From NCBI GenBank assembly GCA_035504415.1, contig DATJRY010000021.1, positions 310,001 to 374,000 of the forward strand: 64,000 nt of DNA. Direction: 5' to 3'. Source of the DNA: Candidatus Sulfotelmatobacter sp. Its GTDB lineage: Bacteria; Vulcanimicrobiota; Vulcanimicrobiia; Vulcanimicrobiales; Vulcanimicrobiaceae. The notes under the pieces were generated by a model. That model had not been told where the DNA came from. It worked only from the letters and a program-made list of their open reading frames with translations, and searched no databases. The stretch's first letter is position 1, and every line of letters starts with the position of its first letter. The position numbers and the translations under genes are program-made. Positions 1 through 64,000 of the stretch are shown here, piece after piece.

Positions 1-129
1 CGTGCTGTACCCGTCGATCCACGACGCCTTCGGCTTCGCGTAGGTCATCGGGACGTGCGTCACGTCCAGGTGGTTCGGTGTCCACCAGGCCGAAACCGCC
101 ACCAACTCCTCGTGCGTGCGTCGTTCCAC
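1..129 (-). CDS. N-terminal fragment of unrecognised protein
   Basis: This open frame runs off the left edge of the window, so only about 43 N-terminal residues are visible. A GTG at 127-129 has GGAGG 11 nt upstream; an in-frame ATG at 187-189 lacks a Shine-Dalgarno sequence. It would be the third gene after hppD and hmgA, so a role in tyrosine catabolism is possible, but I recognise no family and it does not look like fumarylacetoacetase or maleylacetoacetate isomerase. The plus strand is an alternative: it reads a GC-rich frame over 2-43 ending in TAG, which could be the C-terminus of a convergent gene. The strand is therefore uncertain. Confidence 0.35.
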   Translation of the reverse strand, partial: MERRTHEELVAVSAWWTPNHLDVTHVPMTYAKPKASWIDGYST

Positions 130-238
130 TGCTCGTACCGCCTCCGTTGTTCTCTTCTTCCCTCGCCAGCAGGCTCGGCAAACGGGCATTCGGCCCGCTG
201 CGCGTGAGCGTTTGATGAGGAAACGTCGGCGGCGGACG

Positions 239-1561
239 TTACGGCGTCGTCGGGTCGAACTTTTTCGGCAAGCCTTGCCAGCACTGGAAGTACTCGGCTT
301 GCAGGGTCGCCGACTCGAGCGCGGCCCGGGTCGGGTGCAGTACCAGTCGCGTCTCGAACATGAAGGCCAGGGTGTCGCCGATCTTGGCCGCCTTCGCGGT
401 GTCGGCGGCGCTGGCGCGCGCGTGCGTGTCGGCGTCGGGGCCGTGCGCGCTCATCGAGTTGTGCAAGCTGGCGCCGCCGGGAACGAAGCCCTCTTCCTTC
501 GCGTCGTAGACGCCGTGCACCAGGCCCATGAACTCGCTGGCGACGTTGCGGTGGAACCACGGCGGGCGGAAGGTGTCCTCGGCGACCTGCCAGCGCGGCG
601 GGAAGATGACGAAGTCGATCTCGTCCGCGCCGCCGGGCGCCCCGGGCGACTGCAGCACCAAGAAGATCGACGGATCGGGATGGTCGTAGCTGATCGAGCC
701 GATCGTGTTGAAGCGGCGCAGGTCGTACGCGTAGGGCGCGTAGTTGCCGTGCCAGGCAACGACGTCGAGCGGTGAGTGGTCGATCGGCGCCGACCACAGG
801 TTGCCCTGGAACTTGGTGATCAGCGCGAAGTCGCCGGTGACGTCCTCGTACCACGCGACCGGCGCGCGAAAATCGCGCGGGTTCGCCAGACCGTTGGAGC
901 CGATCGGCCCCAAGTCCGGCAGCCGGAAGGCCGCGCCGTAGTTCTCGCAGACGTACCCGCGCGCGGTGCCGTCGAGCAGCTCGACGCGGAAGCGCACGCC
1001 GCGCGGAACGACCACGATCTCGTTCGGGCCGAGCTCGAGCAAGCCGAACTCGGTCGCGACGCGCAGTCGGCCCTCTTGCGGCACGATCAGCAGCTCGCCG
1101 TCGGCGTCGGCGAAGAAGCGCCCCGCCATCGAACGGTTGGCCACGTACAAGTGCACCGCGGCGCCGCTCATCCCGGCCGGATCGCCGTTGCCGGCCATCG
1201 TGAACAGCCCCTCGACGAAATCCGTCGGCCGCGACGGCGCGGGCAGCGGGTCCCAGCGCAGCTGGTTGGGCGTCGTCGCGAGGTCGCCGAACCGGCTCAC
1301 GATCGCGCCGTTGTCGATCCGCGCGAACGGGCGGTGCATCGCCGACGGACGGATGCGGTAGAGCCAGCTGCGCCGGTTGACCGCGCGCGGCAGCGTGAAC
1401 GCCGTCCCCGAGAGCTGCTCGGCGTAAAGGCCGTACGGCGGCCGTTGCGGCGAGTTGCGCCCGACCGGCAGCGCGCCCGGGAGCGCCTCGGTCGCGAACT
1501 CGTTGCCGAAGCCGGACTGGTAGGCCAGCGCGGTCGCCGGCGGCGTCAGCGTGGAGCTCAT
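239..1561 (-). CDS. hmgA: Homogentisate 1,2-dioxygenase
   Basis: The enzyme opens the ring of homogentisate to maleylacetoacetate in cytosolic tyrosine and phenylalanine degradation. The 440-residue length is normal, and the N-terminus carries the family signature [19 protein letters not shown]. The non-heme iron ligands are visible as His337 and Glu343 (FHRNVASEF) and His373 (SAHGPD), and the active-site His294 lies in SYDHPDP. The start is ATG, 3 nt after the hppD stop codon, so the two genes should be one transcript. Regulation is probably by the divergent MarR protein through the dyad at 2705-2728. Nothing in the protein looks broken. Confidence 0.97.
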
Positions 1562-1564
1562 CGG

Positions 1565-2677
1565 CTAGGTCGGCGCCGGCAACACGCCGCGGCGGATCTG
1601 GTCCTCTTCGATCGACTCGAACAGCGCGCGGAAGTTGCCCTCGCCGAACCCGTCGTCGCCCTTGCGCTGGATGAACTCGAAGAAGATCGGGCCGAGCACG
1701 GTCGCCGAGAAGATCTGCAGCAGCACTTTGGTGGTGCCACCGTTCGCGACGCCCTCGCCGTCGATGAGGATGCCGCGCTCGCGCAGCCGCTCGAGCGGCT
1801 CCCCGTGTCCGGGCAAGCGGCTTTCGGTCTTCTCGTAGTAGATGGCCGGCGGCGCCGGCATGAACGACAGCCCACCGGCGCGCAGCGCGTCGACGCTGGC
1901 GTAGATGTCGCGCGCACCGAGCGCCACGTGTTGAATGCCCTCGCCCGAATACGCGCGCAAGTATTCTTCGATCTGGCTGCGATCGTCGGCCGACTCGTTG
2001 ATCGGGATGCGGATCTTGCCGTCGGGGCTGGTCATCGCCCGCGAGAACAAGCCCGTCATCTTGCCTTCGATGTCGAAGTAGCGAATCTGCCGGAAGCCGA
2101 ACAGGTTGGCGTAGAAGTCGGACCAGACGTCCATCCGGCCGCGGTGGACGTTGTGCGTGAGGTGGTCGATGTAGTGCAGCCCCGCGCCGGCCGGGTTGGG
2201 ATTGCGCTCGCCGAGCCACTCGAACTCGGCGTCGTACGCGGTCTTCCCGTCGCGATAGCGGTCGACGAAGTACAGCAGCGAGCCGCCGATGCCGACGATG
2301 GCCGGCGCGTCGATCGTCTTCTGCGAGGCGGGCAGCTGCGCGGCTTCGGCGCCGGCGGCCGTGGCGTGCCGCAGCGCATGCTGCGCGTCGACGACGCGCC
2401 ACGCCATCGAAGAGGCGCACGGACCGTGCTCGGCGGCGAACGCGATCGCCTGCGAGCCGGGTTCGGAGTTGGCCAGGAAGTTGACGTCGCCCTGACGCCA
2501 GAGCGTGATGGCCTTCGTCTTGTGGCGCGCCACCGGCGTGAAGCCCATGCGGCGGAACAGGTCGTCGAGCACCTGCGGCTCGGGGTGCGCGAACTCGACG
2601 AACTCGAAGCCGTCGGTCCCGGCCGGATTCTGGTCGGAGATCGTGGCGGGCGGCGCGTTGTGCGGATAGGGACCCAT
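1565..2677 (-). CDS. hppD: 4-Hydroxyphenylpyruvate dioxygenase
   Basis: The enzyme converts 4-hydroxyphenylpyruvate to homogentisate, the step before HmgA. The 370-residue protein has two vicinal-oxygen-chelate halves. The iron ligands are His172 (DHLTHNV), His250 (GIQHVAL) and Glu334 (IFFEF), followed by the C-terminal gate segment around residues 339-349. The start is ATG with AGGAAGAG about 10 nt upstream. It is the first gene of the hppD-hmgA unit and faces a MarR regulator across 76 bases that contain a perfect inverted repeat, which suggests local repression relieved by an aromatic effector. The effector is inference. Confidence 0.97.
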   Translation of the reverse strand: MGPYPHNAPPATISDQNPAGTDGFEFVEFAHPEPQVLDDLFRRMGFTPVARHKTKAITLWRQGDVNFLANSEPGSQAIAFAAEHGPCASSMAWRVVDAQHALRHATAAGAEAAQLPASQKTIDAPAIVGIGGSLLYFVDRYRDGKTAYDAEFEWLGERNPNPAGAGLHYIDHLTHNVHRGRMDVWSDFYANLFGFRQIRYFDIEGKMTGLFSRAMTSPDGKIRIPINESADDRSQIEEYLRAYSGEGIQHVALGARDIYASVDALRAGGLSFMPAPPAIYYEKTESRLPGHGEPLERLRERGILIDGEGVANGGTTKVLLQIFSATVLGPIFFEFIQRKGDDGFGEGNFRALFESIEEDQIRRGVLPAPT

Positions 2678-2704
2678 GGCGGTGCTCTCTTCCTGGTCTC
2701 GCCG

Positions 2705-2728
2705 GGATAGTTACATTTGAAACTATCC
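2705..2728. promoter_or_regulatory. 24-bp dyad, probable MarR operator
   Basis: GGATAGTT and AACTATCC form perfect 8-bp arms around an 8-nt centre, ACATTTGA. The element is AT-rich in a GC-rich setting and lies between the divergent hppD and MarR starts. On the plus strand it overlaps a possible -35 (TTGAAA, 2717-2722) followed by TATCGT at 2739-2744, close to the MarR ATG. On the minus strand its distal arm supplies TAACTA as a possible -10 for hppD. A dimeric MarR protein bound here could repress both genes. Confidence 0.7.
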
Positions 2729-2753
2729 GCGTCCGTGGTATCGTAGGACCCAC

Positions 2754-3260
2754 ATGCCGACCCCGTCAAGAGTCCGCCCCCCGGCACCGGCCGGCGAGCC
2801 CTTCGAACTCGGCCGCTTTCTCCCGTACCGCTTATCGGTGATCACCGAACAGGTCAGCCGGCTGGTCGCCAGCACGTACGCCGACCGCTTCGGCTTGAGC
2901 GTGCCCGAGTGGCGGGTCGTCGCGCACCTGGGCTACTCGACCAGCCTGAGCGCGCTGGCGATCGCGGAGCGGACGGCGATGGACAAGGTCAAGGTCAGCC
3001 GCGCGCTGGCCCGGTTGACGGCCCGGCGGCTGGTGCGCCGCGAGGTCAACCCGCGCGACGGCCGCGGCGCGATCCTGACCTTGACGCCGAGCGGCCGTTC
3101 GGTCTACGAGCGCATCGTTCCGGCCGCGCTGGCGATGGAACGCGAGATCCTCGACGCGCTCGATCCGCACGAGGTCGCGCAGCTCACCGCACTGCTGGAC
3201 CGCCTGGAGGCGCACGTCACGCGGCTCGACGACGCCGACGAGCGCGAGGCGGCCGGCTAG
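2754..3260 (+). CDS. MarR-family transcriptional regulator
   Basis: This is a 168-residue winged-helix regulator. After a proline-rich lead of about 20 residues, the helix-turn-helix lies around residues 60-100 (ALAIAERTAMDKVKVSRAL) and the wing around residues 95-112, with the usual DPRDGRG-like tip seen as NPRDGRG. C-terminal helices should form the dimer interface. It is divergent from hppD-hmgA, so its likely job is control of homogentisate-pathway genes and itself. The ATG is preceded by AGGA at 5-nt spacing, and the candidate promoter lies so close that the leader would be only a few nucleotides. Confidence 0.9.
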   Translation: MPTPSRVRPPAPAGEPFELGRFLPYRLSVITEQVSRLVASTYADRFGLSVPEWRVVAHLGYSTSLSALAIAERTAMDKVKVSRALARLTARRLVRREVNPRDGRGAILTLTPSGRSVYERIVPAALAMEREILDALDPHEVAQLTALLDRLEAHVTRLDDADEREAAG

Positions 3261-3829
3261 ACGGCGAGCGCCGCACGCACCTCGTCGGCCGCCAGGGCCG
3301 CGAGCGGCCGCGGTTCGGCCGGCTGCGCGTCATCGCGGATCGCGCGGTCCCACCAACCGACGTCGTGCCAGCGGCCGAACTTGAACCCCGTGCGCCGATG
3401 GACGCCGATGCGGCGGAAGCCCGCCGCTTCGTGCACCGCGACGCTGGCCGGGTTCGGCAGGGCGATCCCCGCGTACGCGCGCTGGTAGCCTTGCAACGCG
3501 AGAATCGCGAACAGCGCGCGGTAGAGACGCGACCCGATGCCGCGTCCGCGAAACGCCGGCGCCACGTAGATCGAGACGTCGACGTCCCAGCGATACGCGG
3601 GGCGCGAGCGGTGCGGCGCGGCGTAGCCGTAACCGGCGATCGCGCCGTCGACCTCGGCCGTCAGCCACGCATGTCGCTCGAGCGCCGCGCGCACGCGTTC
3701 GCCCATCTCGTCGGCGCCGGGCGCGCGTTCTTCGAACGAGATGATGGTCTGGGCGACGATCGGCCCGTAGATCGCGGCGAACGCCGCACCGTCCGCGGGC
3801 CGCGCCACGCGCACCGCCAGCTCGCTCAA
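3257..3829 (-). CDS. GNAT N-acetyltransferase, phosphinothricin-acetyltransferase type
   Basis: This 190-residue acetyl-CoA-dependent N-acetyltransferase has the acetyl-CoA loop FRGRGIGSRLY near residues 95-105. The C-terminal pattern ALPNPASVAVHEAAGF followed by GFKFGRWHDVGWW is typical of the PAT/MnaT subgroup, which acetylates phosphinothricin or methionine sulfoximine; the native substrate is not evident. I chose the TTG at 3829 because GGAGG sits 8 nt upstream and TTGA overlaps the stop of the preceding serine hydrolase, a translational-coupling arrangement. A longer frame upstream lies inside that gene. The 3' end overlaps the MarR stop by 4 nt, tail to tail. Confidence 0.9.
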   Translation of the reverse strand: MSELAVRVARPADGAAFAAIYGPIVAQTIISFEERAPGADEMGERVRAALERHAWLTAEVDGAIAGYGYAAPHRSRPAYRWDVDVSIYVAPAFRGRGIGSRLYRALFAILALQGYQRAYAGIALPNPASVAVHEAAGFRRIGVHRRTGFKFGRWHDVGWWDRAIRDDAQPAEPRPLAALAADEVRAALAV

Positions 3830-4680
3830 CCCGTCAACCTCCGCAAGAACGCGGCGTGATCGTAGGAGTTGGAGCGTCCGTACTTCACGACCACCAGGTC
3901 GTCCGCCGGCAAGACGTATAACGCTTGGCCGCCGGCGCCGCTGGCGTAGACGATGTCCGGCCGCTGTTCGAGCGGGCTCAGCCACCAGGCCAAACCGTAG
4001 CGCGGGTTCGCCGCCGACCCGACGAAGCACGCCGCCAGCGCGTCGCGCGGCACGATCGAGGTTCCGTTCCGGTCGCCGCCGTCGCGCACCAGCTGCCCGT
4101 ACTTCAGCCACTCACCGGCCGCCACGAACGCGCCGGTCGGCAGCGGCTGCGTCCCGTCGCGCAGCGTGCGCCAACTGCCGATCTGCAGCCCGATCGGGTC
4201 GAGCAGCCGCTCGCGCAGATACGCGTGCGGGGTGCGTCCGCGCGCCTCGAGCTTGCGCGCGAGCACCGCGCCGAATACTTGCAGCGGGATGCCGCCGTAG
4301 GTGAACTTCGCGCCCGGCGGATCCTTGAGCACGACGGCCAGTGCCTTCTCGTACGTCGGCACCGCGCTGCCCAGGCCGCCGAAACCGATCCCGCTGGTCA
4401 ACTGCAGCAGCTCGCGCAGGGTGACGCGCCGCTTCACGGCGTCGGCGGCCCAGTCGGCAATCGTCGCGCCGACCGGTTCGTCGAGCGCGAGCAATCCCTC
4501 GCGCTCGGCGAGCACGGCCAGCACGCCCCAGAAGCTCTTCGTCCCGCTGTAGAGCGGATGCGGACGCGCCGCGTTCCAGCCCGCACCGTAGCGTTCGAGC
4601 ACGACCTCACGGCCGCGCAGCGCGATCAGCGCGTCGAGCTGATGGCGCTCGGCGTAGGCGAGCGCGGCGTCGAGGTTCAT
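3826..4680 (-). CDS. Beta-lactamase-fold serine hydrolase
   Basis: This is a class-C-type penicillin-binding-protein fold hydrolase of 284 residues from the ATG at 4680. The SxxK nucleophile motif SGTK is at residues 45-48 and the second-motif tyrosine is in FTYGG near residue 128; the usual asparagine two residues later is a glycine. No signal peptide is visible, so it may act in the cytosol as an esterase or amidase rather than a resistance enzyme. An alternative ATG at 4713 would overlap the divergent cupin start, which is why I prefer 4680, though neither has a clear Shine-Dalgarno sequence. It is coupled to the downstream acetyltransferase. Confidence 0.85.
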   Translation of the reverse strand: MNLDAALAYAERHQLDALIALRGREVVLERYGAGWNAARPHPLYSGTKSFWGVLAVLAEREGLLALDEPVGATIADWAADAVKRRVTLRELLQLTSGIGFGGLGSAVPTYEKALAVVLKDPPGAKFTYGGIPLQVFGAVLARKLEARGRTPHAYLRERLLDPIGLQIGSWRTLRDGTQPLPTGAFVAAGEWLKYGQLVRDGGDRNGTSIVPRDALAACFVGSAANPRYGLAWWLSPLEQRPDIVYASGAGGQALYVLPADDLVVVKYGRSNSYDHAAFLRRLTG

Positions 4681-4707
4681 GCGGGATCGTTCGGCGAAGA
4701 CCGGCGC

Positions 4708-5184
4708 GTGCATCCCGAGGCCGAACGGCTGATCGCCAGCCTACGCTTGCAGCCGCACCCCGAGGGCGGCTGGTTTCGCGAGACCTACCGCAGCGCGGAA
4801 CTCGTCTCGACCGACCGTGGGACCCGGCGCAGCGCGACGACCTCGATCTACTTCTTGCTCACCGACGCGGCGTTCTCGGCCTTTCACCGGCTCGCGTCCG
4901 ACGAGACCTGGCACTTCTACCGCGGCGATCCGGTGACGATCGAGATGATCTCACCGAGCGGCCATCACGAACGGCGCGTCCTCGGCACGGGCGACGCGTG
5001 GCAGGCGACGGTGCCGGCCGGCACGCACTTCGCCTCGCACGTCGACGTCGCGGGCGGCTACGCGCTGGTCGGCTGCGACGTCGCGCCGGGGTTCGAGTTC
5101 GCCGAGTTCCACCTCACCACGCGCGCGACGCTGACCGCCGCCTATCCGCAGTTCGGCCCGTTGATCGCGCGTTACACGCGCTGA
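4708..5184 (+). CDS. DUF985 cupin-like protein
   Basis: This 158-residue protein matches the DUF985 family, a cupin barrel of uncertain biochemical role. The hallmark N-terminus PHPEGGWFRETYRS is at residues 14-27, and further conserved stretches are SIYFLL and WHFYRGDPV. I chose the GTG at 4708 because the family normally begins with a short PEAxxLI segment just before the PHPEGG motif, which this start supplies exactly. No Shine-Dalgarno sequence is visible, so it may be leaderless. It diverges from the serine hydrolase with only 27 nt between starts, and its tail overlaps the MBL hydrolase by 13 nt. Confidence 0.88.
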   Translation: MHPEAERLIASLRLQPHPEGGWFRETYRSAELVSTDRGTRRSATTSIYFLLTDAAFSAFHRLASDETWHFYRGDPVTIEMISPSGHHERRVLGTGDAWQATVPAGTHFASHVDVAGGYALVGCDVAPGFEFAEFHLTTRATLTAAYPQFGPLIARYTR

Positions 5185-6182
5185 GGAACGGCGGCCAGCG
5201 CGTACTGCATCGGGTCGGCCTGCGCGTCGCGCGTGACCAAGCCGCGCGCGCGCAAGTGCTCGAGGTGCGCGAGCGTCTCGGCGACGGCGAACTGCTGGTG
5301 CGCGGCCGGGAGCGCCTCGAACGGATCCCCGCGCCGGCGCCAGAGCAGGCCGCGCGCGACGCCGGCCGCGCTGGTCGCACCGTTGCCGAGCACCGCCAGC
5401 ACTTGCGCTTCGCGATGGTCGTGGTGCGCGAGCAGCTCCTGTGCGCGGCCCGGCAGATCGGCGAACGGCTCGCCGTGCGCCGGCAGCGCGCCGCGCGAGG
5501 GCAGCGCCGCGATCTTGCGCAGCGAGTCGACGTAGTTGCCGAGCGGATCGCCGCGTCCGTCGCGCCAGATTCCGACGTGCGGCGTCACCGGGTCGAGCAC
5601 GTGATCGCCCGTCAGCACCTTGCCGCTGATCTCGTCGACGAAGCACAGGTGTCCGGGCGTGTGGCCCGGCGTCCACACCGCGCGCAGGCGTCCGACCTGC
5701 GCGTTGTCCTCCAGCAAGTCGGTCGGCTCGGCCAGCTCCGTGCGATGGTGCTGCAAGTCGTCTTCGATCCCGCCCACGATCTCGAATCCGTTGCGCGCGA
5801 TCCAGGCGTCGGCGGCGGCGTCGAACGCCTGCGGATCGCCGACGTGCGCTTGCGCGACGTCCCAGTCGCGCGGGTGCATCGCCAAGTGCGGCACGCCGGC
5901 GCGCCGCAGCGTGCCCGCCAGTCCGTAGTGGTCGAAGTGAACGTGCGTGATCAGCAAACGCCGCACGTCGGCGAGCGTCCGGCCGACCTCGGCCAAGCCG
6001 GCGTGCAGCGCCGCCAGCACGTCGTCGGCCTTCCAGCCGCAGTCGACCAGCGTCCACCCGCCGAGCAGACTGTCCTCGACCAGGTAGCCGTTGACGTAGC
6101 GCATCGGGTTCCCGGCCATCGGAAGCCGGATCTGAACGATGCCGTCACCCAGGGTCGAGACGAGCGGGTAGTCGTGCGCCAT
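5172..6182 (-). CDS. Metallo-beta-lactamase-fold hydrolase
   Basis: This is a 336-residue MBL-fold hydrolase. The metal motif HVHFDH spans residues 80-85 (His80, His82, Asp84, His85), and further ligands follow in TPGHTPGH and GDHVLDP. A C-terminal extension after about residue 230, with helices and LEHLRARGLV, resembles the winged-helix tail of LACTB2/glyoxalase-II-like proteins, so a thioester or nuclease substrate is possible. The ATG has no obvious Shine-Dalgarno sequence. It follows the aldehyde dehydrogenase by 44 nt on the same strand, and its 3' end overlaps the convergent cupin gene by 13 nt. Confidence 0.9.
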   Translation of the reverse strand: MAHDYPLVSTLGDGIVQIRLPMAGNPMRYVNGYLVEDSLLGGWTLVDCGWKADDVLAALHAGLAEVGRTLADVRRLLITHVHFDHYGLAGTLRRAGVPHLAMHPRDWDVAQAHVGDPQAFDAAADAWIARNGFEIVGGIEDDLQHHRTELAEPTDLLEDNAQVGRLRAVWTPGHTPGHLCFVDEISGKVLTGDHVLDPVTPHVGIWRDGRGDPLGNYVDSLRKIAALPSRGALPAHGEPFADLPGRAQELLAHHDHREAQVLAVLGNGATSAAGVARGLLWRRRGDPFEALPAAHQQFAVAETLAHLEHLRARGLVTRDAQADPMQYALAAVPQRV

Positions 6183-6226
6183 ACCGACGCGCCAATTCGT
6201 CGGATGGCGGCGGCCACCCGCCCGTC

Positions 6227-7651
6227 CTATTCGGCCGGGGCGTTCGCCCCGCTGCCGGTATCGGGGCCGATCCAGACGGTCTGCACGTTGACGAACTCGC
6301 GAATCCCGAAGGCCGAGAGCTCGCGACCGTGGCCGCTCTTCTTGACGCCGCCGAACGGCAGCCGTGGATCGGACGCCGTCATCCCGTTGATGAACACGTT
6401 GCCGGATTGCAAGCGCATCGCCAGCTTCTGCGCGCGCGCGACGTCGCGCGTCCACAGGTTGCCGCCCAGGCCGTAGCGCGAGTCGTTGGCGAGCGCGACG
6501 GCCTGCTCCGCGTCGCGCGCGCGAAACAGCGCCGCGGCCGGCCCGAACGTCTCTTCGGTCGCCATCCGCATCCCGGGCGTGACGTCGCCGACGACGGTGG
6601 CCGGATAGAACGCGCCCGGACCGATCGGGATCTCGCCGCCGAGCAGCAGCCGCGCGCCGGCGTCGGCGGTCTCGCGCACCTGCGCGTCGAGCGCCTCGCG
6701 CAGGTCGGCGCGCGCGAGCGGGCCCAGCGTCGTCGCGCGGTCGAGCGGATCGCCGAGCTTGAGCTTGCGCGCCTCGCGCACGAAGCGCTCCGCGAACGCG
6801 TCGTAGACGACGTCCTCGATGATGAACCGCTTGGCCGCGATGCAGCTCTGTCCGTTGTTCTGGAAGCGCGCCTTGACGCCGACCTTCGCGGCCTGGTCGA
6901 GATCGGCGTCGGCGAGCACGATGAACGCGTCCGAGCCGCCCAGCTCGAGGACCGTCTTCTTGATCGCACGCCCGGCCAGCTCGCCGACCGACGAGCCGGC
7001 GGACTCGCTGCCGGTCAGCGTCACCGCCGCCACCCGCTCGTCGAGCACGATCGGCCCCATCTCCTTGCCGCCGACGACCAGCGTCGAGAACGCTCCGGCC
7101 GCGAGACCGCCGCTCTGGAAGATCTCCTCGAGCGCCAGCGCGCAGCCGGTCACATTGGCCGCGTGCTTGAGCACGACGACGTTGCCGGCCATCAACGCCG
7201 GGGCGGCCGCGCGCACGACCTGCCAGAACGGGAAGTTCCACGGCATGATCGCGAGCAGCACCCCGAGCGGCCGGAACGCGACGTAGCTGCGGGTCGCGTT
7301 CGAAGGCGCGTTCTCGTCGGCGAGCAACCGTTCGCCGTTGGCCGCGAACCACTCGCACGCGACCGCACATTTCTCGACCTCGGCTTCGGCCTCGACGATC
7401 GGCTTGCCCATCTCGCGCGTCGCCAGGTCGGCCAGCGACTTCTTGCGGACGCGCAGCACGCGTGCGATCGCGCGCAGCCGCTCGGCCCGGACCGCGAAAG
7501 GCTGCTCGCGCCAGCGTGCGGCTTCGGCGACCGCCGCGTCGAGCCGCGCGTCGATGGTGGCCTGCTGGTGCACGTCGTAGTGCGCCAGCACCTCGCCGGT
7601 GGTGGGATTACGCGTCTGGATGGACGCCGGACGGGAAGCCGTAGTCGTCAT
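6227..7651 (-). CDS. NAD(P)-dependent aldehyde dehydrogenase, succinate-semialdehyde type
   Basis: This 474-residue aldehyde dehydrogenase oxidises an aldehyde to the acid. PWNFPFW at 137-143 is the cofactor-site signature, Glu236 in LELGGSDAF is the general base, and Cys270 in [10 protein letters not shown] is the nucleophile. The short N-terminus and overall pattern resemble the NAD-dependent succinate-semialdehyde subgroup; the true substrate cannot be read from the sequence. The ATG at 7651 has AAGG just upstream, and the family-typical NPTTGEVL begins at residue 15, which supports the start. The frame continues open upstream but only through the HNH gene. Confidence 0.93.
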
Positions 7652-7682
7652 GCCTTCATGTGCCCTATTCCGGACACGAATG

Positions 7683-8159
7683 TCACGTGCTCGCGCGCAC
7701 GACCTCACGCTCGGCAGCGGCCGCCGCACGCTGCGCCGACGTCGCCACGCGGTGACAGCTCGGGCACAACGTCTCGAGATTGTCGAGATGGTGCGCGCAC
7801 GAGAGCTGTCCGTGCTTTCCGATGCACGGAACCACATGGTTCACTTCGAGCCGCGCGGTCTTCTTGGCCGCCCGCCAAGCACGCATGGCGGCCAGGTAGC
7901 GCGGCCGCGAGCGAAACGCAGTCGCACTGGGCCGTTTTGGCGCGCTCGCGCCGCAGCGCCGGCAGCGGTAGCGATCGCGCCGCTTTGCCGTCCGGCGAGC
8001 GACCGACCACCAATGGTTGGCCCAGAACGCGTCGTTGCAGCGATCGCTGCACCACATGCGCCGGCGCGACGGCAACGGCGTCGCACACCACGCGCACGCA
8101 CCGTCGGCCGACGGCGGCGCCAGCGAACAGACCGCCAGCAGTTCGTCACGCTTGGTCAC
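7683..8159 (-). CDS. HNH endonuclease with zinc ribbons
   Basis: This 158-residue protein has an HNH nuclease core near its C-terminus. The first histidine is in EVNHVVP (about residue 115), the asparagine in HLDNLETLC, and the final motif is CPSCH. Extra CxxC pairs (CAWC, CSDRC, CRRC) indicate zinc-binding elements in front. Such stand-alone HNH proteins cut or nick DNA, but the biological target is unknown. The start is GTG at 8159, 4 nt after the VOC stop, so it appears co-transcribed with heme and cofactor genes, an odd setting. There are no neighbouring restriction, phage or intron features. Confidence 0.85.
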   Translation of the reverse strand: MTKRDELLAVCSLAPPSADGACAWCATPLPSRRRMWCSDRCNDAFWANHWWSVARRTAKRRDRYRCRRCGASAPKRPSATAFRSRPRYLAAMRAWRAAKKTARLEVNHVVPCIGKHGQLSCAHHLDNLETLCPSCHRVATSAQRAAAAAEREVVRAST

Positions 8160-8163
8160 GCGC

Positions 8164-8595
8164 TCAGTGCTTGCGCGGGATGCGCGCCACCAGCTCGAAG
8201 CGCGTGCCGATCGGGTCGGTGAAGAACACCGCCCAATAGCGGTCCTCGTGCTCCCAGAACTCGACCTCGCGCGCGCCGATCGCGCGCAGCTCGTCCATCC
8301 AGCCTTCGAGCCCTTCGCGCGGCATCGCGAACGCGATGCGCGTGCGCGGCACGACCATGTCGGCGTCCTCGATGACGCCGAAGAACGCACCGGCACGGCC
8401 GTCCGTCGCGTCCTCGTACCACTCGACGGCGTTGTAGCGCTCGGCATCGGCGTCGTACCAGTCGCCGCGCGGATCGACGTAGCTGTAGGCCTTGCGCGTG
8501 AGCCCGAGCTTCGGCAGCAGCGCCGCGTAGAAGCTCTCCACCGCGGCCAGCGAGGGCACCCGCAAGTCGACGTGGTCGAAGCCGCGGAAGGCCAC
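8164..8595 (-). CDS. VOC (glyoxalase/dioxygenase superfamily) protein
   Basis: This is a 143-residue vicinal-oxygen-chelate protein. The metal-ligand histidine is in DHVDLRV (His8) and the terminal glutamate in TRFELVAR (Glu134). It makes one beta-alpha-beta-beta-beta pair, so it would act as a dimer. The family includes glyoxalase I, dioxygenases and fosfomycin-resistance enzymes; nothing here fixes the substrate. It lies 2 nt after hemQ and 4 nt before the HNH gene, so it belongs to the nrdR-dut-panE-hemQ transcription unit. Confidence 0.85.
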   Translation of the reverse strand: MAFRGFDHVDLRVPSLAAVESFYAALLPKLGLTRKAYSYVDPRGDWYDADAERYNAVEWYEDATDGRAGAFFGVIEDADMVVPRTRIAFAMPREGLEGWMDELRAIGAREVEFWEHEDRYWAVFFTDPIGTRFELVARIPRKH

Positions 8596-8597
8596 GA

Positions 8598-9467
8598 TCA
8601 GCGCAGCGCCGGTTGGCCGAGGTCCTCGGCCGCGAGCGCGGGCGACCCTTCACCGCTCAAGAACACGCCCAGCTGCGAGACCGAGAACTGCATCCCGGTC
8701 CAGAAGCGGCCGAACTCGCCGAAGCGCGCCGACGCCTCGTCGAAGCGCATCGCGTAGACGAGCTTCTTGAAGACCAACGGATCGTCGGCGTACAGGTCGA
8801 CGCCCCACTCCCAATCGTCGAACCCGATCGAACCCGAGATCACCTGGGTGACGTGGCCGTGGAACGAGCGCCCGATCTTGCCGTGCTCGAGCATCATCGC
8901 GGCGCGCTGCGCGTACGGGGTCGAGTACCAGTTGTCGGCGCCGTCGCGCTTCTTGTTCATCGGATAGAAGCAGACGTAGCGGCGGCGTGGGATGCGCGCC
9001 CACAGCCGGCCGGCGTTGCGCGGCTCTTGCGCCGCCTCGTCGAGCATCGCGTCGAAGGCGGCGTTCCACTCCTCGCCGTGCGGCTTGAGCCCACGGTCGC
9101 GCAGCTCGGCGTGGATCTTCGCCGTGTGCTCGTAGAGGCCGAGCTCGAGCATCGAGACGTACGACTCGAGCGATTCGAGGTAGTCGCGTACAGCGAGCTT
9201 GTCGACCTGCGCCTGCATCTCGCCCAGCGCGTCGAAGGAGCGCGCGTAATGGGTCAGCAGCAAGTCGCCTTTGTGGCCGAGCAGCTGCGCCAGCCCCAAG
9301 TCCGCATCGGCGTCGCGCGCCAACGTCGCGAAGAGCGCCTGCGCCTCGCGTTCGATCGCGGCGCGCCGGTCGGCGTCCAGCGCGTCCCAACGGCGACGAT
9401 CGAAGCGGAACATGCGGTGCAGGATCGCCCAGCCGTCGAGCGACTCCGGAACGTTGGGGTGTCTCAC
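8598..9467 (-). CDS. hemQ: Coproheme decarboxylase (HemQ), chlorite-dismutase fold
   Basis: HemQ makes heme b from coproheme in the coproporphyrin-dependent pathway using peroxide. The 289-residue protein has the family block CFYPMNKKR followed by NWY, whose Tyr181 should be the catalytic radical tyrosine. The proximal heme ligand is probably His195 in EHGKIGR, followed by the conserved GSIGFDDWEWGV. The GTG start at 9467 has AGGAG 8 nt upstream and overlaps the panE stop as GTGA. HemQ is typical of monoderms but also occurs in some diderm lineages, so it gives taxonomic context only. Confidence 0.95.
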   Translation of the reverse strand: MRHPNVPESLDGWAILHRMFRFDRRRWDALDADRRAAIEREAQALFATLARDADADLGLAQLLGHKGDLLLTHYARSFDALGEMQAQVDKLAVRDYLESLESYVSMLELGLYEHTAKIHAELRDRGLKPHGEEWNAAFDAMLDEAAQEPRNAGRLWARIPRRRYVCFYPMNKKRDGADNWYSTPYAQRAAMMLEHGKIGRSFHGHVTQVISGSIGFDDWEWGVDLYADDPLVFKKLVYAMRFDEASARFGEFGRFWTGMQFSVSQLGVFLSGEGSPALAAEDLGQPALR

Positions 9468-10447
9468 GGTGCGGTCTCCTTCGTCGCCGCCGACGGCGCC
9501 CCGCTTCGGCCGCGCAGCTCGTCGCGCAGCATCTCGGGCCGCTCGCGGTACTTCGACCACAGTTGTGGCATATGTGCGATGTCGCTGAGAATCCGCGCCA
9601 AGCCCGCGTTGACGGGCGCCGCGACTCCGGCGTCGCGCGCGGCGCGCGCGACCGCGCCGTTGAGGTACTCGACCTCGGTCTGGTGTTTCGCGCCGCGCAG
9701 GTCGAGCAGCAGCGAAGGCGGCTTGTCGCCGCGGGCGCCCGCGATGCGGCCGGCCAGCGCGGTTCGCGCCAGCGGCGTCGGCAGGCTGGCCGCCGCCAGC
9801 AGCGCGCGCACCGGATAGCGCGGCAGGTCGATCGCCTTGATCCCCAGCGCCTTCATCGTCGCGCGCACCTCGCGCAGCATCCGGATCTCGAGCGCGAAGA
9901 TCTCGTCTTCGCGAACCAGGCGCTCGGGCAGCATGTCCAGGATCGCGCAGCTGGCGTTGGCGACGACGTTGAGCGCGAGCTTCGACCACTTGAGCGCGCG
10001 GTAGTCGGCCACGGCGCTGACGGGCAGGTCCGTCGCGCCGAAGGCGGCCAACAGCCAGTTGTGCGCGTTGGCGCCGACCGGCGCGAACGCGATCCCGCCG
10101 CCGCGCGCCGCGACCCCCTGGCCGCTCGCGTCGCGCTCGACCGGGACGGTCAGCGCGGCGCTGACGACGCTGTCGGCACCGAACGCCTGGGCCAGCAGCT
10201 CCTCGTTGCCGATGCCGTTCTGCGGCGTGAGGATCGTCGTCGCGGACGGGTCGCGCAGCCCGCGCCGCAGCGTTTGTATCGCGCCCGGCGTGTCGTAGGC
10301 TTTGACCGTCACGATCGCGAGGTCGACCTCGACCGGAACGACGTCTTCGAGCGCTCGGGGCGCGTACATGACCTCGTTGCCGATGCCGCGCAGCTGCTCG
10401 CCGAGATAGGTTCCGACGGCACCCGCGCCGACGACGTAGACGCGCAT
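9464..10447 (-). CDS. panE: 2-Dehydropantoate 2-reductase
   Basis: This NADPH-dependent enzyme reduces ketopantoate to pantoate for coenzyme A synthesis. The Rossmann motif GAGAVG is at residues 7-12. The catalytic lysine is likely Lys156 in KWSKLALN, and the C-terminal helical domain carries EYLNGAV. The 327-residue length is normal. The ATG is 4 nt after the dut stop, and the gene overlaps hemQ by 4 nt. The broader ApbA/PanE family has members with other substrates, so pantoate specificity is likely but not proven. Confidence 0.92.
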   Translation of the reverse strand: MRVYVVGAGAVGTYLGEQLRGIGNEVMYAPRALEDVVPVEVDLAIVTVKAYDTPGAIQTLRRGLRDPSATTILTPQNGIGNEELLAQAFGADSVVSAALTVPVERDASGQGVAARGGGIAFAPVGANAHNWLLAAFGATDLPVSAVADYRALKWSKLALNVVANASCAILDMLPERLVREDEIFALEIRMLREVRATMKALGIKAIDLPRYPVRALLAAASLPTPLARTALAGRIAGARGDKPPSLLLDLRGAKHQTEVEYLNGAVARAARDAGVAAPVNAGLARILSDIAHMPQLWSKYRERPEMLRDELRGRSGAPSAATKETAP

Positions 10448-10451
10448 GCGC

Positions 10452-10898
10452 CTAGCGCCCCGTGCTGCCGAAGCCGCCTTCGCCGCGCGCGCTCACGCCG
10501 AGCGCGGCGACCTCGCGAAAGGCCGCCTGCACGACCGGCGCCACGACGAGCTGCGCGATGCGTTCACCGCGCCGCACGACGAACGGCTCGGTGCCGAAGT
10601 TCGCCAAGATCACGCCGACCGCACCGCGATAGTCGCTGTCGATCGTCCCGGGGCTGTTCAAGCACGTCACGCCGAAGCGGAGCGCGAGGCCACTGCGCGG
10701 TCGCACCTGCACCTCGTACCCGGGCGGGACCTCGAGCGCGAAGCCGGTCGGGACGAGCGCGCGCTCGCCCGGCGCGAGCACCAGATCGGCCGGGACGGCC
10801 GCCACGACGTCGGCGCCGGCGGCGCCGCCGCTCATGTAGGCGGGAAGCGGCAGCCCGTCGCCTTCGGGGAGCCGCACGACCGCGATGTGGGGCGTCAT
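10452..10898 (-). CDS. dut: dUTP pyrophosphatase
   Basis: The trimeric dUTPase hydrolyses dUTP to dUMP, keeping uracil out of DNA and feeding dTMP synthesis. All five motifs are present in 148 residues: [23 protein letters not shown] with the catalytic aspartate, GERIAQLVV, and [10 protein letters not shown] at the C-terminal flap. The ATG overlaps the nrdR stop as ATGA. The pairing with nrdR is functionally sensible because both act on deoxynucleotide supply. Confidence 0.97.
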
Positions 10899-11368
10899 TT
10901 CGCCAACAGCTCTTCGAGCTCGGCGCGGAAGCTGGCCACGTCGCGGAAATCACGGTAGACGCTGGCGAAGCGCACGTACGCGATCGCGTCGAGCCCCTTG
11001 AGCGCTTCCATCAGCTTCTCGCCGATGAGCGAGGCCGGTACCTCGCTCTCACCACGGGCGAAGAGCTCGCGCTCGATCACGGCGACCGTCTCTTCCATGC
11101 GCGCCTCGGAGACCGGGCGCTTCTCGCACGCCCGGCGCAGCCCGCTGAGGACCTTGTCGCGGTTGTACTGCTCGCGCCGCCCGTCTTTCTTCACGACGAA
11201 CAGACGAGGCGCTTCCATCCGCTCGTAGGTCGTGAACCGGTGCTTGCAACCGAGACACTCCCGACGCCGGCGGACGGAGTTGTCGTCATCGCGCGAATCG
11301 ACGACGCGAGTCTCGTTCTTGCGACAGTGCGGGCAGAGCAGGTCGAGTCGGTCCTCTCGGGGCGGCAC
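10895..11368 (-). CDS. nrdR: Transcriptional repressor NrdR
   Basis: NrdR senses ATP/dATP and represses ribonucleotide reductase genes. The N-terminal zinc ribbon is CPHC with CLGC (residues 12-42), and an ATP-cone follows from about residue 52 ([17 protein letters not shown]). The 157-residue length is typical, with about 11 extra residues before the first CxxC. The only usable start in front of the zinc ribbon is the GTG at 11368, which is directly preceded by AGGGG with no spacer, so initiation may be leaderless or inefficient. It heads the operon that continues through dut, panE and hemQ. Confidence 0.96.
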
Positions 11369-11393
11369 CCCCTAGATGTTGTGGTGCCCGTCC

Positions 11394-11399
11394 AGTATA
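11394..11399 (-). promoter_or_regulatory. Possible -10 element for the nrdR operon
   Basis: The minus strand reads TATACT here, about 26 bases before the nrdR GTG. No convincing -35 hexamer is seen 16-18 bases further upstream, and I cannot locate NrdR boxes near it. This is a weak prediction resting on the hexamer and its position. Confidence 0.3.
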
Positions 11400-11431
11400 G
11401 CCCGAACCGAGGGTGTTCGGCTATGCCGCTC

Positions 11432-11581
11432 CTAGGAAGCGGCGCCGATCTTGAACATCTTCGTCCCGCACACGGGGCACTTGCCCTCGGTCGCGGGGCG
11501 GCCATTCTTCATCTGGATCTGCTGCGCGTCTTTGATTTCGCGCTTGGTCTTGCACTTGACGCAGTACGCTTCGGCTGCCAT
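11432..11581 (-). CDS. DUF5679-type small zinc-ribbon protein
   Basis: This 49-residue protein carries two CxxC knuckles, CVKC at residues 7-10 and CPVC at 35-38, with a basic middle. It matches my recollection of the DUF5679 family, small zinc ribbons widespread in Actinobacteria, Chloroflexi and relatives. The function is unknown, and DNA or RNA binding is plausible from the charge. The ATG has a purine-rich AGGGGGAAG about 11 nt upstream. It sits between nrdR (same strand, 63 nt away) and divergent dprA. Confidence 0.85.
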   Translation of the reverse strand: MAAEAYCVKCKTKREIKDAQQIQMKNGRPATEGKCPVCGTKMFKIGAAS

Positions 11582-11613
11582 GGCTCGGTCGTCTTCCCCC
11601 TTAGAACGGCCCA

Positions 11614-11629
11614 GTCCGCACAGGCGGAC
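11614..11629. other. Short hairpin between DUF5679 gene and dprA
   Basis: GTCCGC and GCGGAC form a perfect 6-bp stem around an ACAG loop in the 139-base gap between two divergent genes. There is no T-tract, so it is not a standard terminator. It could be a leader structure or chance in GC-rich DNA. Nothing else in 11582-11720 is recognisable. Confidence 0.3.
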
Positions 11630-11720
11630 CGTGATCGCCGAGGCCCGTTACGGGTGCCACCGGTGAATCCCTTGGAGGGAGCCCCCTCGCCGTGACGATT
11701 CCTCCGCGTGAACGAGCAGC

Positions 11721-12617
11721 GTGGACGGGTTGGAACGCCGTTGGATCGCTCGCTCGGAGCTGGACGGCTGGTGCGGGGAGCGTCTGGCGGAGGCCGCGTT
11801 GGAGGGGCTGTGGGTGGCGGGGACGCTCGACGGCCTGGCCGCGCCGTGCGTGGCGATCGTGGGGACGCGGGCGCCCTCCGACGAGGGGCGACGCCGCGCA
11901 CGGCGCCTTGCGGAGGCCCTCGGGCGAGCCGGTGTCGCGGTCGTCTCGGGCCTCGCGCTGGGAATTGACGGGGCGGCCCACGAGGGCGCCTTGGCGGCCG
12001 GGGCGCCGACCCTCGGCGTGCTCGGGGGTGGCCACGGTCACTTCTTCCCGCCGCGCCATCGGGAGCTGGGCGCCCGGCTGATCGCGGCCGGCGGCGCGGT
12101 CGTCTCGCCGTTCGCCCCGGACGTCGCCCCGAAGCCGTGGATGTTCCTGGCCCGCAACGCCGTGATCGCCGCGCTGGCCGACGCGGTGGTCGTGGTGGAG
12201 GCCGCCGCCCGCAGCGGGGCGCTCAACACGGCCGGCCACGCCGCCGACCGCGGCATCCCGGTCCTGGCCTTCCCCGGCGACGTCGACCGCCCCAAAGCGG
12301 CAGGCTGCAACGCCCTCATCCGCGACGGCGCCACCCTCGTCCGGGACGCCGACGACGTCCTCGCCGCGCTGCCCGGCGGTCTCGTCTCGCGGTCGCCCAG
12401 CGACGCGGCCGACGCCGATCGACCGGATGCACTCGCCGGCGACACGGCCGCGGTGCGCCGCATCGTCGGTGCACTCGCCGACGGCGCACGCGATGCCGCG
12501 ACGCTGGCCGATCACCTCGCGCTCCCGCCCGCCGAGCTGCTCGCGCTCCTCGGCGAACTGGAAGCCGACGGCCGCATCATCGCCGGCACCGACGGCTACG
12601 CCCTCGCACGCGGTTGA
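11721..12617 (+). CDS. dprA: DNA-processing protein DprA/Smf
   Basis: DprA binds incoming single-stranded DNA and loads RecA during natural transformation. The Rossmann-like core shows IVGTRAPSDEG near residue 47, SGLALGIDGAAHEGAL near residue 77, and GVLGGGHGHFFPPRH near residue 98. A winged-helix (DML1-like) tail covers roughly residues 240-298. The 298-residue protein lacks the N-terminal SAM domain of longer homologues, as is common. The GTG at 11721 is the first start before the core, with a weak Shine-Dalgarno sequence. Competence itself is not shown by this gene alone. Confidence 0.92.
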   Translation: MDGLERRWIARSELDGWCGERLAEAALEGLWVAGTLDGLAAPCVAIVGTRAPSDEGRRRARRLAEALGRAGVAVVSGLALGIDGAAHEGALAAGAPTLGVLGGGHGHFFPPRHRELGARLIAAGGAVVSPFAPDVAPKPWMFLARNAVIAALADAVVVVEAAARSGALNTAGHAADRGIPVLAFPGDVDRPKAAGCNALIRDGATLVRDADDVLAALPGGLVSRSPSDAADADRPDALAGDTAAVRRIVGALADGARDAATLADHLALPPAELLALLGELEADGRIIAGTDGYALARG

Positions 12618-12678
12618 CGCGCACGACACGGGCAGCGAGGAGAGAATGCTCGCGTGAGGGTGCGGCGAACGCGCGCGC

Positions 12679-13140
12679 ATGCACATCCGGCTGATCGCCG
12701 TTGGGAAGGTGCGCGAGCACTACATCGCCGAGGCGCTGGCGGACTTCCGCACGCGATTGCGGCCGTATCATCGGCTCGAGGAGATCGAGGTGCGCGCGGC
12801 CGACGGCTCCGATCCGGCGCGCGCGATGCAGACCGAGGGCGAGGCGATCCTCAAGCTGCTCGACCCGGCCGATCACGTCTGGCTGTTGGAGCGCGGCGGC
12901 GAGAGCTTCGGCAGCGAGGAGCTGGCGCGGCGCCTCGAGCGGTTGCCGCATGACGGGATCGCCCGGTTGACGCTGATCGTCGCGGGGACCTACGGAGCCT
13001 CGGAGGCCGTCCTCCGGCGGGCCGACCTGCGTTGGTCGTTGTCCCCGTTGACGCTCTTGCACGAGTGGGCGCGCGCCCTGGTGCTGGAGCAACTGTACCG
13101 CGCGGCGAAGATCGCCCGCGATGAACCCTACCACCACTGA
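12679..13140 (+). CDS. rlmH: 23S rRNA pseudouridine-1915 N3-methyltransferase RlmH
   Basis: RlmH is a small SPOUT methyltransferase that methylates pseudouridine 1915 in helix 69 of 23S rRNA. The 153-residue length is exact for the family. The N-terminus IRLIAVGKVRE, the knot segment IVAGTYGASEAVL, and the terminal block SLSPLTLLHEWAR with EQLYRA are all characteristic. The start is ATG. The 3' end overlaps the argS start by 20 nt, so ArgS translation begins inside rlmH. Confidence 0.96.
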   Translation: MHIRLIAVGKVREHYIAEALADFRTRLRPYHRLEEIEVRAADGSDPARAMQTEGEAILKLLDPADHVWLLERGGESFGSEELARRLERLPHDGIARLTLIVAGTYGASEAVLRRADLRWSLSPLTLLHEWARALVLEQLYRAAKIARDEPYHH

Positions 13141-14806
13141 GGAGAACGCGCTGCTCTCGCTAGACGACCTCGCCGCCCGCTTCGCGGAGGCGGCGCGCGC
13201 GCTCTGGCCCGAGGGCAGCCCGGTGGTGCAGTTCGAGCCGCCGCGGCGCGCCGAGTTCGGCGACGTTGCGACCAACGTCGCTTTCGGTCTGGCCCGGGTG
13301 GCCCGCCGCAAGCCGCAAGAGATCGCCGAGGCGCTGATCGAGCGCGCCCTGACCGATCCCGGGGTGCGCGCGACGGTCGCCGACGCGACCGCGACCGCCG
13401 GCTTCGTCAACCTGCGGTTGGTCCCGGCCTTCTGGCAGCGCGTCGTCGGCGACGTGCTCCGCGCCGGCGCCGACTACGGCAAGGCGGCGCCCAACGGCGA
13501 GCGCATCTCGCTCGAGTTCGGCAGCGCGAACCCGACCGGACCGCTGGTCGTCGTGCAAGGCCGCACGCTCTCGATCGGCGACACGCTGGCCAAGACGATG
13601 CGCCATGCCGGCTACCACGTCTTCACCGAGTGGATCATCAACGACGCCGGCTCGCAGATGGATCAGCTCGGCCTGTCGGTCTACGCGCGTTACCACCAGC
13701 TGTTCGATCCGCACTACCCGTTCCCCGACGAGGGCTATCCGGGCGACTACCTGATCCCGATCGCCGAAGCGCTGCGCGCGCGCGACGGCGAGAAGTGGCT
13801 GCGCGTGTCGGCGGCCGCGGCGATTCCGCCGCTGGCGACCTTCGCGCGGGACATGCTGGTGGCGGGACAACAGGCGGTCGCGCACCGCTTCGGCGTCGAC
13901 TTCGACCTCTGGCAGTCGGAGAAGGCACTGCACGAGGCCGGCGCGATCGAGCGCGGCATCGAGCGGCTGCGCGAGCTGGGCGTCCTGTACCAGCGCGACG
14001 GCGCGACCTGGCTGCGCACGAAGGACGCCGGCGACGACGACGATCGCGTGGTCATCCGCAGCGACGGGCGCCCGACGTATTTCGCCAACGACGTCGCCTA
14101 TCATTACGAGAAGCTGCAGCGCGCAGATCACGTCATCGACATCCTCGGCCCGGATCATCACGGCTACATCGCGCGGCTGGCGGCGCTGGCGAACGCGTAC
14201 GGCCGTCCCGGCGCGATCGAGGTCCTGATCGCCCAACAGATCACGCTCAAGCGCGGCGAGGAGATCCTCTCGATGTCCAAGCGCGCCGGCACCCTCGTCA
14301 CGCTCGAAGAGGTGATCGACGAGGTCGGCGTCGACGCCGCGCGCTTCTTCTTCGTCATGCTCTCGACCGACCAGCCGCTGACGTTCGATCTCGAGCTGGC
14401 CAAGAAGCAGTCGAACGACAACCCCGTCTACTACGTCCAGTACGGCCACGCCCGCATCGCCTCGGTGCTCCGGCGCGCGCGCGAGTCGCACGCCGCGATG
14501 CTGACCGCCGCCGAACGCGCCGACGGCCTCGACGCGCTGACCGATCCGGCCGAGCTGGCGCTGATCCGGCATCTGGCGGAGTTCCCGGCGACGATCGCCG
14601 GCGCGGCCCGCGCGCGCGCACCGCACCGCCTGCCGAAGTACGCGCGCGACCTGGCCGCCGAGTTCCATCAGTTCTACGACGCCTGCCGCGTGCTCACCGA
14701 CGATGCGCCGCAGACCACGGCGCGGTTGGCGCTCGTGCTGGCGACGAAGACCGTGCTGGCGACGACGCTGGCGCTGTGCGGCGTGAGCGCACCCGAGCAG
14801 ATGTAA
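13121..14806 (+). CDS. argS: Arginyl-tRNA synthetase with non-canonical HIGH region
   Basis: This class Ia synthetase charges tRNA-Arg. The N-terminal additional domain covers residues 1-110, the catalytic core follows from FGSANPTGPL (133-142), MSKR is at 385-388, and the C-terminal DALR anticodon-binding domain runs from about 440 to 561. The HIGH motif, normally HVGH directly after SANPTGPL, reads VVVQ at 143-146, so both histidines are missing while the flanks are perfect. I believe some other bacterial ArgRS proteins also lack the histidines here, but I cannot check. The ATG at 13121 lies inside rlmH. Overall the protein looks intact and functional. Confidence 0.95.
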   Translation: MNPTTTEENALLSLDDLAARFAEAARALWPEGSPVVQFEPPRRAEFGDVATNVAFGLARVARRKPQEIAEALIERALTDPGVRATVADATATAGFVNLRLVPAFWQRVVGDVLRAGADYGKAAPNGERISLEFGSANPTGPLVVVQGRTLSIGDTLAKTMRHAGYHVFTEWIINDAGSQMDQLGLSVYARYHQLFDPHYPFPDEGYPGDYLIPIAEALRARDGEKWLRVSAAAAIPPLATFARDMLVAGQQAVAHRFGVDFDLWQSEKALHEAGAIERGIERLRELGVLYQRDGATWLRTKDAGDDDDRVVIRSDGRPTYFANDVAYHYEKLQRADHVIDILGPDHHGYIARLAALANAYGRPGAIEVLIAQQITLKRGEEILSMSKRAGTLVTLEEVIDEVGVDAARFFFVMLSTDQPLTFDLELAKKQSNDNPVYYVQYGHARIASVLRRARESHAAMLTAAERADGLDALTDPAELALIRHLAEFPATIAGAARARAPHRLPKYARDLAAEFHQFYDACRVLTDDAPQTTARLALVLATKTVLATTLALCGVSAPEQM

Positions 14807-14849
14807 CGTACCTGGGCGTGCGTACTATCCGGGCCGCCCGGCGTAGCGT

Positions 14850-16130
14850 ATGATGGCGTCCATGCGCCCGCGCATCCCCTCGTCCGCTTGGTATCTTGCC
14901 GTGCCGGCCATCACGTTCGTGGTGACGGTCGTCTCGGCGGCGAACCGGTCGACGCCCTCGATGTTCATCCAGCCGCTCGAGTTCGAGTTCGGCTGGAGCG
15001 CGGCGACGATCGCCTTCGCGATCGCCGTCGGGATCGCGCTGTTCGGCTTGATGGGCCCCTTCGCGGCATCGTTCATGAACAAGTACGGCGCGCGCCGCGT
15101 GGTCGCGATCGCGCTCGCCATTCTGGCGGTCTCGTCGTTCGCGTCGATCTTCATGACCGCGGCGTGGCAGCTGGTGCTGCTGTGGGGCTTCCTCTCGGGC
15201 ATCGGAACCGGCGCCATCGGCCTGGCACTGGGCGCGACGATCGCCAACCGCTGGTTCGAACGGCGCCGCGGCCTGGTCATGGGCGTCTTCTCGGCCGGCA
15301 ACGCCACCGGACAGTTGATCTTCCTGCCGCTGTTCGCGCACATCATCAAGTTCGACGGTTGGCGTCCGTGCGCGGCGATCGTCGGCGGCCTGTGCCTGCT
15401 GCTGATCCCGCTCTTCATGGCGATCGTGCGCGAGCGCCCGGTCGACGTCGGCTTGCCGCCCTTCGGCGCGCGGACGGTCGTGCCGGCGCCGCCGCCGCTG
15501 GCGAATCCCTTCGCGAGCGCGATCGCGAACTTGCGCTCCGGCCTGCGGTCACGCGACTTCTGGATCCTGGGCGGCACCTTCGCGATCTGCGGCGCGAGCA
15601 CCAACGGGCTGGTGCAAACCTCGCTGATCCCGCTGTGCGGGGATCACGGCATCCCGCTCACGACCGCGGCGAACCTGCTGGCGGCGATGGGCCTGTTCGA
15701 CCTGATCGGCACGACGGCGTCGGGCTGGCTGACCGATCGTTTCGACAGCCGCCTCTTGCTGTTGATGTACTACGGGCTGCGCGGCCTCTCGCTGCTCGCG
15801 CTGCCGCTCGTGTTCGGCGCGCAAGTCTTCGGGTTGCCGGCCTTCGCGGTCTTCTACGGCCTCGATTGGATCGCCACCGTGCCGCCGACGCTCAAGCTGG
15901 CCAATGCGGCGTTCGGCGTCGATCGCGGCGCGGTGATGTTCGCGTGGATCCTGGCGGCGCACCAGATCGGTGCCAGTCTCGCCGCTTACGGCGCCGGACT
16001 TTCGCGCACGTACCTGGGCGCGTACGACCCGGCCTTCGCGGTCGCCGGCGGGCTGTGCCTGTGCGCCGCGGTGCTCTCGCTCTTCGTCGCGCGCGGGCGC
16101 ACGCCGGCGCGCGCGGTCGCCGTCGCCTAG
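14850..16130 (+). CDS. MFS transporter, oxalate/formate-antiporter-like
   Basis: This 426-residue protein has 12 predicted membrane segments in two six-helix halves, separated by a hydrophilic loop around residues 205-235. The cytoplasmic loop motif between helices 2 and 3 is GPFAASFMNKYGARRV, close to the MFS A-motif, and in the second half it is GWLTDRFDSRLLL. The pattern resembles monocarboxylate/oxalate-formate porters; the substrate is unknown. The track ATG is followed two codons later by another ATG. The 3' end overlaps the convergent AI-2E gene by 4 nt. A 13-bp odd palindrome, CCGGGCCGCCCGG, lies just upstream at 14829-14841. Confidence 0.85.
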   Translation: MMASMRPRIPSSAWYLAVPAITFVVTVVSAANRSTPSMFIQPLEFEFGWSAATIAFAIAVGIALFGLMGPFAASFMNKYGARRVVAIALAILAVSSFASIFMTAAWQLVLLWGFLSGIGTGAIGLALGATIANRWFERRRGLVMGVFSAGNATGQLIFLPLFAHIIKFDGWRPCAAIVGGLCLLLIPLFMAIVRERPVDVGLPPFGARTVVPAPPPLANPFASAIANLRSGLRSRDFWILGGTFAICGASTNGLVQTSLIPLCGDHGIPLTTAANLLAAMGLFDLIGTTASGWLTDRFDSRLLLLMYYGLRGLSLLALPLVFGAQVFGLPAFAVFYGLDWIATVPPTLKLANAAFGVDRGAVMFAWILAAHQIGASLAAYGAGLSRTYLGAYDPAFAVAGGLCLCAAVLSLFVARGRTPARAVAVA

Positions 16131-17314
16131 CCCTCGCCCGCCGTCGTCGGCGCGACGGTGACGACGACCGTCTCCGGGACGCTGGGGTCGCCGGCGTCCG
16201 CGTCGCGGCGCACGTCGATGTGGACGCCGTCGGCGGTGTCCACGTGCGTGACCAGCGACTGCGTCTGCATGCGCACGACGTAGGGCTGCACGAAGTAGCG
16301 GAACAGCACGCGCAGCAGCGCCGCGGCCGGAATCCCGAGCAGCAAGCCCGGGACGCCGAACAACTCCCCGCCGGCGAAGACGGCGAACATCACCGTGATC
16401 GGCGAGACGCCCAGCGACTCCGCCATGATCTTGGGGACGAGCAGGTTGTCGCCGATGCGCCCGACGACGAAGATCGCCACCGTCACCCACACCACCATCC
16501 CCGTCCCCTGCGGGACGGCCAGCAGCGCGGCGAGGATCTGCGCCACCAGCATGCCGACGAACGGGATCGCGTAGCCGATCCCGCACACCAGGCCGACCAG
16601 CAGCGCGAACTGGAAGTGGAAGGGCGCCAACAGCACCCATACCGCGACCCCGACGATCGTGCACAGGAGCGCCTGGCCCGCCACGTAGTGGCCGAACACC
16701 TCGGCCAGCTCGTGCACCAGCGCCGCCGCGCGCAGCCGCCGGCCGGGCGGCACGAACGCCAGGATGCCGTCGCGCACCTCGCGCGCCTGCAGCAAGAAGA
16801 ACACCGAGAGGATCAGCGCCGAGGTGCCGACGACCAGCGCGCCGACCACGCCGACGACGATCGCGCCGAACTGGGTGAGCGTCTCGACCATCAGCGAGCG
16901 CACCTGATCGCCGACCGCGGTCTCGATCTGCGCGTACGACGGCAGCGCGACCCGGTTGCCGAACACGTTGCGGATGGTGTGCTCGGCGTCGACGACCAGA
17001 TTTTGTCCGGCTTGGATGTATTGCGGCGCGTTCTGCACCAGCACGAGGATCTGCCCGTAGCCGACCGGCACGATCACCAGCGCCAGCAGCAGCATGAGGC
17101 CCAGCAGGCCCGCGTAGACGATTGCGATGCCGGCCGGACGCGGCATGAAGCGCTCGAGCTGCTTGACCAGCGGGTGCGCGCCGAACGCGATGAAGGCCGC
17201 GATGACGAAGATAGAGATCGTGTGCGGGATGCGCGCGGCGAACAGCGTCGCCGCGACCAGCACGATCGCGACGACGATCACGGTCACCGTGCGCCGCACC
17301 AAGGTCGAGCTCAT
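16127..17314 (-). CDS. AI-2E family (PerM/YdiK-type) membrane transporter
   Basis: This 395-residue inner-membrane protein has about eight hydrophobic segments and the AI-2E/UPF0118 layout: two helices, a soluble loop at about 105-150, then paired helices with the family block GYAIPFVGMLVAQI near residue 255 and GELFGVPGLLLGIPAAALL near 325. Members export varied small molecules or act as Na+/H+ antiporters, so a role with autoinducer-2 should not be assumed. A hydrophilic acidic tail of about 50 residues follows the last helix. It overlaps the upstream GNAT gene by 4 nt and ends the pyrF-pyrE-hisC run. Confidence 0.9.
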   Translation of the reverse strand: MSSTLVRRTVTVIVVAIVLVAATLFAARIPHTISIFVIAAFIAFGAHPLVKQLERFMPRPAGIAIVYAGLLGLMLLLALVIVPVGYGQILVLVQNAPQYIQAGQNLVVDAEHTIRNVFGNRVALPSYAQIETAVGDQVRSLMVETLTQFGAIVVGVVGALVVGTSALILSVFFLLQAREVRDGILAFVPPGRRLRAAALVHELAEVFGHYVAGQALLCTIVGVAVWVLLAPFHFQFALLVGLVCGIGYAIPFVGMLVAQILAALLAVPQGTGMVVWVTVAIFVVGRIGDNLLVPKIMAESLGVSPITVMFAVFAGGELFGVPGLLLGIPAAALLRVLFRYFVQPYVVRMQTQSLVTHVDTADGVHIDVRRDADAGDPSVPETVVVTVAPTTAGEG

Positions 17315-17778
17315 AGCCGCTTGGTCATCATCCGTCGCTCGGTGCCGTAGCCGGCGCCGTCGTACAGGCGCCGCGCCGGTTCGTTGTCCTCCGTCACCAT
17401 CAGGCTGACGTAGCCCAGGCCGAGCTCGCGCGCACAGTCCTCGGCGAGGTCGAGCAGCGCACGGCCGACGCCGCGGCCGCGCGCGAACGGTTCGACGGCG
17501 GTATACGCGACGAACGCCTGCTCCGTCAGCGTGACCTCGTCGGGAATGTCGTACAGCAACAGCAGGAAGCCGACCCGCTCGCCGTTCTCTTCGGCGATCA
17601 GCACGTCGTGACGGCGGGCGTAGACGAATTCGGTCAACCGTTCGAAGGCCAGCAGCACGTCGTCGAAGCGCGCGTCGCGGACCGCGGAGATGCTGCTGGA
17701 CGCGCTGCGGCGACCCAGGTCGCGCACGAAGTCGCGGTCGGCGCGCCCACCGCGCCGCACCACGAGCGCGGGTGTCAT
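17311..17778 (-). CDS. GNAT acetyltransferase
   Basis: This 155-residue GNAT-fold acetyltransferase has the acetyl-CoA-binding loop ARGRGVGRALL near residue 98 and the late motif NEPARRLYDGAGY near residue 132. The substrate cannot be inferred, although the RimI-like build leaves protein or small amine acetylation open. It overlaps hisC upstream and the AI-2E gene downstream by 4 nt each, so it should be translated in step with both. Confidence 0.88.
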   Translation of the reverse strand: MTPALVVRRGGRADRDFVRDLGRRSASSSISAVRDARFDDVLLAFERLTEFVYARRHDVLIAEENGERVGFLLLLYDIPDEVTLTEQAFVAYTAVEPFARGRGVGRALLDLAEDCARELGLGYVSLMVTEDNEPARRLYDGAGYGTERRMMTKRL

Positions 17779-18872
17779 GCGGGGGCGGCGACGAGCGTCG
17801 CCAAGGCGTCGATCACGCGCGCGTTCTGCTCGGGCGTCCCGATCGTGATCCGCAGCCGGCCCGGCATCCGCAGCGCGTCGCCGCTGCGAGTGACGATCCC
17901 CTGGCGCAAGAGCGCCTGATAGGCGTCGCCCGCGCTACCGGGGACCTCGACCGCGATGAAGTTCGCCGCCGTCGGGTACGCGTGCAGACCAAGCCGCGGC
18001 AGCTGCTCGGCGTAGAAGGCTTTCCCCGCCTCGTTGGTCTGCAGCGAGCGGCGGCGGAACGCCTCGTCGTCGAGCGCGGCCAGCGCGGCCACCGCCGCCG
18101 GTCGCGAGACGTTGAACGGCAGCCGGATGCGCTGCGCGTAGCCGAGCAGCGTCGGATCGCCGAGCGCGTACCCGAAGCGCAGCGAGGCCAGTCCGTAGAG
18201 CTTGGAGTGCGTGCGCAGCACGACGGTCGCCGGCCGGCGCGCGACGTAGTCGGCCGCTTCGAGCGAACCCGGCGGCATGTACTCGCGATACGCCTGGTCG
18301 ACCAGCAAGATCAGCTGCTCGGGGAGCGCGCGCACGAAACGATCGAAATCGGCCGGATCGACGCGCGTCGAGGTCGGATTGTTCGGATCGACGACGACCA
18401 CCATCTTGGTGCGCGGCGTGATCGCGGCCAGCATCGCTTCGAGATCGTGCACGCCGTCGCGCAACGGCACCTCGACCGGCCGCGCGTCGAACAGCACGGC
18501 GTCCTTGGGAAACAGCGAGAAGGTGGGATCGGCCATCACCACCTCGTCGCCGGGCGCCAAGTACGCGGTGAACAGCGTGCGCACGACGTCGTTCGAGCCG
18601 TGTCCCACCAGCACGTGCTCGACGCCCAAGCCGTACGGCTCGGCCAAGCGCCGCCGCAGCTCGGGGTGATCGTCGTCGACGTAGATCTGCAGGTCGTCCA
18701 TCGCCCGCAACGCGGCCGCCGCCAGCGGCGAGGTGCCGAGCGGGTTCTCGTTCGAGGACAGCTTGACGAACGTCTCGAGCCCATACGTGGCCCGCGCCTG
18801 CGAGACCGTGGTCCCCGGCGTGTAGGGCTTGAGCGCGGCGACTTGGGGCCGAACCAGTCTCTCGTAGTCCAT
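17775..18872 (-). CDS. hisC: Histidinol-phosphate aminotransferase family protein
   Basis: This PLP-dependent class II aminotransferase has 365 residues. Family features are KLSSNENPLG near residue 37, DPNNPTST at 162-169 (usually NPNNPTG), the aspartate and tyrosine in DQAYREY at 192-198, and the Schiff-base lysine Lys224 in THSKLYGLASLRFGY. It probably works in histidine synthesis on imidazole-acetol phosphate, although HisC homologues also transaminate aromatic amino acids and no other his gene is in the window. The start is ATG, 5 nt after pyrE. Confidence 0.9.
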   Translation of the reverse strand: MDYERLVRPQVAALKPYTPGTTVSQARATYGLETFVKLSSNENPLGTSPLAAAALRAMDDLQIYVDDDHPELRRRLAEPYGLGVEHVLVGHGSNDVVRTLFTAYLAPGDEVVMADPTFSLFPKDAVLFDARPVEVPLRDGVHDLEAMLAAITPRTKMVVVVDPNNPTSTRVDPADFDRFVRALPEQLILLVDQAYREYMPPGSLEAADYVARRPATVVLRTHSKLYGLASLRFGYALGDPTLLGYAQRIRLPFNVSRPAAVAALAALDDEAFRRRSLQTNEAGKAFYAEQLPRLGLHAYPTAANFIAVEVPGSAGDAYQALLRQGIVTRSGDALRMPGRLRITIGTPEQNARVIDALATLVAAPA

Positions 18873-18877
18873 CAGTT

Positions 18878-19459
18878 CTACTTCGAATGCAGAAAGCGCG
18901 AACCGGGTTCCGTCAGGGGCTCACCGTTCATGCATTGCGGGCAAGATTCGGGGTCGTGGGACTCCATCGGGAGGTCCAGAAGCGCGGCGGTGGGGAGGGC
19001 GAAATCGGCGGGGGCGCGGCGGACGATGACGCCGACGCCGACCGGTTCGGCACCGCGCGTGCGGACGACGTCGAGCACCTCGCGCACCGAGCCGCCGGTG
19101 GTGACGACGTCCTCGACGACGTAGGCGCGATCGCCCGGGCCCAGGACGAAGCCGCGCCGCAAAGCCGGCACGCCGCCTTCCTTTTCGACGAAGATGCCCA
19201 GCGTGCCGAGCGCGCGCGCGGTCTCGTACCCGAGCACGATCCCCCCGACGGCGGCGCTCACGACGACGGTCGGCTGCAACGCGCGCGCGTGCTCGGCGAG
19301 CCGGCGGGCGACGAGCTCGACCAAACGCGGATCCTCGAGAATGCGGAACTTCTGAACGAACAGGTTCGAGTGCCGCCCCGACGAGAGCCGGAAGTGCCCG
19401 CTCAGGATCGCGCCGCGCTCTTCGAGCTCGTGCAGCAGTTCCTCGTTGGCGGCGCTCAC
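18878..19459 (-). CDS. pyrE: Orotate phosphoribosyltransferase
   Basis: PyrE joins orotate to PRPP to form OMP, the substrate of PyrF encoded just upstream. The 193-residue protein has the RLSSGRHSN-type N-terminus, the flexible loop EKEGG near residue 92 and the PRPP loop VVEDVVTTGGSV at residues 114-124. A C-terminal CPQC pair, seen in some PyrE subgroups, is present. The start is GTG, overlapping the pyrF stop as GTGA. Confidence 0.95.
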   Translation of the reverse strand: MSAANEELLHELEERGAILSGHFRLSSGRHSNLFVQKFRILEDPRLVELVARRLAEHARALQPTVVVSAAVGGIVLGYETARALGTLGIFVEKEGGVPALRRGFVLGPGDRAYVVEDVVTTGGSVREVLDVVRTRGAEPVGVGVIVRRAPADFALPTAALLDLPMESHDPESCPQCMNGEPLTEPGSRFLHSK

Positions 19460-20166
19460 GCGCTCAGCTCCGCCAAGATCGCCTGCGTCGCGTACACCGG
19501 ATCGTTGTCGTCGACGATCGGGCGTCCGACGACGACGTAGTCGGCGCCGGCCTCGCGCGCTTCGCGCGGCGTCGCGGCGCGCTTCTGATCGCCGTGCGCG
19601 GAGCCGGCCGGTCGAATTCCCGGACAGAACGTGCCGAAGTGCGTGCCGAAGTACGCGCGCAGATCGGCGACCTCGCGCACGCTGCAGACCACGCCGGCGC
19701 AGCGCGCGTCGCGCGCCAACGCGGCCAGGCGTATCGCGTTCTCGCCCGGGCCGCCGGTTAAGCCCAGCTCGCCGAGATCTTCCGCGCCGATACTCGTGAG
19801 CACGGTCACGGCGTAGACCTCGGGCGTCGGGATGCCGAGCTCGGCGGCACGCTCCTCGGCCGCTTCCACCGCGGCTTCGAGCATCGCGGCGCCGCCCAGC
19901 GCGTGGACCGTCAACAAGCGCACGCCGGGCGCCACCACGGCGCGGATACCGGCGGAGACGGTGCGAGGAATGTCGTGGAGCTTGAGATCGAGGACGTATT
20001 CGGCCCCGGCGTTTTCGAACGCAGTTTTAATCGTCGGACCGTACGCATAGAAGGCCTCGTAGCCGATCTTGAAGATGACCCCCAGCGGAGAGAGGCGCTC
20101 GACGAGCGTCGCGGCACGTGCGGGGTCGGGGACGTCGAGAGCGACGACCAATCGTGAAGCCGGCAT
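19456..20166 (-). CDS. pyrF: Orotidine-5'-phosphate decarboxylase
   Basis: PyrF decarboxylates OMP to UMP, the last step of de novo pyrimidine synthesis. The 236-residue TIM barrel carries the catalytic network DLKLHD (Asp60, Lys62, Asp65) and the phosphate-binding end PGIRPAG near residue 185, with VVGRPI near residue 215. It is the first gene of the pyrF-pyrE-hisC unit. The 103 bases upstream hold an AT-rich dyad and a 16-bp palindrome, annotated separately. Confidence 0.97.
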   Translation of the reverse strand: MPASRLVVALDVPDPARAATLVERLSPLGVIFKIGYEAFYAYGPTIKTAFENAGAEYVLDLKLHDIPRTVSAGIRAVVAPGVRLLTVHALGGAAMLEAAVEAAEERAAELGIPTPEVYAVTVLTSIGAEDLGELGLTGGPGENAIRLAALARDARCAGVVCSVREVADLRAYFGTHFGTFCPGIRPAGSAHGDQKRAATPREAREAGADYVVVGRPIVDDNDPVYATQAILAELSA

Positions 20167-20201
20167 GAAAGCTCTGCTTCGCGAGAACCGACGGTCAGCT
20201 C

Positions 20202-20232
20202 ATTTCGTTCCTCGGGTAAGGACGAACAAAAT
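20202..20232. promoter_or_regulatory. AT-rich interrupted dyad upstream of pyrF and a small ORF
   Basis: ATTTCGTTC (20202-20210) and GAACAAAAT (20224-20232) pair at 8 of 9 positions across a 13-base centre. The local AT content stands out against the GC-rich surroundings. It lies between divergent pyrF and the 49-residue ORF, so it may be an operator or hold promoter elements. No known regulator is implied. Confidence 0.4.
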
Positions 20233-20248
20233 CGCCGCTCGAGCGGCG
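20233..20248. other. 16-bp perfect palindrome
   Basis: CGCCGCTCGAGCGGCG is fully self-complementary and abuts the AT-rich dyad. It lies 21 bases before the start codon of the small ORF, so it may fold in that gene's leader in front of the GGGAGG ribosome site. Confidence 0.45.
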
Positions 20249-20269
20249 GAGCGAGGAAGGGAGGACGAT

Positions 20270-20419
20270 ATGCCAGGGATTCAGGTCTTCAAGACGCTAG
20301 CCGACGCGCTCAGAGCGGGCTACACCGTCTACGACCGCACTTCCGACGGCTATCTGGTGCGCATGCGCACCGCCAACGGTTGGGCGATGGCGATCGTCAC
20401 CTGCCAGAGCTCGACGTAG
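20270..20419 (+). CDS. 49-residue orphan small protein
   Basis: This short gene has one of the best ribosome sites in the window, GGGAGG about 6 nt before an ATG. The protein begins MPGIQVFKTLADALRAGY, continues with YDRTSDGYLVRMR and ends NGWAMAIVTCQSST, a mix of an amphipathic helix and two short strands. It has no signal peptide or membrane segment, and one cysteine near the end. I do not recognise the family. It ends just before a strong terminator, so it is probably a monocistronic transcript. Codon use matches that of the neighbours. Confidence 0.75.
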   Translation: MPGIQVFKTLADALRAGYTVYDRTSDGYLVRMRTANGWAMAIVTCQSST

Positions 20420-20444
20420 CGACGGCAGTCGACGCTGCGAAAAA

Positions 20445-20476
20445 GAGGGGCGGACCGCTCAGGCGGTCCGCCCCTC
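20445..20476. terminator. Bidirectional intrinsic terminator
   Basis: GAGGGGCGGACCGC (20445-20458) and GCGGTCCGCCCCTC (20463-20476) form a perfect 14-bp stem with a TCAG loop. An AAAAA run at 20440-20444 gives a T-tract on the minus strand, ending the three-gene envelope operon. On the plus strand the hairpin is followed by CTTCGTT and ends the 49-residue gene. Confidence 0.9.
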
Positions 20477-20497
20477 CTTCGTTGATCGTGGAGCGAC

Positions 20498-21133
20498 TCA
20501 GCGCTTGTCCGGCGGCGGTGCCGGCTTGGAGAGCTCCTCGAAGTGCGGTCGGCCGGGCTGGTGCCAAGCGCTGCCCGGGTGCCAGGGGATGTCCTGCGGC
20601 GCTTGCGGACCGCCCGGACCGGGGCCGGGCGGCGGCGGCGGAACGAAGGTCGTCCGCGTGCCGCCGGGCAGCTGCGCGCCGGCGAGCAGCGCGCTGATGA
20701 TCATCGCGATCCCGACGAACATCGGAATCAGCCCGCCCAGCAGCCAGGGGCCGCCGTGGAAGTCGGACGTGCCCGGCGTTCCACCGATGAACGAGAGCCC
20801 GATCAGGATCGCCAGGCCGATCATGGCGGTTTGGATGCCCTTGGCCAGCGCCCGCTGCGGATCGTCGTCGGGACCGCAGTAGCGCGCCGCGCGCGGCGGC
20901 GGCATCGGCGCGCCGGTCTGCCAGGGCGGCACGGCTTGCCCGGCCGGGCCGGCCTGGTTCATCTCGCGGTACCAGCGGCGGAAGGCGCGGCCGCCCACCG
21001 ACGGCGGCGGCACCATCCCGCGGCGCAAGTACTCCATGTGCTCTTGATGGCGCAGGACGCGCGAGACGATCCAAGCGGCGATCGGTGCGCCGAAGATCAG
21101 GAAAACGGCGATGACCGCGGTGAAGTCTTGCAT
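20498..21133 (-). CDS. Membrane protein with N-terminal helix and proline-rich tail
   Basis: The 211-residue protein starts with a membrane helix (TAVIAVFLIFGAPIAAWIV, residues 4-22), then RHQEHMEYLRRGMVPPP, a short soluble stretch with WYREMNQAG, two more hydrophobic segments at about 105-160, and a Pro/Gly-rich tail. The helix plus HxExMEYLRxGxVPPP motif recalls DUF6249-like small membrane proteins. The N-terminal 60 residues are paralogous to the gene 4 nt upstream. The ATG at 21133 aligns with the paralogue; a longer frame upstream lies inside that gene. It is the last gene of the ECF-linked leftward operon. The function is unknown. Confidence 0.75.
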   Translation of the reverse strand: MQDFTAVIAVFLIFGAPIAAWIVSRVLRHQEHMEYLRRGMVPPPSVGGRAFRRWYREMNQAGPAGQAVPPWQTGAPMPPPRAARYCGPDDDPQRALAKGIQTAMIGLAILIGLSFIGGTPGTSDFHGGPWLLGGLIPMFVGIAMIISALLAGAQLPGGTRTTFVPPPPPGPGPGGPQAPQDIPWHPGSAWHQPGRPHFEELSKPAPPPDKR

Positions 21134-21137
21134 TGCT

Positions 21138-21428
21138 CTAACGTGAGGCTCCGTGATTGATGATGATCGAACCTTCGCGGCGGCCCGAACCGAGGGCATT
21201 TTGCCACGGCGGCAGCGGTTGCGTCGGCATCTGCCCCGACTGCTGCATCTCGCGGTACCAGCGGCGGTAGCCGCGCTTGCCCAGCCGCGGCGGCGGTACC
21301 AAGCCCTGCCGCAGGTACTCCATCCGCTCGCGGTGACACAGCAGGCGTGAGACGGTCCACGCGGTGATCGGTGAGCCGAAGATCAGCATGACCGCCATCA
21401 GGGCGGTGAAGTCGTCAGCAGAATGCAT
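21138..21428 (-). CDS. Small membrane protein, paralogue of the next gene
   Basis: This 96-residue protein has one N-terminal membrane helix (FTALMAVMLIFGSPITAW) followed by RERMEYLRQGLVPPP and YRRWYREM. These match the neighbouring 211-residue protein position by position, so the pair looks like a tandem duplication in which this copy lost or never had the extra membrane segments. It starts 2 nt after the DUF4097-like gene and ends 4 nt before its paralogue, all in one operon. The role is unknown; the conserved basic juxtamembrane motif suggests a shared partner. Confidence 0.75.
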   Translation of the reverse strand: MHSADDFTALMAVMLIFGSPITAWTVSRLLCHRERMEYLRQGLVPPPRLGKRGYRRWYREMQQSGQMPTQPLPPWQNALGSGRREGSIIINHGASR

Positions 21429-21430
21429 GG

Positions 21431-22381
21431 CTAGACGGATGCCCCCTGAGTGACGGTGATGTCGCCGCTGCCGCTCGAGACGGCGAAATGGCCGCGGCCG
21501 GAACCGAGCTGAATGATGTGCGACGAGTTTCCGGTCTCGTCGTCGCGAGCGGTGGTACCGTTGATGGCGATGCCTCCGTCATCGGTGTGGAGCGTCACGG
21601 TCGCGTCGCTGCCGTCGGCGAAACCGACCTTCACGTGTCCGTCGTTGGTCGTCAAGCGGCCGTCGGCGACCCGCAAGCCGCTGGCGATGATCCGGCCGTC
21701 CGACGTGGCGCCCTCGAGCCTGTCGGCGACGACGTGGTCGAAGATCAGGCGCCCGTCGTTCGTGCTCGCGGCAACCGTTCCGCCGCGCACGTCGGTCAGC
21801 TCGATCCGCCCGTCGTCGGTGTGGACGTCGACGTCGCCTTGCTGATCGCTGACCGAAATGCTGTCGTCACTCACGTGCGCGCTGAACGGCGCGCGCAAGC
21901 CGCTGGCGACGACCTTGCCGCCGCTCTCGACCCGGACCCGCGCGCCGGGCGGCACGCCGACGTGCAGCTGACGGTCCCAGAACCCGAAGGCGATGTGCAC
22001 GCCGCCGTCGTCGTCGGGCGTCGAGATGCGTACCCCGTCGGCGCTGCGCGCCAGCGTCACCGGCGCGGGCGGCGTGCCCGTGACCCAGCCCCACTTGCGC
22101 GTCTGGTCGGCCACCCGCACCTCGATGCCGGGCTCGGCGTCGATCGTCACGTCGACGTCGTGGACGTCGATGACGACGCTGGGCGTGGGACCCGCCGGCA
22201 GCTGCTGGTCGCGGGCGGACGGCGTCCAGTCGTGGCCGAACGCGCCGCCCGGCCCGGCCGGGGCGACCGCGGTGGGGAACGACGAGTCGCTGAATCCGGC
22301 TCCGAGTGCGCGAGCGGCCAGGCCGACGATCGCAAGCTCGACGACGACCAAGGCGCCGATGAGGGTCGAGCGGGAAATCAT
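21431..22381 (-). CDS. Exported DUF4097-like beta-structured protein
   Basis: The 316-residue protein has an N-terminal membrane anchor or signal (residues 3-27), a linker, then regular short beta strands from about residue 70 to the end. Repeated units of the type VDVHTDDGRIELTDV, TNDGRLIFDHV and TSDGRIIASGL recur every 18-20 residues, as in DUF4097 beta-solenoids. It is most likely exposed at the cell envelope. It is the first gene of the leftward operon, and its ATG lies only a few bases beyond a predicted ECF-type -10, so the message may be nearly leaderless. A second beta-structured protein ends the divergent sigma-factor operon. Confidence 0.85.
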   Translation of the reverse strand: MISRSTLIGALVVVELAIVGLAARALGAGFSDSSFPTAVAPAGPGGAFGHDWTPSARDQQLPAGPTPSVVIDVHDVDVTIDAEPGIEVRVADQTRKWGWVTGTPPAPVTLARSADGVRISTPDDDGGVHIAFGFWDRQLHVGVPPGARVRVESGGKVVASGLRAPFSAHVSDDSISVSDQQGDVDVHTDDGRIELTDVRGGTVAASTNDGRLIFDHVVADRLEGATSDGRIIASGLRVADGRLTTNDGHVKVGFADGSDATVTLHTDDGGIAINGTTARDDETGNSSHIIQLGSGRGHFAVSSGSGDITVTQGASV

Positions 22382-22385
22382 GTCC

Positions 22386-22417
22386 CATGTACGACCCGAG
22401 CGCCGGTGAGTTTCGCC
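22386..22417 (-). promoter_or_regulatory. Predicted ECF-type promoter for the leftward operon
   Basis: Read on the minus strand, GGCGAAAC (22410-22417) is followed after exactly 16 bases by CGTACATG (22386-22393). A GAAAC-type -35 with a CGTA-type -10 at 16-base spacing is the usual shape of an ECF sigma promoter. The DUF4097-like ATG is at 22381, directly after the predicted start site. Confidence 0.75.
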
Positions 22418-22420
22418 GTC

Positions 22421-22452
22421 GGCGAAACCGAGGCGTCCCTGGCGCGTACATG
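22421..22452 (+). promoter_or_regulatory. Predicted ECF-type promoter for the sigma-factor operon
   Basis: GGCGAAAC (22421-22428), a 16-base spacer and CGTACATG (22445-22452) repeat the minus-strand signal exactly. The two -35 boxes meet in a 19-bp perfect palindrome, 22410-22428, GTTTCGCCGTCGGCGAAAC. The sigma gene starts at 22461, so the leader would be very short. The layout implies autoregulation. Confidence 0.75.
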
Positions 22453-22460
22453 CGGGCAGC

Positions 22461-23030
22461 ATGGGGCTCGCACTCGCGGTGGAACCGCCCCCGGTAGCCG
22501 TGGCGCCGGTCGACGACCAGGCGCTCATCACGGCTACCCTGGCTGGCCACGGCGAGGCGTTCGGCGAGCTGGTGGAACGCTACCAACGGGCGGTCTACCA
22601 CCTCGCGGCGCGCACCCTGCGAGACGCGGCCGACGCCGAGGATGCGACCCAAGAAGCGTTCTTCAAAGCCTATCGGGCGCTCCACGGCTTCCGGCCGGGC
22701 GCGAAGTTCTCGACCTGGATTTTCACCATCTGCTACCGCGTCTGCTGCGACCGGATCGCCAAGCGCAAGCGGATCTCGCCCGACGAGCCGCCCGATTGGG
22801 CCGACCCGGCGGCCGGTCCCGAGCTCCTGGCCGAACGCAACGACGAAGCCGCCCGGCTGCGAGCGGCGATCGAAGCACTCCCCGAGAAGTACCGAACGGT
22901 CATCACCCTCTATCACTTGCAAGGGAAGCAGTACGAGGAGATTGCAACCGTATTAAACCTTCCGCTGGGAACGGTGAAGACGCACCTGTTTCGGGCGAAA
23001 GAACAGCTCCGGAAGGCCCTGAGCACATGA
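22461..23030 (+). CDS. ECF RNA polymerase sigma factor
   Basis: This 189-residue ECF sigma factor has region 2 at about residues 25-90 (ADAEDATQEAFFKAYRAL, then FSTWIFTICYRVCCDR). Region 4 is at about 130-185 (LPEKYRTVITLYHLQGKQY, then EEIATVLNLPLGTVKTHLFR). It should direct polymerase to promoters of the GAAAC-N16-CGTA kind, one of which lies directly in front of it. ATGA overlaps the next gene, a short two-helix membrane protein that I take to be its anti-sigma partner. The ATG at 22461 has only a weak Shine-Dalgarno sequence. Confidence 0.93.
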   Translation: MGLALAVEPPPVAVAPVDDQALITATLAGHGEAFGELVERYQRAVYHLAARTLRDAADAEDATQEAFFKAYRALHGFRPGAKFSTWIFTICYRVCCDRIAKRKRISPDEPPDWADPAAGPELLAERNDEAARLRAAIEALPEKYRTVITLYHLQGKQYEEIATVLNLPLGTVKTHLFRAKEQLRKALST

Positions 23031-23386
23031 TGATGGACGACGACTCTCTCGACCGCGCCCTGGCGGCGCTCCCGCTGGAAGAACCCCCGGCCGATCTGTA
23101 CCGGCGGATCATGGCCCAGACGGTCTACGCCCCGCGGCCTGCTTTTCGCACCTGGGAGCTGTGGGTCGTCGCGTGTTTGGCCAGCCTCGCCGGCTGGCTC
23201 TGCTGGCTGGTCGGCTCCGCCCCGCACGCCCAGGAACGGATCGCGCAGGCGACCTCGCACCTGATCGCCGGCGCGGGCCTGGAGTCGATGAACACGGTAC
23301 TGTGGCTGGCCGCCGGCGTCTCGGCGACCTGGTGGCTCTTGCAGCTGACGCTGCCGGCGCGTCCGCGCCGCATCGAGGTGCAGTGA
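23027..23386 (+). CDS. Two-helix membrane protein, putative anti-sigma partner
   Basis: This 119-residue protein has a cytoplasmic N-terminal segment of about 43 residues (SLDRALAALPLEEPPADLY), a membrane helix at about 45-66, a loop, and a second helix at about 90-112, with both ends inside. Position, size and the 4-nt overlap with the sigma gene point to an anti-sigma factor. The zinc-binding HxxxCxxC anti-sigma motif is absent, so it would be a non-canonical class. The role is inferred from context only. It overlaps the response-regulator start as GTGA. Confidence 0.6.
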   Translation: MMMDDDSLDRALAALPLEEPPADLYRRIMAQTVYAPRPAFRTWELWVVACLASLAGWLCWLVGSAPHAQERIAQATSHLIAGAGLESMNTVLWLAAGVSATWWLLQLTLPARPRRIEVQ

Positions 23387-24096
23387 GCAGCAGCGCGTCG
23401 ACGCCCGCGTCGACCTCGGAGGACGGCCGAACCTACAAGATCCTGCTGGTCGAAGACGACGCGCAGATCTTGCGCGTGCTCAAGCTCGAGCTCGAGCACG
23501 AAGGCTACGAAGTCGACACCGCCACCGACGGGCTGGCGGGGTTGGAGAAGGCGCTCAAGGAGCCCGACCTGGTCGTGCTCGACCTGATGCTGCCCAAGCT
23601 CGACGGGCTCGAAGTCGCGACGCGCGTGCGCGCCAAGTCGCGCGTGCCGATCATCATGCTGACCGCCAAGGACCGTATTCCCGACCGCGTCGCCGGCCTG
23701 GACCGCGGCGCCGACGACTACGTCGTCAAGCCGTTCTCGATCGAGGAGCTGTTGGCGCGCATTCGCGCGCGGCTGCGTGACAAGTCGCCGCAAGAGAACC
23801 TGCTCACGGCCCGCGACTTGATCATGGACCGCGACCGCCACGAGGTCACCCGTGGCGGCCAGGCGATCCACCTGACGGCCAAAGAGTACGCGCTGCTCGA
23901 GTACCTGCTCTTGCACCGCAACAAGGTGCATACGCGCGACGAGCTGTTCAACGGCGTCTGGGGCAGCGACTTTCTGGGCGATTCGAACCTGATCGACGTC
24001 TACATCCGGTACCTGCGCGGCAAGATCGACGATCCGTTCCCCGAGAAGCTGATCCAGACCGTGCGCGGCGTCGGGTACGCCCTCAAGGACTCCTGA
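23383..24096 (+). CDS. OmpR/PhoB-type response regulator
   Basis: The 237-residue protein has a receiver domain (residues 18-130) with the acidic pocket Glu24-Asp25-Asp26, the phospho-acceptor Asp67 in VLDLMLPKLDG, and the conserved lysine in DYVVKPFS. A winged-helix effector domain follows from about 140 to 235, ending VYIRYLRGKIDD and TVRGVGYAL. The GTG start overlaps the upstream stop by 4 nt. About 17 serine/threonine-rich residues precede the receiver, so initiation inside that stretch cannot be excluded. Its kinase partner is the next gene. Confidence 0.95.
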   Translation: MSSSASTPASTSEDGRTYKILLVEDDAQILRVLKLELEHEGYEVDTATDGLAGLEKALKEPDLVVLDLMLPKLDGLEVATRVRAKSRVPIIMLTAKDRIPDRVAGLDRGADDYVVKPFSIEELLARIRARLRDKSPQENLLTARDLIMDRDRHEVTRGGQAIHLTAKEYALLEYLLLHRNKVHTRDELFNGVWGSDFLGDSNLIDVYIRYLRGKIDDPFPEKLIQTVRGVGYALKDS

Positions 24097-25520
24097 ACAG
24101 CCTCCGCACCCGCATCGCGGCGCTGTTCGCGGCGTTGATCGTCGTCGTGATCGCCGTCGGCGCGATCACGATCGACCTCGCGCTGCGGCGCGTGCTGATC
24201 GATCAGGCGAAATCGCAGCTGGTCGACACCGCCGATCAGATCGAGCAAACCGCCCGCGAAGAAGCCAGCTACGGCTTCATCGACGAGGGGCCGGTCACGC
24301 TCAACCTCTCCGACCGGGTCGCGCTCGACCGCTGGGCGTCCTCGAGTCAATTCGTGCAGATCGACACGCCGCAAGGTCAGGTGCTCGGCAAGAGCTCGAA
24401 CCTGGGCAGCATCACCTTTCCGCCCTTCACGCCCAGCCAAGACCGCACGTTCGAGGACCTCGCGCTCGGCGGCAACCGCCCCGGCACGATGCTGGTGCTC
24501 AACCGCATCATCACCGACGCCGACGGCCGGCCGCTGGTGCTGGCGCTGGTCGGGCAACGGCTCGACACCGTCGACCAGCTGACCTCGCGCACGCGCACGA
24601 TCTTGTTCGCGACGGCGTGGGACGCGATGATCATCGTCGCGCTGGTCGCGTACTTCGTCGCCGCCGCGGCGATCGTGCCGATCGAACGGCTGACGCTGGA
24701 GATCGCCGAGATCGGCTCCGAGCATCTGGACCGGCGGCTGCGCTGGCGCCGGCGCGACGAGGTCGGCCGGCTCGCCGCCGCGTTCGACGCGATGCTGGAC
24801 CGGCTGCAGGCGGCGTTCGCGCGCGAGCGGCAGTTCATCAGCGACGCGTCGCACGAGCTGCGCACGCCGCTGACGGTGATCAACGCCAACGCGCAGATGC
24901 TGCAGCGCTGGGGCGGCGCGGACCCCGAGGTGCTGCACACCTCGCTGGAGGCGATCGCCGAGGAGAGCGGCCGGCTCGCGGCGATGGTCTCGGGGATGCT
25001 GACGCTGGCGAAGGCCGAGTCGGGCGACGCGATCCCCAAGGAACCGATCGTGCTCGAGCGGTTGGCCGAGGACGTGGCCGTGCACGCGCGCGACCGCGCC
25101 GCCGCCAAAGGGCTCACGGTGGACGTCACCAGCCCGCCCGGCGCGCGCACGATCGTCGTCGGCGATCCGGGCCTCTTGCGCCAGCTGATCGGCAACCTGG
25201 TCGACAACGCGATCAAGTTCACCGCCGTGGGCGGGGTCGAGGTCGTCGTCGAGCAGGCCGGCGGGCGCGCGCTGATCGAGGTGCGCGACACCGGCCCCGG
25301 GATCGACCAGTCGATCGCCGACCGCCTGTTCGACCGCTTCTTCCGCGGCGATCCGGCCCGCGCGCGCAGCGTCGAGGGGACGGGCCTGGGGCTCGCGATC
25401 GTGCGCTCGATCGCCCGGGTGCACGGCGGCACGGTCTCGGCCGCCGGCCGGCCGGAGGGAGGCAGCGTCTTCCTCGTCAGCCTGCCCGCCGAGCCCGAAT
25501 CCCTCACGTCGGGTTCATGA
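24093..25520 (+). CDS. Sensor histidine kinase, probable CTG start
   Basis: This sensor kinase has a first membrane helix within residues 5-33, a periplasmic domain of about 125 residues, a second helix near 170-195, HAMP, then the DHp domain with phospho-acceptor His254 in SDASHELRTPL. The catalytic domain shows the N box LIGNLVDNAIKF, G1 DTGPGID and G2 GTGLGLAI. No ATG, GTG or TTG precedes the first helix; TTG at 24135 would cut it. CTG at 24093 gives a normal NSLRTRIAALFAALI start, overlaps the regulator stop as CTGA and has AGGA just upstream, so I prefer it. The length is then 475 residues. Confidence 0.9.
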   Translation: MNSLRTRIAALFAALIVVVIAVGAITIDLALRRVLIDQAKSQLVDTADQIEQTAREEASYGFIDEGPVTLNLSDRVALDRWASSSQFVQIDTPQGQVLGKSSNLGSITFPPFTPSQDRTFEDLALGGNRPGTMLVLNRIITDADGRPLVLALVGQRLDTVDQLTSRTRTILFATAWDAMIIVALVAYFVAAAAIVPIERLTLEIAEIGSEHLDRRLRWRRRDEVGRLAAAFDAMLDRLQAAFARERQFISDASHELRTPLTVINANAQMLQRWGGADPEVLHTSLEAIAEESGRLAAMVSGMLTLAKAESGDAIPKEPIVLERLAEDVAVHARDRAAAKGLTVDVTSPPGARTIVVGDPGLLRQLIGNLVDNAIKFTAVGGVEVVVEQAGGRALIEVRDTGPGIDQSIADRLFDRFFRGDPARARSVEGTGLGLAIVRSIARVHGGTVSAAGRPEGGSVFLVSLPAEPESLTSGS

Positions 25521-26716
25521 CGGGGATCACTCGGCAGACCTACCATGAGGTCGTGGACGTCCTCCGGACCCGAGCCGCGCGGTGGATCGCCGCGGGGCTC
25601 GGCCTGTTGTTGCTTGCGCTGGGGAAGCTCGCGCCCGCGGGCGCGGACTCCAACACCCTGCTGCTTACCAACCAGCCGGTCGTCGTCATCCTGCTGGCCG
25701 GACACGGCAACGACGTCACGGTGCGCACCTGGGACCGGCCCTTCGTCCAGATCGACGACCCCGACAACGCGACCACCATCACCCGGACCGCGGCGGTCTG
25801 GGGGACGCCGCGCTTTCCGCTGACCGCGCGCTTGCCGCCCTTCCGCTACGTCGAGCGCCAGGACGGCCAGATCGTCGGCAACGGGCTGATGCCGCCCGAA
25901 GACTTCCCGCTCTCCGGCTTCCGCGCCGGAGCGCACGACGTGGTCCGGATTCGCGCCCTGACCGCCGCGCACGTGACGGTGATGGTCCCGCCCGAGACCG
26001 GCTACCTCGACATCCGCTCGAACGGCGGCTCGACGACGATCGACGGCTATCACGGCGCCGACCTGTTCATCCGGCAGTCGTACGGGCAGATCCACGTCGG
26101 CGACGCCGCGACGACCGCGTACTTCGAGCTGCAGAACGGATTGGTCCAGCTCAGCGACGACGACTTCTCGCGCGTGCGCGTGCGTGCCAATGCCGCCCGC
26201 GTCGTGTTCGAGCGCTGCCGGTCGACGCAGATCGAGGCGACGACGGTCAGCGGCTCGATCGTCTACGACGGCGGCAGCTTCGAGCCGGGACTGGCGCGCT
26301 TCGAGTCGGAGAGCGGCGCGATCGCGCTGGGCGTCAACGCGGGGGCGCAATTGGTCGCGCACTCGCAGGACGGCCGCGTCTTCACCCGCTTCGATCAGCC
26401 GGCGCAAGTCACGCAGCGCGGCGAGAGCGACGCGGCGGCGACCATCGGCGGCGGCGGCGCGCTGGTCAACGCGATCAGCCAGCGCGGCAACGTCTACCTG
26501 TACGACGGCGCGCTGAACGACCACCGTAACCTGGGCCCCGAGTGGCGCCCGGCGCACCAAGCCTTCCGCCGCCCGGCGGCGATGGCGCAGCCCGGCTTCC
26601 AGCGGCCGCCGCCGATGCTGCAGCGGCCGCCGCTCTACCAGCACCTGCGCCGCTACGCGCCCGCGCGGCCCGCGCTCAGAGCAAGAACTTTCGAACGAGT
26701 GCGACGTCGAGCTTGA
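25517..26716 (+). CDS. Exported beta-structured protein (DUF4097-like)
   Basis: This 399-residue protein has a signal or anchor at about residues 18-43 (WIAAGLGLLLLALGKLAPAGA). A strand-rich region of about 290 residues follows, with short repeats of the type IRSNGGSTTIDGYHG, IRQSYGQIHVGD and VSGSIVYDGGSF, and then a Pro/Arg-rich tail (QRPPPMLQRPPLYQ). It looks like a second envelope beta-solenoid, comparable to the protein opening the divergent operon. The ATGA overlap ties it to the kinase gene, so it is either a target or an accessory of the same signalling unit. The tail overlaps the convergent acetyltransferase by 41 nt. Confidence 0.8.
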   Translation: MTGITRQTYHEVVDVLRTRAARWIAAGLGLLLLALGKLAPAGADSNTLLLTNQPVVVILLAGHGNDVTVRTWDRPFVQIDDPDNATTITRTAAVWGTPRFPLTARLPPFRYVERQDGQIVGNGLMPPEDFPLSGFRAGAHDVVRIRALTAAHVTVMVPPETGYLDIRSNGGSTTIDGYHGADLFIRQSYGQIHVGDAATTAYFELQNGLVQLSDDDFSRVRVRANAARVVFERCRSTQIEATTVSGSIVYDGGSFEPGLARFESESGAIALGVNAGAQLVAHSQDGRVFTRFDQPAQVTQRGESDAAATIGGGGALVNAISQRGNVYLYDGALNDHRNLGPEWRPAHQAFRRPAAMAQPGFQRPPPMLQRPPLYQHLRRYAPARPALRARTFERVRRRA

Positions 26717-27098
26717 ACGTGTGCTGCGGCAGCACCGCCTCGACGTGGTAGCCGCAGGCGACGAAAAACCGCTGCGCGTCGCGGTCGTGAAAGACCGCGG
26801 CCGTCACCTTGTGGCAGTTGTAGTAGTTCGAGAGCTCCTCGGCGCGTGAGAGCAGGAGCCGGCCGATGCCGCTCCGGCGCCGGTTCGGCAGCACGTAGAG
26901 CGCGGCGATCGTCCCCAGCGAGGCGGCGACGTGCAGCCGCAGCGCGCCGGCGATCTCGTCGCCGTCGCGGGCCAGCACGTCGTGCGACTGTTCGTGCCAG
27001 ACGACGCGAAAGTTCCACAGCTCGCTGCGCCAGTCGCGATCGTAGCGGTTCCAGAACGGTTCGGCGTCGGCCGGGCGCGCGTTCTCGATCTCAAGCAA
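26676..27098 (-). CDS. GNAT acetyltransferase
   Basis: This 140-residue GNAT protein has a pyrophosphate-binding loop NRRRSGIGRLLLSRAEEL near residues 71-88 and an aromatic C-terminal strand. The TTG start at 27098 overlaps the end of the MBL gene by 8 nt, so coupling is likely. The substrate is unknown. The unusual start and small size fit a short GNAT; I see no fused domain. The 3' end runs 41 nt into the convergent beta-structured protein gene. Confidence 0.82.
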   Translation of the reverse strand: MLEIENARPADAEPFWNRYDRDWRSELWNFRVVWHEQSHDVLARDGDEIAGALRLHVAASLGTIAALYVLPNRRRSGIGRLLLSRAEELSNYYNCHKVTAAVFHDRDAQRFFVACGYHVEAVLPQHTFKLDVALVRKFLL

Positions 27099-27915
27099 CG
27101 TCGTACGTCCAGCCGTCGTACGCCGCGAACGTCTTGACGCCGGTGGCGTCCTCGAGGTCGTAGGCCAGCCGGCGCGGGTCGCGCTCGAGCATGCGGGTGC
27201 CGAAGTGCGACATGATCGCGACGCCCGGCTTGATCCCCTCGATCAGCGTGCGCGCGTCGTCGTACGTCAGATGGTCGACGTCCATCGAGTCGCGGTAGCG
27301 CAGCACGTTCATGATCAGCACGGCCGGCGCGTGGGCGCGGTAGTCGGCGAGGATGTCCTCGAAGTACCGCGTGCACGGCAAGTACGAGACCGTCCCGGCC
27401 GAGGTGGTGAAGTGCAGGCCGTAGGCTTCGACGGGATGCTGCAGCTGCAACGAGGCGCGCATCGCCACCGCGCCGACTTCGAACGGGCCGCCGTGCGCGG
27501 TCACGACCCACTCGCGTGGCACGAACTTGCGCGCGTACGGAAACACGACCGGCTGCTGCCCGGCGTCGAGCGCGTCGAGCGGGGCGCACAGCGCGCCGCG
27601 CGGTCGCCACCCGCCTTGGCACATCGCCTCGATCATCGCGTTGACGTCGCCGCTGTGGTCGAGGTGCTTGTGCGAGAGCACGATCGCATCGAGCGTCGCC
27701 GGATCGCACGGCGGCACGGCGCCCAGCGCGCGGACCAGCGCGCCCGGCCCGGGGTCGACGTGCACGTTGGTCCCGTCGGCGTGCAGCCAGAACCCGCCCG
27801 ACGAGCGAATCTGCTTGGCGACGACCCAGCGCGCGCCGCCGGTCCCTAAAAACCGCAACGAAACCACGAGCCGCGCTTCGCGCCCGGCCTGCGACTTCCG
27901 CGCCGACGCCGGCAA
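27091..27915 (-). CDS. Metallo-beta-lactamase-fold hydrolase, RNase Z/AHL-lactonase-like
   Basis: The 274-residue protein begins with the strand LRFLGTGGA typical of RNase Z-like MBL proteins. It has the metal motif HKHLDHSGD near residue 82, an incomplete HxHxDH in which a lysine stands between the histidines as in HxxxDH, a later histidine in LQLQHPVE, and a final SHFGTRM. It may be a phosphodiesterase or hydrolase; the substrate is not evident. The TTG at 27915 is supported by GGAGG six bases upstream; a GTG nearer the first strand is the alternative. It is coupled to the downstream GNAT gene. Confidence 0.85.
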   Translation of the reverse strand: MPASARKSQAGREARLVVSLRFLGTGGARWVVAKQIRSSGGFWLHADGTNVHVDPGPGALVRALGAVPPCDPATLDAIVLSHKHLDHSGDVNAMIEAMCQGGWRPRGALCAPLDALDAGQQPVVFPYARKFVPREWVVTAHGGPFEVGAVAMRASLQLQHPVEAYGLHFTTSAGTVSYLPCTRYFEDILADYRAHAPAVLIMNVLRYRDSMDVDHLTYDDARTLIEGIKPGVAIMSHFGTRMLERDPRRLAYDLEDATGVKTFAAYDGWTYDVA

Positions 27916-27956
27916 TCGGTGCCTCCGCGGCAGGAAAGGTGCTCCGCAGGAACGAT

Positions 27957-27970
27957 TTAGGCTCTCCTAA
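27957..27970. promoter_or_regulatory. Short inverted repeat upstream of the CxxCH-barrel gene
   Basis: TTAGG and CCTAA are separated by CTCT, 20 bases before the ATG of the cytochrome-barrel gene. The half-sites resemble DtxR/IdeR-type arms but the spacing differs, so metal control is only a guess. It lies in the 75-base divergent region shared with the MBL gene. Confidence 0.35.
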
Positions 27971-27990
27971 CCCATTGGTTTGGAGAACCT

Positions 27991-29151
27991 ATGCTCGCCT
28001 TGAGGAGGGCCGTATTGGCGGCCTTGGTGGGCGTCGGAGGCGGAGCCGCTCTGGCGGCCCCGGCCGATGCCATTCCCGTCTTCGCCCACCGCTACGGTCT
28101 GACGTGTCAGGCCTGCCACACGGTCGTGCCGCACCTCACCCCGTTCGGCGAGCTGTTCCTGGCCAACGGCTACCGGCTGCCCGGCATCAAGCCCAAGCCG
28201 GTCTTCCCGGTCGCGGTCCGCATGGAAGACAGCTACGCCAGCGCCGGCGCCGCCGATCCCGACGAGGCCGGCCACGGCCCGCTGCCCAAGGCGATCGTCG
28301 ACGAGGTCGAGCTGCTGACGGGCGGTTCGGTCGGACCACGCGGCTCGTACTGGGCCGAGGCCTACGTCGTCGACGGCGGCGAGCCGGGGCGACCGCGCGA
28401 CGTCTGGTACGCGTACCGCCTGACCAACGACGGCGCCACGACCCCGATCACGCTGCGCGGCGGCGAGTTCACGCTGCCGCTCCCGCTCGATCCGGAGACG
28501 TTCCGCGAGACGACGCAGCCGTACGCGATCTGGCAGCAGACGGCCGGGATCAACCCGTTCGACTTCTTCGACGTCAAGATCGGCGGCCAAGCCGTGATCG
28601 GCGATCCGGCCCGCGAAGTGAGCGGCACGATCAACTTCGTGCAGGGCCACGACACGGCGTCCGGGCTGCCGGCGCACGGCGTCGACACGATGCTCACCCT
28701 CGCGCGCGACCTGGGCGACTTCCGGCTGGAAGCATATCGGTACGACGGCACGCGCGACCTGGCCGGCTCGGGCTTCAACGACACGCAATTCTTCAGCGGC
28801 ATCCCCGACCGGTTCTGGCGCACCGGCTACGGCGTCGGCTGGACGCACGGCGGCACGTCGGTCGACGCGGTCTACCAAACCGGCAACGACACCGCGGCCG
28901 ACGTGTACGGCGACGCGCTGCAGACCAGCGGCGGCTTCCTGCAAGTGCGGCAATCGCTGTTCGGCAATCGCGCCTTCGCGATCGCGCGCTGGGACGCGAC
29001 GCAGGACGCGACCTTCGCGCGCACCTACACCGGCGGACTCGGTTACCGGCTGACGCGCAACACGCGCTTGACGCTATTCGACACCGGCGAGCGCGACTTC
29101 ACCGGCCGGCTCATCCACGTCATCTCGTCCAGCTTCTTGGTGGCCTACTGA
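27991..29151 (+). CDS. Exported CxxCH protein with predicted beta-barrel
   Basis: This 386-residue protein has a signal peptide (cleavage near ADA at about 27). Next comes one heme-c site, CQACH at 39-43 within the run VFAHRYGLTCQACH, and then a long region of alternating strands ending in the aromatic SSSFLVAY, as in outer-membrane barrels. This suggests an outer-membrane electron-transfer porin or a periplasmic monoheme protein with a barrel. GGAG lies 5 nt upstream of the ATG. It is followed by a multicopper oxidase and a SCO protein with overlapping codons, so the three probably handle copper or an extracellular redox process together. Confidence 0.8.
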   Translation: MLALRRAVLAALVGVGGGAALAAPADAIPVFAHRYGLTCQACHTVVPHLTPFGELFLANGYRLPGIKPKPVFPVAVRMEDSYASAGAADPDEAGHGPLPKAIVDEVELLTGGSVGPRGSYWAEAYVVDGGEPGRPRDVWYAYRLTNDGATTPITLRGGEFTLPLPLDPETFRETTQPYAIWQQTAGINPFDFFDVKIGGQAVIGDPAREVSGTINFVQGHDTASGLPAHGVDTMLTLARDLGDFRLEAYRYDGTRDLAGSGFNDTQFFSGIPDRFWRTGYGVGWTHGGTSVDAVYQTGNDTAADVYGDALQTSGGFLQVRQSLFGNRAFAIARWDATQDATFARTYTGGLGYRLTRNTRLTLFDTGERDFTGRLIHVISSSFLVAY

Positions 29152-30725
29152 TGCGCTCGCACCATCTGCGCCGGTTCGGCGCCTTGCTCGTCGCGTTCGG
29201 ACTCGTCGCCTGCGGCGGCGGGGGCGGCGGTTCCGCGACGCCGCCGCTCGGCGGCTCGAGCGGTACCGGGCCGCCGCCGCTGCCGGTGATCCCGGAAGTC
29301 ACCAGCGTCAACGGCGTCGCCGCGCTGACGCTGACGGCGCAGTTCGACCAGGACGCGCGGCCGGCGTTCTTCTACAACGGCATCGAGGTCGCGCCGACGA
29401 TCCGCGTCTCGCCCGGCGACACGATCAAGATCCACTTCATCAACGACTTGCCGGCGTTCTGCGCGCCGGGCGTCGCCACCGACAGCAACCTGCACTTCCA
29501 CGGCTTCACCACCTCGCCGAATCAGCCCAGCGACGACGTCATCGACATCCTCACGCCGCCCGGCGGCAGCTACGACTACACGGTGCAGGTCAACCCCGAT
29601 CAGCCGCCGGGTCTGTATTGGTATCACACCCACCCGCACGGGCTCTCGTCGTGGGAGGTCGGCAACGGGATGGCCGGCGCGATCGTCGTCGAGGGAATCG
29701 CGAACTACGTGCCCGCGACGGCCGGCCTGCGCGAGCGCGTCATCATCCTGCGCGACGTCCCCAACGACAGCTCGCTGGCGGCCGGTGAATCGGCCCGCCT
29801 GCGCCGCATCGCGTTCGCGCGCCGCTCGCCGAGCGACGACGACGAGTCGGGCGGCAACTCGTGCGCGCCGGAAACCGACGCCACCCCGACCATCAACGGG
29901 CTGCAGCAAGCCTCGATCGGGATTCGTCCCGGCGAGACGGAGCTGTTCCGCGTCGTCAACGCGTCGGGCCACCGCCACTTCGACCTCTCGTTCAACGGGC
30001 AACCGATCACGATCGTGGCGCAAGACGGCGTGCCGATCTCGACCTATCCCGGCGCGCCGCAGACGATCGTGCAAACCGACGTCGTCGTCCCGCCCGCCGG
30101 CCGCGTCGAGTTCCTCGTCCAAGGGAAGGGCAGGCCGACGCCGATCGTCTCGAAGTGCTTCAACTCGGGTCCGGCCGGCGACCTCGATCCGCAGATCACG
30201 CTCGGCCAGCTCGCCGACGACTCGACCTGGTCGAATCCGGACAACACGACCACGCAGCAGCGCGTGCGCAAGCCGATCGCGGGCCTGCGGCGTTCGCAGT
30301 ACTACGCGACGACGATGCCGCCGCCGGCGCAGCAGCGCACCGTCACCTTCACCGAGGACGCCAACGGCTTCTACCTCAACGGACAGCAGTACAGCCCCTC
30401 GTCCGCACCGATGTTCGTCGCGCAGCACGGGACGACCGAGGAGTGGAACCTGGTCAACGCGAGCGGCGAAGTCCACGACTTCCACATCCACCAGGTGCAT
30501 TTCATCATCGAGAGCGTCAACGGCGTGCCGGTGGCGAATCCGCACTGGTTCGACACGATCGTGCTGCCGCCGGAGGGGGTGGGCGTGCAAGGACAGCTGA
30601 TCCCCTCGCAGACCAAGGTGCTGCTCGACTTCCGCGATCCGGTTATCGTCGGCACGTTCGTCTTTCACTGCCACATCCTCGATCACGAAGACGGTGGGAT
30701 GATGGCGAAGATTCAGGTCCAGTGA
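29151..30725 (+). CDS. Multicopper oxidase lipoprotein
   Basis: This 524-residue three-domain multicopper oxidase (laccase/CopA/CueO-like) couples substrate oxidation to reduction of oxygen. It has a lipoprotein signal with lipobox cysteine Cys21 (FGLVAC) and a Gly/Ser/Pro-rich tether. All four copper motifs are present: HFH at 115-117, HTH at 159-161, HDFHIHQVH near residue 444, and FHCHILDHEDGGM near residue 504, with the axial methionine at the type 1 site. There is no methionine-rich insert, so cuprous oxidase activity is uncertain. The ATG overlaps the preceding TGA by one base. Confidence 0.93.
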   Translation: MRSHHLRRFGALLVAFGLVACGGGGGGSATPPLGGSSGTGPPPLPVIPEVTSVNGVAALTLTAQFDQDARPAFFYNGIEVAPTIRVSPGDTIKIHFINDLPAFCAPGVATDSNLHFHGFTTSPNQPSDDVIDILTPPGGSYDYTVQVNPDQPPGLYWYHTHPHGLSSWEVGNGMAGAIVVEGIANYVPATAGLRERVIILRDVPNDSSLAAGESARLRRIAFARRSPSDDDESGGNSCAPETDATPTINGLQQASIGIRPGETELFRVVNASGHRHFDLSFNGQPITIVAQDGVPISTYPGAPQTIVQTDVVVPPAGRVEFLVQGKGRPTPIVSKCFNSGPAGDLDPQITLGQLADDSTWSNPDNTTTQQRVRKPIAGLRRSQYYATTMPPPAQQRTVTFTEDANGFYLNGQQYSPSSAPMFVAQHGTTEEWNLVNASGEVHDFHIHQVHFIIESVNGVPVANPHWFDTIVLPPEGVGVQGQLIPSQTKVLLDFRDPVIVGTFVFHCHILDHEDGGMMAKIQVQ

Positions 30726-31309
30726 CGCGCCGGTTTCGCGCCGCGCTGGCGGCCGGCGCACTTCTCGCGAGCGCGCTGGCCGGCTGCGCGCACCCCTCGC
30801 CGTTCACCGGCGTGACGCTGCGCGGCAAGCCGGCGGCGGACTTCACGCTCACCGACCAGCACGGCGCGCCGTTTCGGCTCGACGCGCAGCGCGGCCGGGT
30901 GGTGGTGCTGTTCTTCGGCTACACGCACTGCCCCGACGTCTGCCCGGCCACGATGGCGCAGCTGGCGCGCGTCTATCACACGCTCGACGATGCGCAGCGC
31001 GCGCGCACGACCGTCGCGTTCGTCACCATCGACCCGCGGCGCGACACGCGCACCGTGCTGCGCCGCTGGGTCGACCTGTTCGATCCGCGCTTCGAAGCGC
31101 TGGGCGGCAGCGAAGCCGCGCTCGATCCGGTCTACGCCGCCTATCACGAGTACCATAGCCGCATCCCGGGCTCGCGCGGGACGGGCTATCTGATGGCGCA
31201 CACCGGCATCGTGTACCTCATCGACCCCGCCGGCCGGTTGCGCGTGCTGCACAGCTGGCAGGACCCGGCCGACAAGATCGCCGCCGACGTGCGCACGCTC
31301 CTCTCCTAG
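30722..31309 (+). CDS. SCO1/SenC-family lipoprotein
   Basis: This 195-residue thioredoxin-fold protein serves copper delivery, classically to the CuA site of cytochrome oxidase. The lipobox cysteine is Cys22 (ALAGC), the redox/copper pair is CPDVC at 70-74, and the third copper ligand is the histidine in LMAHTG near residue 160. The GTG start overlaps the multicopper-oxidase stop as GTGA. No oxidase subunits are nearby, so here it may metallate the multicopper oxidase instead. The tail ends 3 nt from the convergent tautomerase gene. Confidence 0.93.
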   Translation: MTRRFRAALAAGALLASALAGCAHPSPFTGVTLRGKPAADFTLTDQHGAPFRLDAQRGRVVVLFFGYTHCPDVCPATMAQLARVYHTLDDAQRARTTVAFVTIDPRRDTRTVLRRWVDLFDPRFEALGGSEAALDPVYAAYHEYHSRIPGSRGTGYLMAHTGIVYLIDPAGRLRVLHSWQDPADKIAADVRTLLS

Positions 31310-31312
31310 CGG

Positions 31313-31744
31313 TCAGCGTTTGGCGGCGGCGGCTGCCAGCGCCGCGAACTCTTCGCGGCCGAAGGCCGTGCCCGCGATCCCCCAACCGCCCTCCGCGGCT
31401 TCGGTCAGCAGGACCCAGGTGCGCTGCGCCTGGGTCGGATCGCCGGCGATCTTGGCGACGATCGCCGTCGCGTCGGCGACCAGCTGCCGCTGTCCCGCTC
31501 GGTCGAGCACGCCGGGCGGCGTGATCACCTGAACGCGAACGGTGCGGGCGCTGCCGTCGGCCGCGGTGTTGACGGCCTCGGCCGGCAGGCGGTGGATGTA
31601 GCAGCCGGTGTTGTGCAGATGGGCGGGACCGGGCGTCGTCACGCCTTCCGCGCGCAGGAGCGCCTGCGTGAGCTCCTCGGCCAGTTGCCGGTCGGACCCG
31701 GCGGGGAAGAGGTCCGCCGCTGCGGTGACGTCGATCATGGGCAC
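31313..31744 (-). CDS. Tautomerase-superfamily protein
   Basis: This 143-residue protein starts MPMIDV, giving the N-terminal proline that tautomerases use as catalytic base after methionine removal. That requirement, plus AAGGAG seven bases upstream, fixes the GTG at 31744 as start rather than the internal ATG two codons later. The length suggests two fused beta-alpha-beta units or a long single-domain member; the substrate is not clear. It is divergent from a TetR gene across two near-identical operators and is therefore a probable repression target. Confidence 0.85.
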   Translation of the reverse strand: MPMIDVTAAADLFPAGSDRQLAEELTQALLRAEGVTTPGPAHLHNTGCYIHRLPAEAVNTAADGSARTVRVQVITPPGVLDRAGQRQLVADATAIVAKIAGDPTQAQRTWVLLTEAAEGGWGIAGTAFGREEFAALAAAAAKR

Positions 31745-31763
31745 GGCCCGGCTCCTTCTGCGA

Positions 31764-31781
31764 CTATGACGATATGCATAG
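31764..31781. promoter_or_regulatory. Operator copy 1 (CTATG-N8-CATAG)
   Basis: CTATGACGATATGCATAG has 5-bp palindromic arms around 8 bases. It lies 19 bases upstream of the tautomerase start, near where its promoter should be. Confidence 0.65.
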
Positions 31782-31789
31782 ACGATAGG

Positions 31790-31807
31790 CTATGACGGTC
31801 AGCATAG
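31790..31807. promoter_or_regulatory. Operator copy 2 (CTATG-N8-CATAG)
   Basis: CTATGACGGTCAGCATAG repeats copy 1 in arms and spacing, 26 bases further on, and ends 13 bases before the TetR ATG. The 26-base offset places the two copies about two and a half helical turns apart. Confidence 0.65.
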
Positions 31808-31820
31808 TCAAGACAACGCC

Positions 31821-32399
31821 ATGGCCGGTGAGGTCCGGGCGAAGATGGTCGCGGGCGCGATGCAGCTCTTGGCGCGCCAGGGGCTGCAGAGCACCTCGTT
31901 CTCCGAGGTGCTGGCACTGACGGGCGCGCCGCGCGGCTCCGTCTACCATCACTTCCCGGACGGCAAGGAGCAGTTGGTGACCGCCGCGATCGATCACGCC
32001 AGCGCGCTCGCGCTGGCCTACGTCGAACGCGCCGCCGGCGGCGACGCCGAGCAGATCACCCGCCGCTTCTTCGCGATGTGGCACGGCGTGCTCGAGCACT
32101 CGCGGCTGACGGCCGGCTGCGCCGTGCTCGCGGTCGCCGTCGCGGCCGACACCGACACGCTGCTGGAGCATGCGGCGAGCATCTTCCGCGGTTGGCGGGC
32201 GCGGTTGACGGAGCTGCTGGTCGACGGTGGGCTGGCGCAGGCCGACGCGGTGCGCTTCGCGACGACGCTGATCGCCGCCGCGGAGGGTGCCGTCGTGCTC
32301 AGTCGCGCCGAGCGCAGCCTGGAGCCGCTCGAGCTCGTCGCCGACGAGCTGGCGGCCCAGGTGCGCAGGCTCGCGCGCGGGTCAGTGGCAGGCGACTGA
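31821..32399 (+). CDS. TetR-family repressor, LmrA/YxaF-like
   Basis: This 192-residue regulator has an N-terminal helix-turn-helix (residues 5-50, FSEVLALTGAPRGSVYHHFPDGKEQLV) of the LmrA/YxaF subgroup, and a ligand domain with TAGCAVLAVAVAAD. Such proteins release DNA on binding small aromatic or drug-like ligands. No Shine-Dalgarno sequence precedes the ATG. It faces the tautomerase gene, with twin dyads between them, so it likely controls itself and that enzyme. Its last 18 bases overlap the convergent lipoprotein gene. Confidence 0.9.
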   Translation: MAGEVRAKMVAGAMQLLARQGLQSTSFSEVLALTGAPRGSVYHHFPDGKEQLVTAAIDHASALALAYVERAAGGDAEQITRRFFAMWHGVLEHSRLTAGCAVLAVAVAADTDTLLEHAASIFRGWRARLTELLVDGGLAQADAVRFATTLIAAAEGAVVLSRAERSLEPLELVADELAAQVRRLARGSVAGD

Positions 32400-33122
32400 G
32401 ACGATCTGCTGCCCCGGCTCGAAGTCGACCGTGTTGCCGGCGATCGAGGTGGGACCGAAGGTGACCGTGTTGCCGGAGATCGACGAGCTCAGCAACGTGT
32501 TCCAGGCCAAGCCCGAGCCGCCGTGGTTGCTGTACGAGTCGAAGTTGCAGGTGGTCTGCGAACCGAACCCGGCGCTGTCGGCGACGGAGATCTGCGGGAT
32601 GTTCGCCCCGAAGCTGATGTCGGTCGTGCCCGGGTTGTAGACCGACAGGTAGACGACCGGCGTATACCCCGTCGCCGCGTTGTCGGCCGGGACGGTCGGC
32701 GTGACGTCGCCGTTGTCGAGCCCGTCGTTGAAGATCAGCGTGCCGCTCACGCTCGGTGCCGCGAACTGCGCGGTGATCGTGATGTTGTCGTACGTCGGCT
32801 CGGTGACGAGGGGCGGCGTCTGGTTGGCGGTCAGCGTGAGCGTCGCCTTCGTCGACGCCGGGAAGACGTAGGTCGGCGTCGCGGCGCCCGTCGGACTCGC
32901 GGTCGGCGTTGCGGTCGCGGTGGCGCTCCCGGTCGGGCTCGCGGTCGGCGTGGCCGTCGCGCTGCCGCTCGGCTTGGGCGTCGGCGTCGCCGTCGCGCTG
33001 CCGGTGGGCGTCGCGGTCGCGCCGGCGGACGGCGTCGAGCTGCTGGTGCCGCCGCAGGCGGCGAGGCCGGCGGCCATCGCCAGACCCAGGCCACACGTCA
33101 GGAACGCTAGAGAACGTCGCAT
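32382..33122 (-). CDS. PT-rich lipoprotein of unknown function
   Basis: This 246-residue secreted lipoprotein has a signal with lipobox LAAC and lipidated Cys23. A low-complexity Thr/Pro/Ala/Ser stalk covers residues 33-84, and an immunoglobulin-like strand-rich domain (about 85-246) contains two cysteines that could bond. The stalk probably lifts the domain off the membrane. It lies 36 nt downstream of the large regulator gene on the same strand. I do not recognise the globular domain. Confidence 0.78.
   Translation of the reverse strand: MRRSLAFLTCGLGLAMAAGLAACGGTSSSTPSAGATATPTGSATATPTPKPSGSATATPTASPTGSATATATPTASPTGAATPTYVFPASTKATLTLTANQTPPLVTEPTYDNITITAQFAAPSVSGTLIFNDGLDNGDVTPTVPADNAATGYTPVVYLSVYNPGTTDISFGANIPQISVADSAGFGSQTTCNFDSYSNHGGSGLAWNTLLSSSISGNTVTFGPTSIAGNTVDFEPGQQIVSVACH
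32871..33026 (-). repeat. Degenerate PT-rich coding repeat
   Basis: This tract encodes imperfect repeats of units such as PTGSATATPT and PTASPTGSAT within the lipoprotein stalk. The DNA repeats a GTCGG(C/A)GT-like pattern out of phase, consistent with slippage-driven length variation. It is coding, in frame, and not a CRISPR or regulatory repeat. Confidence 0.8.
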
Positions 33123-33158
33123 GCCTCGAAGTCTAGCGGGCGCTCCGTTACAACGGCG

Positions 33159-36029
33159 TTACACGGTTCGCTTCGCGCCGGCCAGTACCGCCAGCTCCGG
33201 CGACGGTTCGGCGCCGAGCTCGCTGGCGAGCAGGGTGCGGTACTTGCGGTAGGCGCGCTGCGCGGCCGCGCGTCCGTCACCGGCCAAGATGGCTCGAATC
33301 AGCAACTCCCAGGCCGGCTCGTCGCACTGATCGTGAACCAGAACGCGCTCCGCGTACGCGCGTGCCGCGGCATCCCGGCCGTGCTCGAGAGCGTCGTGGC
33401 CGAGCCGCAGCAGCACGCCCCGCGCGATCTCCTCGACGCGCGGGGCGAACGGTGCGGTCCACTCCCACGCCGCGAGCGTCGCCGGTAACGTCCCGTCGGT
33501 GACGCGCGCATATCCTTCGAGTCGCGCGCGCAGGTCGGCCGTCAGCGGAGCGCCGGCAGCCAGGCGCAGCGTCCGGTCGCACTCGTCCAAGTCGACGCGC
33601 ACGTCGGCGGCGAGCTGATACTCGCCGGACGGCAACTGGCGGACCACGTCGTGATCGTGCAGGCGTTCGCGCACCCGGCGAACGGAGACGCGCAGCAGCG
33701 AGCCGGTCCCCTCGTGCTCGGGCCAAATCGCATCGAGCAGCTCCCCACGCGTGCACGCGCGGCGATGAAGCGCGAGGTAGACGACCAGCTCGCGCTCGCG
33801 ATTGGAGAGCGCGACCGGCTCGTCGCCACGGCGCACCACCCCGTCGAAGATCGAGACCGACAGACCGTCCGCGCTCTCGACCGGTTCGACGAGCCTGCGC
33901 GCGCGGAGGCGCCGCACCAGCGGCCCGAGCAGCCCCAGCTCGTCGTCGGCACCGCGGGCGTACGCGTCGATCGCCGCCGCGAGCGCCGGCGCCTCCACCA
34001 GCCCGGCCGTCGTGCGGGCGCGCGCGACGAACGCGGCGCGCTCGCGCGGCACGCACTCCGCGCAGACGATGCTCGCGATGGCGATGTTCGCGGGCTCCGC
34101 CGACGTCTCGGCCGCATCGAGCGCGCGCCGCGCGTACGCCGCGCGCGACTCGCCCTCGCTGATGCCGCAGGCCACCAGCGCGGCGTAACCGCGCTGCCGC
34201 GGCCGCTCGAACGCCTCGCGACGCTGCAGCGGCCCGAGGTCGCCGCGCAAGCTGGCGCGGAACACCTCGGTCCCCTTGGCGGTGTTCGGCCGCACCGCGC
34301 TCTCCAACTCCAGCGCGTACTGTTCGACCAGCGCGTCCTCGCCGGCGAACCAGGCGCCGAAAACCGCTTCTTGCAGGGCGAGCGCCGTGACGGTGGCGTC
34401 CCCCGATTCGTGCGCCAGCGCCACCGATCGGTCGAGCAGCGCGCGTTCGGTCGCGCGCGGTTGCGTCAAGCGCGCGACGCGTGCCACGACTTCTTGCAAG
34501 CCGAGCGAGCGGGTGAACGCGACGTCGGCGAAGTACGGCTCGGCCTGCGCCCACAACCGCAACGCGTCGGCGAAGCGCCCGACCCGCGTCGCGACGCTGG
34601 CTTGAAAGAGCAGGCGAATGCCGCGGTACCGGTCCGGCAACGCGGTGCCCGGTGGCGTTAGCACTTCGAAGATCTCCAGCGCCTCGTCGTGCCGGCCCAA
34701 GTTCGTGAGGACGTTGCCCAAGCTCGTCAGCACGCCGATGCGGGTCGGCAGCGGCGTATCGTCGGTCAGCGCCTCACGCACGGCCAGCGCTTCGTAGAGC
34801 CACTGCCGCTGGGAGATCCCGCTCGAACGGACCGCGGTCGCCGCCGCCCACAACGCGCCGTGCCGCATCAGCTCGCGTTCGTCGAGCTTGCCGACGACCT
34901 CGGCGAACAGGGGCGGCACCTCGTTGACGAACAGCTCGTACTGACCCTCGAGCAGGTGCGCAGCGCGCGCCGGCTCGCCGGCGGCCTGATAGAGCTGCGC
35001 GCCGCGCAGCGGCGCCCGTGGCGCGAGCCGTTCGGCGGCGCGCAGCAGCATCGCGCGACAGCGTTCCGGATAGCGCTCGTGCAAGGTCGCGCGCGCCAGC
35101 GGGTGGGCCTCGTAGGCGTCCTCGCCGATGCGATAGACGAAGGGCGAGGAACGGGCCACTTCGGCCAGCTCGGCGGCGGCCGCCGGATCGTCGAGCACCT
35201 GGGCGATCTCCTCGCCCCGCGCGCCCGGAATGCTGGCGATCGCCATCAGCCGCTCGAACTGCCGCGGCGCGAGCACGGCGAAGATCTGTTCGACCAGATA
35301 GTCGTAGAGGTCGACGAACTCTAGGCCGCTGGTGACCTCGAGCGCTTTGCTCAGCGAGCCTTCGCGCGCCAGCCGCGCGAACAGCAGCACCGCGATCGGC
35401 CAGCCGCGCGTGATGCGCGCGATCTGATCGAGCGCGCCGCGCGGCAGCTCGGCGTCGCGAAACGCTTCGGCGATCTCGCCCGCGTCGAACGCCAGCTGCT
35501 CCTCGCGCAGCGTCACCAGCTCGTGCGGCGCGGCAAACCGGCTCAGCGTGAGCGGGAGCGCGCGGCGAGAGCAGATCGCGATCTGGCGCTGCGGCGGGGT
35601 GCGTGCCAACAGCCGTGCCAGCAAATCGATCCGCTCGACCGACTCGGCCAGGTGCTCGGCGTTCTCGAACACGAACAGCGGCTGTTGCGGCGACTCCGAC
35701 CACGCATCGAGCATCAAGCCGGCCCACGTCGCCACGTCGTCGGCGTCGGCCAGCCGCTGCTCGGCCAGCGCGCGTTCGCGCCGCGCGTCGCCGCCGGCCA
35801 GCGCGCCCGCCACCCGTCCGGCGAAGTCGACGCTGCCGGTCAGATCGCGACAGTCACAGACCGCGTATGAGGTGAACGTCTGCGCATATTGGCGGATCGC
35901 CGCGCTCTTGCCGTAGCCGGCCGGTGCGATCGCGGCGACGATGCGCGGCGCGCCGAGCGAGAGCCGCTTGGTGAGCGACGTGCGGGGAATCTGGTGCCGC
36001 CAACCTGCGGACGCGTCGACCCTGGGCAT
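33159..36029 (-). CDS. Large MalT-like ATPase regulator with C-terminal BTAD domain
   Basis: This 956-residue protein has an N-terminal STAND/MalT-type NTPase with Walker A APAGYGKS at 35-42. A helical repeat region (about 330-700) probably acts as sensor. At about 715-790 there is an OmpR-like winged helix (LSNRERELVVYLALHRRACT, then LLRVSVRRVRERLHDHDVV), followed by a bacterial transcriptional activation domain to residue 950. It resembles SARP-type activators with the order reversed. The start is ATG with GGAACG upstream. The 131 bases in front, 36030-36160, hold nothing I recognise. Targets are unknown; the lipoprotein gene downstream is a candidate. Confidence 0.88.
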   Translation of the reverse strand: MPRVDASAGWRHQIPRTSLTKRLSLGAPRIVAAIAPAGYGKSAAIRQYAQTFTSYAVCDCRDLTGSVDFAGRVAGALAGGDARRERALAEQRLADADDVATWAGLMLDAWSESPQQPLFVFENAEHLAESVERIDLLARLLARTPPQRQIAICSRRALPLTLSRFAAPHELVTLREEQLAFDAGEIAEAFRDAELPRGALDQIARITRGWPIAVLLFARLAREGSLSKALEVTSGLEFVDLYDYLVEQIFAVLAPRQFERLMAIASIPGARGEEIAQVLDDPAAAAELAEVARSSPFVYRIGEDAYEAHPLARATLHERYPERCRAMLLRAAERLAPRAPLRGAQLYQAAGEPARAAHLLEGQYELFVNEVPPLFAEVVGKLDERELMRHGALWAAATAVRSSGISQRQWLYEALAVREALTDDTPLPTRIGVLTSLGNVLTNLGRHDEALEIFEVLTPPGTALPDRYRGIRLLFQASVATRVGRFADALRLWAQAEPYFADVAFTRSLGLQEVVARVARLTQPRATERALLDRSVALAHESGDATVTALALQEAVFGAWFAGEDALVEQYALELESAVRPNTAKGTEVFRASLRGDLGPLQRREAFERPRQRGYAALVACGISEGESRAAYARRALDAAETSAEPANIAIASIVCAECVPRERAAFVARARTTAGLVEAPALAAAIDAYARGADDELGLLGPLVRRLRARRLVEPVESADGLSVSIFDGVVRRGDEPVALSNRERELVVYLALHRRACTRGELLDAIWPEHEGTGSLLRVSVRRVRERLHDHDVVRQLPSGEYQLAADVRVDLDECDRTLRLAAGAPLTADLRARLEGYARVTDGTLPATLAAWEWTAPFAPRVEEIARGVLLRLGHDALEHGRDAAARAYAERVLVHDQCDEPAWELLIRAILAGDGRAAAQRAYRKYRTLLASELGAEPSPELAVLAGAKRTV

Positions 36030-36160
36030 CGTTCCGTACGTTCGGAGCGATTTCGTGCGCCTGCGACGGTGGACCTACGCTTTCTCGACGATCCCCGTTC
36101 GCCTCCGCAACGCGCGTCCGGTGCGCCTTCTCAGAAACGCGCCGATGCGGCGCGAATGCG

Positions 36161-37387
36161 CTACGTGAGGACCGGCAAGGTCGCGAAGCTTCCGTTGACG
36201 ATGGCGGTCGACGGGCGTCCCAGCCACTGCTCGAGCACCGTCGCGTAGACGGTCCGGAAATCCGTCGAGAACGGCAGATTGCCCATGCTGAGCTGCGCGA
36301 GCTCGGGGTGCCGGCCGTACAGGCCGCCCTTGACGCCGCCGCCGATGAGGAACAGCGGTGCGGCCTCGCCGTGATCGGTGCCGCGGCTGGCGTTCTCTTC
36401 CACCCGCCGGCCGAACTCGCTGAAGGTCATGGTCAGCACGCGGCGGTCGTTGCCGTGCGCGGTCAGGTCGGCGTAGAACGCGGCGACGGCGTTCGCGAAG
36501 TCGGCCAGCAGCCGGTCCTGCGTCTGCGGCTGGGTCGTGTGCGTGTCGAACGAGCCGTGCTGCACGTAGAGCACGCGCGTACCGAGCTTGGAGCCGACGA
36601 TCTGCGCCGCCAACGCGAGACTGCGCCCGAGCGGCGTCGCCGGATAGGTCGCGTCGGTCTTGTAGCCCGCGATCAGCTTGGGCAGCTCTTGCGCGCCGCG
36701 CTGGGCGTGGTCTTCGATCTCGGCGACCTGCGCCAAGTACGGCGAGTCGAACGGCACCTGCGCATCCTGCGCGAAGGCGTGGAAGGCGTCGCGGTTGAGC
36801 GCGACCCGGTCGCTGACCAAACCGTAGCCGCGCAACGCGTCGATGGCGGGGACGTCGGTCGTCTTGGCGACCAGCACCTCCGGCAACACGTTCGTCAGCG
36901 CGACGGCGTTGAAGAGGTTGTCGTGCGGCAAGCCGGCGCCGTCGAGATAGCGCCCGAGCCAGCCGGTCGAGACGTAACCGTCAGGCGTCGCCGTCTGCCA
37001 GATCTCCGTCGAGCGGAAGTGCGAGTGGTCGGGGTTGGGGTACCCGACGCCCTGCACGACCGCGACCTGCCCGGCGTCGTACATCTTCTTGAGCGGCGCG
37101 AGCGCGGGATTGAAGCCGACGACGTCGTCGAGGCGCAGCACGTTGCCGGCCGGAATCCCGATCGTGGGCCGGAAGCGGTAGTAGTCGGGCATCCCGAACG
37201 GCACCACCGTGTTGAGGCCGTCGTTTCCGCCCTGCAGGTTGACGACGACCAGCACGCGATCGTCGTCCGCACCCGCGGCACCCAGCGGCGCCTGCGCGAG
37301 CGCTCGCGCGAAGAAATCGTCGGTCCGTCCGACGACGGTAAGCCCCGAGAGCGCACCCAGGAGAAACGACGAACGAGAGAGCTGCAT
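36161..37387 (-). CDS. DUF1501 family protein
   Basis: This 408-residue protein matches DUF1501, a sulfatase/alkaline-phosphatase-like family of exported proteins. Characteristic blocks are VVNLQGGNDGLNTVVP near 48, HSHFRSTEIWQ near 117 and SEFGRRVEEN near 322. The N-terminus LSRSSFLLGALSGL resembles a Tat signal but has a single arginine. It follows the DUF1800 gene by 16 nt; the two families are habitually paired and are thought to act together on the cell surface, biochemical activity unknown. The ATG has AAAGGAA 11 nt upstream. Confidence 0.92.
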   Translation of the reverse strand: MQLSRSSFLLGALSGLTVVGRTDDFFARALAQAPLGAAGADDDRVLVVVNLQGGNDGLNTVVPFGMPDYYRFRPTIGIPAGNVLRLDDVVGFNPALAPLKKMYDAGQVAVVQGVGYPNPDHSHFRSTEIWQTATPDGYVSTGWLGRYLDGAGLPHDNLFNAVALTNVLPEVLVAKTTDVPAIDALRGYGLVSDRVALNRDAFHAFAQDAQVPFDSPYLAQVAEIEDHAQRGAQELPKLIAGYKTDATYPATPLGRSLALAAQIVGSKLGTRVLYVQHGSFDTHTTQPQTQDRLLADFANAVAAFYADLTAHGNDRRVLTMTFSEFGRRVEENASRGTDHGEAAPLFLIGGGVKGGLYGRHPELAQLSMGNLPFSTDFRTVYATVLEQWLGRPSTAIVNGSFATLPVLT

Positions 37388-37403
37388 CGGCGTGAGTGTT
37401 CCT

Positions 37404-38903
37404 TTATGCCAACTGATACGCAGGCATCGCCATCGTCAGATAGGCTGCGCCGCGGACGCGTTCGTCGATGTTCTCGACGGAGAGCTGGGCCAGGGCCGAT
37501 TGGCCGCTGCCGGAGAGATACGAGACGAGCTGCGTCTGGGCGGCGTGCGAGACGTCGCCCTGCAGCATCGTGTCGGTGAGGATGAAGGCGACTTGCGTCG
37601 GGTCCATGGTGCGCATCGTCGGCTGGATCCAGGCCGCGTCGGCCGTCATCTTCGGGTTCTCGGCGACGGCGTTGGCGAAGTTCTCGCGGGTCAGCACCGT
37701 CTGGCTGTTGAGCCAGGCCGCGCCGCCGTCCCAGCCTTTGACGTTGGGCGGATAGAACAGCACCTGGCCCATCGCGCGCAGCGCGCCGAGCTCGGCCGGC
37801 CGGACGTCGGAAACGCCGAACAGCTGATGCGTTCCGACGACGAACTGCACGGGGCTCTTGACCAGCGCCCGATAGGCGCGGTCGCTGTAGAAGACGTTGC
37901 TGGCCAGCAACGTCGCCATCACCGGGCGCAGGTCGAAGTCGTGGTGCCGTAAGAGCGCCGCGACCTGATCGACCAGCGCGGGCTCGGGATCGTCGTAGAC
38001 GAAGAACGAGAGCAGCTTGGTCGCGAAGAAGCGCGGGCACGCGGGCTGCTGGAAAATGATGCGCACGATGTCGCCGCCGTCGAAGTTGCCGGTTTGGCGC
38101 AGGAACGTCTTGACGCCCTCGTCGTGCTGGAAGCGCCGTGCCACGAACGTTCCGGTGTCGTCGGCGTTGCGACGGAAGCTCCAGCCGGTGAACGCTCGCG
38201 CCGATTCGCGCACGTCGGTCTCAGTATAGTTTCCGATTCCGAGCGTGAAGAGCTCCATCAGCTCGCGGGCGTAGTTCTCGTTCGGGTGCGCCTTGACGTT
38301 GACGTTGTTGTCGAGGTAGCGCAGCATGGCGGGGTCCTGCGAGACCCGCAGCGTCAGTTCGCGCACGTTGCCCAGCGCGAAGGTGCGGAAGAGCTGGTTC
38401 TGTGCCAGCAGCTCCTGCTCGGTCGTGCCCTTCTCCGGCGAGCTGGTGAAGTGGCCGTGCCAGAACAGCGCCATCTTCTCTTGCAGCGGCGCCGGCGTTG
38501 CGATCATCCGCTCGAGCCACCAGGTCTGCAACGCGATCAGGTTGTCGCGGCGGATGACGTTGTTGCGCATCTGGAACGATTTGCGCGCGGCCACGGTCGC
38601 GTCGTCGGTAGCCGCGTTCTTCCCGTACAGACCCGGCGGCGCGACCAGCTGCGGCTGCAGCAGCGGCGGCTCGGCGGCCGGCCCGTCGTCGAAGCGCACC
38701 AGCGCGGCGGCCGCCTGCGCCGGGCCGAGCGACGTATACCGGTCGACGTCGGCGGGCGAGCCGCCGAAACCGGCACGCCGCAGCAGGTGGGCCGCGAGCC
38801 GGCGGTTCCACGGTCCGGCGTACGGGCGGAGCGCGGTCGTCGCATCGAGCGAACCGGCCGGGCGATATGACGGTGAAGCGAGAGTCGTCTGCGGAGCGGC
38901 CAC
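37404..38903 (-). CDS. DUF1800 family protein
   Basis: This protein of about 499 residues matches DUF1800: [15 protein letters not shown] near the start, FWHGHFTSS around 150, [15 protein letters not shown] around 225, ARAFTGWSF, and [14 protein letters not shown] around 390. I prefer the GTG at 38903 because it leaves 42 bases for the divergent mccB promoter; a GTG at 38939 would add 12 residues with no better ribosome site. It forms a conserved pair with the DUF1501 gene downstream. The biological role is unknown. Confidence 0.9.
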
Positions 38904-38945
38904 GATGCCAGGATAACGCCAGGGACGCGATTCGCGCACGGCGGC

Positions 38946-40589
38946 ATGGATATTCTCATCCCGCCCTTAAAAACGGCAATCGTGAGCCTGCTCGAATCCC
39001 ACGTCGACCGCGACTCGGCCTTCGAACACAACGCCGCGTCGATGGCGACGCTCGTCGAGGATCTGCGCGCCAACCTCGCGCGCGTGCGCGGCGGCGGCGG
39101 CCCCGCGGCGGTCGAACGCCATCGCGCGCGCGGCAAGCTGACCGCGCGCGACCGCATCGACCGCCTGGTCGATCCCGGCAGCGCGTTCCTGGAGCTCTCG
39201 GCACTGGCCGCGCACGACATGTACGGCAACGACGCACCGGCCGCCGGCATCGTGACCGGCATCGGCGCGGTGTCGGGAACCGACTGCGTCATCATCGCCA
39301 ACGACGCGACCGTCAAAGGCGGCACCTACTATCCGATGACCGTCAAGAAGCATCTGCGCGCGCAGGAGATCGCGGCGCAGAACGGTTTGGCGTGCATCTA
39401 CCTGGTCGACTCCGGCGGCGCGTTCTTGCCGCTGCAGGACGAGGTCTTCCCCGACCGCGACCATTTCGGGCGCAACTTCTACAATCAGGCGCGCATGTCG
39501 GCCGAGGGCATCCCGCAGATCGCCTCGGTGATGGGCTCGTGCACGGCCGGGGGCGCCTACGTGCCGGCGATGTCCGACGAGACCGTCATCGTCAAGGACG
39601 AGGGGACGATCTTCTTGGGCGGGCCGCCGCTGGTGCAAGCCGCGACCGGCGAGATCGTCACCGCCGAAGAGCTGGGCGGCGCCGACGTGCACACTCGGAT
39701 CAGCGGCGTCGCCGATCACTTCGCCGTCGACGACGAGCACGCGCTCGGCATCGTACGGCAGATCGTCGCGCACGTCGACCGCCGGCCCTACGATCCGTGG
39801 CCGCTGCGCACGCCGCGGCCACCGGCGCGCGACCCGCACGATCTGTACGGGATCATCCCGGCCGACGCGCGGCAGAGCTACGACGTGCGCGAGGTGATCG
39901 CGCGCCTGGTCGACGGCTCCGACTTCGCCGAGTTCAAGGCGCGCTACGGCACGACGCTGGTGTGCGGCTTCGCGCACCTCGAGGGCCACCCGGTCGGCAT
40001 CCTCGCCAACAACGGCATCTTGTTCAGCGAGTCCGCGCTCAAGGGCGCGCACTTCATCGAGCTGTGCTGCAAGCGCGGCATTCCGCTGCTCTTCCTGCAG
40101 AACATCACCGGGTTCATGATCGGGCGCGAGTACGAGAACCGCGGTATCGCCAAGGACGGCGCCAAGCTCGTCACCGCGGTCGCCTGCGCCGAGGTGCCGA
40201 AGTTCACCGTCGTCATCGGCGGCAGCTTCGGCGCCGGCAACTACGGGATGTGCGGACGCGCCTACGCGCCGCGCCAGCTCTGGATGTGGCCCAACGCGCG
40301 CATCAGCGTCATGGGCGGCGCGCAGGCGGCCTCGACGCTGCTGACGGTGCGCATGAACGCCGACGCCGAGCGCGACAAACCAGCGCTCAGCGCGGCCGAG
40401 CAAGACGCGTTCAAGGCGCCGATCCTCGAGAAGTACGAGCTCGAGGGGAACCCGTATTACTCTTCGGCGCGGTTGTGGGACGACGGCATCATCGATCCGC
40501 TCGACACGCGCCGCGTCCTGAGCATCGGCTTACGCGCCGCGCGCTACGCGCCGCCGAAAGCGACGACCTTCGGCGTCTTCCGCATGTAA
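38946..40589 (+). CDS. mccB: Methylcrotonoyl-CoA carboxylase beta subunit (carboxyltransferase)
   Basis: MccB transfers carboxyl from biotin to 3-methylcrotonyl-CoA in leucine degradation. The protein (547 residues from the ATG) carries carboxyltransferase signatures: [18 protein letters not shown] near 60, [11 protein letters not shown] near 153, [13 protein letters not shown] near 197, and [16 protein letters not shown] near 423. The exact MCC signature YPMTVKKH supports MccB over PccB. Start choice is open: GTG at 38982 would better match the usual length, and neither start has a ribosome site. The biotin subunit is 12 kb away at 51182, next to the hydratase for the following step. Confidence 0.92.
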
Positions 40590-40590
40590 G

Positions 40591-40619
40591 CGTCAGCGCT
40601 GCGACAAACGTCGCTGGCG
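40591..40619. other. Hairpin(s) between mccB and a chemoreceptor gene
   Basis: CGTCAGCG (40591-40598) and CGCTGGCG (40612-40619) pair with one T-G wobble, and an alternative 5-bp hairpin GCGAC/GTCGC at 40601-40614 competes with it. There is no T-tract. It could end mccB by a Rho-linked route or lie in the receptor leader. Confidence 0.35.
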
Positions 40620-40675
40620 TGACAAAGGTCGGAGGCGACTGGAAAACGTCGAGTAATCGACCGATCACTAGGCCC

Positions 40676-42736
40676 ATGAGACTGCGGATGGGTACTCAGC
40701 TCGCGTTCGGCTTTTTCGTTCCGATCGCGGCACTGGCGCTGGCGATCGTCGCCGTCACGGCCGAGATCGCGCACGTGCAAACGCTCAAAGACGACTTGCT
40801 GCTCAAGTCGAACATACGCGCGCACACGCGCGACATTCTCTTTCAGGTCACGGCGGCGCGCTACGCGACGCGCGGCTACACGCTCACGCTGCAGCCCAAG
40901 AATCTCGAAGCGCAGCACGCAGCGATCGTGACGGCGCACGACGACGTGGCCTTCGTCGTCGCGCACGAGGCGACGCTGCCGGCGGCCCTCGCACCGCAGA
41001 TCGACGGACTCGACGCGATGGTCACCGCCATCGACCAGCGCAGCACCGAGGTCGCGGATCTCGCCAAGCGCGATCGCGCGATCGTCCTCGAGACGTACAT
41101 GGGCCACACGAGCGGGCGCGACGCGCACGCGAGCGCGGTCATTGCGGGCAACGTCGGCGGCTTCGCCGCGCTGGCGCGGACGCTCGACGTCATCCTCAAG
41201 GCGGCGGGCGCTTCGGCCGACGCTTCGGCGGCGACGATGCACGACCAGCTCGTCCTGCTCGAACGGCTGCTGCTGGGGATCGGTTTGGCGACGGTGCTCG
41301 CGACGATCGTCGTCGCCGGACTGCTCGCGCGCCGTATGACTCGCCGGCTCAGCCGCGTCTCGGGCGCGCTCGACGCGATCGTCAGCGACGATTTCGAACG
41401 GCTCTCGCAAGCGCTCGACCGGCTCGCGCACGGTGATTTGCGCGTCGGCTTCCGCTCGGAACGCGTGGCGCTCGCCGATCCGTCGGCCGACGAGATCGGC
41501 GATCTGACCCGCAGCTACGACGCCCTGGCGGCCGGCCTGGGCGCCGTCGGCGCGCGGCTCAACGACGGGACCGCGCAGTTGCGCTCGCTGATCGGTGGCG
41601 TCGTCACCGCCTCGCGCAGCCTCTCGCTGGCCTCGGACCAGACGTCGAGCGCGGCCAATCAGGCCTCGGCGGCCGTCGAGCAGATCGCGCGCGCCGTCGA
41701 GAGCGTGGCCGAGGGAGCCAAGGAACAAGCGCACCGCACCGCGCAGGCCAGCGCGGCCGTCGAAGAGCTGGCGCGCTCGGCCGAGATGATCGCGACGACC
41801 GCGGCCCATCAAGCCGGTGCGATCCAAGACGCGACCGGCGGCTTGCAGAAGCTCGACGACGGGATCGCCTCTCTCTCCACGCACGGCGACGACCTGGCGC
41901 GCAGCGCGCGCGACGCGACGCAAGAGGCGGGCGGCGGGAACGACGCCGTCACCCGCACGCAGGCCACGATGCGCCAGCTGCGCGAGGTTTCGCAGCGAGC
42001 CGCGGAGGCGATGCTCGCGCTCGAAGAGCGTTCGCAACAAGTCGAGACGATCGTACGGGCGATCGAAGAGATCGCCGAGCAGACGAACCTGTTGGCGCTC
42101 AACGCGGCGATCGAGGCGGCGCGCGCCGGCGATCACGGCCGGGGCTTCGCGGTCGTCGCCGACGAGGTCCGCAAGTTGGCGGAACGCTCGGCCGGCGCGA
42201 CCAGCGAGATCTCGCAGATCCTCAGCGCGATTCGGCGCGAAACGCTCAACGCGGCCCAAGCGATGCGCGCGTCCGACTCCTCGATGGAAGACGGACTCAC
42301 GGTCGCCGAACGCGCCGCCGCGGCGTTGGCCGGGGTCGAGCGCGCGATCGAGACGACGACCTCGGTCGCCGAGGAGCTCGCCTCGCGCGCACGCGCGATG
42401 CGCGACGCCTCGCTGCACGTGACCGAGAACGTCGCCAGCGCCTCGGCCGCGGTCGAGGAGAACGCCGCGGCCGCCGGCCAGATGCGCGTCACGACGCACG
42501 AGATCACCTCGACGATGACGCCGGTCGCGCAGGCGGCCGAGGAGCAGTCGGCGGCCGCGCAGCAGGCGGCGCTCGCGACGGGCGAGCTGGCCTCGGGCGT
42601 GGTGGAGATCGACGCCACGGCGCGCGCCCTGCGCGATCAGGCCGAACAGCTGGACCGGCTGGTGGCGCGCTTCATCGTCGACGGCGACGCGCCGCTGGCG
42701 GTGCCGGGCTTCGGCGCGTTGGTGGCCGCCGGCTGA
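40676..42736 (+). CDS. Methyl-accepting chemotaxis-type receptor 1
   Basis: This 686-residue transmembrane receptor has helix 1 at about 8-30, a periplasmic helical region of about 170 residues, helix 2 near 200-222, a HAMP-like segment ([16 protein letters not shown]), and a long cytoplasmic coiled coil. The signalling tip is [19 protein letters not shown] followed by [20 protein letters not shown] chose the ATG at 40676 because the neighbouring paralogue begins with the aligned [13 protein letters not shown] at 40688 is the alternative. No che or flagellar genes are in the window, so it could serve chemotaxis, twitching or another pathway. Confidence 0.92.
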
Positions 42737-42789
42737 GCCCGTCTCCTCACCAAGCTGAGACGATGGTGGGGAAACGGTAAAGAACGTGC

Positions 42790-42817
42790 TAAACCCGGCC
42801 GCGCTCCGCGCCGACGT
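42790..42817 (+). promoter_or_regulatory. Possible sigma-28-like promoter
   Basis: TAAA (42790-42793), 16 bases, then GCCGACGT (42810-42817) resembles the flagellar sigma-28 pattern TAAA-N15-GCCGATAA with one base extra. It ends 9 bases before the second receptor ATG, which has no Shine-Dalgarno sequence. Confidence 0.3.
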
Positions 42818-42826
42818 TACCTTTGT

Positions 42827-44923
42827 ATGAAGGTGCGCATCGGAGCACAGATCGCGGCCGGGTTCGCCGTGCCGCTGGTCGCGCTCGTCATCAGCCTGGC
42901 CGCGGTCGTCACCGGCTTTGCCGCGACGAGCGCGGCCAAGAACGACTTGCTCGAAAAAGGCGTCTTCCGGGCCAACGCGCGCGACATCAGCGTGCAGAAC
43001 GCCTATCAGCGCGAGGCCATCGCCCGCTTCGTCCTGACCCGCAGCGCCGACGCGTACACCCAGTATCAGACCGCCGGCGACGTGGCGACCAAGGACCTCG
43101 CGTACATCGAGGACCATCAGGCCTCGGTCCCGGGCGCGAAGGAAGCGTCGGCCCAGATCAGCTCGCTGATCGGTTCGATCCAGGAGCACGACGAAGCCGT
43201 CATCACCGCGGCGACCAAGAACCCGCAGGCGGTGCTGGCCGCGTACGGCGGGACGAAGACCGGCGCGTCGGCCCCCATCGCGGCCGCGCTCGCCGGCGCC
43301 GCCAGCGCGCAAGCCGATCTGGGCAAAGCGATCACCGCGCTGATCAAGGCCGCCTCGGTCGCCTCGGACAAGTCGAGCGCCGCTTTCGACGAGCGCACGC
43401 GCACGACCGAGTACGTGCTGATCGGCCTGGCCGTGCTGGCGTTGGTCGTCTCGACGCTGCTCGCGCTGTGGCTGACGCGGCGCATCCGCAAGCGGTTGGC
43501 CGACGTCTCGCAGCGGCTCGACGCGGTCGTCAGCGACGACTTCGCGCGCCTCTCCTCGACCCTCGACCGGCTCGCCGACGGCGATCTGCGGATCGCGTTC
43601 CGCTCCGAGCGCGAGACCATCCACGACGACAGCGGCGATGAGATCGCCGACGTCGGCCACGCCTACGATGCGCTGGTCGACGGCTTCGCCGCGATCGGCG
43701 AACGGCTGACGGTCGCCGCGCAGCGGCTCGGCGACGCGATCGGCGGCGTGACCCGGGCCTCGCGCAGCGTCGCGCTGGCCAGCGATCAGGCCTCGGCGTC
43801 GGCCGCGGAGGCGTCGCGCGCGGTCGAGTCGATCGCGCACACCGTCGACGAGGTCGCGAGCGGGTCGCGCGATCAGGCGACCAAGATCGCGCAAGCCAGT
43901 GCCGCCGTCGAAGAGCTGGCGCGCGCCTCGGCCGCGATCGCGGACGGCGCCAACGCGCAGTCGACCGCGATCCAGGAAGCCGCTTTGGCCATCGAGTCGC
44001 TCGACCGCGAGATCACGCGCCTCTCCGAGGCCGGTGTCTCGCTGGCCGGCGCGGCGCGCAGCGCCTCGAGCGAAGCCGACGCCGGCGAGAACGCCGTCGA
44101 GGCGACGCAGCGCGCGATGCGCGATCTGGGCGAGGTCTCGCAGAAGGCGGCCAACGCGATGATCGCGCTCGAAGGCCGGTCGAGCGCGGTCAGCGAGATC
44201 GTCTCGACGATCGAAGAGATCGCCGACCAGACGAACCTGTTGGCGCTCAACGCCGCGATCGAAGCGGCGCGCGCCGGCGAGCACGGCCGCGGCTTCGCGG
44301 TCGTCGCCGACGAGGTCCGCAAGCTGGCCGAACGCAGCACCGCGGCGACCAAGGAGATCTCGTCGATCTTGCAGGCGATCCGGCGCGAGACGCTGACCGC
44401 CGCCGAAGCGATGCGCGGCTCGAGCGGCTCGATGTCGGAAGGGATCGCGGTCGCCTCGCGCGCTTCCACCGCGCTGACCGCGGTCGCGCAGGCGATCCGC
44501 TCGACGACCGAGTTCGCCGACGACCTCGCGCAGCGGGCCGGTTCGATGCGCACCTCCTCGCAGACGCTCACGGCGAACATCGCCAGCGTCGCCGCCGCGA
44601 TCGGCGAGAACGCCGCTGCCGCGGGTCAGATGCGGCTCACGACGCAGAGCGTCACCGACTTGATGTATCCGGTCGCTCGCACCGCCGAGTCCCAATCCAA
44701 CGCCTCGTCGCACGTCGCGATCGCGACCAGCGAGCTGGCCGCGGGCGTGCAAGAGATCGACGCGACCGCGCGGGCGCTGCGCGATCAGACCGAGTCGCTC
44801 GACGCGCTGGTCGAACAGTTCCGGCTGGCCGATCCGGCCGACTCGCTCTCGCTCGCGCACCCCAACGGCGAGTCGGACGCGCAGCTGGCCGCGCTGGAAG
44901 GGCCGCTGGCGCTGCAGAGCTGA
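42827..44923 (+). CDS. Methyl-accepting chemotaxis-type receptor 2
   Basis: This 698-residue paralogue of the preceding receptor has helix 1 at about 8-32, a periplasmic domain of about 165 residues rich in alanine and short helices, helix 2 near 201-223, HAMP-like [16 protein letters not shown], and a coiled-coil signalling domain with [19 protein letters not shown] at the tip. The cytoplasmic halves of the pair are nearly collinear while the sensor halves diverge, as expected for duplicated receptors with new ligands. The 90-base gap before it holds a 6-bp hairpin (42740-42762) and a possible sigma-28-like promoter. Confidence 0.92.
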
Positions 44924-44933
44924 CCTGCGGCGG

Positions 44934-45665
44934 TCAGATTCCCGCGAACCAGGCGTAGCCCTGGTCTTCCCAGTAACCGCCCGCGCCGGGCAGCGTCGCG
45001 GCCAGCTCGATCCGCTGCACCCACTTCGCGCTCTTGTAGCCCAGCTGCGTCGCGATCCGCAGCCGCACCGGCGCACCGTAGTTCGGCGCGAGCGGCTTGC
45101 CGTTGAGATCGGTCGCCAGGATCGTCTGCGGGTGCGCGGCCTGGTGCATGCTCAGCGACTCGTAATAGGCGTTGCCGAGCTGATCGCGGTCCAGGCAGTG
45201 AAAGACGACGTAGCGTGCCCGTTGCGCCGGCCGCGCCAACGCCAGCACCGTGGAGAGCTGGACGCCGGTCCACTTGCCGATCGCGCTCCAGCCCTCGACG
45301 CAGTCGTGCCGGGTGATCTGCGTGACCTCGCCGAGCGCGCGCAGCTCGCGCAGCGTCAGCCGCTGCGGCGCGGCGACCAGCCCGTCGACGATCAGCCGGT
45401 AGCGCGCGAAGTTCCCGCTCACCAGGCCGTCATAGGTGGGATCGCTGGGCGTGTCGAGGCTGTCGATGGGGTAGTCGCCGCGCGTGATCGCGTTCTCCGG
45501 GTACTCGCGCGCCAGACCGCGCGTCCCGATCACCGAGAGGTCGACGCGGTTCGCGCTCGCCAGCACCGCGCGCAGCGGCCCTTGCGTGAGCGAGTCCTTG
45601 ACGCTGCTGCAGCCGGCCAGCCCGATCGACGCCAGCGAGGAGGCGAGAAAGAGCTTGCGCTTCAC
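44934..45665 (-). CDS. YedY/sulfite-oxidase-fold molybdopterin oxidoreductase lipoprotein
   Basis: This 243-residue molybdopterin-domain protein of the sulfite oxidase/MsrP superfamily has its molybdenum-ligand cysteine as Cys122 in RHDCVEGWSAIGKWTGV. The end reads LGYKSAKWVQRIEL and GYWEDQGYAWFAG, typical of YedY-like proteins. Instead of the usual twin-arginine signal it has a lipobox, SIGLAGC with Cys19. The cofactor normally needs Tat export of a folded protein, so the export route is a puzzle. GTG overlaps the cytochrome b stop by 4 nt, and that gene would be the electron partner. Confidence 0.9.
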   Translation of the reverse strand: MKRKLFLASSLASIGLAGCSSVKDSLTQGPLRAVLASANRVDLSVIGTRGLAREYPENAITRGDYPIDSLDTPSDPTYDGLVSGNFARYRLIVDGLVAAPQRLTLRELRALGEVTQITRHDCVEGWSAIGKWTGVQLSTVLALARPAQRARYVVFHCLDRDQLGNAYYESLSMHQAAHPQTILATDLNGKPLAPNYGAPVRLRIATQLGYKSAKWVQRIELAATLPGAGGYWEDQGYAWFAGI

Positions 45666-46486
45666 GGTCCGACGCCGTCGTAACGCCCGAGCACGTACCA
45701 ACCCGTGATCATCGAGCGGACGTTGTTCCACGCGCCCGTCGTCACCACCAGCAACAGGTGACCGAAGGTGTAGACGACCAGGATGCCCATGAAGACGAAG
45801 TGCCACAACCGCGCGAACTGGCGGCCGCCGAAGACCTGCGTGAGCCATGGCAGCGTCGCGTCGATTCCCGGCGAGAGCGCCAGCCCGGTCACCACGACCA
45901 GCGGGAAGAGCACGAACAGCACCAGCGTATAGGCCGCTTTCTGCAGCGGGTTGTACGTCCCGTGCGGCGGCGGCGTCTTCCGCAGTCGCAAGTAGTACGC
46001 CTGCATCGGCCAGAGCTTGGGCAGATCCGACGGTCGCAAGAGCAGTTCGCGCAGCGAGCCGCGCGCGGCGGCCGTCACCAAGTAGACGAACATCGCCAGC
46101 ACCAGCATCCAGGCGAAGAAGAAATGCCACAGCCGGCCGTCGGCCAGGTCCTGTTCGCCGGGCAGCGTCATCCAGCCGGGGAACGCGCGCGGCGCCTCGC
46201 CGTGCTCGCCGTCGTCGGTATAGCCGAACACGTTGGTCGTCACGAAGCTATGACCGAAGACGGTCGTCGTGCCGACCGGGTGACCGTTCACCAGCGCGGC
46301 GCGGAACCACAGCACGCGGTGCGCGACGTCGCTCTTGTCGGACGCGTCCAGATACGGCGCGGCATTGAAGATCTGCAGGCCGCTCATGACCAGCACCAGG
46401 ATCGAGAGCGCCCACAGCCAGTGGCCGAAGCGCGCGCCGAGCGTGTGGCGGTAGACCGCGCGCGGTTGGCCCGGCGACTCGCTCAT
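45662..46486 (-). CDS. Cytochrome b561-like membrane subunit
   Basis: This 274-residue membrane protein has about five hydrophobic segments and heme-ligand-like histidines in RFGHWLWALS (near 22), WHFFFAWML, WHFVFMGI and YTFGHLLLV. It fits the di-heme cytochrome b/b6 family that passes electrons between quinones and a periplasmic oxidoreductase. A soluble loop of about 70 residues after the first helix contains FGHSFV and PGWMTLPGE. It overlaps the YedY-like gene downstream and the redoxin gene upstream by 4 nt each, so all three should form one module. Confidence 0.9.
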   Translation of the reverse strand: MSESPGQPRAVYRHTLGARFGHWLWALSILVLVMSGLQIFNAAPYLDASDKSDVAHRVLWFRAALVNGHPVGTTTVFGHSFVTTNVFGYTDDGEHGEAPRAFPGWMTLPGEQDLADGRLWHFFFAWMLVLAMFVYLVTAAARGSLRELLLRPSDLPKLWPMQAYYLRLRKTPPPHGTYNPLQKAAYTLVLFVLFPLVVVTGLALSPGIDATLPWLTQVFGGRQFARLWHFVFMGILVVYTFGHLLLVVTTGAWNNVRSMITGWYVLGRYDGVGP

Positions 46487-46947
46487 CGCTCGGCGACCAG
46501 CGTGCGCACGGCGCGCTCGATCTCGGCGTCGTAGCCCTCGCCGACGAAGCGCTCGCGCAGGCGTCCATGCTTGTCGAACAGCAGTTGCGTCGGCCAGGCG
46601 GTCACGCCGTAGGCGTTCCAGATGCGCGAGTCGTCGTCGTAGACGACGGGCCAGCTGATTCCCTGGTCCGCCAGCGCGGCGCGCAGGTTGGCGTGGACGC
46701 GCTCCTCGGGCAGCTCGGGCGTGTGCACGCCGATGATCGTCACCGCGTCGGTGCCGTACTCGCGGCGCAGATGTTGCAGCTCGGGCGTGACGTGCCGGCA
46801 GTTGATGCACGAGAAGGCGAACACGTCGACCAGCGTGACGCGTCCGTCGGTCGCGGGCGGCGCGGTCACGTTGGCCCATCCGCCGCCGGTGAGCACCGGC
46901 GCCAGCGTGAGCGCGCTGGCCAGCAGCGGCGCGATGAAGCCGATCAT
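46483..46947 (-). CDS. Exported thioredoxin-like protein (TlpA/DipZ C-terminal type)
   Basis: This 154-residue thioredoxin-fold protein has a signal or anchor (residues 1-20). The active site is CINC in FSCINCRHVTPEL, the pattern of DipZ/TlpA-like thiol-redox proteins acting outside the cytoplasmic membrane, and the cis-proline segment is VTAWPTQLLF. It could keep cysteines of the neighbouring cytochrome/YedY module reduced, for example the molybdenum-ligand cysteine. ATGA overlaps the Crp gene. Confidence 0.88.
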   Translation of the reverse strand: MIGFIAPLLASALTLAPVLTGGGWANVTAPPATDGRVTLVDVFAFSCINCRHVTPELQHLRREYGTDAVTIIGVHTPELPEERVHANLRAALADQGISWPVVYDDDSRIWNAYGVTAWPTQLLFDKHGRLRERFVGEGYDAEIERAVRTLVAER

Positions 46948-47627
46948 GCCGTGACCTCCTGCGGAACGACGATCGAACGGCCGGCGGTGCGCAGGCGTCC
47001 GGCCTCGACCAGTTTAGCGATCTCGACGCTGACGGTCTCGCGGGTGCTCCCGACCAGCGAGGCGACGTCGGCGTGCGTCAAGCGCAGCGCGACCTTCGTC
47101 CCGCCCGACACGGGAACGCCGTGCTCGAGCGCGAGCTTGCGGTAGAGGTGCTCGATGCGGTCGCCGACCCGGGCGTAGGCCAGGTCTTCCATCGTCGAGC
47201 GGGCCGCGTCGAGCTTGTCGCTGAGCAGCCGGGCGACGTTGAGGGCCAGCGCCGGATCGCGCGTCAGCAGCGCGAAGACGTCCTCGGCGCGCGAGGTGCA
47301 CAGCAGCGAGTCCTCCATGACGACCGCGACCGTCGTGCGCGGCTCGTCGCCGAACAGCACTTCCTCGCCGAACAGGTCGCCCGGACCGAGCAGCGCGACG
47401 GTGACGTCCTTGCCGTCCTCGGTCAGCCGCGCGATCCGCACCGCTCCGCGCTTGACGAAGTAGACGATGCGGGTCGTGTCGCCTTGCTCGAAAACGTGCG
47501 TGCCACGCGGCATCTCGCACATGGTGAACAGGTGCTCGGCCTCCGCGACGCCGTCTTCCGTCGTCTGCGCGAAGAGCCGGTTCTGCCGCAGGTACCAGAC
47601 CTTGTTGGCGTCGGTCATCTCGTTCAT
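46944..47627 (-). CDS. Crp/Fnr-family regulator 1
   Basis: This 227-residue regulator has a cyclic-nucleotide-binding-like barrel (about 28-130, GDLFGEEVLFGDEPRTT in place of the cAMP FGExxL pattern) and a C-terminal helix-turn-helix (THADVASLVGSTRETVS). There are no Fnr-type N-terminal cysteines, so an iron-sulfur oxygen sensor is unlikely. It is the first gene of the redoxin-cytochrome-YedY operon and probably controls it; the palindrome at 47653-47668 just upstream is a candidate site. A paralogue with the shared NKVWYLR start lies at 56600. Confidence 0.92.
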   Translation of the reverse strand: MNEMTDANKVWYLRQNRLFAQTTEDGVAEAEHLFTMCEMPRGTHVFEQGDTTRIVYFVKRGAVRIARLTEDGKDVTVALLGPGDLFGEEVLFGDEPRTTVAVVMEDSLLCTSRAEDVFALLTRDPALALNVARLLSDKLDAARSTMEDLAYARVGDRIEHLYRKLALEHGVPVSGGTKVALRLTHADVASLVGSTRETVSVEIAKLVEAGRLRTAGRSIVVPQEVTA

Positions 47628-47652
47628 GCTAGCACCGGCTTCATGACGACGC

Positions 47653-47668
47653 GGTAAGCGCGCTTACC
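47653..47668. promoter_or_regulatory. 16-bp perfect palindrome upstream of Crp gene
   Basis: GGTAAGCGCGCTTACC lies 25 bases before the Crp start and 3 bases beyond the protease stop. Dimeric Crp-family proteins bind symmetric sites of about this size, so autoregulation is the simplest reading. It lacks a T-tract, which argues against a terminator. Confidence 0.5.
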
Positions 47669-47671
47669 ACC

Positions 47672-50338
47672 TCAGTGGCCGCCGGCCGGGCCCTGGACCA
47701 CCTGGACCAGGTCCTGCGGCCGAATCCAGCGCGCCATCGCCGCCCGCACGCCGGCCGGCGTCGCCGCCAGCTGCGCCAGCGCGTCGATGCGGTCTTGGTC
47801 GAGCGGCTGCCCGATCGACGCGTAGGCGAGCATCTCGTCCGCGACCGACTCGTACGACTCGTGCGCGACCGGGATCGACCCGACCACGAGCGCCTTGGCA
47901 CGCAGCAGCCGGCCCGCGTCGAGCGGGCGCTTCTGCAGCGCCGTCAGGTCGGTGACGACCAGACGCGACGCCGCGGCGACGTTGCGCGGATCGGCGCCGT
48001 ACGAGATGGTGAAGCGGCTGCGATTGCGTCCGGGCGCCACGGCAGAGTCAACGGTGTAGGCGTAGCCGTGGATTTCGCGCAGGTCGTGGTAGAGCAACGA
48101 GGCGTAGAAGCCGCCCGTCAAGACGGTGTTGGCCAGCTGCAAGAGCGGCAGGTCCTTGTCTTGGTAGGTCAGCGGCAGCATCTCGCCCAGCGTCACCTCG
48201 GCTTGAATCCGTCCGGTGGCCGGCACGTACGCGGTGACGCGCTTGTTCGGCCGCACCGGCGGCGGAAAGACGTTCGGCGTCGGCCCGGTCGCGTGCCAAT
48301 CGCCGAAGTACTTCTCGACGCTCGCGCGCGCGGCGTCGGGCGTGACGTCGCCGATCACGACGATGGTGGTGAGGTCGGGTCGATACGATTGCTGGTAGAA
48401 CGAGCGCACGTCGTCCAGCGTGACCGTGCTCGCCGTCTGCGGCGTCGGCGTGCGCCGGCCCGGATCGCCCGGCGGGAGCAGCGCGTCCGTCAGCGCGACC
48501 TGCGCGCGATAGGCCGGGCTCTGCACGGTGCCCTCGAGCTCGCCGACCACCTGCTGTTTGACGATCGCGAACGCGTCGGCGGGGAAGCGCGGGTGCAGCT
48601 CGTCGTCGGCAAGCAGCTGCACGCCGCGGTCGAAGTCCGAGGAGAGTACGTCCAAGCCGAAGCTCGTTCCGGCCGAGACGTTGGCCGCGATCGCGTCGAG
48701 CTTCGTCTGGTACGCGATCCGGTCGTCGGACTGCGTCCCGAACTCGAACAGATTGTCGGTGATGTCGTCGATGCCGTCCTTGCCGGGCGGGTCCTGCACG
48801 CCGTCGTTGTGCAGCACCAGGCCGCGCAGCACGACGGTGTGCGAGATCTGCGAGGGGACGACGATCAGCTTGATCCCGTTGGGCAGGGTTTCTTGCGTCG
48901 GCGCCAACGTCGAGGGCGCGACGGTCAGGTGCGAGAGGACGTTCTTGGCGAACGCCGGCAGCGGCGTGTTCGGATTGGGGACGACGGTGTTGTTCTCGCC
49001 CTCGCGACCGCCGAACGCGGCGCCGGCGGCCGCCTTGGGCGTCGAGATCGCGACCGTCGCCGTGCTGTTGTCGTAGTCGGTGCGCAGCACGCGGTTGACG
49101 TCGTCGACGGTGACCTTCGCGATCCCCGCCAGGTCTTCGTCGGGCGTGCGGTGCTCGACGGCCAGCGCGTCGCTCCAGGTCGAGGCCAGTCCGCTGACCG
49201 AGTTGACGGCGAACTGCGCCTGCGCCAGCTCGCGCTTCTTCATCACCTCGACCAGGTCGGCCGGCACGCCGGTCTTCTTGTAGCCGTCGATCACCGCTTC
49301 GACCTCGGCGACCGCGTCGTCGCCCTTGGTCGACACCGGTACCGCCGCGCCGACCAGCGACACGCCGGCGGCCGGATAGGTCTGTCCCTGCGCGAAGGTC
49401 TGCAGCGCCTTGCCCGAGACCTGGAGATCGTACAACGCGCCGCGCGGGCTGTTGAGGATGTCGCTGAGGATCTCGGACGCGTAGTAGTCGGGGCTGTCGT
49501 AGCCCGGCACGCGGTAGGCGACGAACGCCAGCGTGATCGGGTCCGAGCTGTTGTCGCGCAGCGTGAGCGGGGTGAGCGGCTGCAGCCGCACCGGCTGGCG
49601 CGCCGGCAGCGCCGCCGACGGATCGTCGGCCCACAGCGCGGTGACCTTCGCGATGGTGGCCTGCGGATCGACGTCGCCGGCGATCACGTAGATCGCGTTG
49701 TTCGGATGGTACCAGCGATCGTAGAAGCGCCGCAGATCCGGCGCCTGCAGCTGCTTGAAGCTGGCCACCGTGCCCAGCCCGGTGTCGGCGTACGGCGTGC
49801 CGGCCATGACGTGCTCGATCGCCTTCGTGTAGAGCCGGTAGCTCGCGCTGGAGTTGTCGCGGGTGACTTCTTGCGTGATCGCGCCGCGCTCTTCGTCCCA
49901 TCCCTGCTGCGAGTCGAGGATGCCGCTCGCGCGCGAGCGCTCGAGATGCAGCGCGATGTCGAGATCCTGGGTCGGCACCTCGAAGAAGAACTGGGTGATC
50001 TCGTTCTGGGTGTCGGCGTTGAACGTGCCGCCGGTGACCGCCATCGTCTGCGCGAACTGCGAGGCGCCGATCGTTCGGCTGCCGCGGAACATCATGTGCT
50101 CCTGCGCGTGCGCCGTGCCGGTGACCGACTCGTCGTCGGCGCCGGCCAAGTAGTTCATCCAGGTCGAGACGACCGGGGCCAGGCGGTCGCGGATCACGAC
50201 GACCTGCATCCCGTCGGGCAAGGTCGCGCGGGTCACGTCGGCGCTGAGCGGCTGGGGTTGCGCACCCGCCGGAGCCAAGGGACCGGCGAGGAGTGCCGCG
50301 GCGAGCGCGGCGGCGGCGAAGGGGCGCAGGCGGTTCAT
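47672..50338 (-). CDS. M16-family zinc metalloprotease (pitrilysin-like, fused halves)
   Basis: This 888-residue exported protease has a signal peptide (residues 1-26, ending AGAQ). The inverted zinc motif HAQEH is at 77-81, with the further glutamate about 70-80 residues later in GAITQEVTRD. Two homologous M16 pairs are fused: the first half is active, and the second, from about residue 450, lacks the HxxEH. This gives a self-contained clamp, as in pqqL-like or insulinase-like proteins. It probably degrades peptides in the periplasm or at the surface. The ATG at 50338 is divergent from the hydratase gene. Confidence 0.93.
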   Translation of the reverse strand: MNRLRPFAAAALAAALLAGPLAPAGAQPQPLSADVTRATLPDGMQVVVIRDRLAPVVSTWMNYLAGADDESVTGTAHAQEHMMFRGSRTIGASQFAQTMAVTGGTFNADTQNEITQFFFEVPTQDLDIALHLERSRASGILDSQQGWDEERGAITQEVTRDNSSASYRLYTKAIEHVMAGTPYADTGLGTVASFKQLQAPDLRRFYDRWYHPNNAIYVIAGDVDPQATIAKVTALWADDPSAALPARQPVRLQPLTPLTLRDNSSDPITLAFVAYRVPGYDSPDYYASEILSDILNSPRGALYDLQVSGKALQTFAQGQTYPAAGVSLVGAAVPVSTKGDDAVAEVEAVIDGYKKTGVPADLVEVMKKRELAQAQFAVNSVSGLASTWSDALAVEHRTPDEDLAGIAKVTVDDVNRVLRTDYDNSTATVAISTPKAAAGAAFGGREGENNTVVPNPNTPLPAFAKNVLSHLTVAPSTLAPTQETLPNGIKLIVVPSQISHTVVLRGLVLHNDGVQDPPGKDGIDDITDNLFEFGTQSDDRIAYQTKLDAIAANVSAGTSFGLDVLSSDFDRGVQLLADDELHPRFPADAFAIVKQQVVGELEGTVQSPAYRAQVALTDALLPPGDPGRRTPTPQTASTVTLDDVRSFYQQSYRPDLTTIVVIGDVTPDAARASVEKYFGDWHATGPTPNVFPPPVRPNKRVTAYVPATGRIQAEVTLGEMLPLTYQDKDLPLLQLANTVLTGGFYASLLYHDLREIHGYAYTVDSAVAPGRNRSRFTISYGADPRNVAAASRLVVTDLTALQKRPLDAGRLLRAKALVVGSIPVAHESYESVADEMLAYASIGQPLDQDRIDALAQLAATPAGVRAAMARWIRPQDLVQVVQGPAGGH

Positions 50339-50399
50339 GGTCTCTGAACGTTCCGAGCGGACGAGGCGGCACCTCGCGCACCGTGGAACGCCTGCGTCC

Positions 50400-51181
50400 G
50401 TGCCCGAAGCCGCCCTCCGCGTCACCCGGCAGGCGAGGCGCGTCCGCGTGACGCTGGCCCGCCCCGACGTGCGCAACGCCTTCAACGCCGCGCTGATCGC
50501 GGAGCTGCGCGACACGTTTCTCGCCCTCGCCGTGGAGCCGCACGTTCGCGTCGTGATCCTGGAAGGCGAGGGCAAGGTCTTCTGCGGGGGCGCCGACGTC
50601 AACTGGATGCGCGCGTCGCTCGATCTCTCCGAGGACGACAACGTCCACGACGCCGAGGCGATGTCCGACATGTACCGCGCGATCGACCGCTGCCCGAAAG
50701 GCGTGATCGTGCGCGCGCACGGCGCGGCCCTGGGCGGCGGCGCCGGGCTGTGCGCGGTGGGCGACGCGGTCGTCACCGACGCCGAAGCGATCTTCGGCTT
50801 CACCGAGACCAAGCTCGGCATCATCCCGGCCGTCATCTCGCCGTTCGTGCTGGCGAAGATCGGTGCCGGCAACGCGCGCCGGTACTTCTTGAGCGGCGAA
50901 CGTTTCGACGCGCGGACCGCGCAGGCGATCGGCCTGGTGCACGAAGTCGTGCCGGGCGACGCGCTGGACGGGACGGTCGACGCGATCGCGAGCGAGCTCG
51001 AGAGCGCCGGACCCGAAGCGGTGGCCGCCGCGAAGGGACTGATCCCGCAGGTGCTGGCGGCCAGCTACGACGGGAGCCGCACGCTGACCGCGCGCGCGAT
51101 CGCGCGCCGCCGCACCAGCGCCGAAGGACAGGACGGGCTGCGCGCCTTCCTCGAGCGGCGGCCGGCGGGGTGGATCGCGCC

Positions 51182-51185
<4 letters not shown>
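50400..51185 (+). CDS. Enoyl-CoA hydratase, probable methylglutaconyl-CoA hydratase
   Basis: This crotonase-fold protein has 261 residues from the GTG at 50400. The oxyanion-hole segments are GKVFCGGADVNWM and HGAALGGGAGL, and the catalytic glutamate lies in FTETKLGIIPAVISPFV, a pattern shared with methylglutaconyl-CoA hydratases. It would convert 3-methylglutaconyl-CoA to HMG-CoA, the step after the MCC reaction. An upstream ATG at 50337 would overlap the divergent protease start, so I prefer the GTG. It is coupled to mccA by a GTGA overlap. Confidence 0.87.
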
Positions 51186-53065
<1,880 letters not shown>

Positions 53066-53067
53066 CC

Positions 53068-53865
53068 GTGCGCGTCATCCTGATTCCCGGCTGGAACGAG
53101 GCGGCGGCGCTGATGCGCACCTTCGACGAGGGGCGGCACGGGATCGACGGGCTGGCCGCCTATGGCTTCGACTGCTCGATCTTTCCGGTCGACGGCGACG
53201 ACCCGCTGCGCGAGCGGATCGATCGCTTCGCGGCGTTTCTCGACGCGCTGCGCACCCGCGAGGGCGACGAGGCGTTTCCGGTCGCGACGGTGGGCTACAG
53301 CATGGGCGGCCTGGTCAACCGCGGCTTCTTACGCGCGTATCCGCATCGCGCGCACGAGATCGCGGCGACGGTGCAGATCGCGGCGCCCAACGGCGGCCTC
53401 ATCACCAACTACGCCGTCGGCACGCTGCGCATCGCGCGCGTCCCCACCCACGTCTTGGCCGACCTCGACGTCGCCTCGCCGTTCGTGACCTGGCTGAACG
53501 GGACCGGCGGCTGCTGGGTGCCCGATCCCGACAACGCCCGCAAGCAGCGCTGGAAGCTCGATCGCGAGCCGTGGGTCGCGCCCGAGGGCCACCGCGTGCT
53601 GCACCTGGCCGGCCGGATGCCGAAGTACGGCTTGCAGAGCGACGGCGTCGTCATGATCGAGTCCGCGTCGCTCGACGGTGCGCTGACGTGCACGACGCTC
53701 GACGGCGACGCCGCCAACCACCTCAACCTCGGCGCGGCGTCGAACCTGTTCGCGACGATCTTCCGCCGCTTCCGGCACGACGACGCGGTGTGGCCGACGT
53801 GCGTCGCGCAGATCGCGAAGTTCTTGCGCGGCGAGCCGGTGGAGACCCAGATCACGACCGCTTGA
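53068..53865 (+). CDS. Alpha/beta-hydrolase, lipase-like
   Basis: This 265-residue alpha/beta hydrolase starts directly on a strand (RVILIPGWNEA). The nucleophile elbow is GYSMGG with Ser78; the aspartate and histidine candidates come later (SDGVV, NHLNL). The substrate may be an ester or lactone, and no signal peptide is visible. The GTG start comes 2 nt after mccA, so it may be translated from the same message. Nothing links it chemically to leucine degradation. Confidence 0.82.
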   Translation: MRVILIPGWNEAAALMRTFDEGRHGIDGLAAYGFDCSIFPVDGDDPLRERIDRFAAFLDALRTREGDEAFPVATVGYSMGGLVNRGFLRAYPHRAHEIAATVQIAAPNGGLITNYAVGTLRIARVPTHVLADLDVASPFVTWLNGTGGCWVPDPDNARKQRWKLDREPWVAPEGHRVLHLAGRMPKYGLQSDGVVMIESASLDGALTCTTLDGDAANHLNLGAASNLFATIFRRFRHDDAVWPTCVAQIAKFLRGEPVETQITTA

Positions 53866-53927
53866 TGAGTCGCATCCCGGTCGACGGCGACAAGTAACCG
53901 GGCCGTCCAGCGGGAACACGGGGTCGG

Positions 53928-55127
53928 GTGAGCACCACCCGGCCTCCGTCTTCCCTCGCCATTCGCACCGGTTCGTTCTGCGACGGCACGCCGGCCGCCG
54001 CGCGGCGCAACGTGACGCTGCTGGTCGAAGGCGACCGGATCACCGCCATCCGGCCGAACGACGGCCCCGTCCCGGCCGACCGCACGCTGGAGGCGGCCTG
54101 CGTCGTCCCGGGGCTGATCAACGCGCACGCGCACCTGGAGGCCAACGGCGAGCCCGACCTGGCCTCGGTGATCGTCTTGCGCACGCCGCTGCAGCGCGCG
54201 CTCTACGCCGCGCAGAACGCGCGGTTGGCGCTGCAGGCCGGCGTCACCACCGTGCGCGACCTGGGCGCGGCCGACGGCACCGCGATCGCGGTACGCGACG
54301 CGGTCGAAAAGGGCGAGCACCCCGGCCCGACCATCATTCCCGCCGGCCGCGCGCTGTGCATGACCGGCGGGCACGGGTTCTTCATGGGCCGCGAGACCGA
54401 CGGCCCGTGGGACGCGCGCAAGGCCGTGCGCGAGCAGCGCAAAGCGGGCGCCGGCGTCATCAAGCTGATCGCGACCGGCGGCGTGCTCACCAAGGGCGCC
54501 GTGCCGGGACAGGACCAGCTGACCGAGGACGAGATGCGCGCGGCCGTCGACGAGGCGCACACGCACGGGATGCGCGTCGGCGCGCACGCGATCGGCACCA
54601 GCGGAATCAAGAACGCGCTGCGCGCCGGCGTCGACTCGATCGAGCACGGGCACCTGCTCGACGACGAGGCGATCGCGCTGTTCCTCGAACGCGGAACGCG
54701 CCTGGTGCCGACGCTGGCGGCGGTGACCTGCATCGTCGAGAACGCGCAGAACGGGACGCAGCCGGACTTCGTCGTGCGCAAGGCGCTCGAGCTCAACGAG
54801 CGCGCCGGCGAGAACGTGCGCCGCGCCTGGCGGGCCGGCGTGCGCATCGCCGGCGGCTCCGACGCCGGGACGCCGTACAACTTCCATCAGAACTACGCCT
54901 ACGAAGTCGAGCTGATGGTGCGCGTGCTTGGCATGGCGCCGCTCGAGGCGCTGCACGCGGCGACGCAGAGCGCGGGCGAGCTGCTCGGCGTCGAGGCCGG
55001 CGTGCTCGACACCGGACGCCCGGCCGACGTACTGCTGCTGGCGGGCGACGCCGGCACCGACGTGCGCGCGCTGCGCGACCCGCAGGCCGTGATCAAGGCG
55101 GGCGCGATCGTTCACCAGCGTGCCTGA
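53928..55127 (+). CDS. Amidohydrolase, imidazolonepropionase/prolidase-like
   Basis: This 399-residue metal-dependent amidohydrolase has HAH at 67-69, a carbamylatable Lys179 in VIKLIATGG, His220 (GAHAIGT), His240 (SIEHGH) and Asp312 (GSDAGTP). This is the binuclear subtype that includes Xaa-Pro dipeptidases and isoaspartyl peptidases. It would hydrolyse a C-N bond of a small cytosolic substrate. The GTG has GGGGTCGG close upstream. It overlaps the glycosyltransferase by 8 nt, though a pathway link is unclear. Confidence 0.9.
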   Translation: MSTTRPPSSLAIRTGSFCDGTPAAARRNVTLLVEGDRITAIRPNDGPVPADRTLEAACVVPGLINAHAHLEANGEPDLASVIVLRTPLQRALYAAQNARLALQAGVTTVRDLGAADGTAIAVRDAVEKGEHPGPTIIPAGRALCMTGGHGFFMGRETDGPWDARKAVREQRKAGAGVIKLIATGGVLTKGAVPGQDQLTEDEMRAAVDEAHTHGMRVGAHAIGTSGIKNALRAGVDSIEHGHLLDDEAIALFLERGTRLVPTLAAVTCIVENAQNGTQPDFVVRKALELNERAGENVRRAWRAGVRIAGGSDAGTPYNFHQNYAYEVELMVRVLGMAPLEALHAATQSAGELLGVEAGVLDTGRPADVLLLAGDAGTDVRALRDPQAVIKAGAIVHQRA

Positions 55128-56262
55128 CGGCAGTCTGGCCGGACTGCGCGTCGCGATCCTCGCGCCGATCAGCTGGCCGGCGCCGCCGCCCGGCTACGGC
55201 CCGTGGGAGCAGGTCGCCTCCGACATCGCCCGCGGCATGGTCGCGCGGGGACTGGACGTCACGCTGTTCGCGACCGGCAACTCGCGCAGCCCCGGCAAGC
55301 TCGCATCCGTGATCCCCGTCGGACTCAACGAAGACCCGGCGCTCAACGGCGAGGTCAGCGTCGAGTTGCACATCGCCTCGCTGTTCGCGCGCGCGCGCGA
55401 GTTCGATCTGATCCACAACAACTTGGATTGGAAGCCGCTGCTCTACGCGCTGGCGACCGACGCGCCGCCGCTGCTCACGACCGTGCACGGCTTCTCCTCG
55501 CCGCCGATCTTGGGCGCGTACTACGCCGGCGCGGCGCGCTCGTTCTACTGTTCGATCAGCGACGCCGATCGCGACCCGGGCCTGGCGTACCTGGCGACGA
55601 CCTACAACGGCGTCGACCCCAACGCGTGGACGTTTCGCGAGCACCCCGGCGACTATCTGCTGTTCTTCGCGCGCTTCCACCCCGAGAAGGGCGCGCACCT
55701 GGCGATCGAGGTCGCCCGCCGCGCGGGCGTGCGTCTGAAGATGGCCGGCATTCCGCACGACGAGGCATACTTTCGCGAGCAGGTCGCGCCGTACATCGAC
55801 GGCGACGCGGTGCAGTACCTCGGCCACGTGCAAGGCGCCGCGCGCGACGAGCTGGTCGGCGGCGCGCTGGCGCTGGTGCACCTGACGACGCGGCCGGAAC
55901 GCTTCGGTCTGACGCTGATCGAGGCGATGGCGTGCGGCACGCCGGTGCTGGGCGCGCGCATGGGCTCGATCCCCGAGATCGTCGTCGACGGCGTGACCGG
56001 CTATCTGTGCGACGACGTCGCGCAAGCCGTCGCGCGCGTGCCGGACCTGGCGACGCTCTCGCGCCGCGCGTGCCGCGCGCACGTCGAGGCGACCTTCTCG
56101 CTCGAGCGGATGACGGAGCGCTATCTCGCCGCCTACGCCGAGGCGCTGCGCTTGTGCCTGCCGCCGCCCCCGACCGACGAACAGCTGCGCTGGCGCGCCC
56201 ACGACTGGTGGGACCGGCCGCAGGCGTTTACCGACCTCCCGCCCAAGCCGCGCAGCCGCTGA
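55120..56262 (+). CDS. GT4-type glycosyltransferase
   Basis: This 380-residue GT-B glycosyltransferase has an N-terminal acceptor half with GYGPWEQVASDIARGM. Its C-terminal donor half has FFARFHPEKGAHLAIEVAR near 185 and the EX7E block ERFGLTLIEAMACG near 268. It transfers a sugar from a nucleotide donor; the acceptor is unknown, and no wzx, wzy or other polysaccharide genes are near. The GTG start lies inside the amidohydrolase end. TGATG joins it to the next small ORF. Confidence 0.92.
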   Translation: MPDGSLAGLRVAILAPISWPAPPPGYGPWEQVASDIARGMVARGLDVTLFATGNSRSPGKLASVIPVGLNEDPALNGEVSVELHIASLFARAREFDLIHNNLDWKPLLYALATDAPPLLTTVHGFSSPPILGAYYAGAARSFYCSISDADRDPGLAYLATTYNGVDPNAWTFREHPGDYLLFFARFHPEKGAHLAIEVARRAGVRLKMAGIPHDEAYFREQVAPYIDGDAVQYLGHVQGAARDELVGGALALVHLTTRPERFGLTLIEAMACGTPVLGARMGSIPEIVVDGVTGYLCDDVAQAVARVPDLATLSRRACRAHVEATFSLERMTERYLAAYAEALRLCLPPPPTDEQLRWRAHDWWDRPQAFTDLPPKPRSR

Positions 56263-56603
56263 TGTTCGCGTTCGTCGTCTCCCTGCGGCGGCCGCTCGAC
56301 GAGGCCGACCGCGCGACCCTCGCCGCGCTCGCGCGCGTCAACATTCCGGTCCACGTCCTCGATGCCGCGACGCTGGACCCCGCGCGCTTGGCGGACGCGT
56401 GCGCGCTGCCGCCGCGCCTGGTCATGGTCGCCGTCGACGACGCTGCGTTGGGCGAACGGCTCGCCGCCGGCGGCTACGACGCGCACGTGCTCGGGGCGGG
56501 CGAACCGCTGGCGAACGCGCTGCCGGCGCTCGAGGTCGCGTTCTGCCGCGCCTCGCTCGAGCTGCGCGGGTTGGTGGCGCGGCTCTTCCGCCGCCCCCAC
56601 TAA
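56262..56603 (+). CDS. Small protein of unknown function
   Basis: This 113-residue protein begins MFAFVVSLRRPLDEADRATL. It looks like a compact alternation of strands and helices (VVSLRRP, IPVHVLDA, RLVMVAVDDA, YDAHVLGA), like a small Rossmann-type or CheY-like half-domain without recognisable catalytic residues. It overlaps the glycosyltransferase by one base (TGATG) and ends 4 bases into the convergent Crp gene. Codon use matches the neighbours. I do not recognise a family; it could assist the glycosyltransferase. Confidence 0.6.
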   Translation: MFAFVVSLRRPLDEADRATLAALARVNIPVHVLDAATLDPARLADACALPPRLVMVAVDDAALGERLAAGGYDAHVLGAGEPLANALPALEVAFCRASLELRGLVARLFRRPH

Positions 56604-57283
56604 GCGCCGATCGCCGCCGCCTGGAGGACGACGAACTCGGCCCCGGCCATCGTCAACCGGCCGGCGTCGCGCAGCTTGCCGACCTCGACCGAGACCGTCT
56701 CGCGCGTCGAGCCGACCAGCGAGGCGATGTCGGCGTGGGTGAGCTTGAGCGTGATGCGCACGTTGCCGTTCTGTTCGCGCACGCCGTGCTCGTCGGCCAG
56801 GCGTTGGAACAGGCGCACGATGCGATCCGGCACCTTGAGCGCCGCCAGGTCCTCGATCGTCGAGATCGCCTCGTCGCGCTGCTCGTGCAGATAGCGCGCC
56901 ATGTTGAGCGCGATCGCCGGCTGCGTCGCGATCAGCCCGAACAGGTCTTGCGCGCGCGAGGTGCACACCAGCGCGTCCTCGATGACGGTCGCGATCGTCT
57001 TGCGCTCGGTCTCGCCGAACAGCGCTTCCTCGCCGAAGACGTCGCCCTGGCCCAGGATCGCGATCGTCACTTCCTTCCCGTCGGCGGTGACGCGCGAGAG
57101 CCGCACGCGACCGCGCTTGAGGAAGTAGACGGTGCCGGCCGGATCGCCTTGCTCGAAGAGCATCGTTCGCCGTCCGCGCTCGAGGATGGTGAAGAGGTGG
57201 TTGCAGCCCGAGAGCACGTCCTCGCCCACCCGCTCGAAGAGCCGGCTCCGGCGCAGATACCAGACCTTGTTCTCACGGACCAT
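56600..57283 (-). CDS. Crp/Fnr-family regulator 2
   Basis: This 227-residue paralogue of the regulator at 46944 shares NKVWYLR with RLF near the start, GDVFGEEALFGETERKT in the effector barrel, and the recognition segment THADIASLVGSTRETVSVEV. No iron-sulfur cysteines are seen. I chose the ATG at 57283 because it gives the same length as the paralogue and has GGGGA 8 nt upstream; a GTG at 57301 is possible. It diverges from the MFS-TetR operon across 127 bases. The near-identical helix-turn-helix suggests both regulators read similar sites. Confidence 0.9.
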   Translation of the reverse strand: MVRENKVWYLRRSRLFERVGEDVLSGCNHLFTILERGRRTMLFEQGDPAGTVYFLKRGRVRLSRVTADGKEVTIAILGQGDVFGEEALFGETERKTIATVIEDALVCTSRAQDLFGLIATQPAIALNMARYLHEQRDEAISTIEDLAALKVPDRIVRLFQRLADEHGVREQNGNVRITLKLTHADIASLVGSTRETVSVEVGKLRDAGRLTMAGAEFVVLQAAAIGA

Positions 57284-57371
57284 CCGGAACGTCCCCACCA
57301 CTCTCGTCGGGCGGTTCCCTTCGCCACCGGCCGCGGCCGGCCATGGGCGACCCGGACCACATGTTCACGAT

Positions 57372-57403
57372 TTGACAACTGACCGGCGGTCAGTCAGTAT
57401 AGC
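57372..57403 (+). promoter_or_regulatory. Promoter of the MFS-TetR operon
   Basis: TTGACA (57372-57377) is a perfect -35. TATAGC at 57398-57403 is the best -10, at 20-base spacing, while CAGTAT at 57395 gives 17 bases. Either puts the transcript start within about 5 bases of the ATG at 57411, so the message is probably leaderless. Confidence 0.65.
57378..57394. promoter_or_regulatory. TetR operator inside the promoter spacer
   Basis: ACTGACCGGCGGTCAGT has perfect 7-bp arms around GGC and begins at the base after the -35 hexamer. A TetR dimer here would block polymerase directly. The matching TetR is the second gene of the operon, at 58610. Confidence 0.8.
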
Positions 57404-57410
57404 GGAGCCC

Positions 57411-58613
57411 ATGGCGATCCGGCTTTCCGGTCACCAGCCCTTCGTGCGGTACTTCGCGGCCCGTACCGTCTCGGAGTTCGCCTACCAGATGGCCGGCGTC
57501 GCGGTCGGGTGGCAGGTCTACGCGCTCACCCGCAGCGCGTTGGCGCTCGGGCTGATCGGCCTGACCCAGTTCGTCCCTTCGGCGCTGCTGGTGTTCGTGG
57601 CCGGCCACACGGCGGACCGCTACGACCGCCGGCGCGTCGTCGCGATCTGCCGCGTCGTGCAGGGCCTCGCCGCGGCATACCTCGCCTGGGGCAGCTTAGC
57701 GGGCCGGCTGCGCGTGCCGGATCTCTTCGCCGCGGTCGTCGTGCTCGGCGTCGCCTGGTCGTTCGAGAGCCCCGCCGACGCCGCGCTGCTGACCGGTGTG
57801 ACGCCGGCGGGGATCTTCCAGCGCGCGGCGGCGACCGTCAACGGCGCCGGCGAGGTCGCCTCCATCGCCGGACCCGCGGTGGGCGGGCTGGCCTACGCGC
57901 TCTCGCCCGGCGTGCCGTACGCGCTGATCGCCCTCTTCTCGCTGGTCGCGGCGGTGCTCGACCTCACCATCCGGCTCGAGCGGCCGATCACCGTGCGCGA
58001 AGCCAGCTCACCGCGCGAGATGTTCGCGGGCGTCGCGTTCGTGCGCCGCAGCCCCGCGATCTTGGGGACCATCTCGCTCGACCTGTTCGCGGTGCTGTTC
58101 GGCGGCGTCACCGCGCTGCTCCCGATCTACGCACGCGACGTGCTGCACACCGGGCCGTGGGGCCTCGGCCTCTTGCGCAGCGCGCCGGCGATCGGCGCGC
58201 TGGTGACGGCCGCACTGCTCGCCCGTCACGGGATCGCGCGCCGTGCCGGGCGCAAGATGTTCTGGGCCGTGATCGCGTTCGGGGCGGCGACGGTCGTGTT
58301 CGCCGTCTCGCACCTGCTGTGGCTCTCGGTGCTGGCGCTGGCGGCGCTCGGTGCGGCCGACGCGGTGAGCGTCGTGGTGCGCTCGGCGCTGGTGCAACTC
58401 GGAACGCCGGACGCGATGCGCGGCCGCGTCGGCGCCGTCCACTACCTGTTCGTCAACGCCTCCAACCAGCTCGGCCAGTTCGAGAGCGGCGTCACCGCGG
58501 CGCTGCTCGGCGCGATGCCGGCCGCGGCGCTGGGCGGCGTCGGCACGATCGCGGTCGCGCTGCTGTGGATGCGGCTCTTCCCCGGCCTGCGCGCCGTCGA
58601 CCGGCTCGAATGA
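57411..58613 (+). CDS. MFS efflux transporter (EntS/MFS_3-like)
   Basis: This 400-residue protein has 12 predicted membrane segments. It has the MFS_3 loop AGHTADRYDRRRVVAICR near 65-80 and the signature ESPADAALLTGVTP near 120, close to EntS-like exporters of siderophores and drugs. The ATG at 57411 follows a strong promoter almost directly. The coupled TetR downstream and the operator in front make an inducible efflux unit whose ligand is probably the exported compound. The substrate is unknown. Confidence 0.92.
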   Translation: MAIRLSGHQPFVRYFAARTVSEFAYQMAGVAVGWQVYALTRSALALGLIGLTQFVPSALLVFVAGHTADRYDRRRVVAICRVVQGLAAAYLAWGSLAGRLRVPDLFAAVVVLGVAWSFESPADAALLTGVTPAGIFQRAAATVNGAGEVASIAGPAVGGLAYALSPGVPYALIALFSLVAAVLDLTIRLERPITVREASSPREMFAGVAFVRRSPAILGTISLDLFAVLFGGVTALLPIYARDVLHTGPWGLGLLRSAPAIGALVTAALLARHGIARRAGRKMFWAVIAFGAATVVFAVSHLLWLSVLALAALGAADAVSVVVRSALVQLGTPDAMRGRVGAVHYLFVNASNQLGQFESGVTAALLGAMPAAALGGVGTIAVALLWMRLFPGLRAVDRLE

Positions 58614-59209
58614 GCGCCGAAGTGAAGCGCCCGCGCACCAAGCCGGCGGCGGTGCGGCGTGAGGAGCTGCTCGACGCGGCCGAACGGCGCTTCGTCGCGC
58701 ACGGCGTCGCCGCGACCAGCGTCGAGGAGATCGTCGCCGACGCGGGCGTCGCGAAGGGCACGTTCTACCTGTACTTCGACGCCAAGGAAGCGCTGCTGCC
58801 GGCGTTGCGCGACCGGTACGCGACCGCGTTCCGCGTGACGCTCGCCTCCGCCGTCGCGCGCCGGAAGCCGGACGACTGGGCCGGCCGGCTGCGCACCTGG
58901 GTCGAGGTCGCGGTCACCGACTACCTCGAGCGGGCCGCGCTGCACGACGTCGTGTTCCATACGGGAGGAGCGCGCGTGCTCGATCACCACGGCGACTTTC
59001 CGGTCGTCGACGACCTCGCCGCGCTGCTGCGCGAGGGCGCGAGAGCCGGCGCGTGGTCGGCCGAGACGCCGCGCCAGACCGCGCTGATGCTCTTCCACGC
59101 CCTGCACGGTGCGGTCGACGACACGATCGCCGGCAGCGAGCCCGTCGACCGCAAGCGTCTCACCGTTGCGCTGGTGCGCTTCTTCCGGCGCGCGGTCGCC
59201 GCGGTCTGA
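58610..59209 (+). CDS. TetR-family repressor of the efflux operon
   Basis: This 199-residue repressor has its DNA-binding domain at residues 14-62 (REELLDAAERRFVAHGVAAT, then SVEEIVADAGVAKGTFYLYF), followed by a helical ligand domain. ATGA overlaps the transporter gene, giving the usual repressor-plus-pump operon, and a perfect 17-bp operator lies in the operon promoter. It probably releases on binding the transported compound. Confidence 0.93.
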   Translation: MSAEVKRPRTKPAAVRREELLDAAERRFVAHGVAATSVEEIVADAGVAKGTFYLYFDAKEALLPALRDRYATAFRVTLASAVARRKPDDWAGRLRTWVEVAVTDYLERAALHDVVFHTGGARVLDHHGDFPVVDDLAALLREGARAGAWSAETPRQTALMLFHALHGAVDDTIAGSEPVDRKRLTVALVRFFRRAVAAV

Positions 59210-59230
59210 CGCGCGCGCGGGCTCGCGCGC

Positions 59231-59866
59231 TCAGAACGTGCGGTCCAGGACCGAGGTCAGGTTGCCGTGCAGCACGTCGGTCGGGATGACCGGACAATCG
59301 GGGACGCGCTGCGGCCCCTTCTCGGTCGCCGTGTCGGCGACCCAGCACTCACCGGGCACGATCGCGCAATAGCACGTCCGCACGTTCATGCGGCTCAACG
59401 CGCGCGCCAACGTGGGCGCGAACAGCGCGCTTTGGAAGTGCATCATGCGCATGCTCACGCCCGGCCGCAGCACCATCCCCGGTCCGCCCGACGCGAAATC
59501 CACGCCGACGGTGCCGTGGGTGCGGCCGGCACGCTGAATGATGTGATCGCCCAGCAAGGCATGCAGGACGGCGACGAAGTCGGGCTTCGAAACGCCGTCG
59601 ACGGTCACGACGACGCTTTGCAGCACGGCCGGACCCAGGCCGTTGTTGGTCAGCGCCAGCGCGACCTCGGGCGGGTGCAGATCGGAGGAGACCGAGACGT
59701 AGGGCCACACCTGCGCGTTGAGCTCCTGCTGGATCACCTGGGTCTGCCACCAGGCCACGCCGGTCGCGGCCGTCGACATCACCAGCGCACAGATCGCGAT
59801 GATCAGATCGAGGCGCAGGCCTTTGCGCAGCGCAGCCGTCTCGGCGTCGTTCGGCTCGACGCTCAT
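59231..59866 (-). CDS. Single-pass membrane protein linked to purK
   Basis: This 211-residue protein has one membrane helix at about residues 19-42 (LDLIIAICALVMSTAATGVAW). A strand-rich outer domain follows (YVSVSSDLHPPEVALALTNN, then GLGPAVLQSVVVTVDG), and the last third has three cysteines (TCYCAIVPGECW, DCPVIP). The early part resembles the generic NNGxGPA fold seen in many bacterial membrane proteins without known role. It overlaps purK by 4 nt, so it is co-expressed with purine genes, but no purine function is visible. Confidence 0.7.
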   Translation of the reverse strand: MSVEPNDAETAALRKGLRLDLIIAICALVMSTAATGVAWWQTQVIQQELNAQVWPYVSVSSDLHPPEVALALTNNGLGPAVLQSVVVTVDGVSKPDFVAVLHALLGDHIIQRAGRTHGTVGVDFASGGPGMVLRPGVSMRMMHFQSALFAPTLARALSRMNVRTCYCAIVPGECWVADTATEKGPQRVPDCPVIPTDVLHGNLTSVLDRTF

Positions 59867-61008
59867 CGCAGCGCGGCGGCGCGGTCGTCGACCCAGTGCA
59901 ACACGTTTCGTCCGCGCTCGGCCTTGGCCAGCGCATCGTCGACGGTCTCGCCCAGGACGGTGAAGTGGCCCATCTTGCGGCGCAGCGCCGCGTGCGCCTT
60001 GCCGTAGAGGTGCAGCTTGAGGTCGCGCTCGCGCAACAGCTCGTCGATGCCGCCCAGCGTGTCGCCGGCGCCCGCACCCAGGATGTTGACCATCACCGCC
60101 GGCGCGAACTGGCGCGGCTCGACCAGCGGCAGACCGCAGATCGCGCGCACGTGCAGGTCGTACTGGCTGACTTGCGTGGCGTCGAGCGAGTAGTGGCCGC
60201 TGTTGTGGACGCGCGGCGCGATCTCGTTGACGAGCAACTCGTCGCCCAGCTGGAAGAACTCGACGCAGAACGTGCCGACGATCTCGAGCCGCTCGGCGAT
60301 CGTGGTGGCGTAGGCGCGCGCGCGCGCGGCGATGGCCGGGTCGATCCGGCCCGGCACGATCGTCGTCGCCAGCACGCCGTGGTCGTGCTGGTTCTCGGAG
60401 GTCGGGAAGGCGACGATCTGGCCGGCTTCGTTGCGCACCGCGATGATCGAGAGCTCGCGATCGAACGGGATCAGCCGCTCCCAGATCAGCGCGCGTCCCT
60501 TCGCCTGGGTCCACGCCCGCGCGGCCTCCTCGGGCGAGCGCACGACCCACTGACCTTTGCCGTCGTAGCCGCCCAGCGTCGTCTTGAGCACGCCGGGATA
60601 GCCGATCTCGGTGGCGGCCCAGTCCAGCTCTTCGCGCGTGCGCACCGGGGCGAAGTCCGCCGTCGGGATCCCGCACTCGCGCACGAAGGTCTTCTCGAAG
60701 ATGCGCTCTTGCGTGATGCGCAGTGCCGTCGAGCCCGGGTGCACGATGCGACGGTCGGCTTCGAGTGCCAGCACCGACTCGAGCGGGATGTTCTCGAACT
60801 CGTAGGTCACCACGTCGCTGCGCGCGCCCAGCTCGCCGATCGCGCGCAAATCGTCGTAGGCGGCGACGATCTGCTCGTCGGCGACCTGACCGGTCGGCGA
60901 ATCGGGAAACGGCTCGAGCGTGACGACGCGCAAGCCCATCCGCTTCGCTTCCAGCGTCAGCATGCGGCCCAATTGGCCGCCGCCGAGGATGCCGATCGTA
61001 CGGATCAC
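59863..61008 (-). CDS. purK: N5-carboxyaminoimidazole ribonucleotide synthase
   Basis: PurK uses ATP and bicarbonate to carboxylate AIR to N5-CAIR in purine synthesis, and PurE then rearranges it. The 381-residue ATP-grasp protein has the N-terminal [12 protein letters not shown] (6-17), the lid region [16 protein letters not shown] near 139, and the metal-binding [23 protein letters not shown] pieces near 258-280. The GTG start overlaps the purE stop as GTGA. The gene looks complete. Confidence 0.96.
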
Positions 61009-61484
61009 AGCGCGGTCGCCTCGACCTCGGCCGCGACGCGTTCGCGGCGCTCCGCCAACCGTTGCGCGAGCGCCGGGTCGTGCAGCGCGAGGATGCGCGC
61101 GGCGAAGAGCGCCGCGTTGGCGGCGCCGCCGATCGCCATCGTCGCGACCGGCACGCCGGCCGGCATCTGCGCGATCGAGAGCAGCGAGTCGAGGCCCTTG
61201 AGCGCCTTCGACTCGACCGGCACGCCGACGACCGGCAGATCGGTCTTGGTCGCGACCATCCCCGGCAGGTGCGCGGCGCCGCCGGCGCCCGCGATGATGA
61301 CCTGCAGACCGCGCCCGGCCGCTTCGCTCGCATAGCGGAACATCAGGTCGGGCGTGCGGTGCGCCGAGACGACCTTGAGCTCGAAGGGGACGCCCAGCTC
61401 CTGCAGGGTGGTCGCGGCCGCCCGCATCGTCTCCAGGTCCGACTTCGAGCCCATGATAATGCCGACGCGAGGCGCTCCGTTCAC
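61005..61484 (-). CDS. purE: N5-CAIR mutase
   Basis: This class I PurE converts N5-CAIR to CAIR. The 159-residue protein has [13 protein letters not shown] at 8-20, the catalytic histidine in SAHRTPD near 40, and GGAAHLPGM near 67, all typical. The GTG start is at 61484. The 96 bases upstream hold a large GC-rich hairpin (61528-61563) that may terminate the preceding gene or attenuate purE. Confidence 0.96.
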
Positions 61485-61527
61485 GGTACCGCCGTTCGCG
61501 CGGTTCCGCGTGGTTCCATGCTCGTGA

Positions 61528-61563
61528 GCCGGCGGCCGGGCGTCGCCCGCCCGAGCCGCCGGC
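61528..61563. terminator. Large two-tier GC hairpin upstream of purE
   Basis: GCCGGCGGC (61528-61536) pairs with GCCGCCGGC (61555-61563). Inside, CGGGC-GTC-GCCCG (61537-61549) makes a second hairpin. It lies after the secreted-protein stop and before purE. There is no T-tract on the minus strand, so it may be a Rho-assisted terminator, an attenuator or an RNA stability element. Confidence 0.5.
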
Positions 61564-61580
61564 CGTTCGCGCCCGCCGCG

Positions 61581-62039
61581 CTAGGGCTTGCTGCTCAGCG
61601 CGCAGTTCGTCGTCGGATCGAGGACCAGGATGAACGTGTTGGACGGGTTCGTGAACTGCTTGCTGATGGAGTAGAGGACGCCGTAGGCGTTCAGCGGCTG
61701 GCTCGGCGGCTTGAAGTACACCCCGAAGCTATAACTGCTGGAGAGCCCTAACGGGTGAAGGTTGTAGACCTTCCCCATGAACTGGACCTCGGCGCGCTCC
61801 ATCAGGGTCTTCGGATCGATGTTGTAGGTCGTCGTCGCCGTCATGCCCAGCAGGTGGCCGAACTTCGCCCTGCAAGCCGGGTCTTTGGCGGGGTTGCGGC
61901 TGCCCGTCTGGTTGAGCCCGTACAGATAGCGCGTGACGGTCTGGGTTCGACCGGTTTGCGCGGATGCGGGCACAATCGCGGTAGCGGCGAAGCCGAACGC
62001 GACGAAGGCCGCAGCCAGGAATCGAATGCTGTTCTTCAT
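61581..62039 (-). CDS. Secreted small protein of unknown function
   Basis: This 152-residue protein has a clear Sec signal (MKNSIRFLAAAFVAFGF, then AATAIVPASAQ, cleavage after about 27). The mature part is about 125 residues and strand-rich, with two cysteines (DPACRAK and TNCALSS) that could form a disulfide. I recognise no family. GGGAG lies about 9 nt before the ATG; a longer frame to 62156 adds an unlikely N-terminus. It faces the glycoside hydrolase and is followed by a strong hairpin, so it may be monocistronic. Confidence 0.75.
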   Translation of the reverse strand: MKNSIRFLAAAFVAFGFAATAIVPASAQTGRTQTVTRYLYGLNQTGSRNPAKDPACRAKFGHLLGMTATTTYNIDPKTLMERAEVQFMGKVYNLHPLGLSSSYSFGVYFKPPSQPLNAYGVLYSISKQFTNPSNTFILVLDPTTNCALSSKP

Positions 62040-62175
62040 GGTGCTTTCTCCCGAAAAAGAATGTGTTCGTCGAGCCGCACATGAGGAAAGAACAGCGCGC
62101 AAGGTCGTGATAAATGCACACCCGATACGTTCCACACCCGTGTTTCCCGACGACACGCGATCCGTTGATCGATGA

Positions 62176-62197
62176 CTGCTCGCCGCGTGGCGAGCAG
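62176..62197. other. 9-bp perfect hairpin in divergent gap
   Basis: CTGCTCGCC (62176-62184), loop GCGT and GGCGAGCAG (62189-62197) form a strong hairpin between the secreted protein and glycoside hydrolase genes. No T-tract follows on either strand. A second weaker dyad, ACACCG/CGGTGT, lies at 62220-62241 just before the hydrolase start. Confidence 0.5.
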
Positions 62198-62247
62198 ATG
62201 GATGTCGGTGTCCTTTTCTACACCGGCAAAGCGAGCGGTGTCAAGCG

Positions 62248-63435
62248 ATGAGGTTTTCGCTCGGGATCAACTACTGGCCGCGGCGCAGCGCGATGGCGAT
62301 GTGGCGGCGTTTCGACGCGGGCGAGATCCGCGAGGACCTGGCGCGCATCGCCGAGCTGGGGCTCGACTCGGTCCGGTTCTTCCTGCGCTGGGCCGACTTC
62401 CAGCCCGAGCCGCGGACGCTCGACCGGACGATGCTCACGCGGCTGGAGACGTTCGCCGACCTGGTCGCGCAAGCGGGACTCCAAGCGATGCCGACGCTGT
62501 CCTGCGGCCACATGAGCGGCGTCAACTGGCTGCCGTCGTGGTCGCTCGACCCGGCCACGACCACCGCCCGCTTTCGCACGATCACCGAACGGGGCGAGTC
62601 GCCGAACGGGATCGGCGACTTCTACCTGCCCGGTCCATTGCTCGAAGCGCAGGTGCGTTTCGCGCGCGCGGTCGGCGAGCGTCTGCGCGCGCATCCGGCC
62701 GTGACGGCGTGGGACCTGGGCAACGAGTTCAGCAACCTGCGCGAGCCGACGTCGGCCGACGCCGCGGCAACGTGGAGCCGCGTGCTCGTCGACGCGCTCG
62801 AGGCGACGTCGGGCATTCCGTCCACCGCCGGGACGCACGGCGAGGACCTGACCCTCGACCGCGCCCTGCGCCTCTCCTCGCTGTGCTCGTCGTATCCGTA
62901 CGCCACGATGCACGGGTACAGCGTCTACAGCGCGTTCGCGCGCGATCGCCTCGATCCCGAGGTGGTGCCGTTCTTGGCGGCGCTCGCCTCGAACTTCAGC
63001 GGCAAGCCCGTGCTCTTCACCGAGTTCGGCAACCCCGCGTGTCAAGCCGGCACGACGCTGCCGCTCGCGTGCCTCGACGAAGACGAGATGGCGACGTACT
63101 GCACGCGCGTGCTCGACCGGCTGCACGCCGACGGCTACCTGGGCGGCTGGTGGTGGTGCTGGGCCGACTACGCCGACGCGCTGCGCGACGAGCCGCCGTT
63201 CGATCGCGCGCCGCACGAGCGCGCCTTCGGGATCATCCGCAGCGACGGCAGCACGAAGCCGGTCGCCGACGCGCTCGCCGCGTTCGCGCGCGAGCGCCGC
63301 AGCGTCGCACCGCCGGTCGCCGACCGCCCCGTCCTCGACGAGCGAACCTACTACGCCGCGCTGCCGCAGGCGACCGGCGAGGCATATCGGGTGTACCTCA
63401 CGCGCGTCGAGGAACGGCGCGGTGCGATGCGGTAA
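62248..63435 (+). CDS. Glycoside hydrolase, clan A (GH5-like, mannanase-type)
   Basis: This 395-residue (beta/alpha)8 glycosidase has the acid/base Glu160 in DLGNEFSN and the nucleophile Glu259 in LFTEFGNP, the clan A pattern. Further barrel strands are visible as GLDSVRFFLRWADF near 38 and GWWWCWADYA near 295. There is no signal peptide, so it would act on imported oligosaccharides or glycosides; the family may be GH5 or a relative, and the substrate is unknown. The ATG has no clear ribosome site. It ends 9 nt before an aldolase gene. Confidence 0.88.
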   Translation: MRFSLGINYWPRRSAMAMWRRFDAGEIREDLARIAELGLDSVRFFLRWADFQPEPRTLDRTMLTRLETFADLVAQAGLQAMPTLSCGHMSGVNWLPSWSLDPATTTARFRTITERGESPNGIGDFYLPGPLLEAQVRFARAVGERLRAHPAVTAWDLGNEFSNLREPTSADAAATWSRVLVDALEATSGIPSTAGTHGEDLTLDRALRLSSLCSSYPYATMHGYSVYSAFARDRLDPEVVPFLAALASNFSGKPVLFTEFGNPACQAGTTLPLACLDEDEMATYCTRVLDRLHADGYLGGWWWCWADYADALRDEPPFDRAPHERAFGIIRSDGSTKPVADALAAFARERRSVAPPVADRPVLDERTYYAALPQATGEAYRVYLTRVEERRGAMR

Positions 63436-63444
63436 GCCGAAGCG

Positions 63445-64000
63445 GTGCGCGAGAATACCCTCAAACGCCGGCTCGACGCCGGCGAGACCGTCCACGGCGC
63501 GTGGCTGATGCTGGCCGAGCCGCTGGCGGCCGAAGCGATGGCCAGCGCGGGCTTCGATTGGCTCTTGATCGACATGGAACACGGGCCGATTCCCTTGCAG
63601 GTCGCGGCGACGATGGTGACCGCGCTGCGCGCGGCCGGCGTGACGCCGTTCGTGCGGCCGGCCTGGAACGAACCGGCGCAGATCCAGCGCGTGCTCGACC
63701 TGGGCTGTTCGGGGATCGTCGTCCCGGTCGTCAACACCGCCGACGACGCGCGGCGGGTCGTGCGCGACGCCCGCTTCCCGCCCCTGGGCGAGCGCAGCCG
63801 CGGCGCGGTGCGCGCCAACCTCGCCTTCGGCACCGACGGCAACACCTACAGCGAACGGGCCAACGACGAAGTGCTGGTCTACGTGCAGATCGAGACGGAG
63901 GAAGCCGTCGAGAACTGTGCGGCGATCGCCGCCGTCCCGGGCGTCGACGGCGTGTTCCTGGGCCCGAACGACCTCGCCGCGTCGGGCGGCAAGCGCTGGC
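63445..64000 (+). CDS. HpcH/HpaI-family aldolase, truncated by window end
   Basis: This class II pyruvate aldolase cleaves or forms 2-keto acids, as in 4-hydroxy-2-oxoheptanedioate or 2-keto-3-deoxy-rhamnonate aldolase. About 185 residues are visible. The catalytic His46 is in DMEHGP, Arg71 in FVRPAW, metal ligand Glu150 in VQIETEEA and Asp176 in GPNDLA. The GTG at 63445 gives the usual family start. The C-terminus lies beyond the window edge. It follows the glycoside hydrolase by 9 nt and may serve sugar degradation with it. Confidence 0.92.
   Translation, partial: MRENTLKRRLDAGETVHGAWLMLAEPLAAEAMASAGFDWLLIDMEHGPIPLQVAATMVTALRAAGVTPFVRPAWNEPAQIQRVLDLGCSGIVVPVVNTADDARRVVRDARFPPLGERSRGAVRANLAFGTDGNTYSERANDEVLVYVQIETEEAVENCAAIAAVPGVDGVFLGPNDLAASGGKRW

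Follow-up and report, generated by a model that had tools for sequence, protein, structure and literature searches.

The region between an ECF sigma factor gene and a divergent envelope operon, in the 64,000-nucleotide stretch analysed here (the window), carries two outward-facing elements that we regard with high confidence as independent promoters read by the product of the ECF sigma gene at 22461-23030, which would thus regulate its own gene and drive the envelope operon. The locus as a whole resembles, we infer, a SigW-like envelope-stress module, in which the sigma factor, a candidate anti-sigma factor with two transmembrane segments (2-TM) and a two-component system stand opposite a divergent DUF4097/DUF6249 operon. 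The window genome was assembled in 21 contigs (4.17 Mb). MAGs of Candidatus Eremiobacterota make up most of its nearest named relatives, and the genomes compared were mostly MAGs from uncultured bacteria.

Divergent promoter pair in the window

Positions 22386-22452 read GGCGAAAC-N16-CGTACATG identically from both strands, from 22417 to 22386 on the minus strand and from 22421 to 22452 on the plus strand, with the centre of the span at 22419. At 22410-22428 lies the palindrome GTTTCGCCG-T-CGGCGAAAC (9+1+9), in which 9 of 9 position pairs are complementary around the central T. This two-strand motif, with its centre and its 19-bp palindrome, had been described in the original prediction, and every letter and coordinate was confirmed. 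The outward-facing CGTA cores of the two arms lie 51 bp from each other, and the predicted starts are approximately 76 bp apart (Table 1).

Table 1. Positions of promoter elements and genes at the sigma factor locus of the window.
Feature	Position	Strand	Remarks
DUF6249 membrane protein	20498..21133	-	Partner gene kept across the family and sister family
Short duplicate of the N-terminus of a DUF6249-type membrane protein	21138..21428	-	Own Pfam match absent
DUF4097 (toastrack) protein	21431..22381	-	Left operon gene 1; PF13349; start codon 8 nt past CGTA
Left promoter	22390..22415	-	-35 CGAAAC 22415-22410, 16-bp spacer, -10 CGTA 22393-22390; start predicted at 22381, the A of the start codon; kept in family orthologues, displaced in G019
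Palindrome	22410..22428	.	Made up of the back-to-back -35 boxes of both promoters, 7 bp apart; specific to the window genome
Right promoter	22423..22448	+	-35 CGAAAC 22423-22428, 16-bp spacer, -10 CGTA 22445-22448; start predicted at ~22457; kept in 87/87 family orthologues, spacer 16-17
ECF sigma factor	22461..23030	+	189 aa; Sigma70_r2 + Sigma70_r4_2; SigW/SigM-like, under NCBIfam equivalog cut-offs
Candidate anti-sigma factor	23027..23386	+	Short N-terminus with LDRALxALPLEEPPxxLxxxI motif and two hydrophobic, probable membrane, segments; ATGA overlap with sigma stop
OmpR-type response regulator	23383..24096	+	GTG start overlaps stop of the anti-sigma candidate (GTGA)
Histidine kinase	24135..25520	+	HAMP, HisKA, HATPase_c

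Within the 64 kb window, the two arms were the sole matches to GGCGAAAC-N15-17-CGTA (0.03 expected; two matches in 0 of 100 shuffles) and again the sole matches to [CT]GAAAC-N16/17-CGTA. A genome-wide scan of the kind suggested with the original prediction (GCGAAAC-N15-17-CGTA) gave 11 matches versus 5 in a reversed control, showing that the plain motif is not rare. The non-random part is the divergent pairing and the fixed distance to a start codon, rather than the bare motif. Since the bare motif is unremarkable genome-wide, conservation was required for judging the promoter pair. No RNA family was found at the promoter locus.

Conservation of the promoter pair

Orthologues of the sigma factor were found in 86 of the 99 genomes of the window's GTDB family (approximately 60-84% identity), and two more in a sister family (54-56% identity); upstream regions were taken from 87 family loci and the two sister-family loci. 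Under a fixed rule that allowed slight deviations, one [CT]GAAAC-N16/17-CGTA promoter directed towards the sigma gene and another directed away from it were found in the intergenic region of 86 of the 87 family loci, the deviations being an 18-bp left spacer in one locus and TGTA, GGTA or AGTA in a few. The remaining locus, in G019, has both promoters intact on inspection, 307 bp apart and with inserted repeats between them. The two sister-family loci show the same arrangement, with GCTA as the right -10 element. The absence of the element from orthologous loci, which the original prediction had named as evidence against itself, was thus not observed. As a repeat structure in its own right, the array at the G019 locus (L046/L240) reads CCTCAGGGTGACA...CTTCGAGACGC and parts the two promoters while damaging neither.

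The exact divergent pair was found in 77 of 88 loci, whereas 8,800 dinucleotide shuffles and 892 flanking windows gave no instance of it. When the columns of 86 loci were counted, GAAAC and GTA proved invariant, with C before GTA in 94% of the loci and C or T before GAAAC, and [CT]GAAAC and CGTA are the conserved cores of the putative -35 and -10 elements, respectively. Some members of one genus have a weaker left -10 element (GGTA or AGTA).

Variable distance between the two promoters

Across species, the gap between the -35 hexamers ranges from -2 to 58 bp, in addition to the 307 bp found in G019. At a gap of -2 (GTTTCGAAAC) the boxes share CG, and such fused or near-fused boxes (gap -2 to 1, e.g., GTTTCGAAAC and GTTTCGCGAAAC) arise repeatedly. 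On the sigma tree, at least 41 gap changes were counted, with at least 8 changes for the near-fused state (gap 1 or less), and the promoter cores stayed fixed meanwhile, with both promoters kept in dozens of genera. The ancestral gap is likely 10, because both sister-family loci have this value. Among the 11 species of the window's genus, seven gap values were found (1, 7, 28, 33, 34, 36 and 45) while 22 of 22 promoters keep CGAAAC-N16-CGTA, which argues that the palindrome of the window is a by-product of its 7-bp gap and of a chance match of three base pairs inside it, and not a conserved signal. The GG that precedes the -35 core is 39-44% conserved, approximately the background of GC-rich DNA, and the 7 bp between the hexamers are therefore incidental to the palindrome.

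These observations bear on the proposal, made in the original prediction, that the mirror symmetry and overlapping -35 elements force polymerases to compete by design. Fused -35 boxes that admit one polymerase would form a competitive switch between the sigma factor and the envelope operon, as might be suggested by the gap of 7 in the window, by the recurrence of gaps of -2 to 1 and by E. coli bidirectional promoters with one strong arm, at which opposed polymerases compete (PMC12825309). We consider such a designed overlap improbable, as 29 of 86 loci have a gap of at least 16 bp, the window's congeners mostly have 28-45 bp and the two promoters of G019 are intact at 307 bp. Moreover, helical phasing of the two -35 boxes was considered and rejected; the raw gap values peak at 0/1, 10/11, 22 and 33/34, where 10 is the likely ancestral value, but this apparent 11-bp periodicity is not robust and vanishes once the 9-11 class is removed (p ~0.08-0.5). 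In the window itself, steric exclusion of polymerases at a gap of 7 is plausible from typical RNAP footprints, as a local and not a conserved property.

Genes of the two divergent operons

The product of the right-hand gene matches PF04542 at 37-104 and PF08281 at 132-183, and thus has region 2 and region 4 only, joined by a short linker, as is characteristic of ECF (group IV) sigma factors. Its scores against the NCBIfam SigW models (NF007223 / TIGR02948) were 131.7 of 209 bits and 114.9 of 243.1 bits, below the equivalog cut-offs. The gene is preceded by an ECF-type promoter (AAC in the -35 and CGT in the -10 element), of a type found in 87 family loci, that is presumably used by the local sigma factor. 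The right arm hence leads, as had been predicted, to an ECF sigma gene, and its promoter is kept across the family. The ATGA overlap between the sigma gene and the candidate anti-sigma gene was found in nearly all orthologous loci, where the motif takes the form LDRALxALPLEEPPxxLRxxIL. No Pfam or NCBIfam family and no known anti-sigma domain was matched by the product of 23027-23386, which possibly represents an undescribed anti-sigma class. Downstream of the kinase gene, the C-terminal part of an ORF at 24617-26716 (+) looks by eye like a second toastrack (DUF4097-like) protein, and the sigma operon may, with this ORF, end in an envelope protein too.

The left arm had been predicted to lead to a DUF4097-like envelope operon, and the DUF4097 and DUF6249 genes found there, with a divergent promoter kept in the family and sister family, agree with this. 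The DUF6249 protein is probably the older partner of the sigma locus, because the first left gene of the sister family, as of many genera, encodes it. Two genomes, G031 and G109 (95-96% complete), have neither the sigma gene nor the DUF6249 partner, a co-loss thus seen in two genomes. Three further genomes (G081, G084 and G106) were rejected as sigma-less, as they represent contig truncations in which both promoters are still present; genuine co-loss is apparent in G031 and G109 only. The remaining genomes with no sigma match were too incomplete or uninformative for a promoter-decay test.

Predicted leaderless mRNAs and candidate regulon

The sigma start codon is located 8-9 nt past CGTA in most genera and 12 nt past it in the window (about 12 in its genus), and the DUF4097 start is found at 8 nt throughout the window's genus. 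For E. coli, approximately 7 bp between the -10 element and the start has been stated as optimal (PMC12825309). On the left strand, CGTA is followed by a conserved G-rich discriminator and then by CA, of which the A, at the ninth base, is 79% conserved. This A is retained although the left gene of many genera begins over 100 nt farther downstream, as is expected if transcription starts there. The left mRNA is probably leaderless and the right mRNA probably leaderless or near-leaderless; the 12 nt found in the window's genus would make the sigma mRNA near-leaderless, not leaderless.

The regulon was sought by pattern, requiring a start codon 8-9 nt past the promoter. This gave approximately 341 matches in 99 genomes versus approximately 63 in the reversed control (column sums), with an estimated third of the 341 being the sigma locus itself. 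Of the 11 congeners in the window's genus, 10 carry this promoter upstream of a gene encoding a 37-38 aa microprotein (loci L145-L154), predicted to be leaderless, with the consensus MKTTTxRPEPxRPVRTLxRPxGADTxPFxGWGPRVPGL and the C-terminus F.GWGPRVPG(L/I/M); the copy of the window genome is located outside the window (G000:C11:523350-523463, minus strand). These loci define a new family of conserved microproteins, predicted to be leaderless and controlled by an ECF-type promoter. The microprotein's promoter in the window genome overlaps the 3' end of an apparent EAL-domain gene. Small proteins of 61-69 aa with ASFGGWGPKV(A/I)G near the C-terminus, encoded at L302 and L303 (G095 and G099) and seen as weak matches in G103-G105, are probable distant relatives of the microprotein; L302 and L303 have no ECF promoter.

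Further genes that recur as candidate targets encode secreted proteins of the aspartyl-protease-like and DUF885 types, DUF4097-like solo proteins, an ABC ATPase, a small membrane protein and, by a weak Pfam match, DUF5916-like outer-membrane proteins. In G015, a DUF4097-like gene approximately 310 kb from the sigma gene (L285, G015:C3:450150-451400) has its own leaderless copy of the ECF promoter; such copies in trans argue that each promoter works alone. Tentatively, and with considerable doubt, the envelope-stress regulon could be leaderless throughout, with the sigma factor, the envelope operon, the secreted proteases and the 37-38 aa microprotein all translated from the transcription start. 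If so, activation of the sigma factor would work together with a ribosome state in which leaderless mRNAs are favoured.

Both promoters could also be real and served by another ECF sigma factor, with the local sigma gene merely a target, since each genome has several further ECF-like genes and TGAAAC/CGTA-type motifs are common to ECF factors of the SigW/M/X type. This is quite unlikely, because the pair tracks the orthologues of the local sigma factor; neither promoter was found upstream of any of 73 further ECF genes (a set of paralogues and of genes from other phyla, with 13 from the same phylum), and G031 and G094 (the latter incomplete), in which no sigma factor was detected, had no leaderless promoter match. 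That a dimeric regulator, such as the adjoining OmpR-type regulator or a repressor, uses the palindrome as its operator, as a 19-bp inverted repeat between divergent operons and a response regulator gene within the sigma operon might suggest, is hardly credible given half-sites that have no fixed mutual spacing and each hold 16-17 bp to their own CGTA, unconserved bases upstream of [CT]GAAAC, and single half-sites with CGTA in trans before other genes.

Proposed regulation by the local sigma factor

Two independent promoters read by the local sigma factor thus remain the preferred explanation. Under this model, the sigma factor would be released from its membrane anti-sigma factor (candidate 23027-23386) and would guide polymerase to [CT]GAAAC-N16/17-CGTA on either strand. 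The right promoter would then boost the sigma, anti-sigma and two-component genes, i.e., positive autoregulation, while the left promoter would turn on the DUF4097/DUF6249 envelope operon, with transcription starting at the start codon or a few bases off to give leaderless or near-leaderless mRNAs. Sigma dependence, start sites, anti-sigma function and a role in envelope stress are all proposed here from sequence comparison. The sigma gene and the envelope operon probably share control; the earlier idea of one sigma factor firing both operons is supported by the conservation of both ECF-type arms with the orthologues of this sigma factor, and its back-to-back overlap and competition component is not.

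A literature search on ECF factors in Eremiobacterota gave no paper. For this little-studied phylum of uncultured soil bacteria, conservation alone points to a candidate stress regulon whose promoter grammar can be read. Moreover, two promoters of one sigma factor, kept in sequence at distances from overlapping to hundreds of bases, represent a natural series in which interference between divergent polymerases is directly testable.

Comparison with known systems

Approximately 55% of ECF factors are autoregulated according to a review, and divergent operons served by one ECF factor are known from EcfG/phyR (PMC8103513). The EcfG / PhyR-NepR general stress locus of Alphaproteobacteria (PMC8103513) resembles the arrangement proposed for the window in that an ECF sigma operon and a divergent operon are both transcribed from promoters of that sigma factor. 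By contrast, EcfG relies on partner switching (NepR/PhyR) and AAC/CGTT-type promoters, whereas the window shows a small 2-TM anti-sigma candidate, putative DUF4097/DUF6249 targets and predicted leaderless starts. No NepR or PhyR genes were found beside the window sigma gene, whose neighbours encode the 2-TM protein, the OmpR-type regulator, the HisKA kinase, DUF4097 and DUF6249.

B. subtilis SigW recognises a -35 element that contains TGAAAC and controls the yvl operon encoding the DUF4097 protein YvlB (PMC3498285, PMC8103513, PMC9239133). The SigW-RsiW regulon (PMC3498285) thus resembles the window in its TGAAAC-type -35 element and has a DUF4097 protein among its core targets, to which the PF13349 gene behind the left promoter would be the candidate counterpart. 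SigW is among the best NCBIfam matches of the window sigma factor. However, the window sigma factor is below the SigW equivalog cut-off (131.7 versus 209 bits), and the anti-sigma factor, the phylum and the gene order differ, as does the predicted divergent leaderless pair.

The bidirectional promoters with symmetric -10 elements of E. coli (PMC12825309) likewise bring opposed promoters close together, where polymerases may compete, but share -10 sequences and have starts that are mostly separated by 10, 18 or 23 bp, whereas in the window the -10 boxes face outward and only the -35 boxes approach each other. Given the separation of its CGTA cores, the window was rejected as a symmetric shared -10 promoter with starts approximately 10-23 bp apart. 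While autoregulation and shared divergent ECF control are already known, the distinctive traits of the Eremiobacterota module are its predicted leaderless output and its freely drifting spacing.
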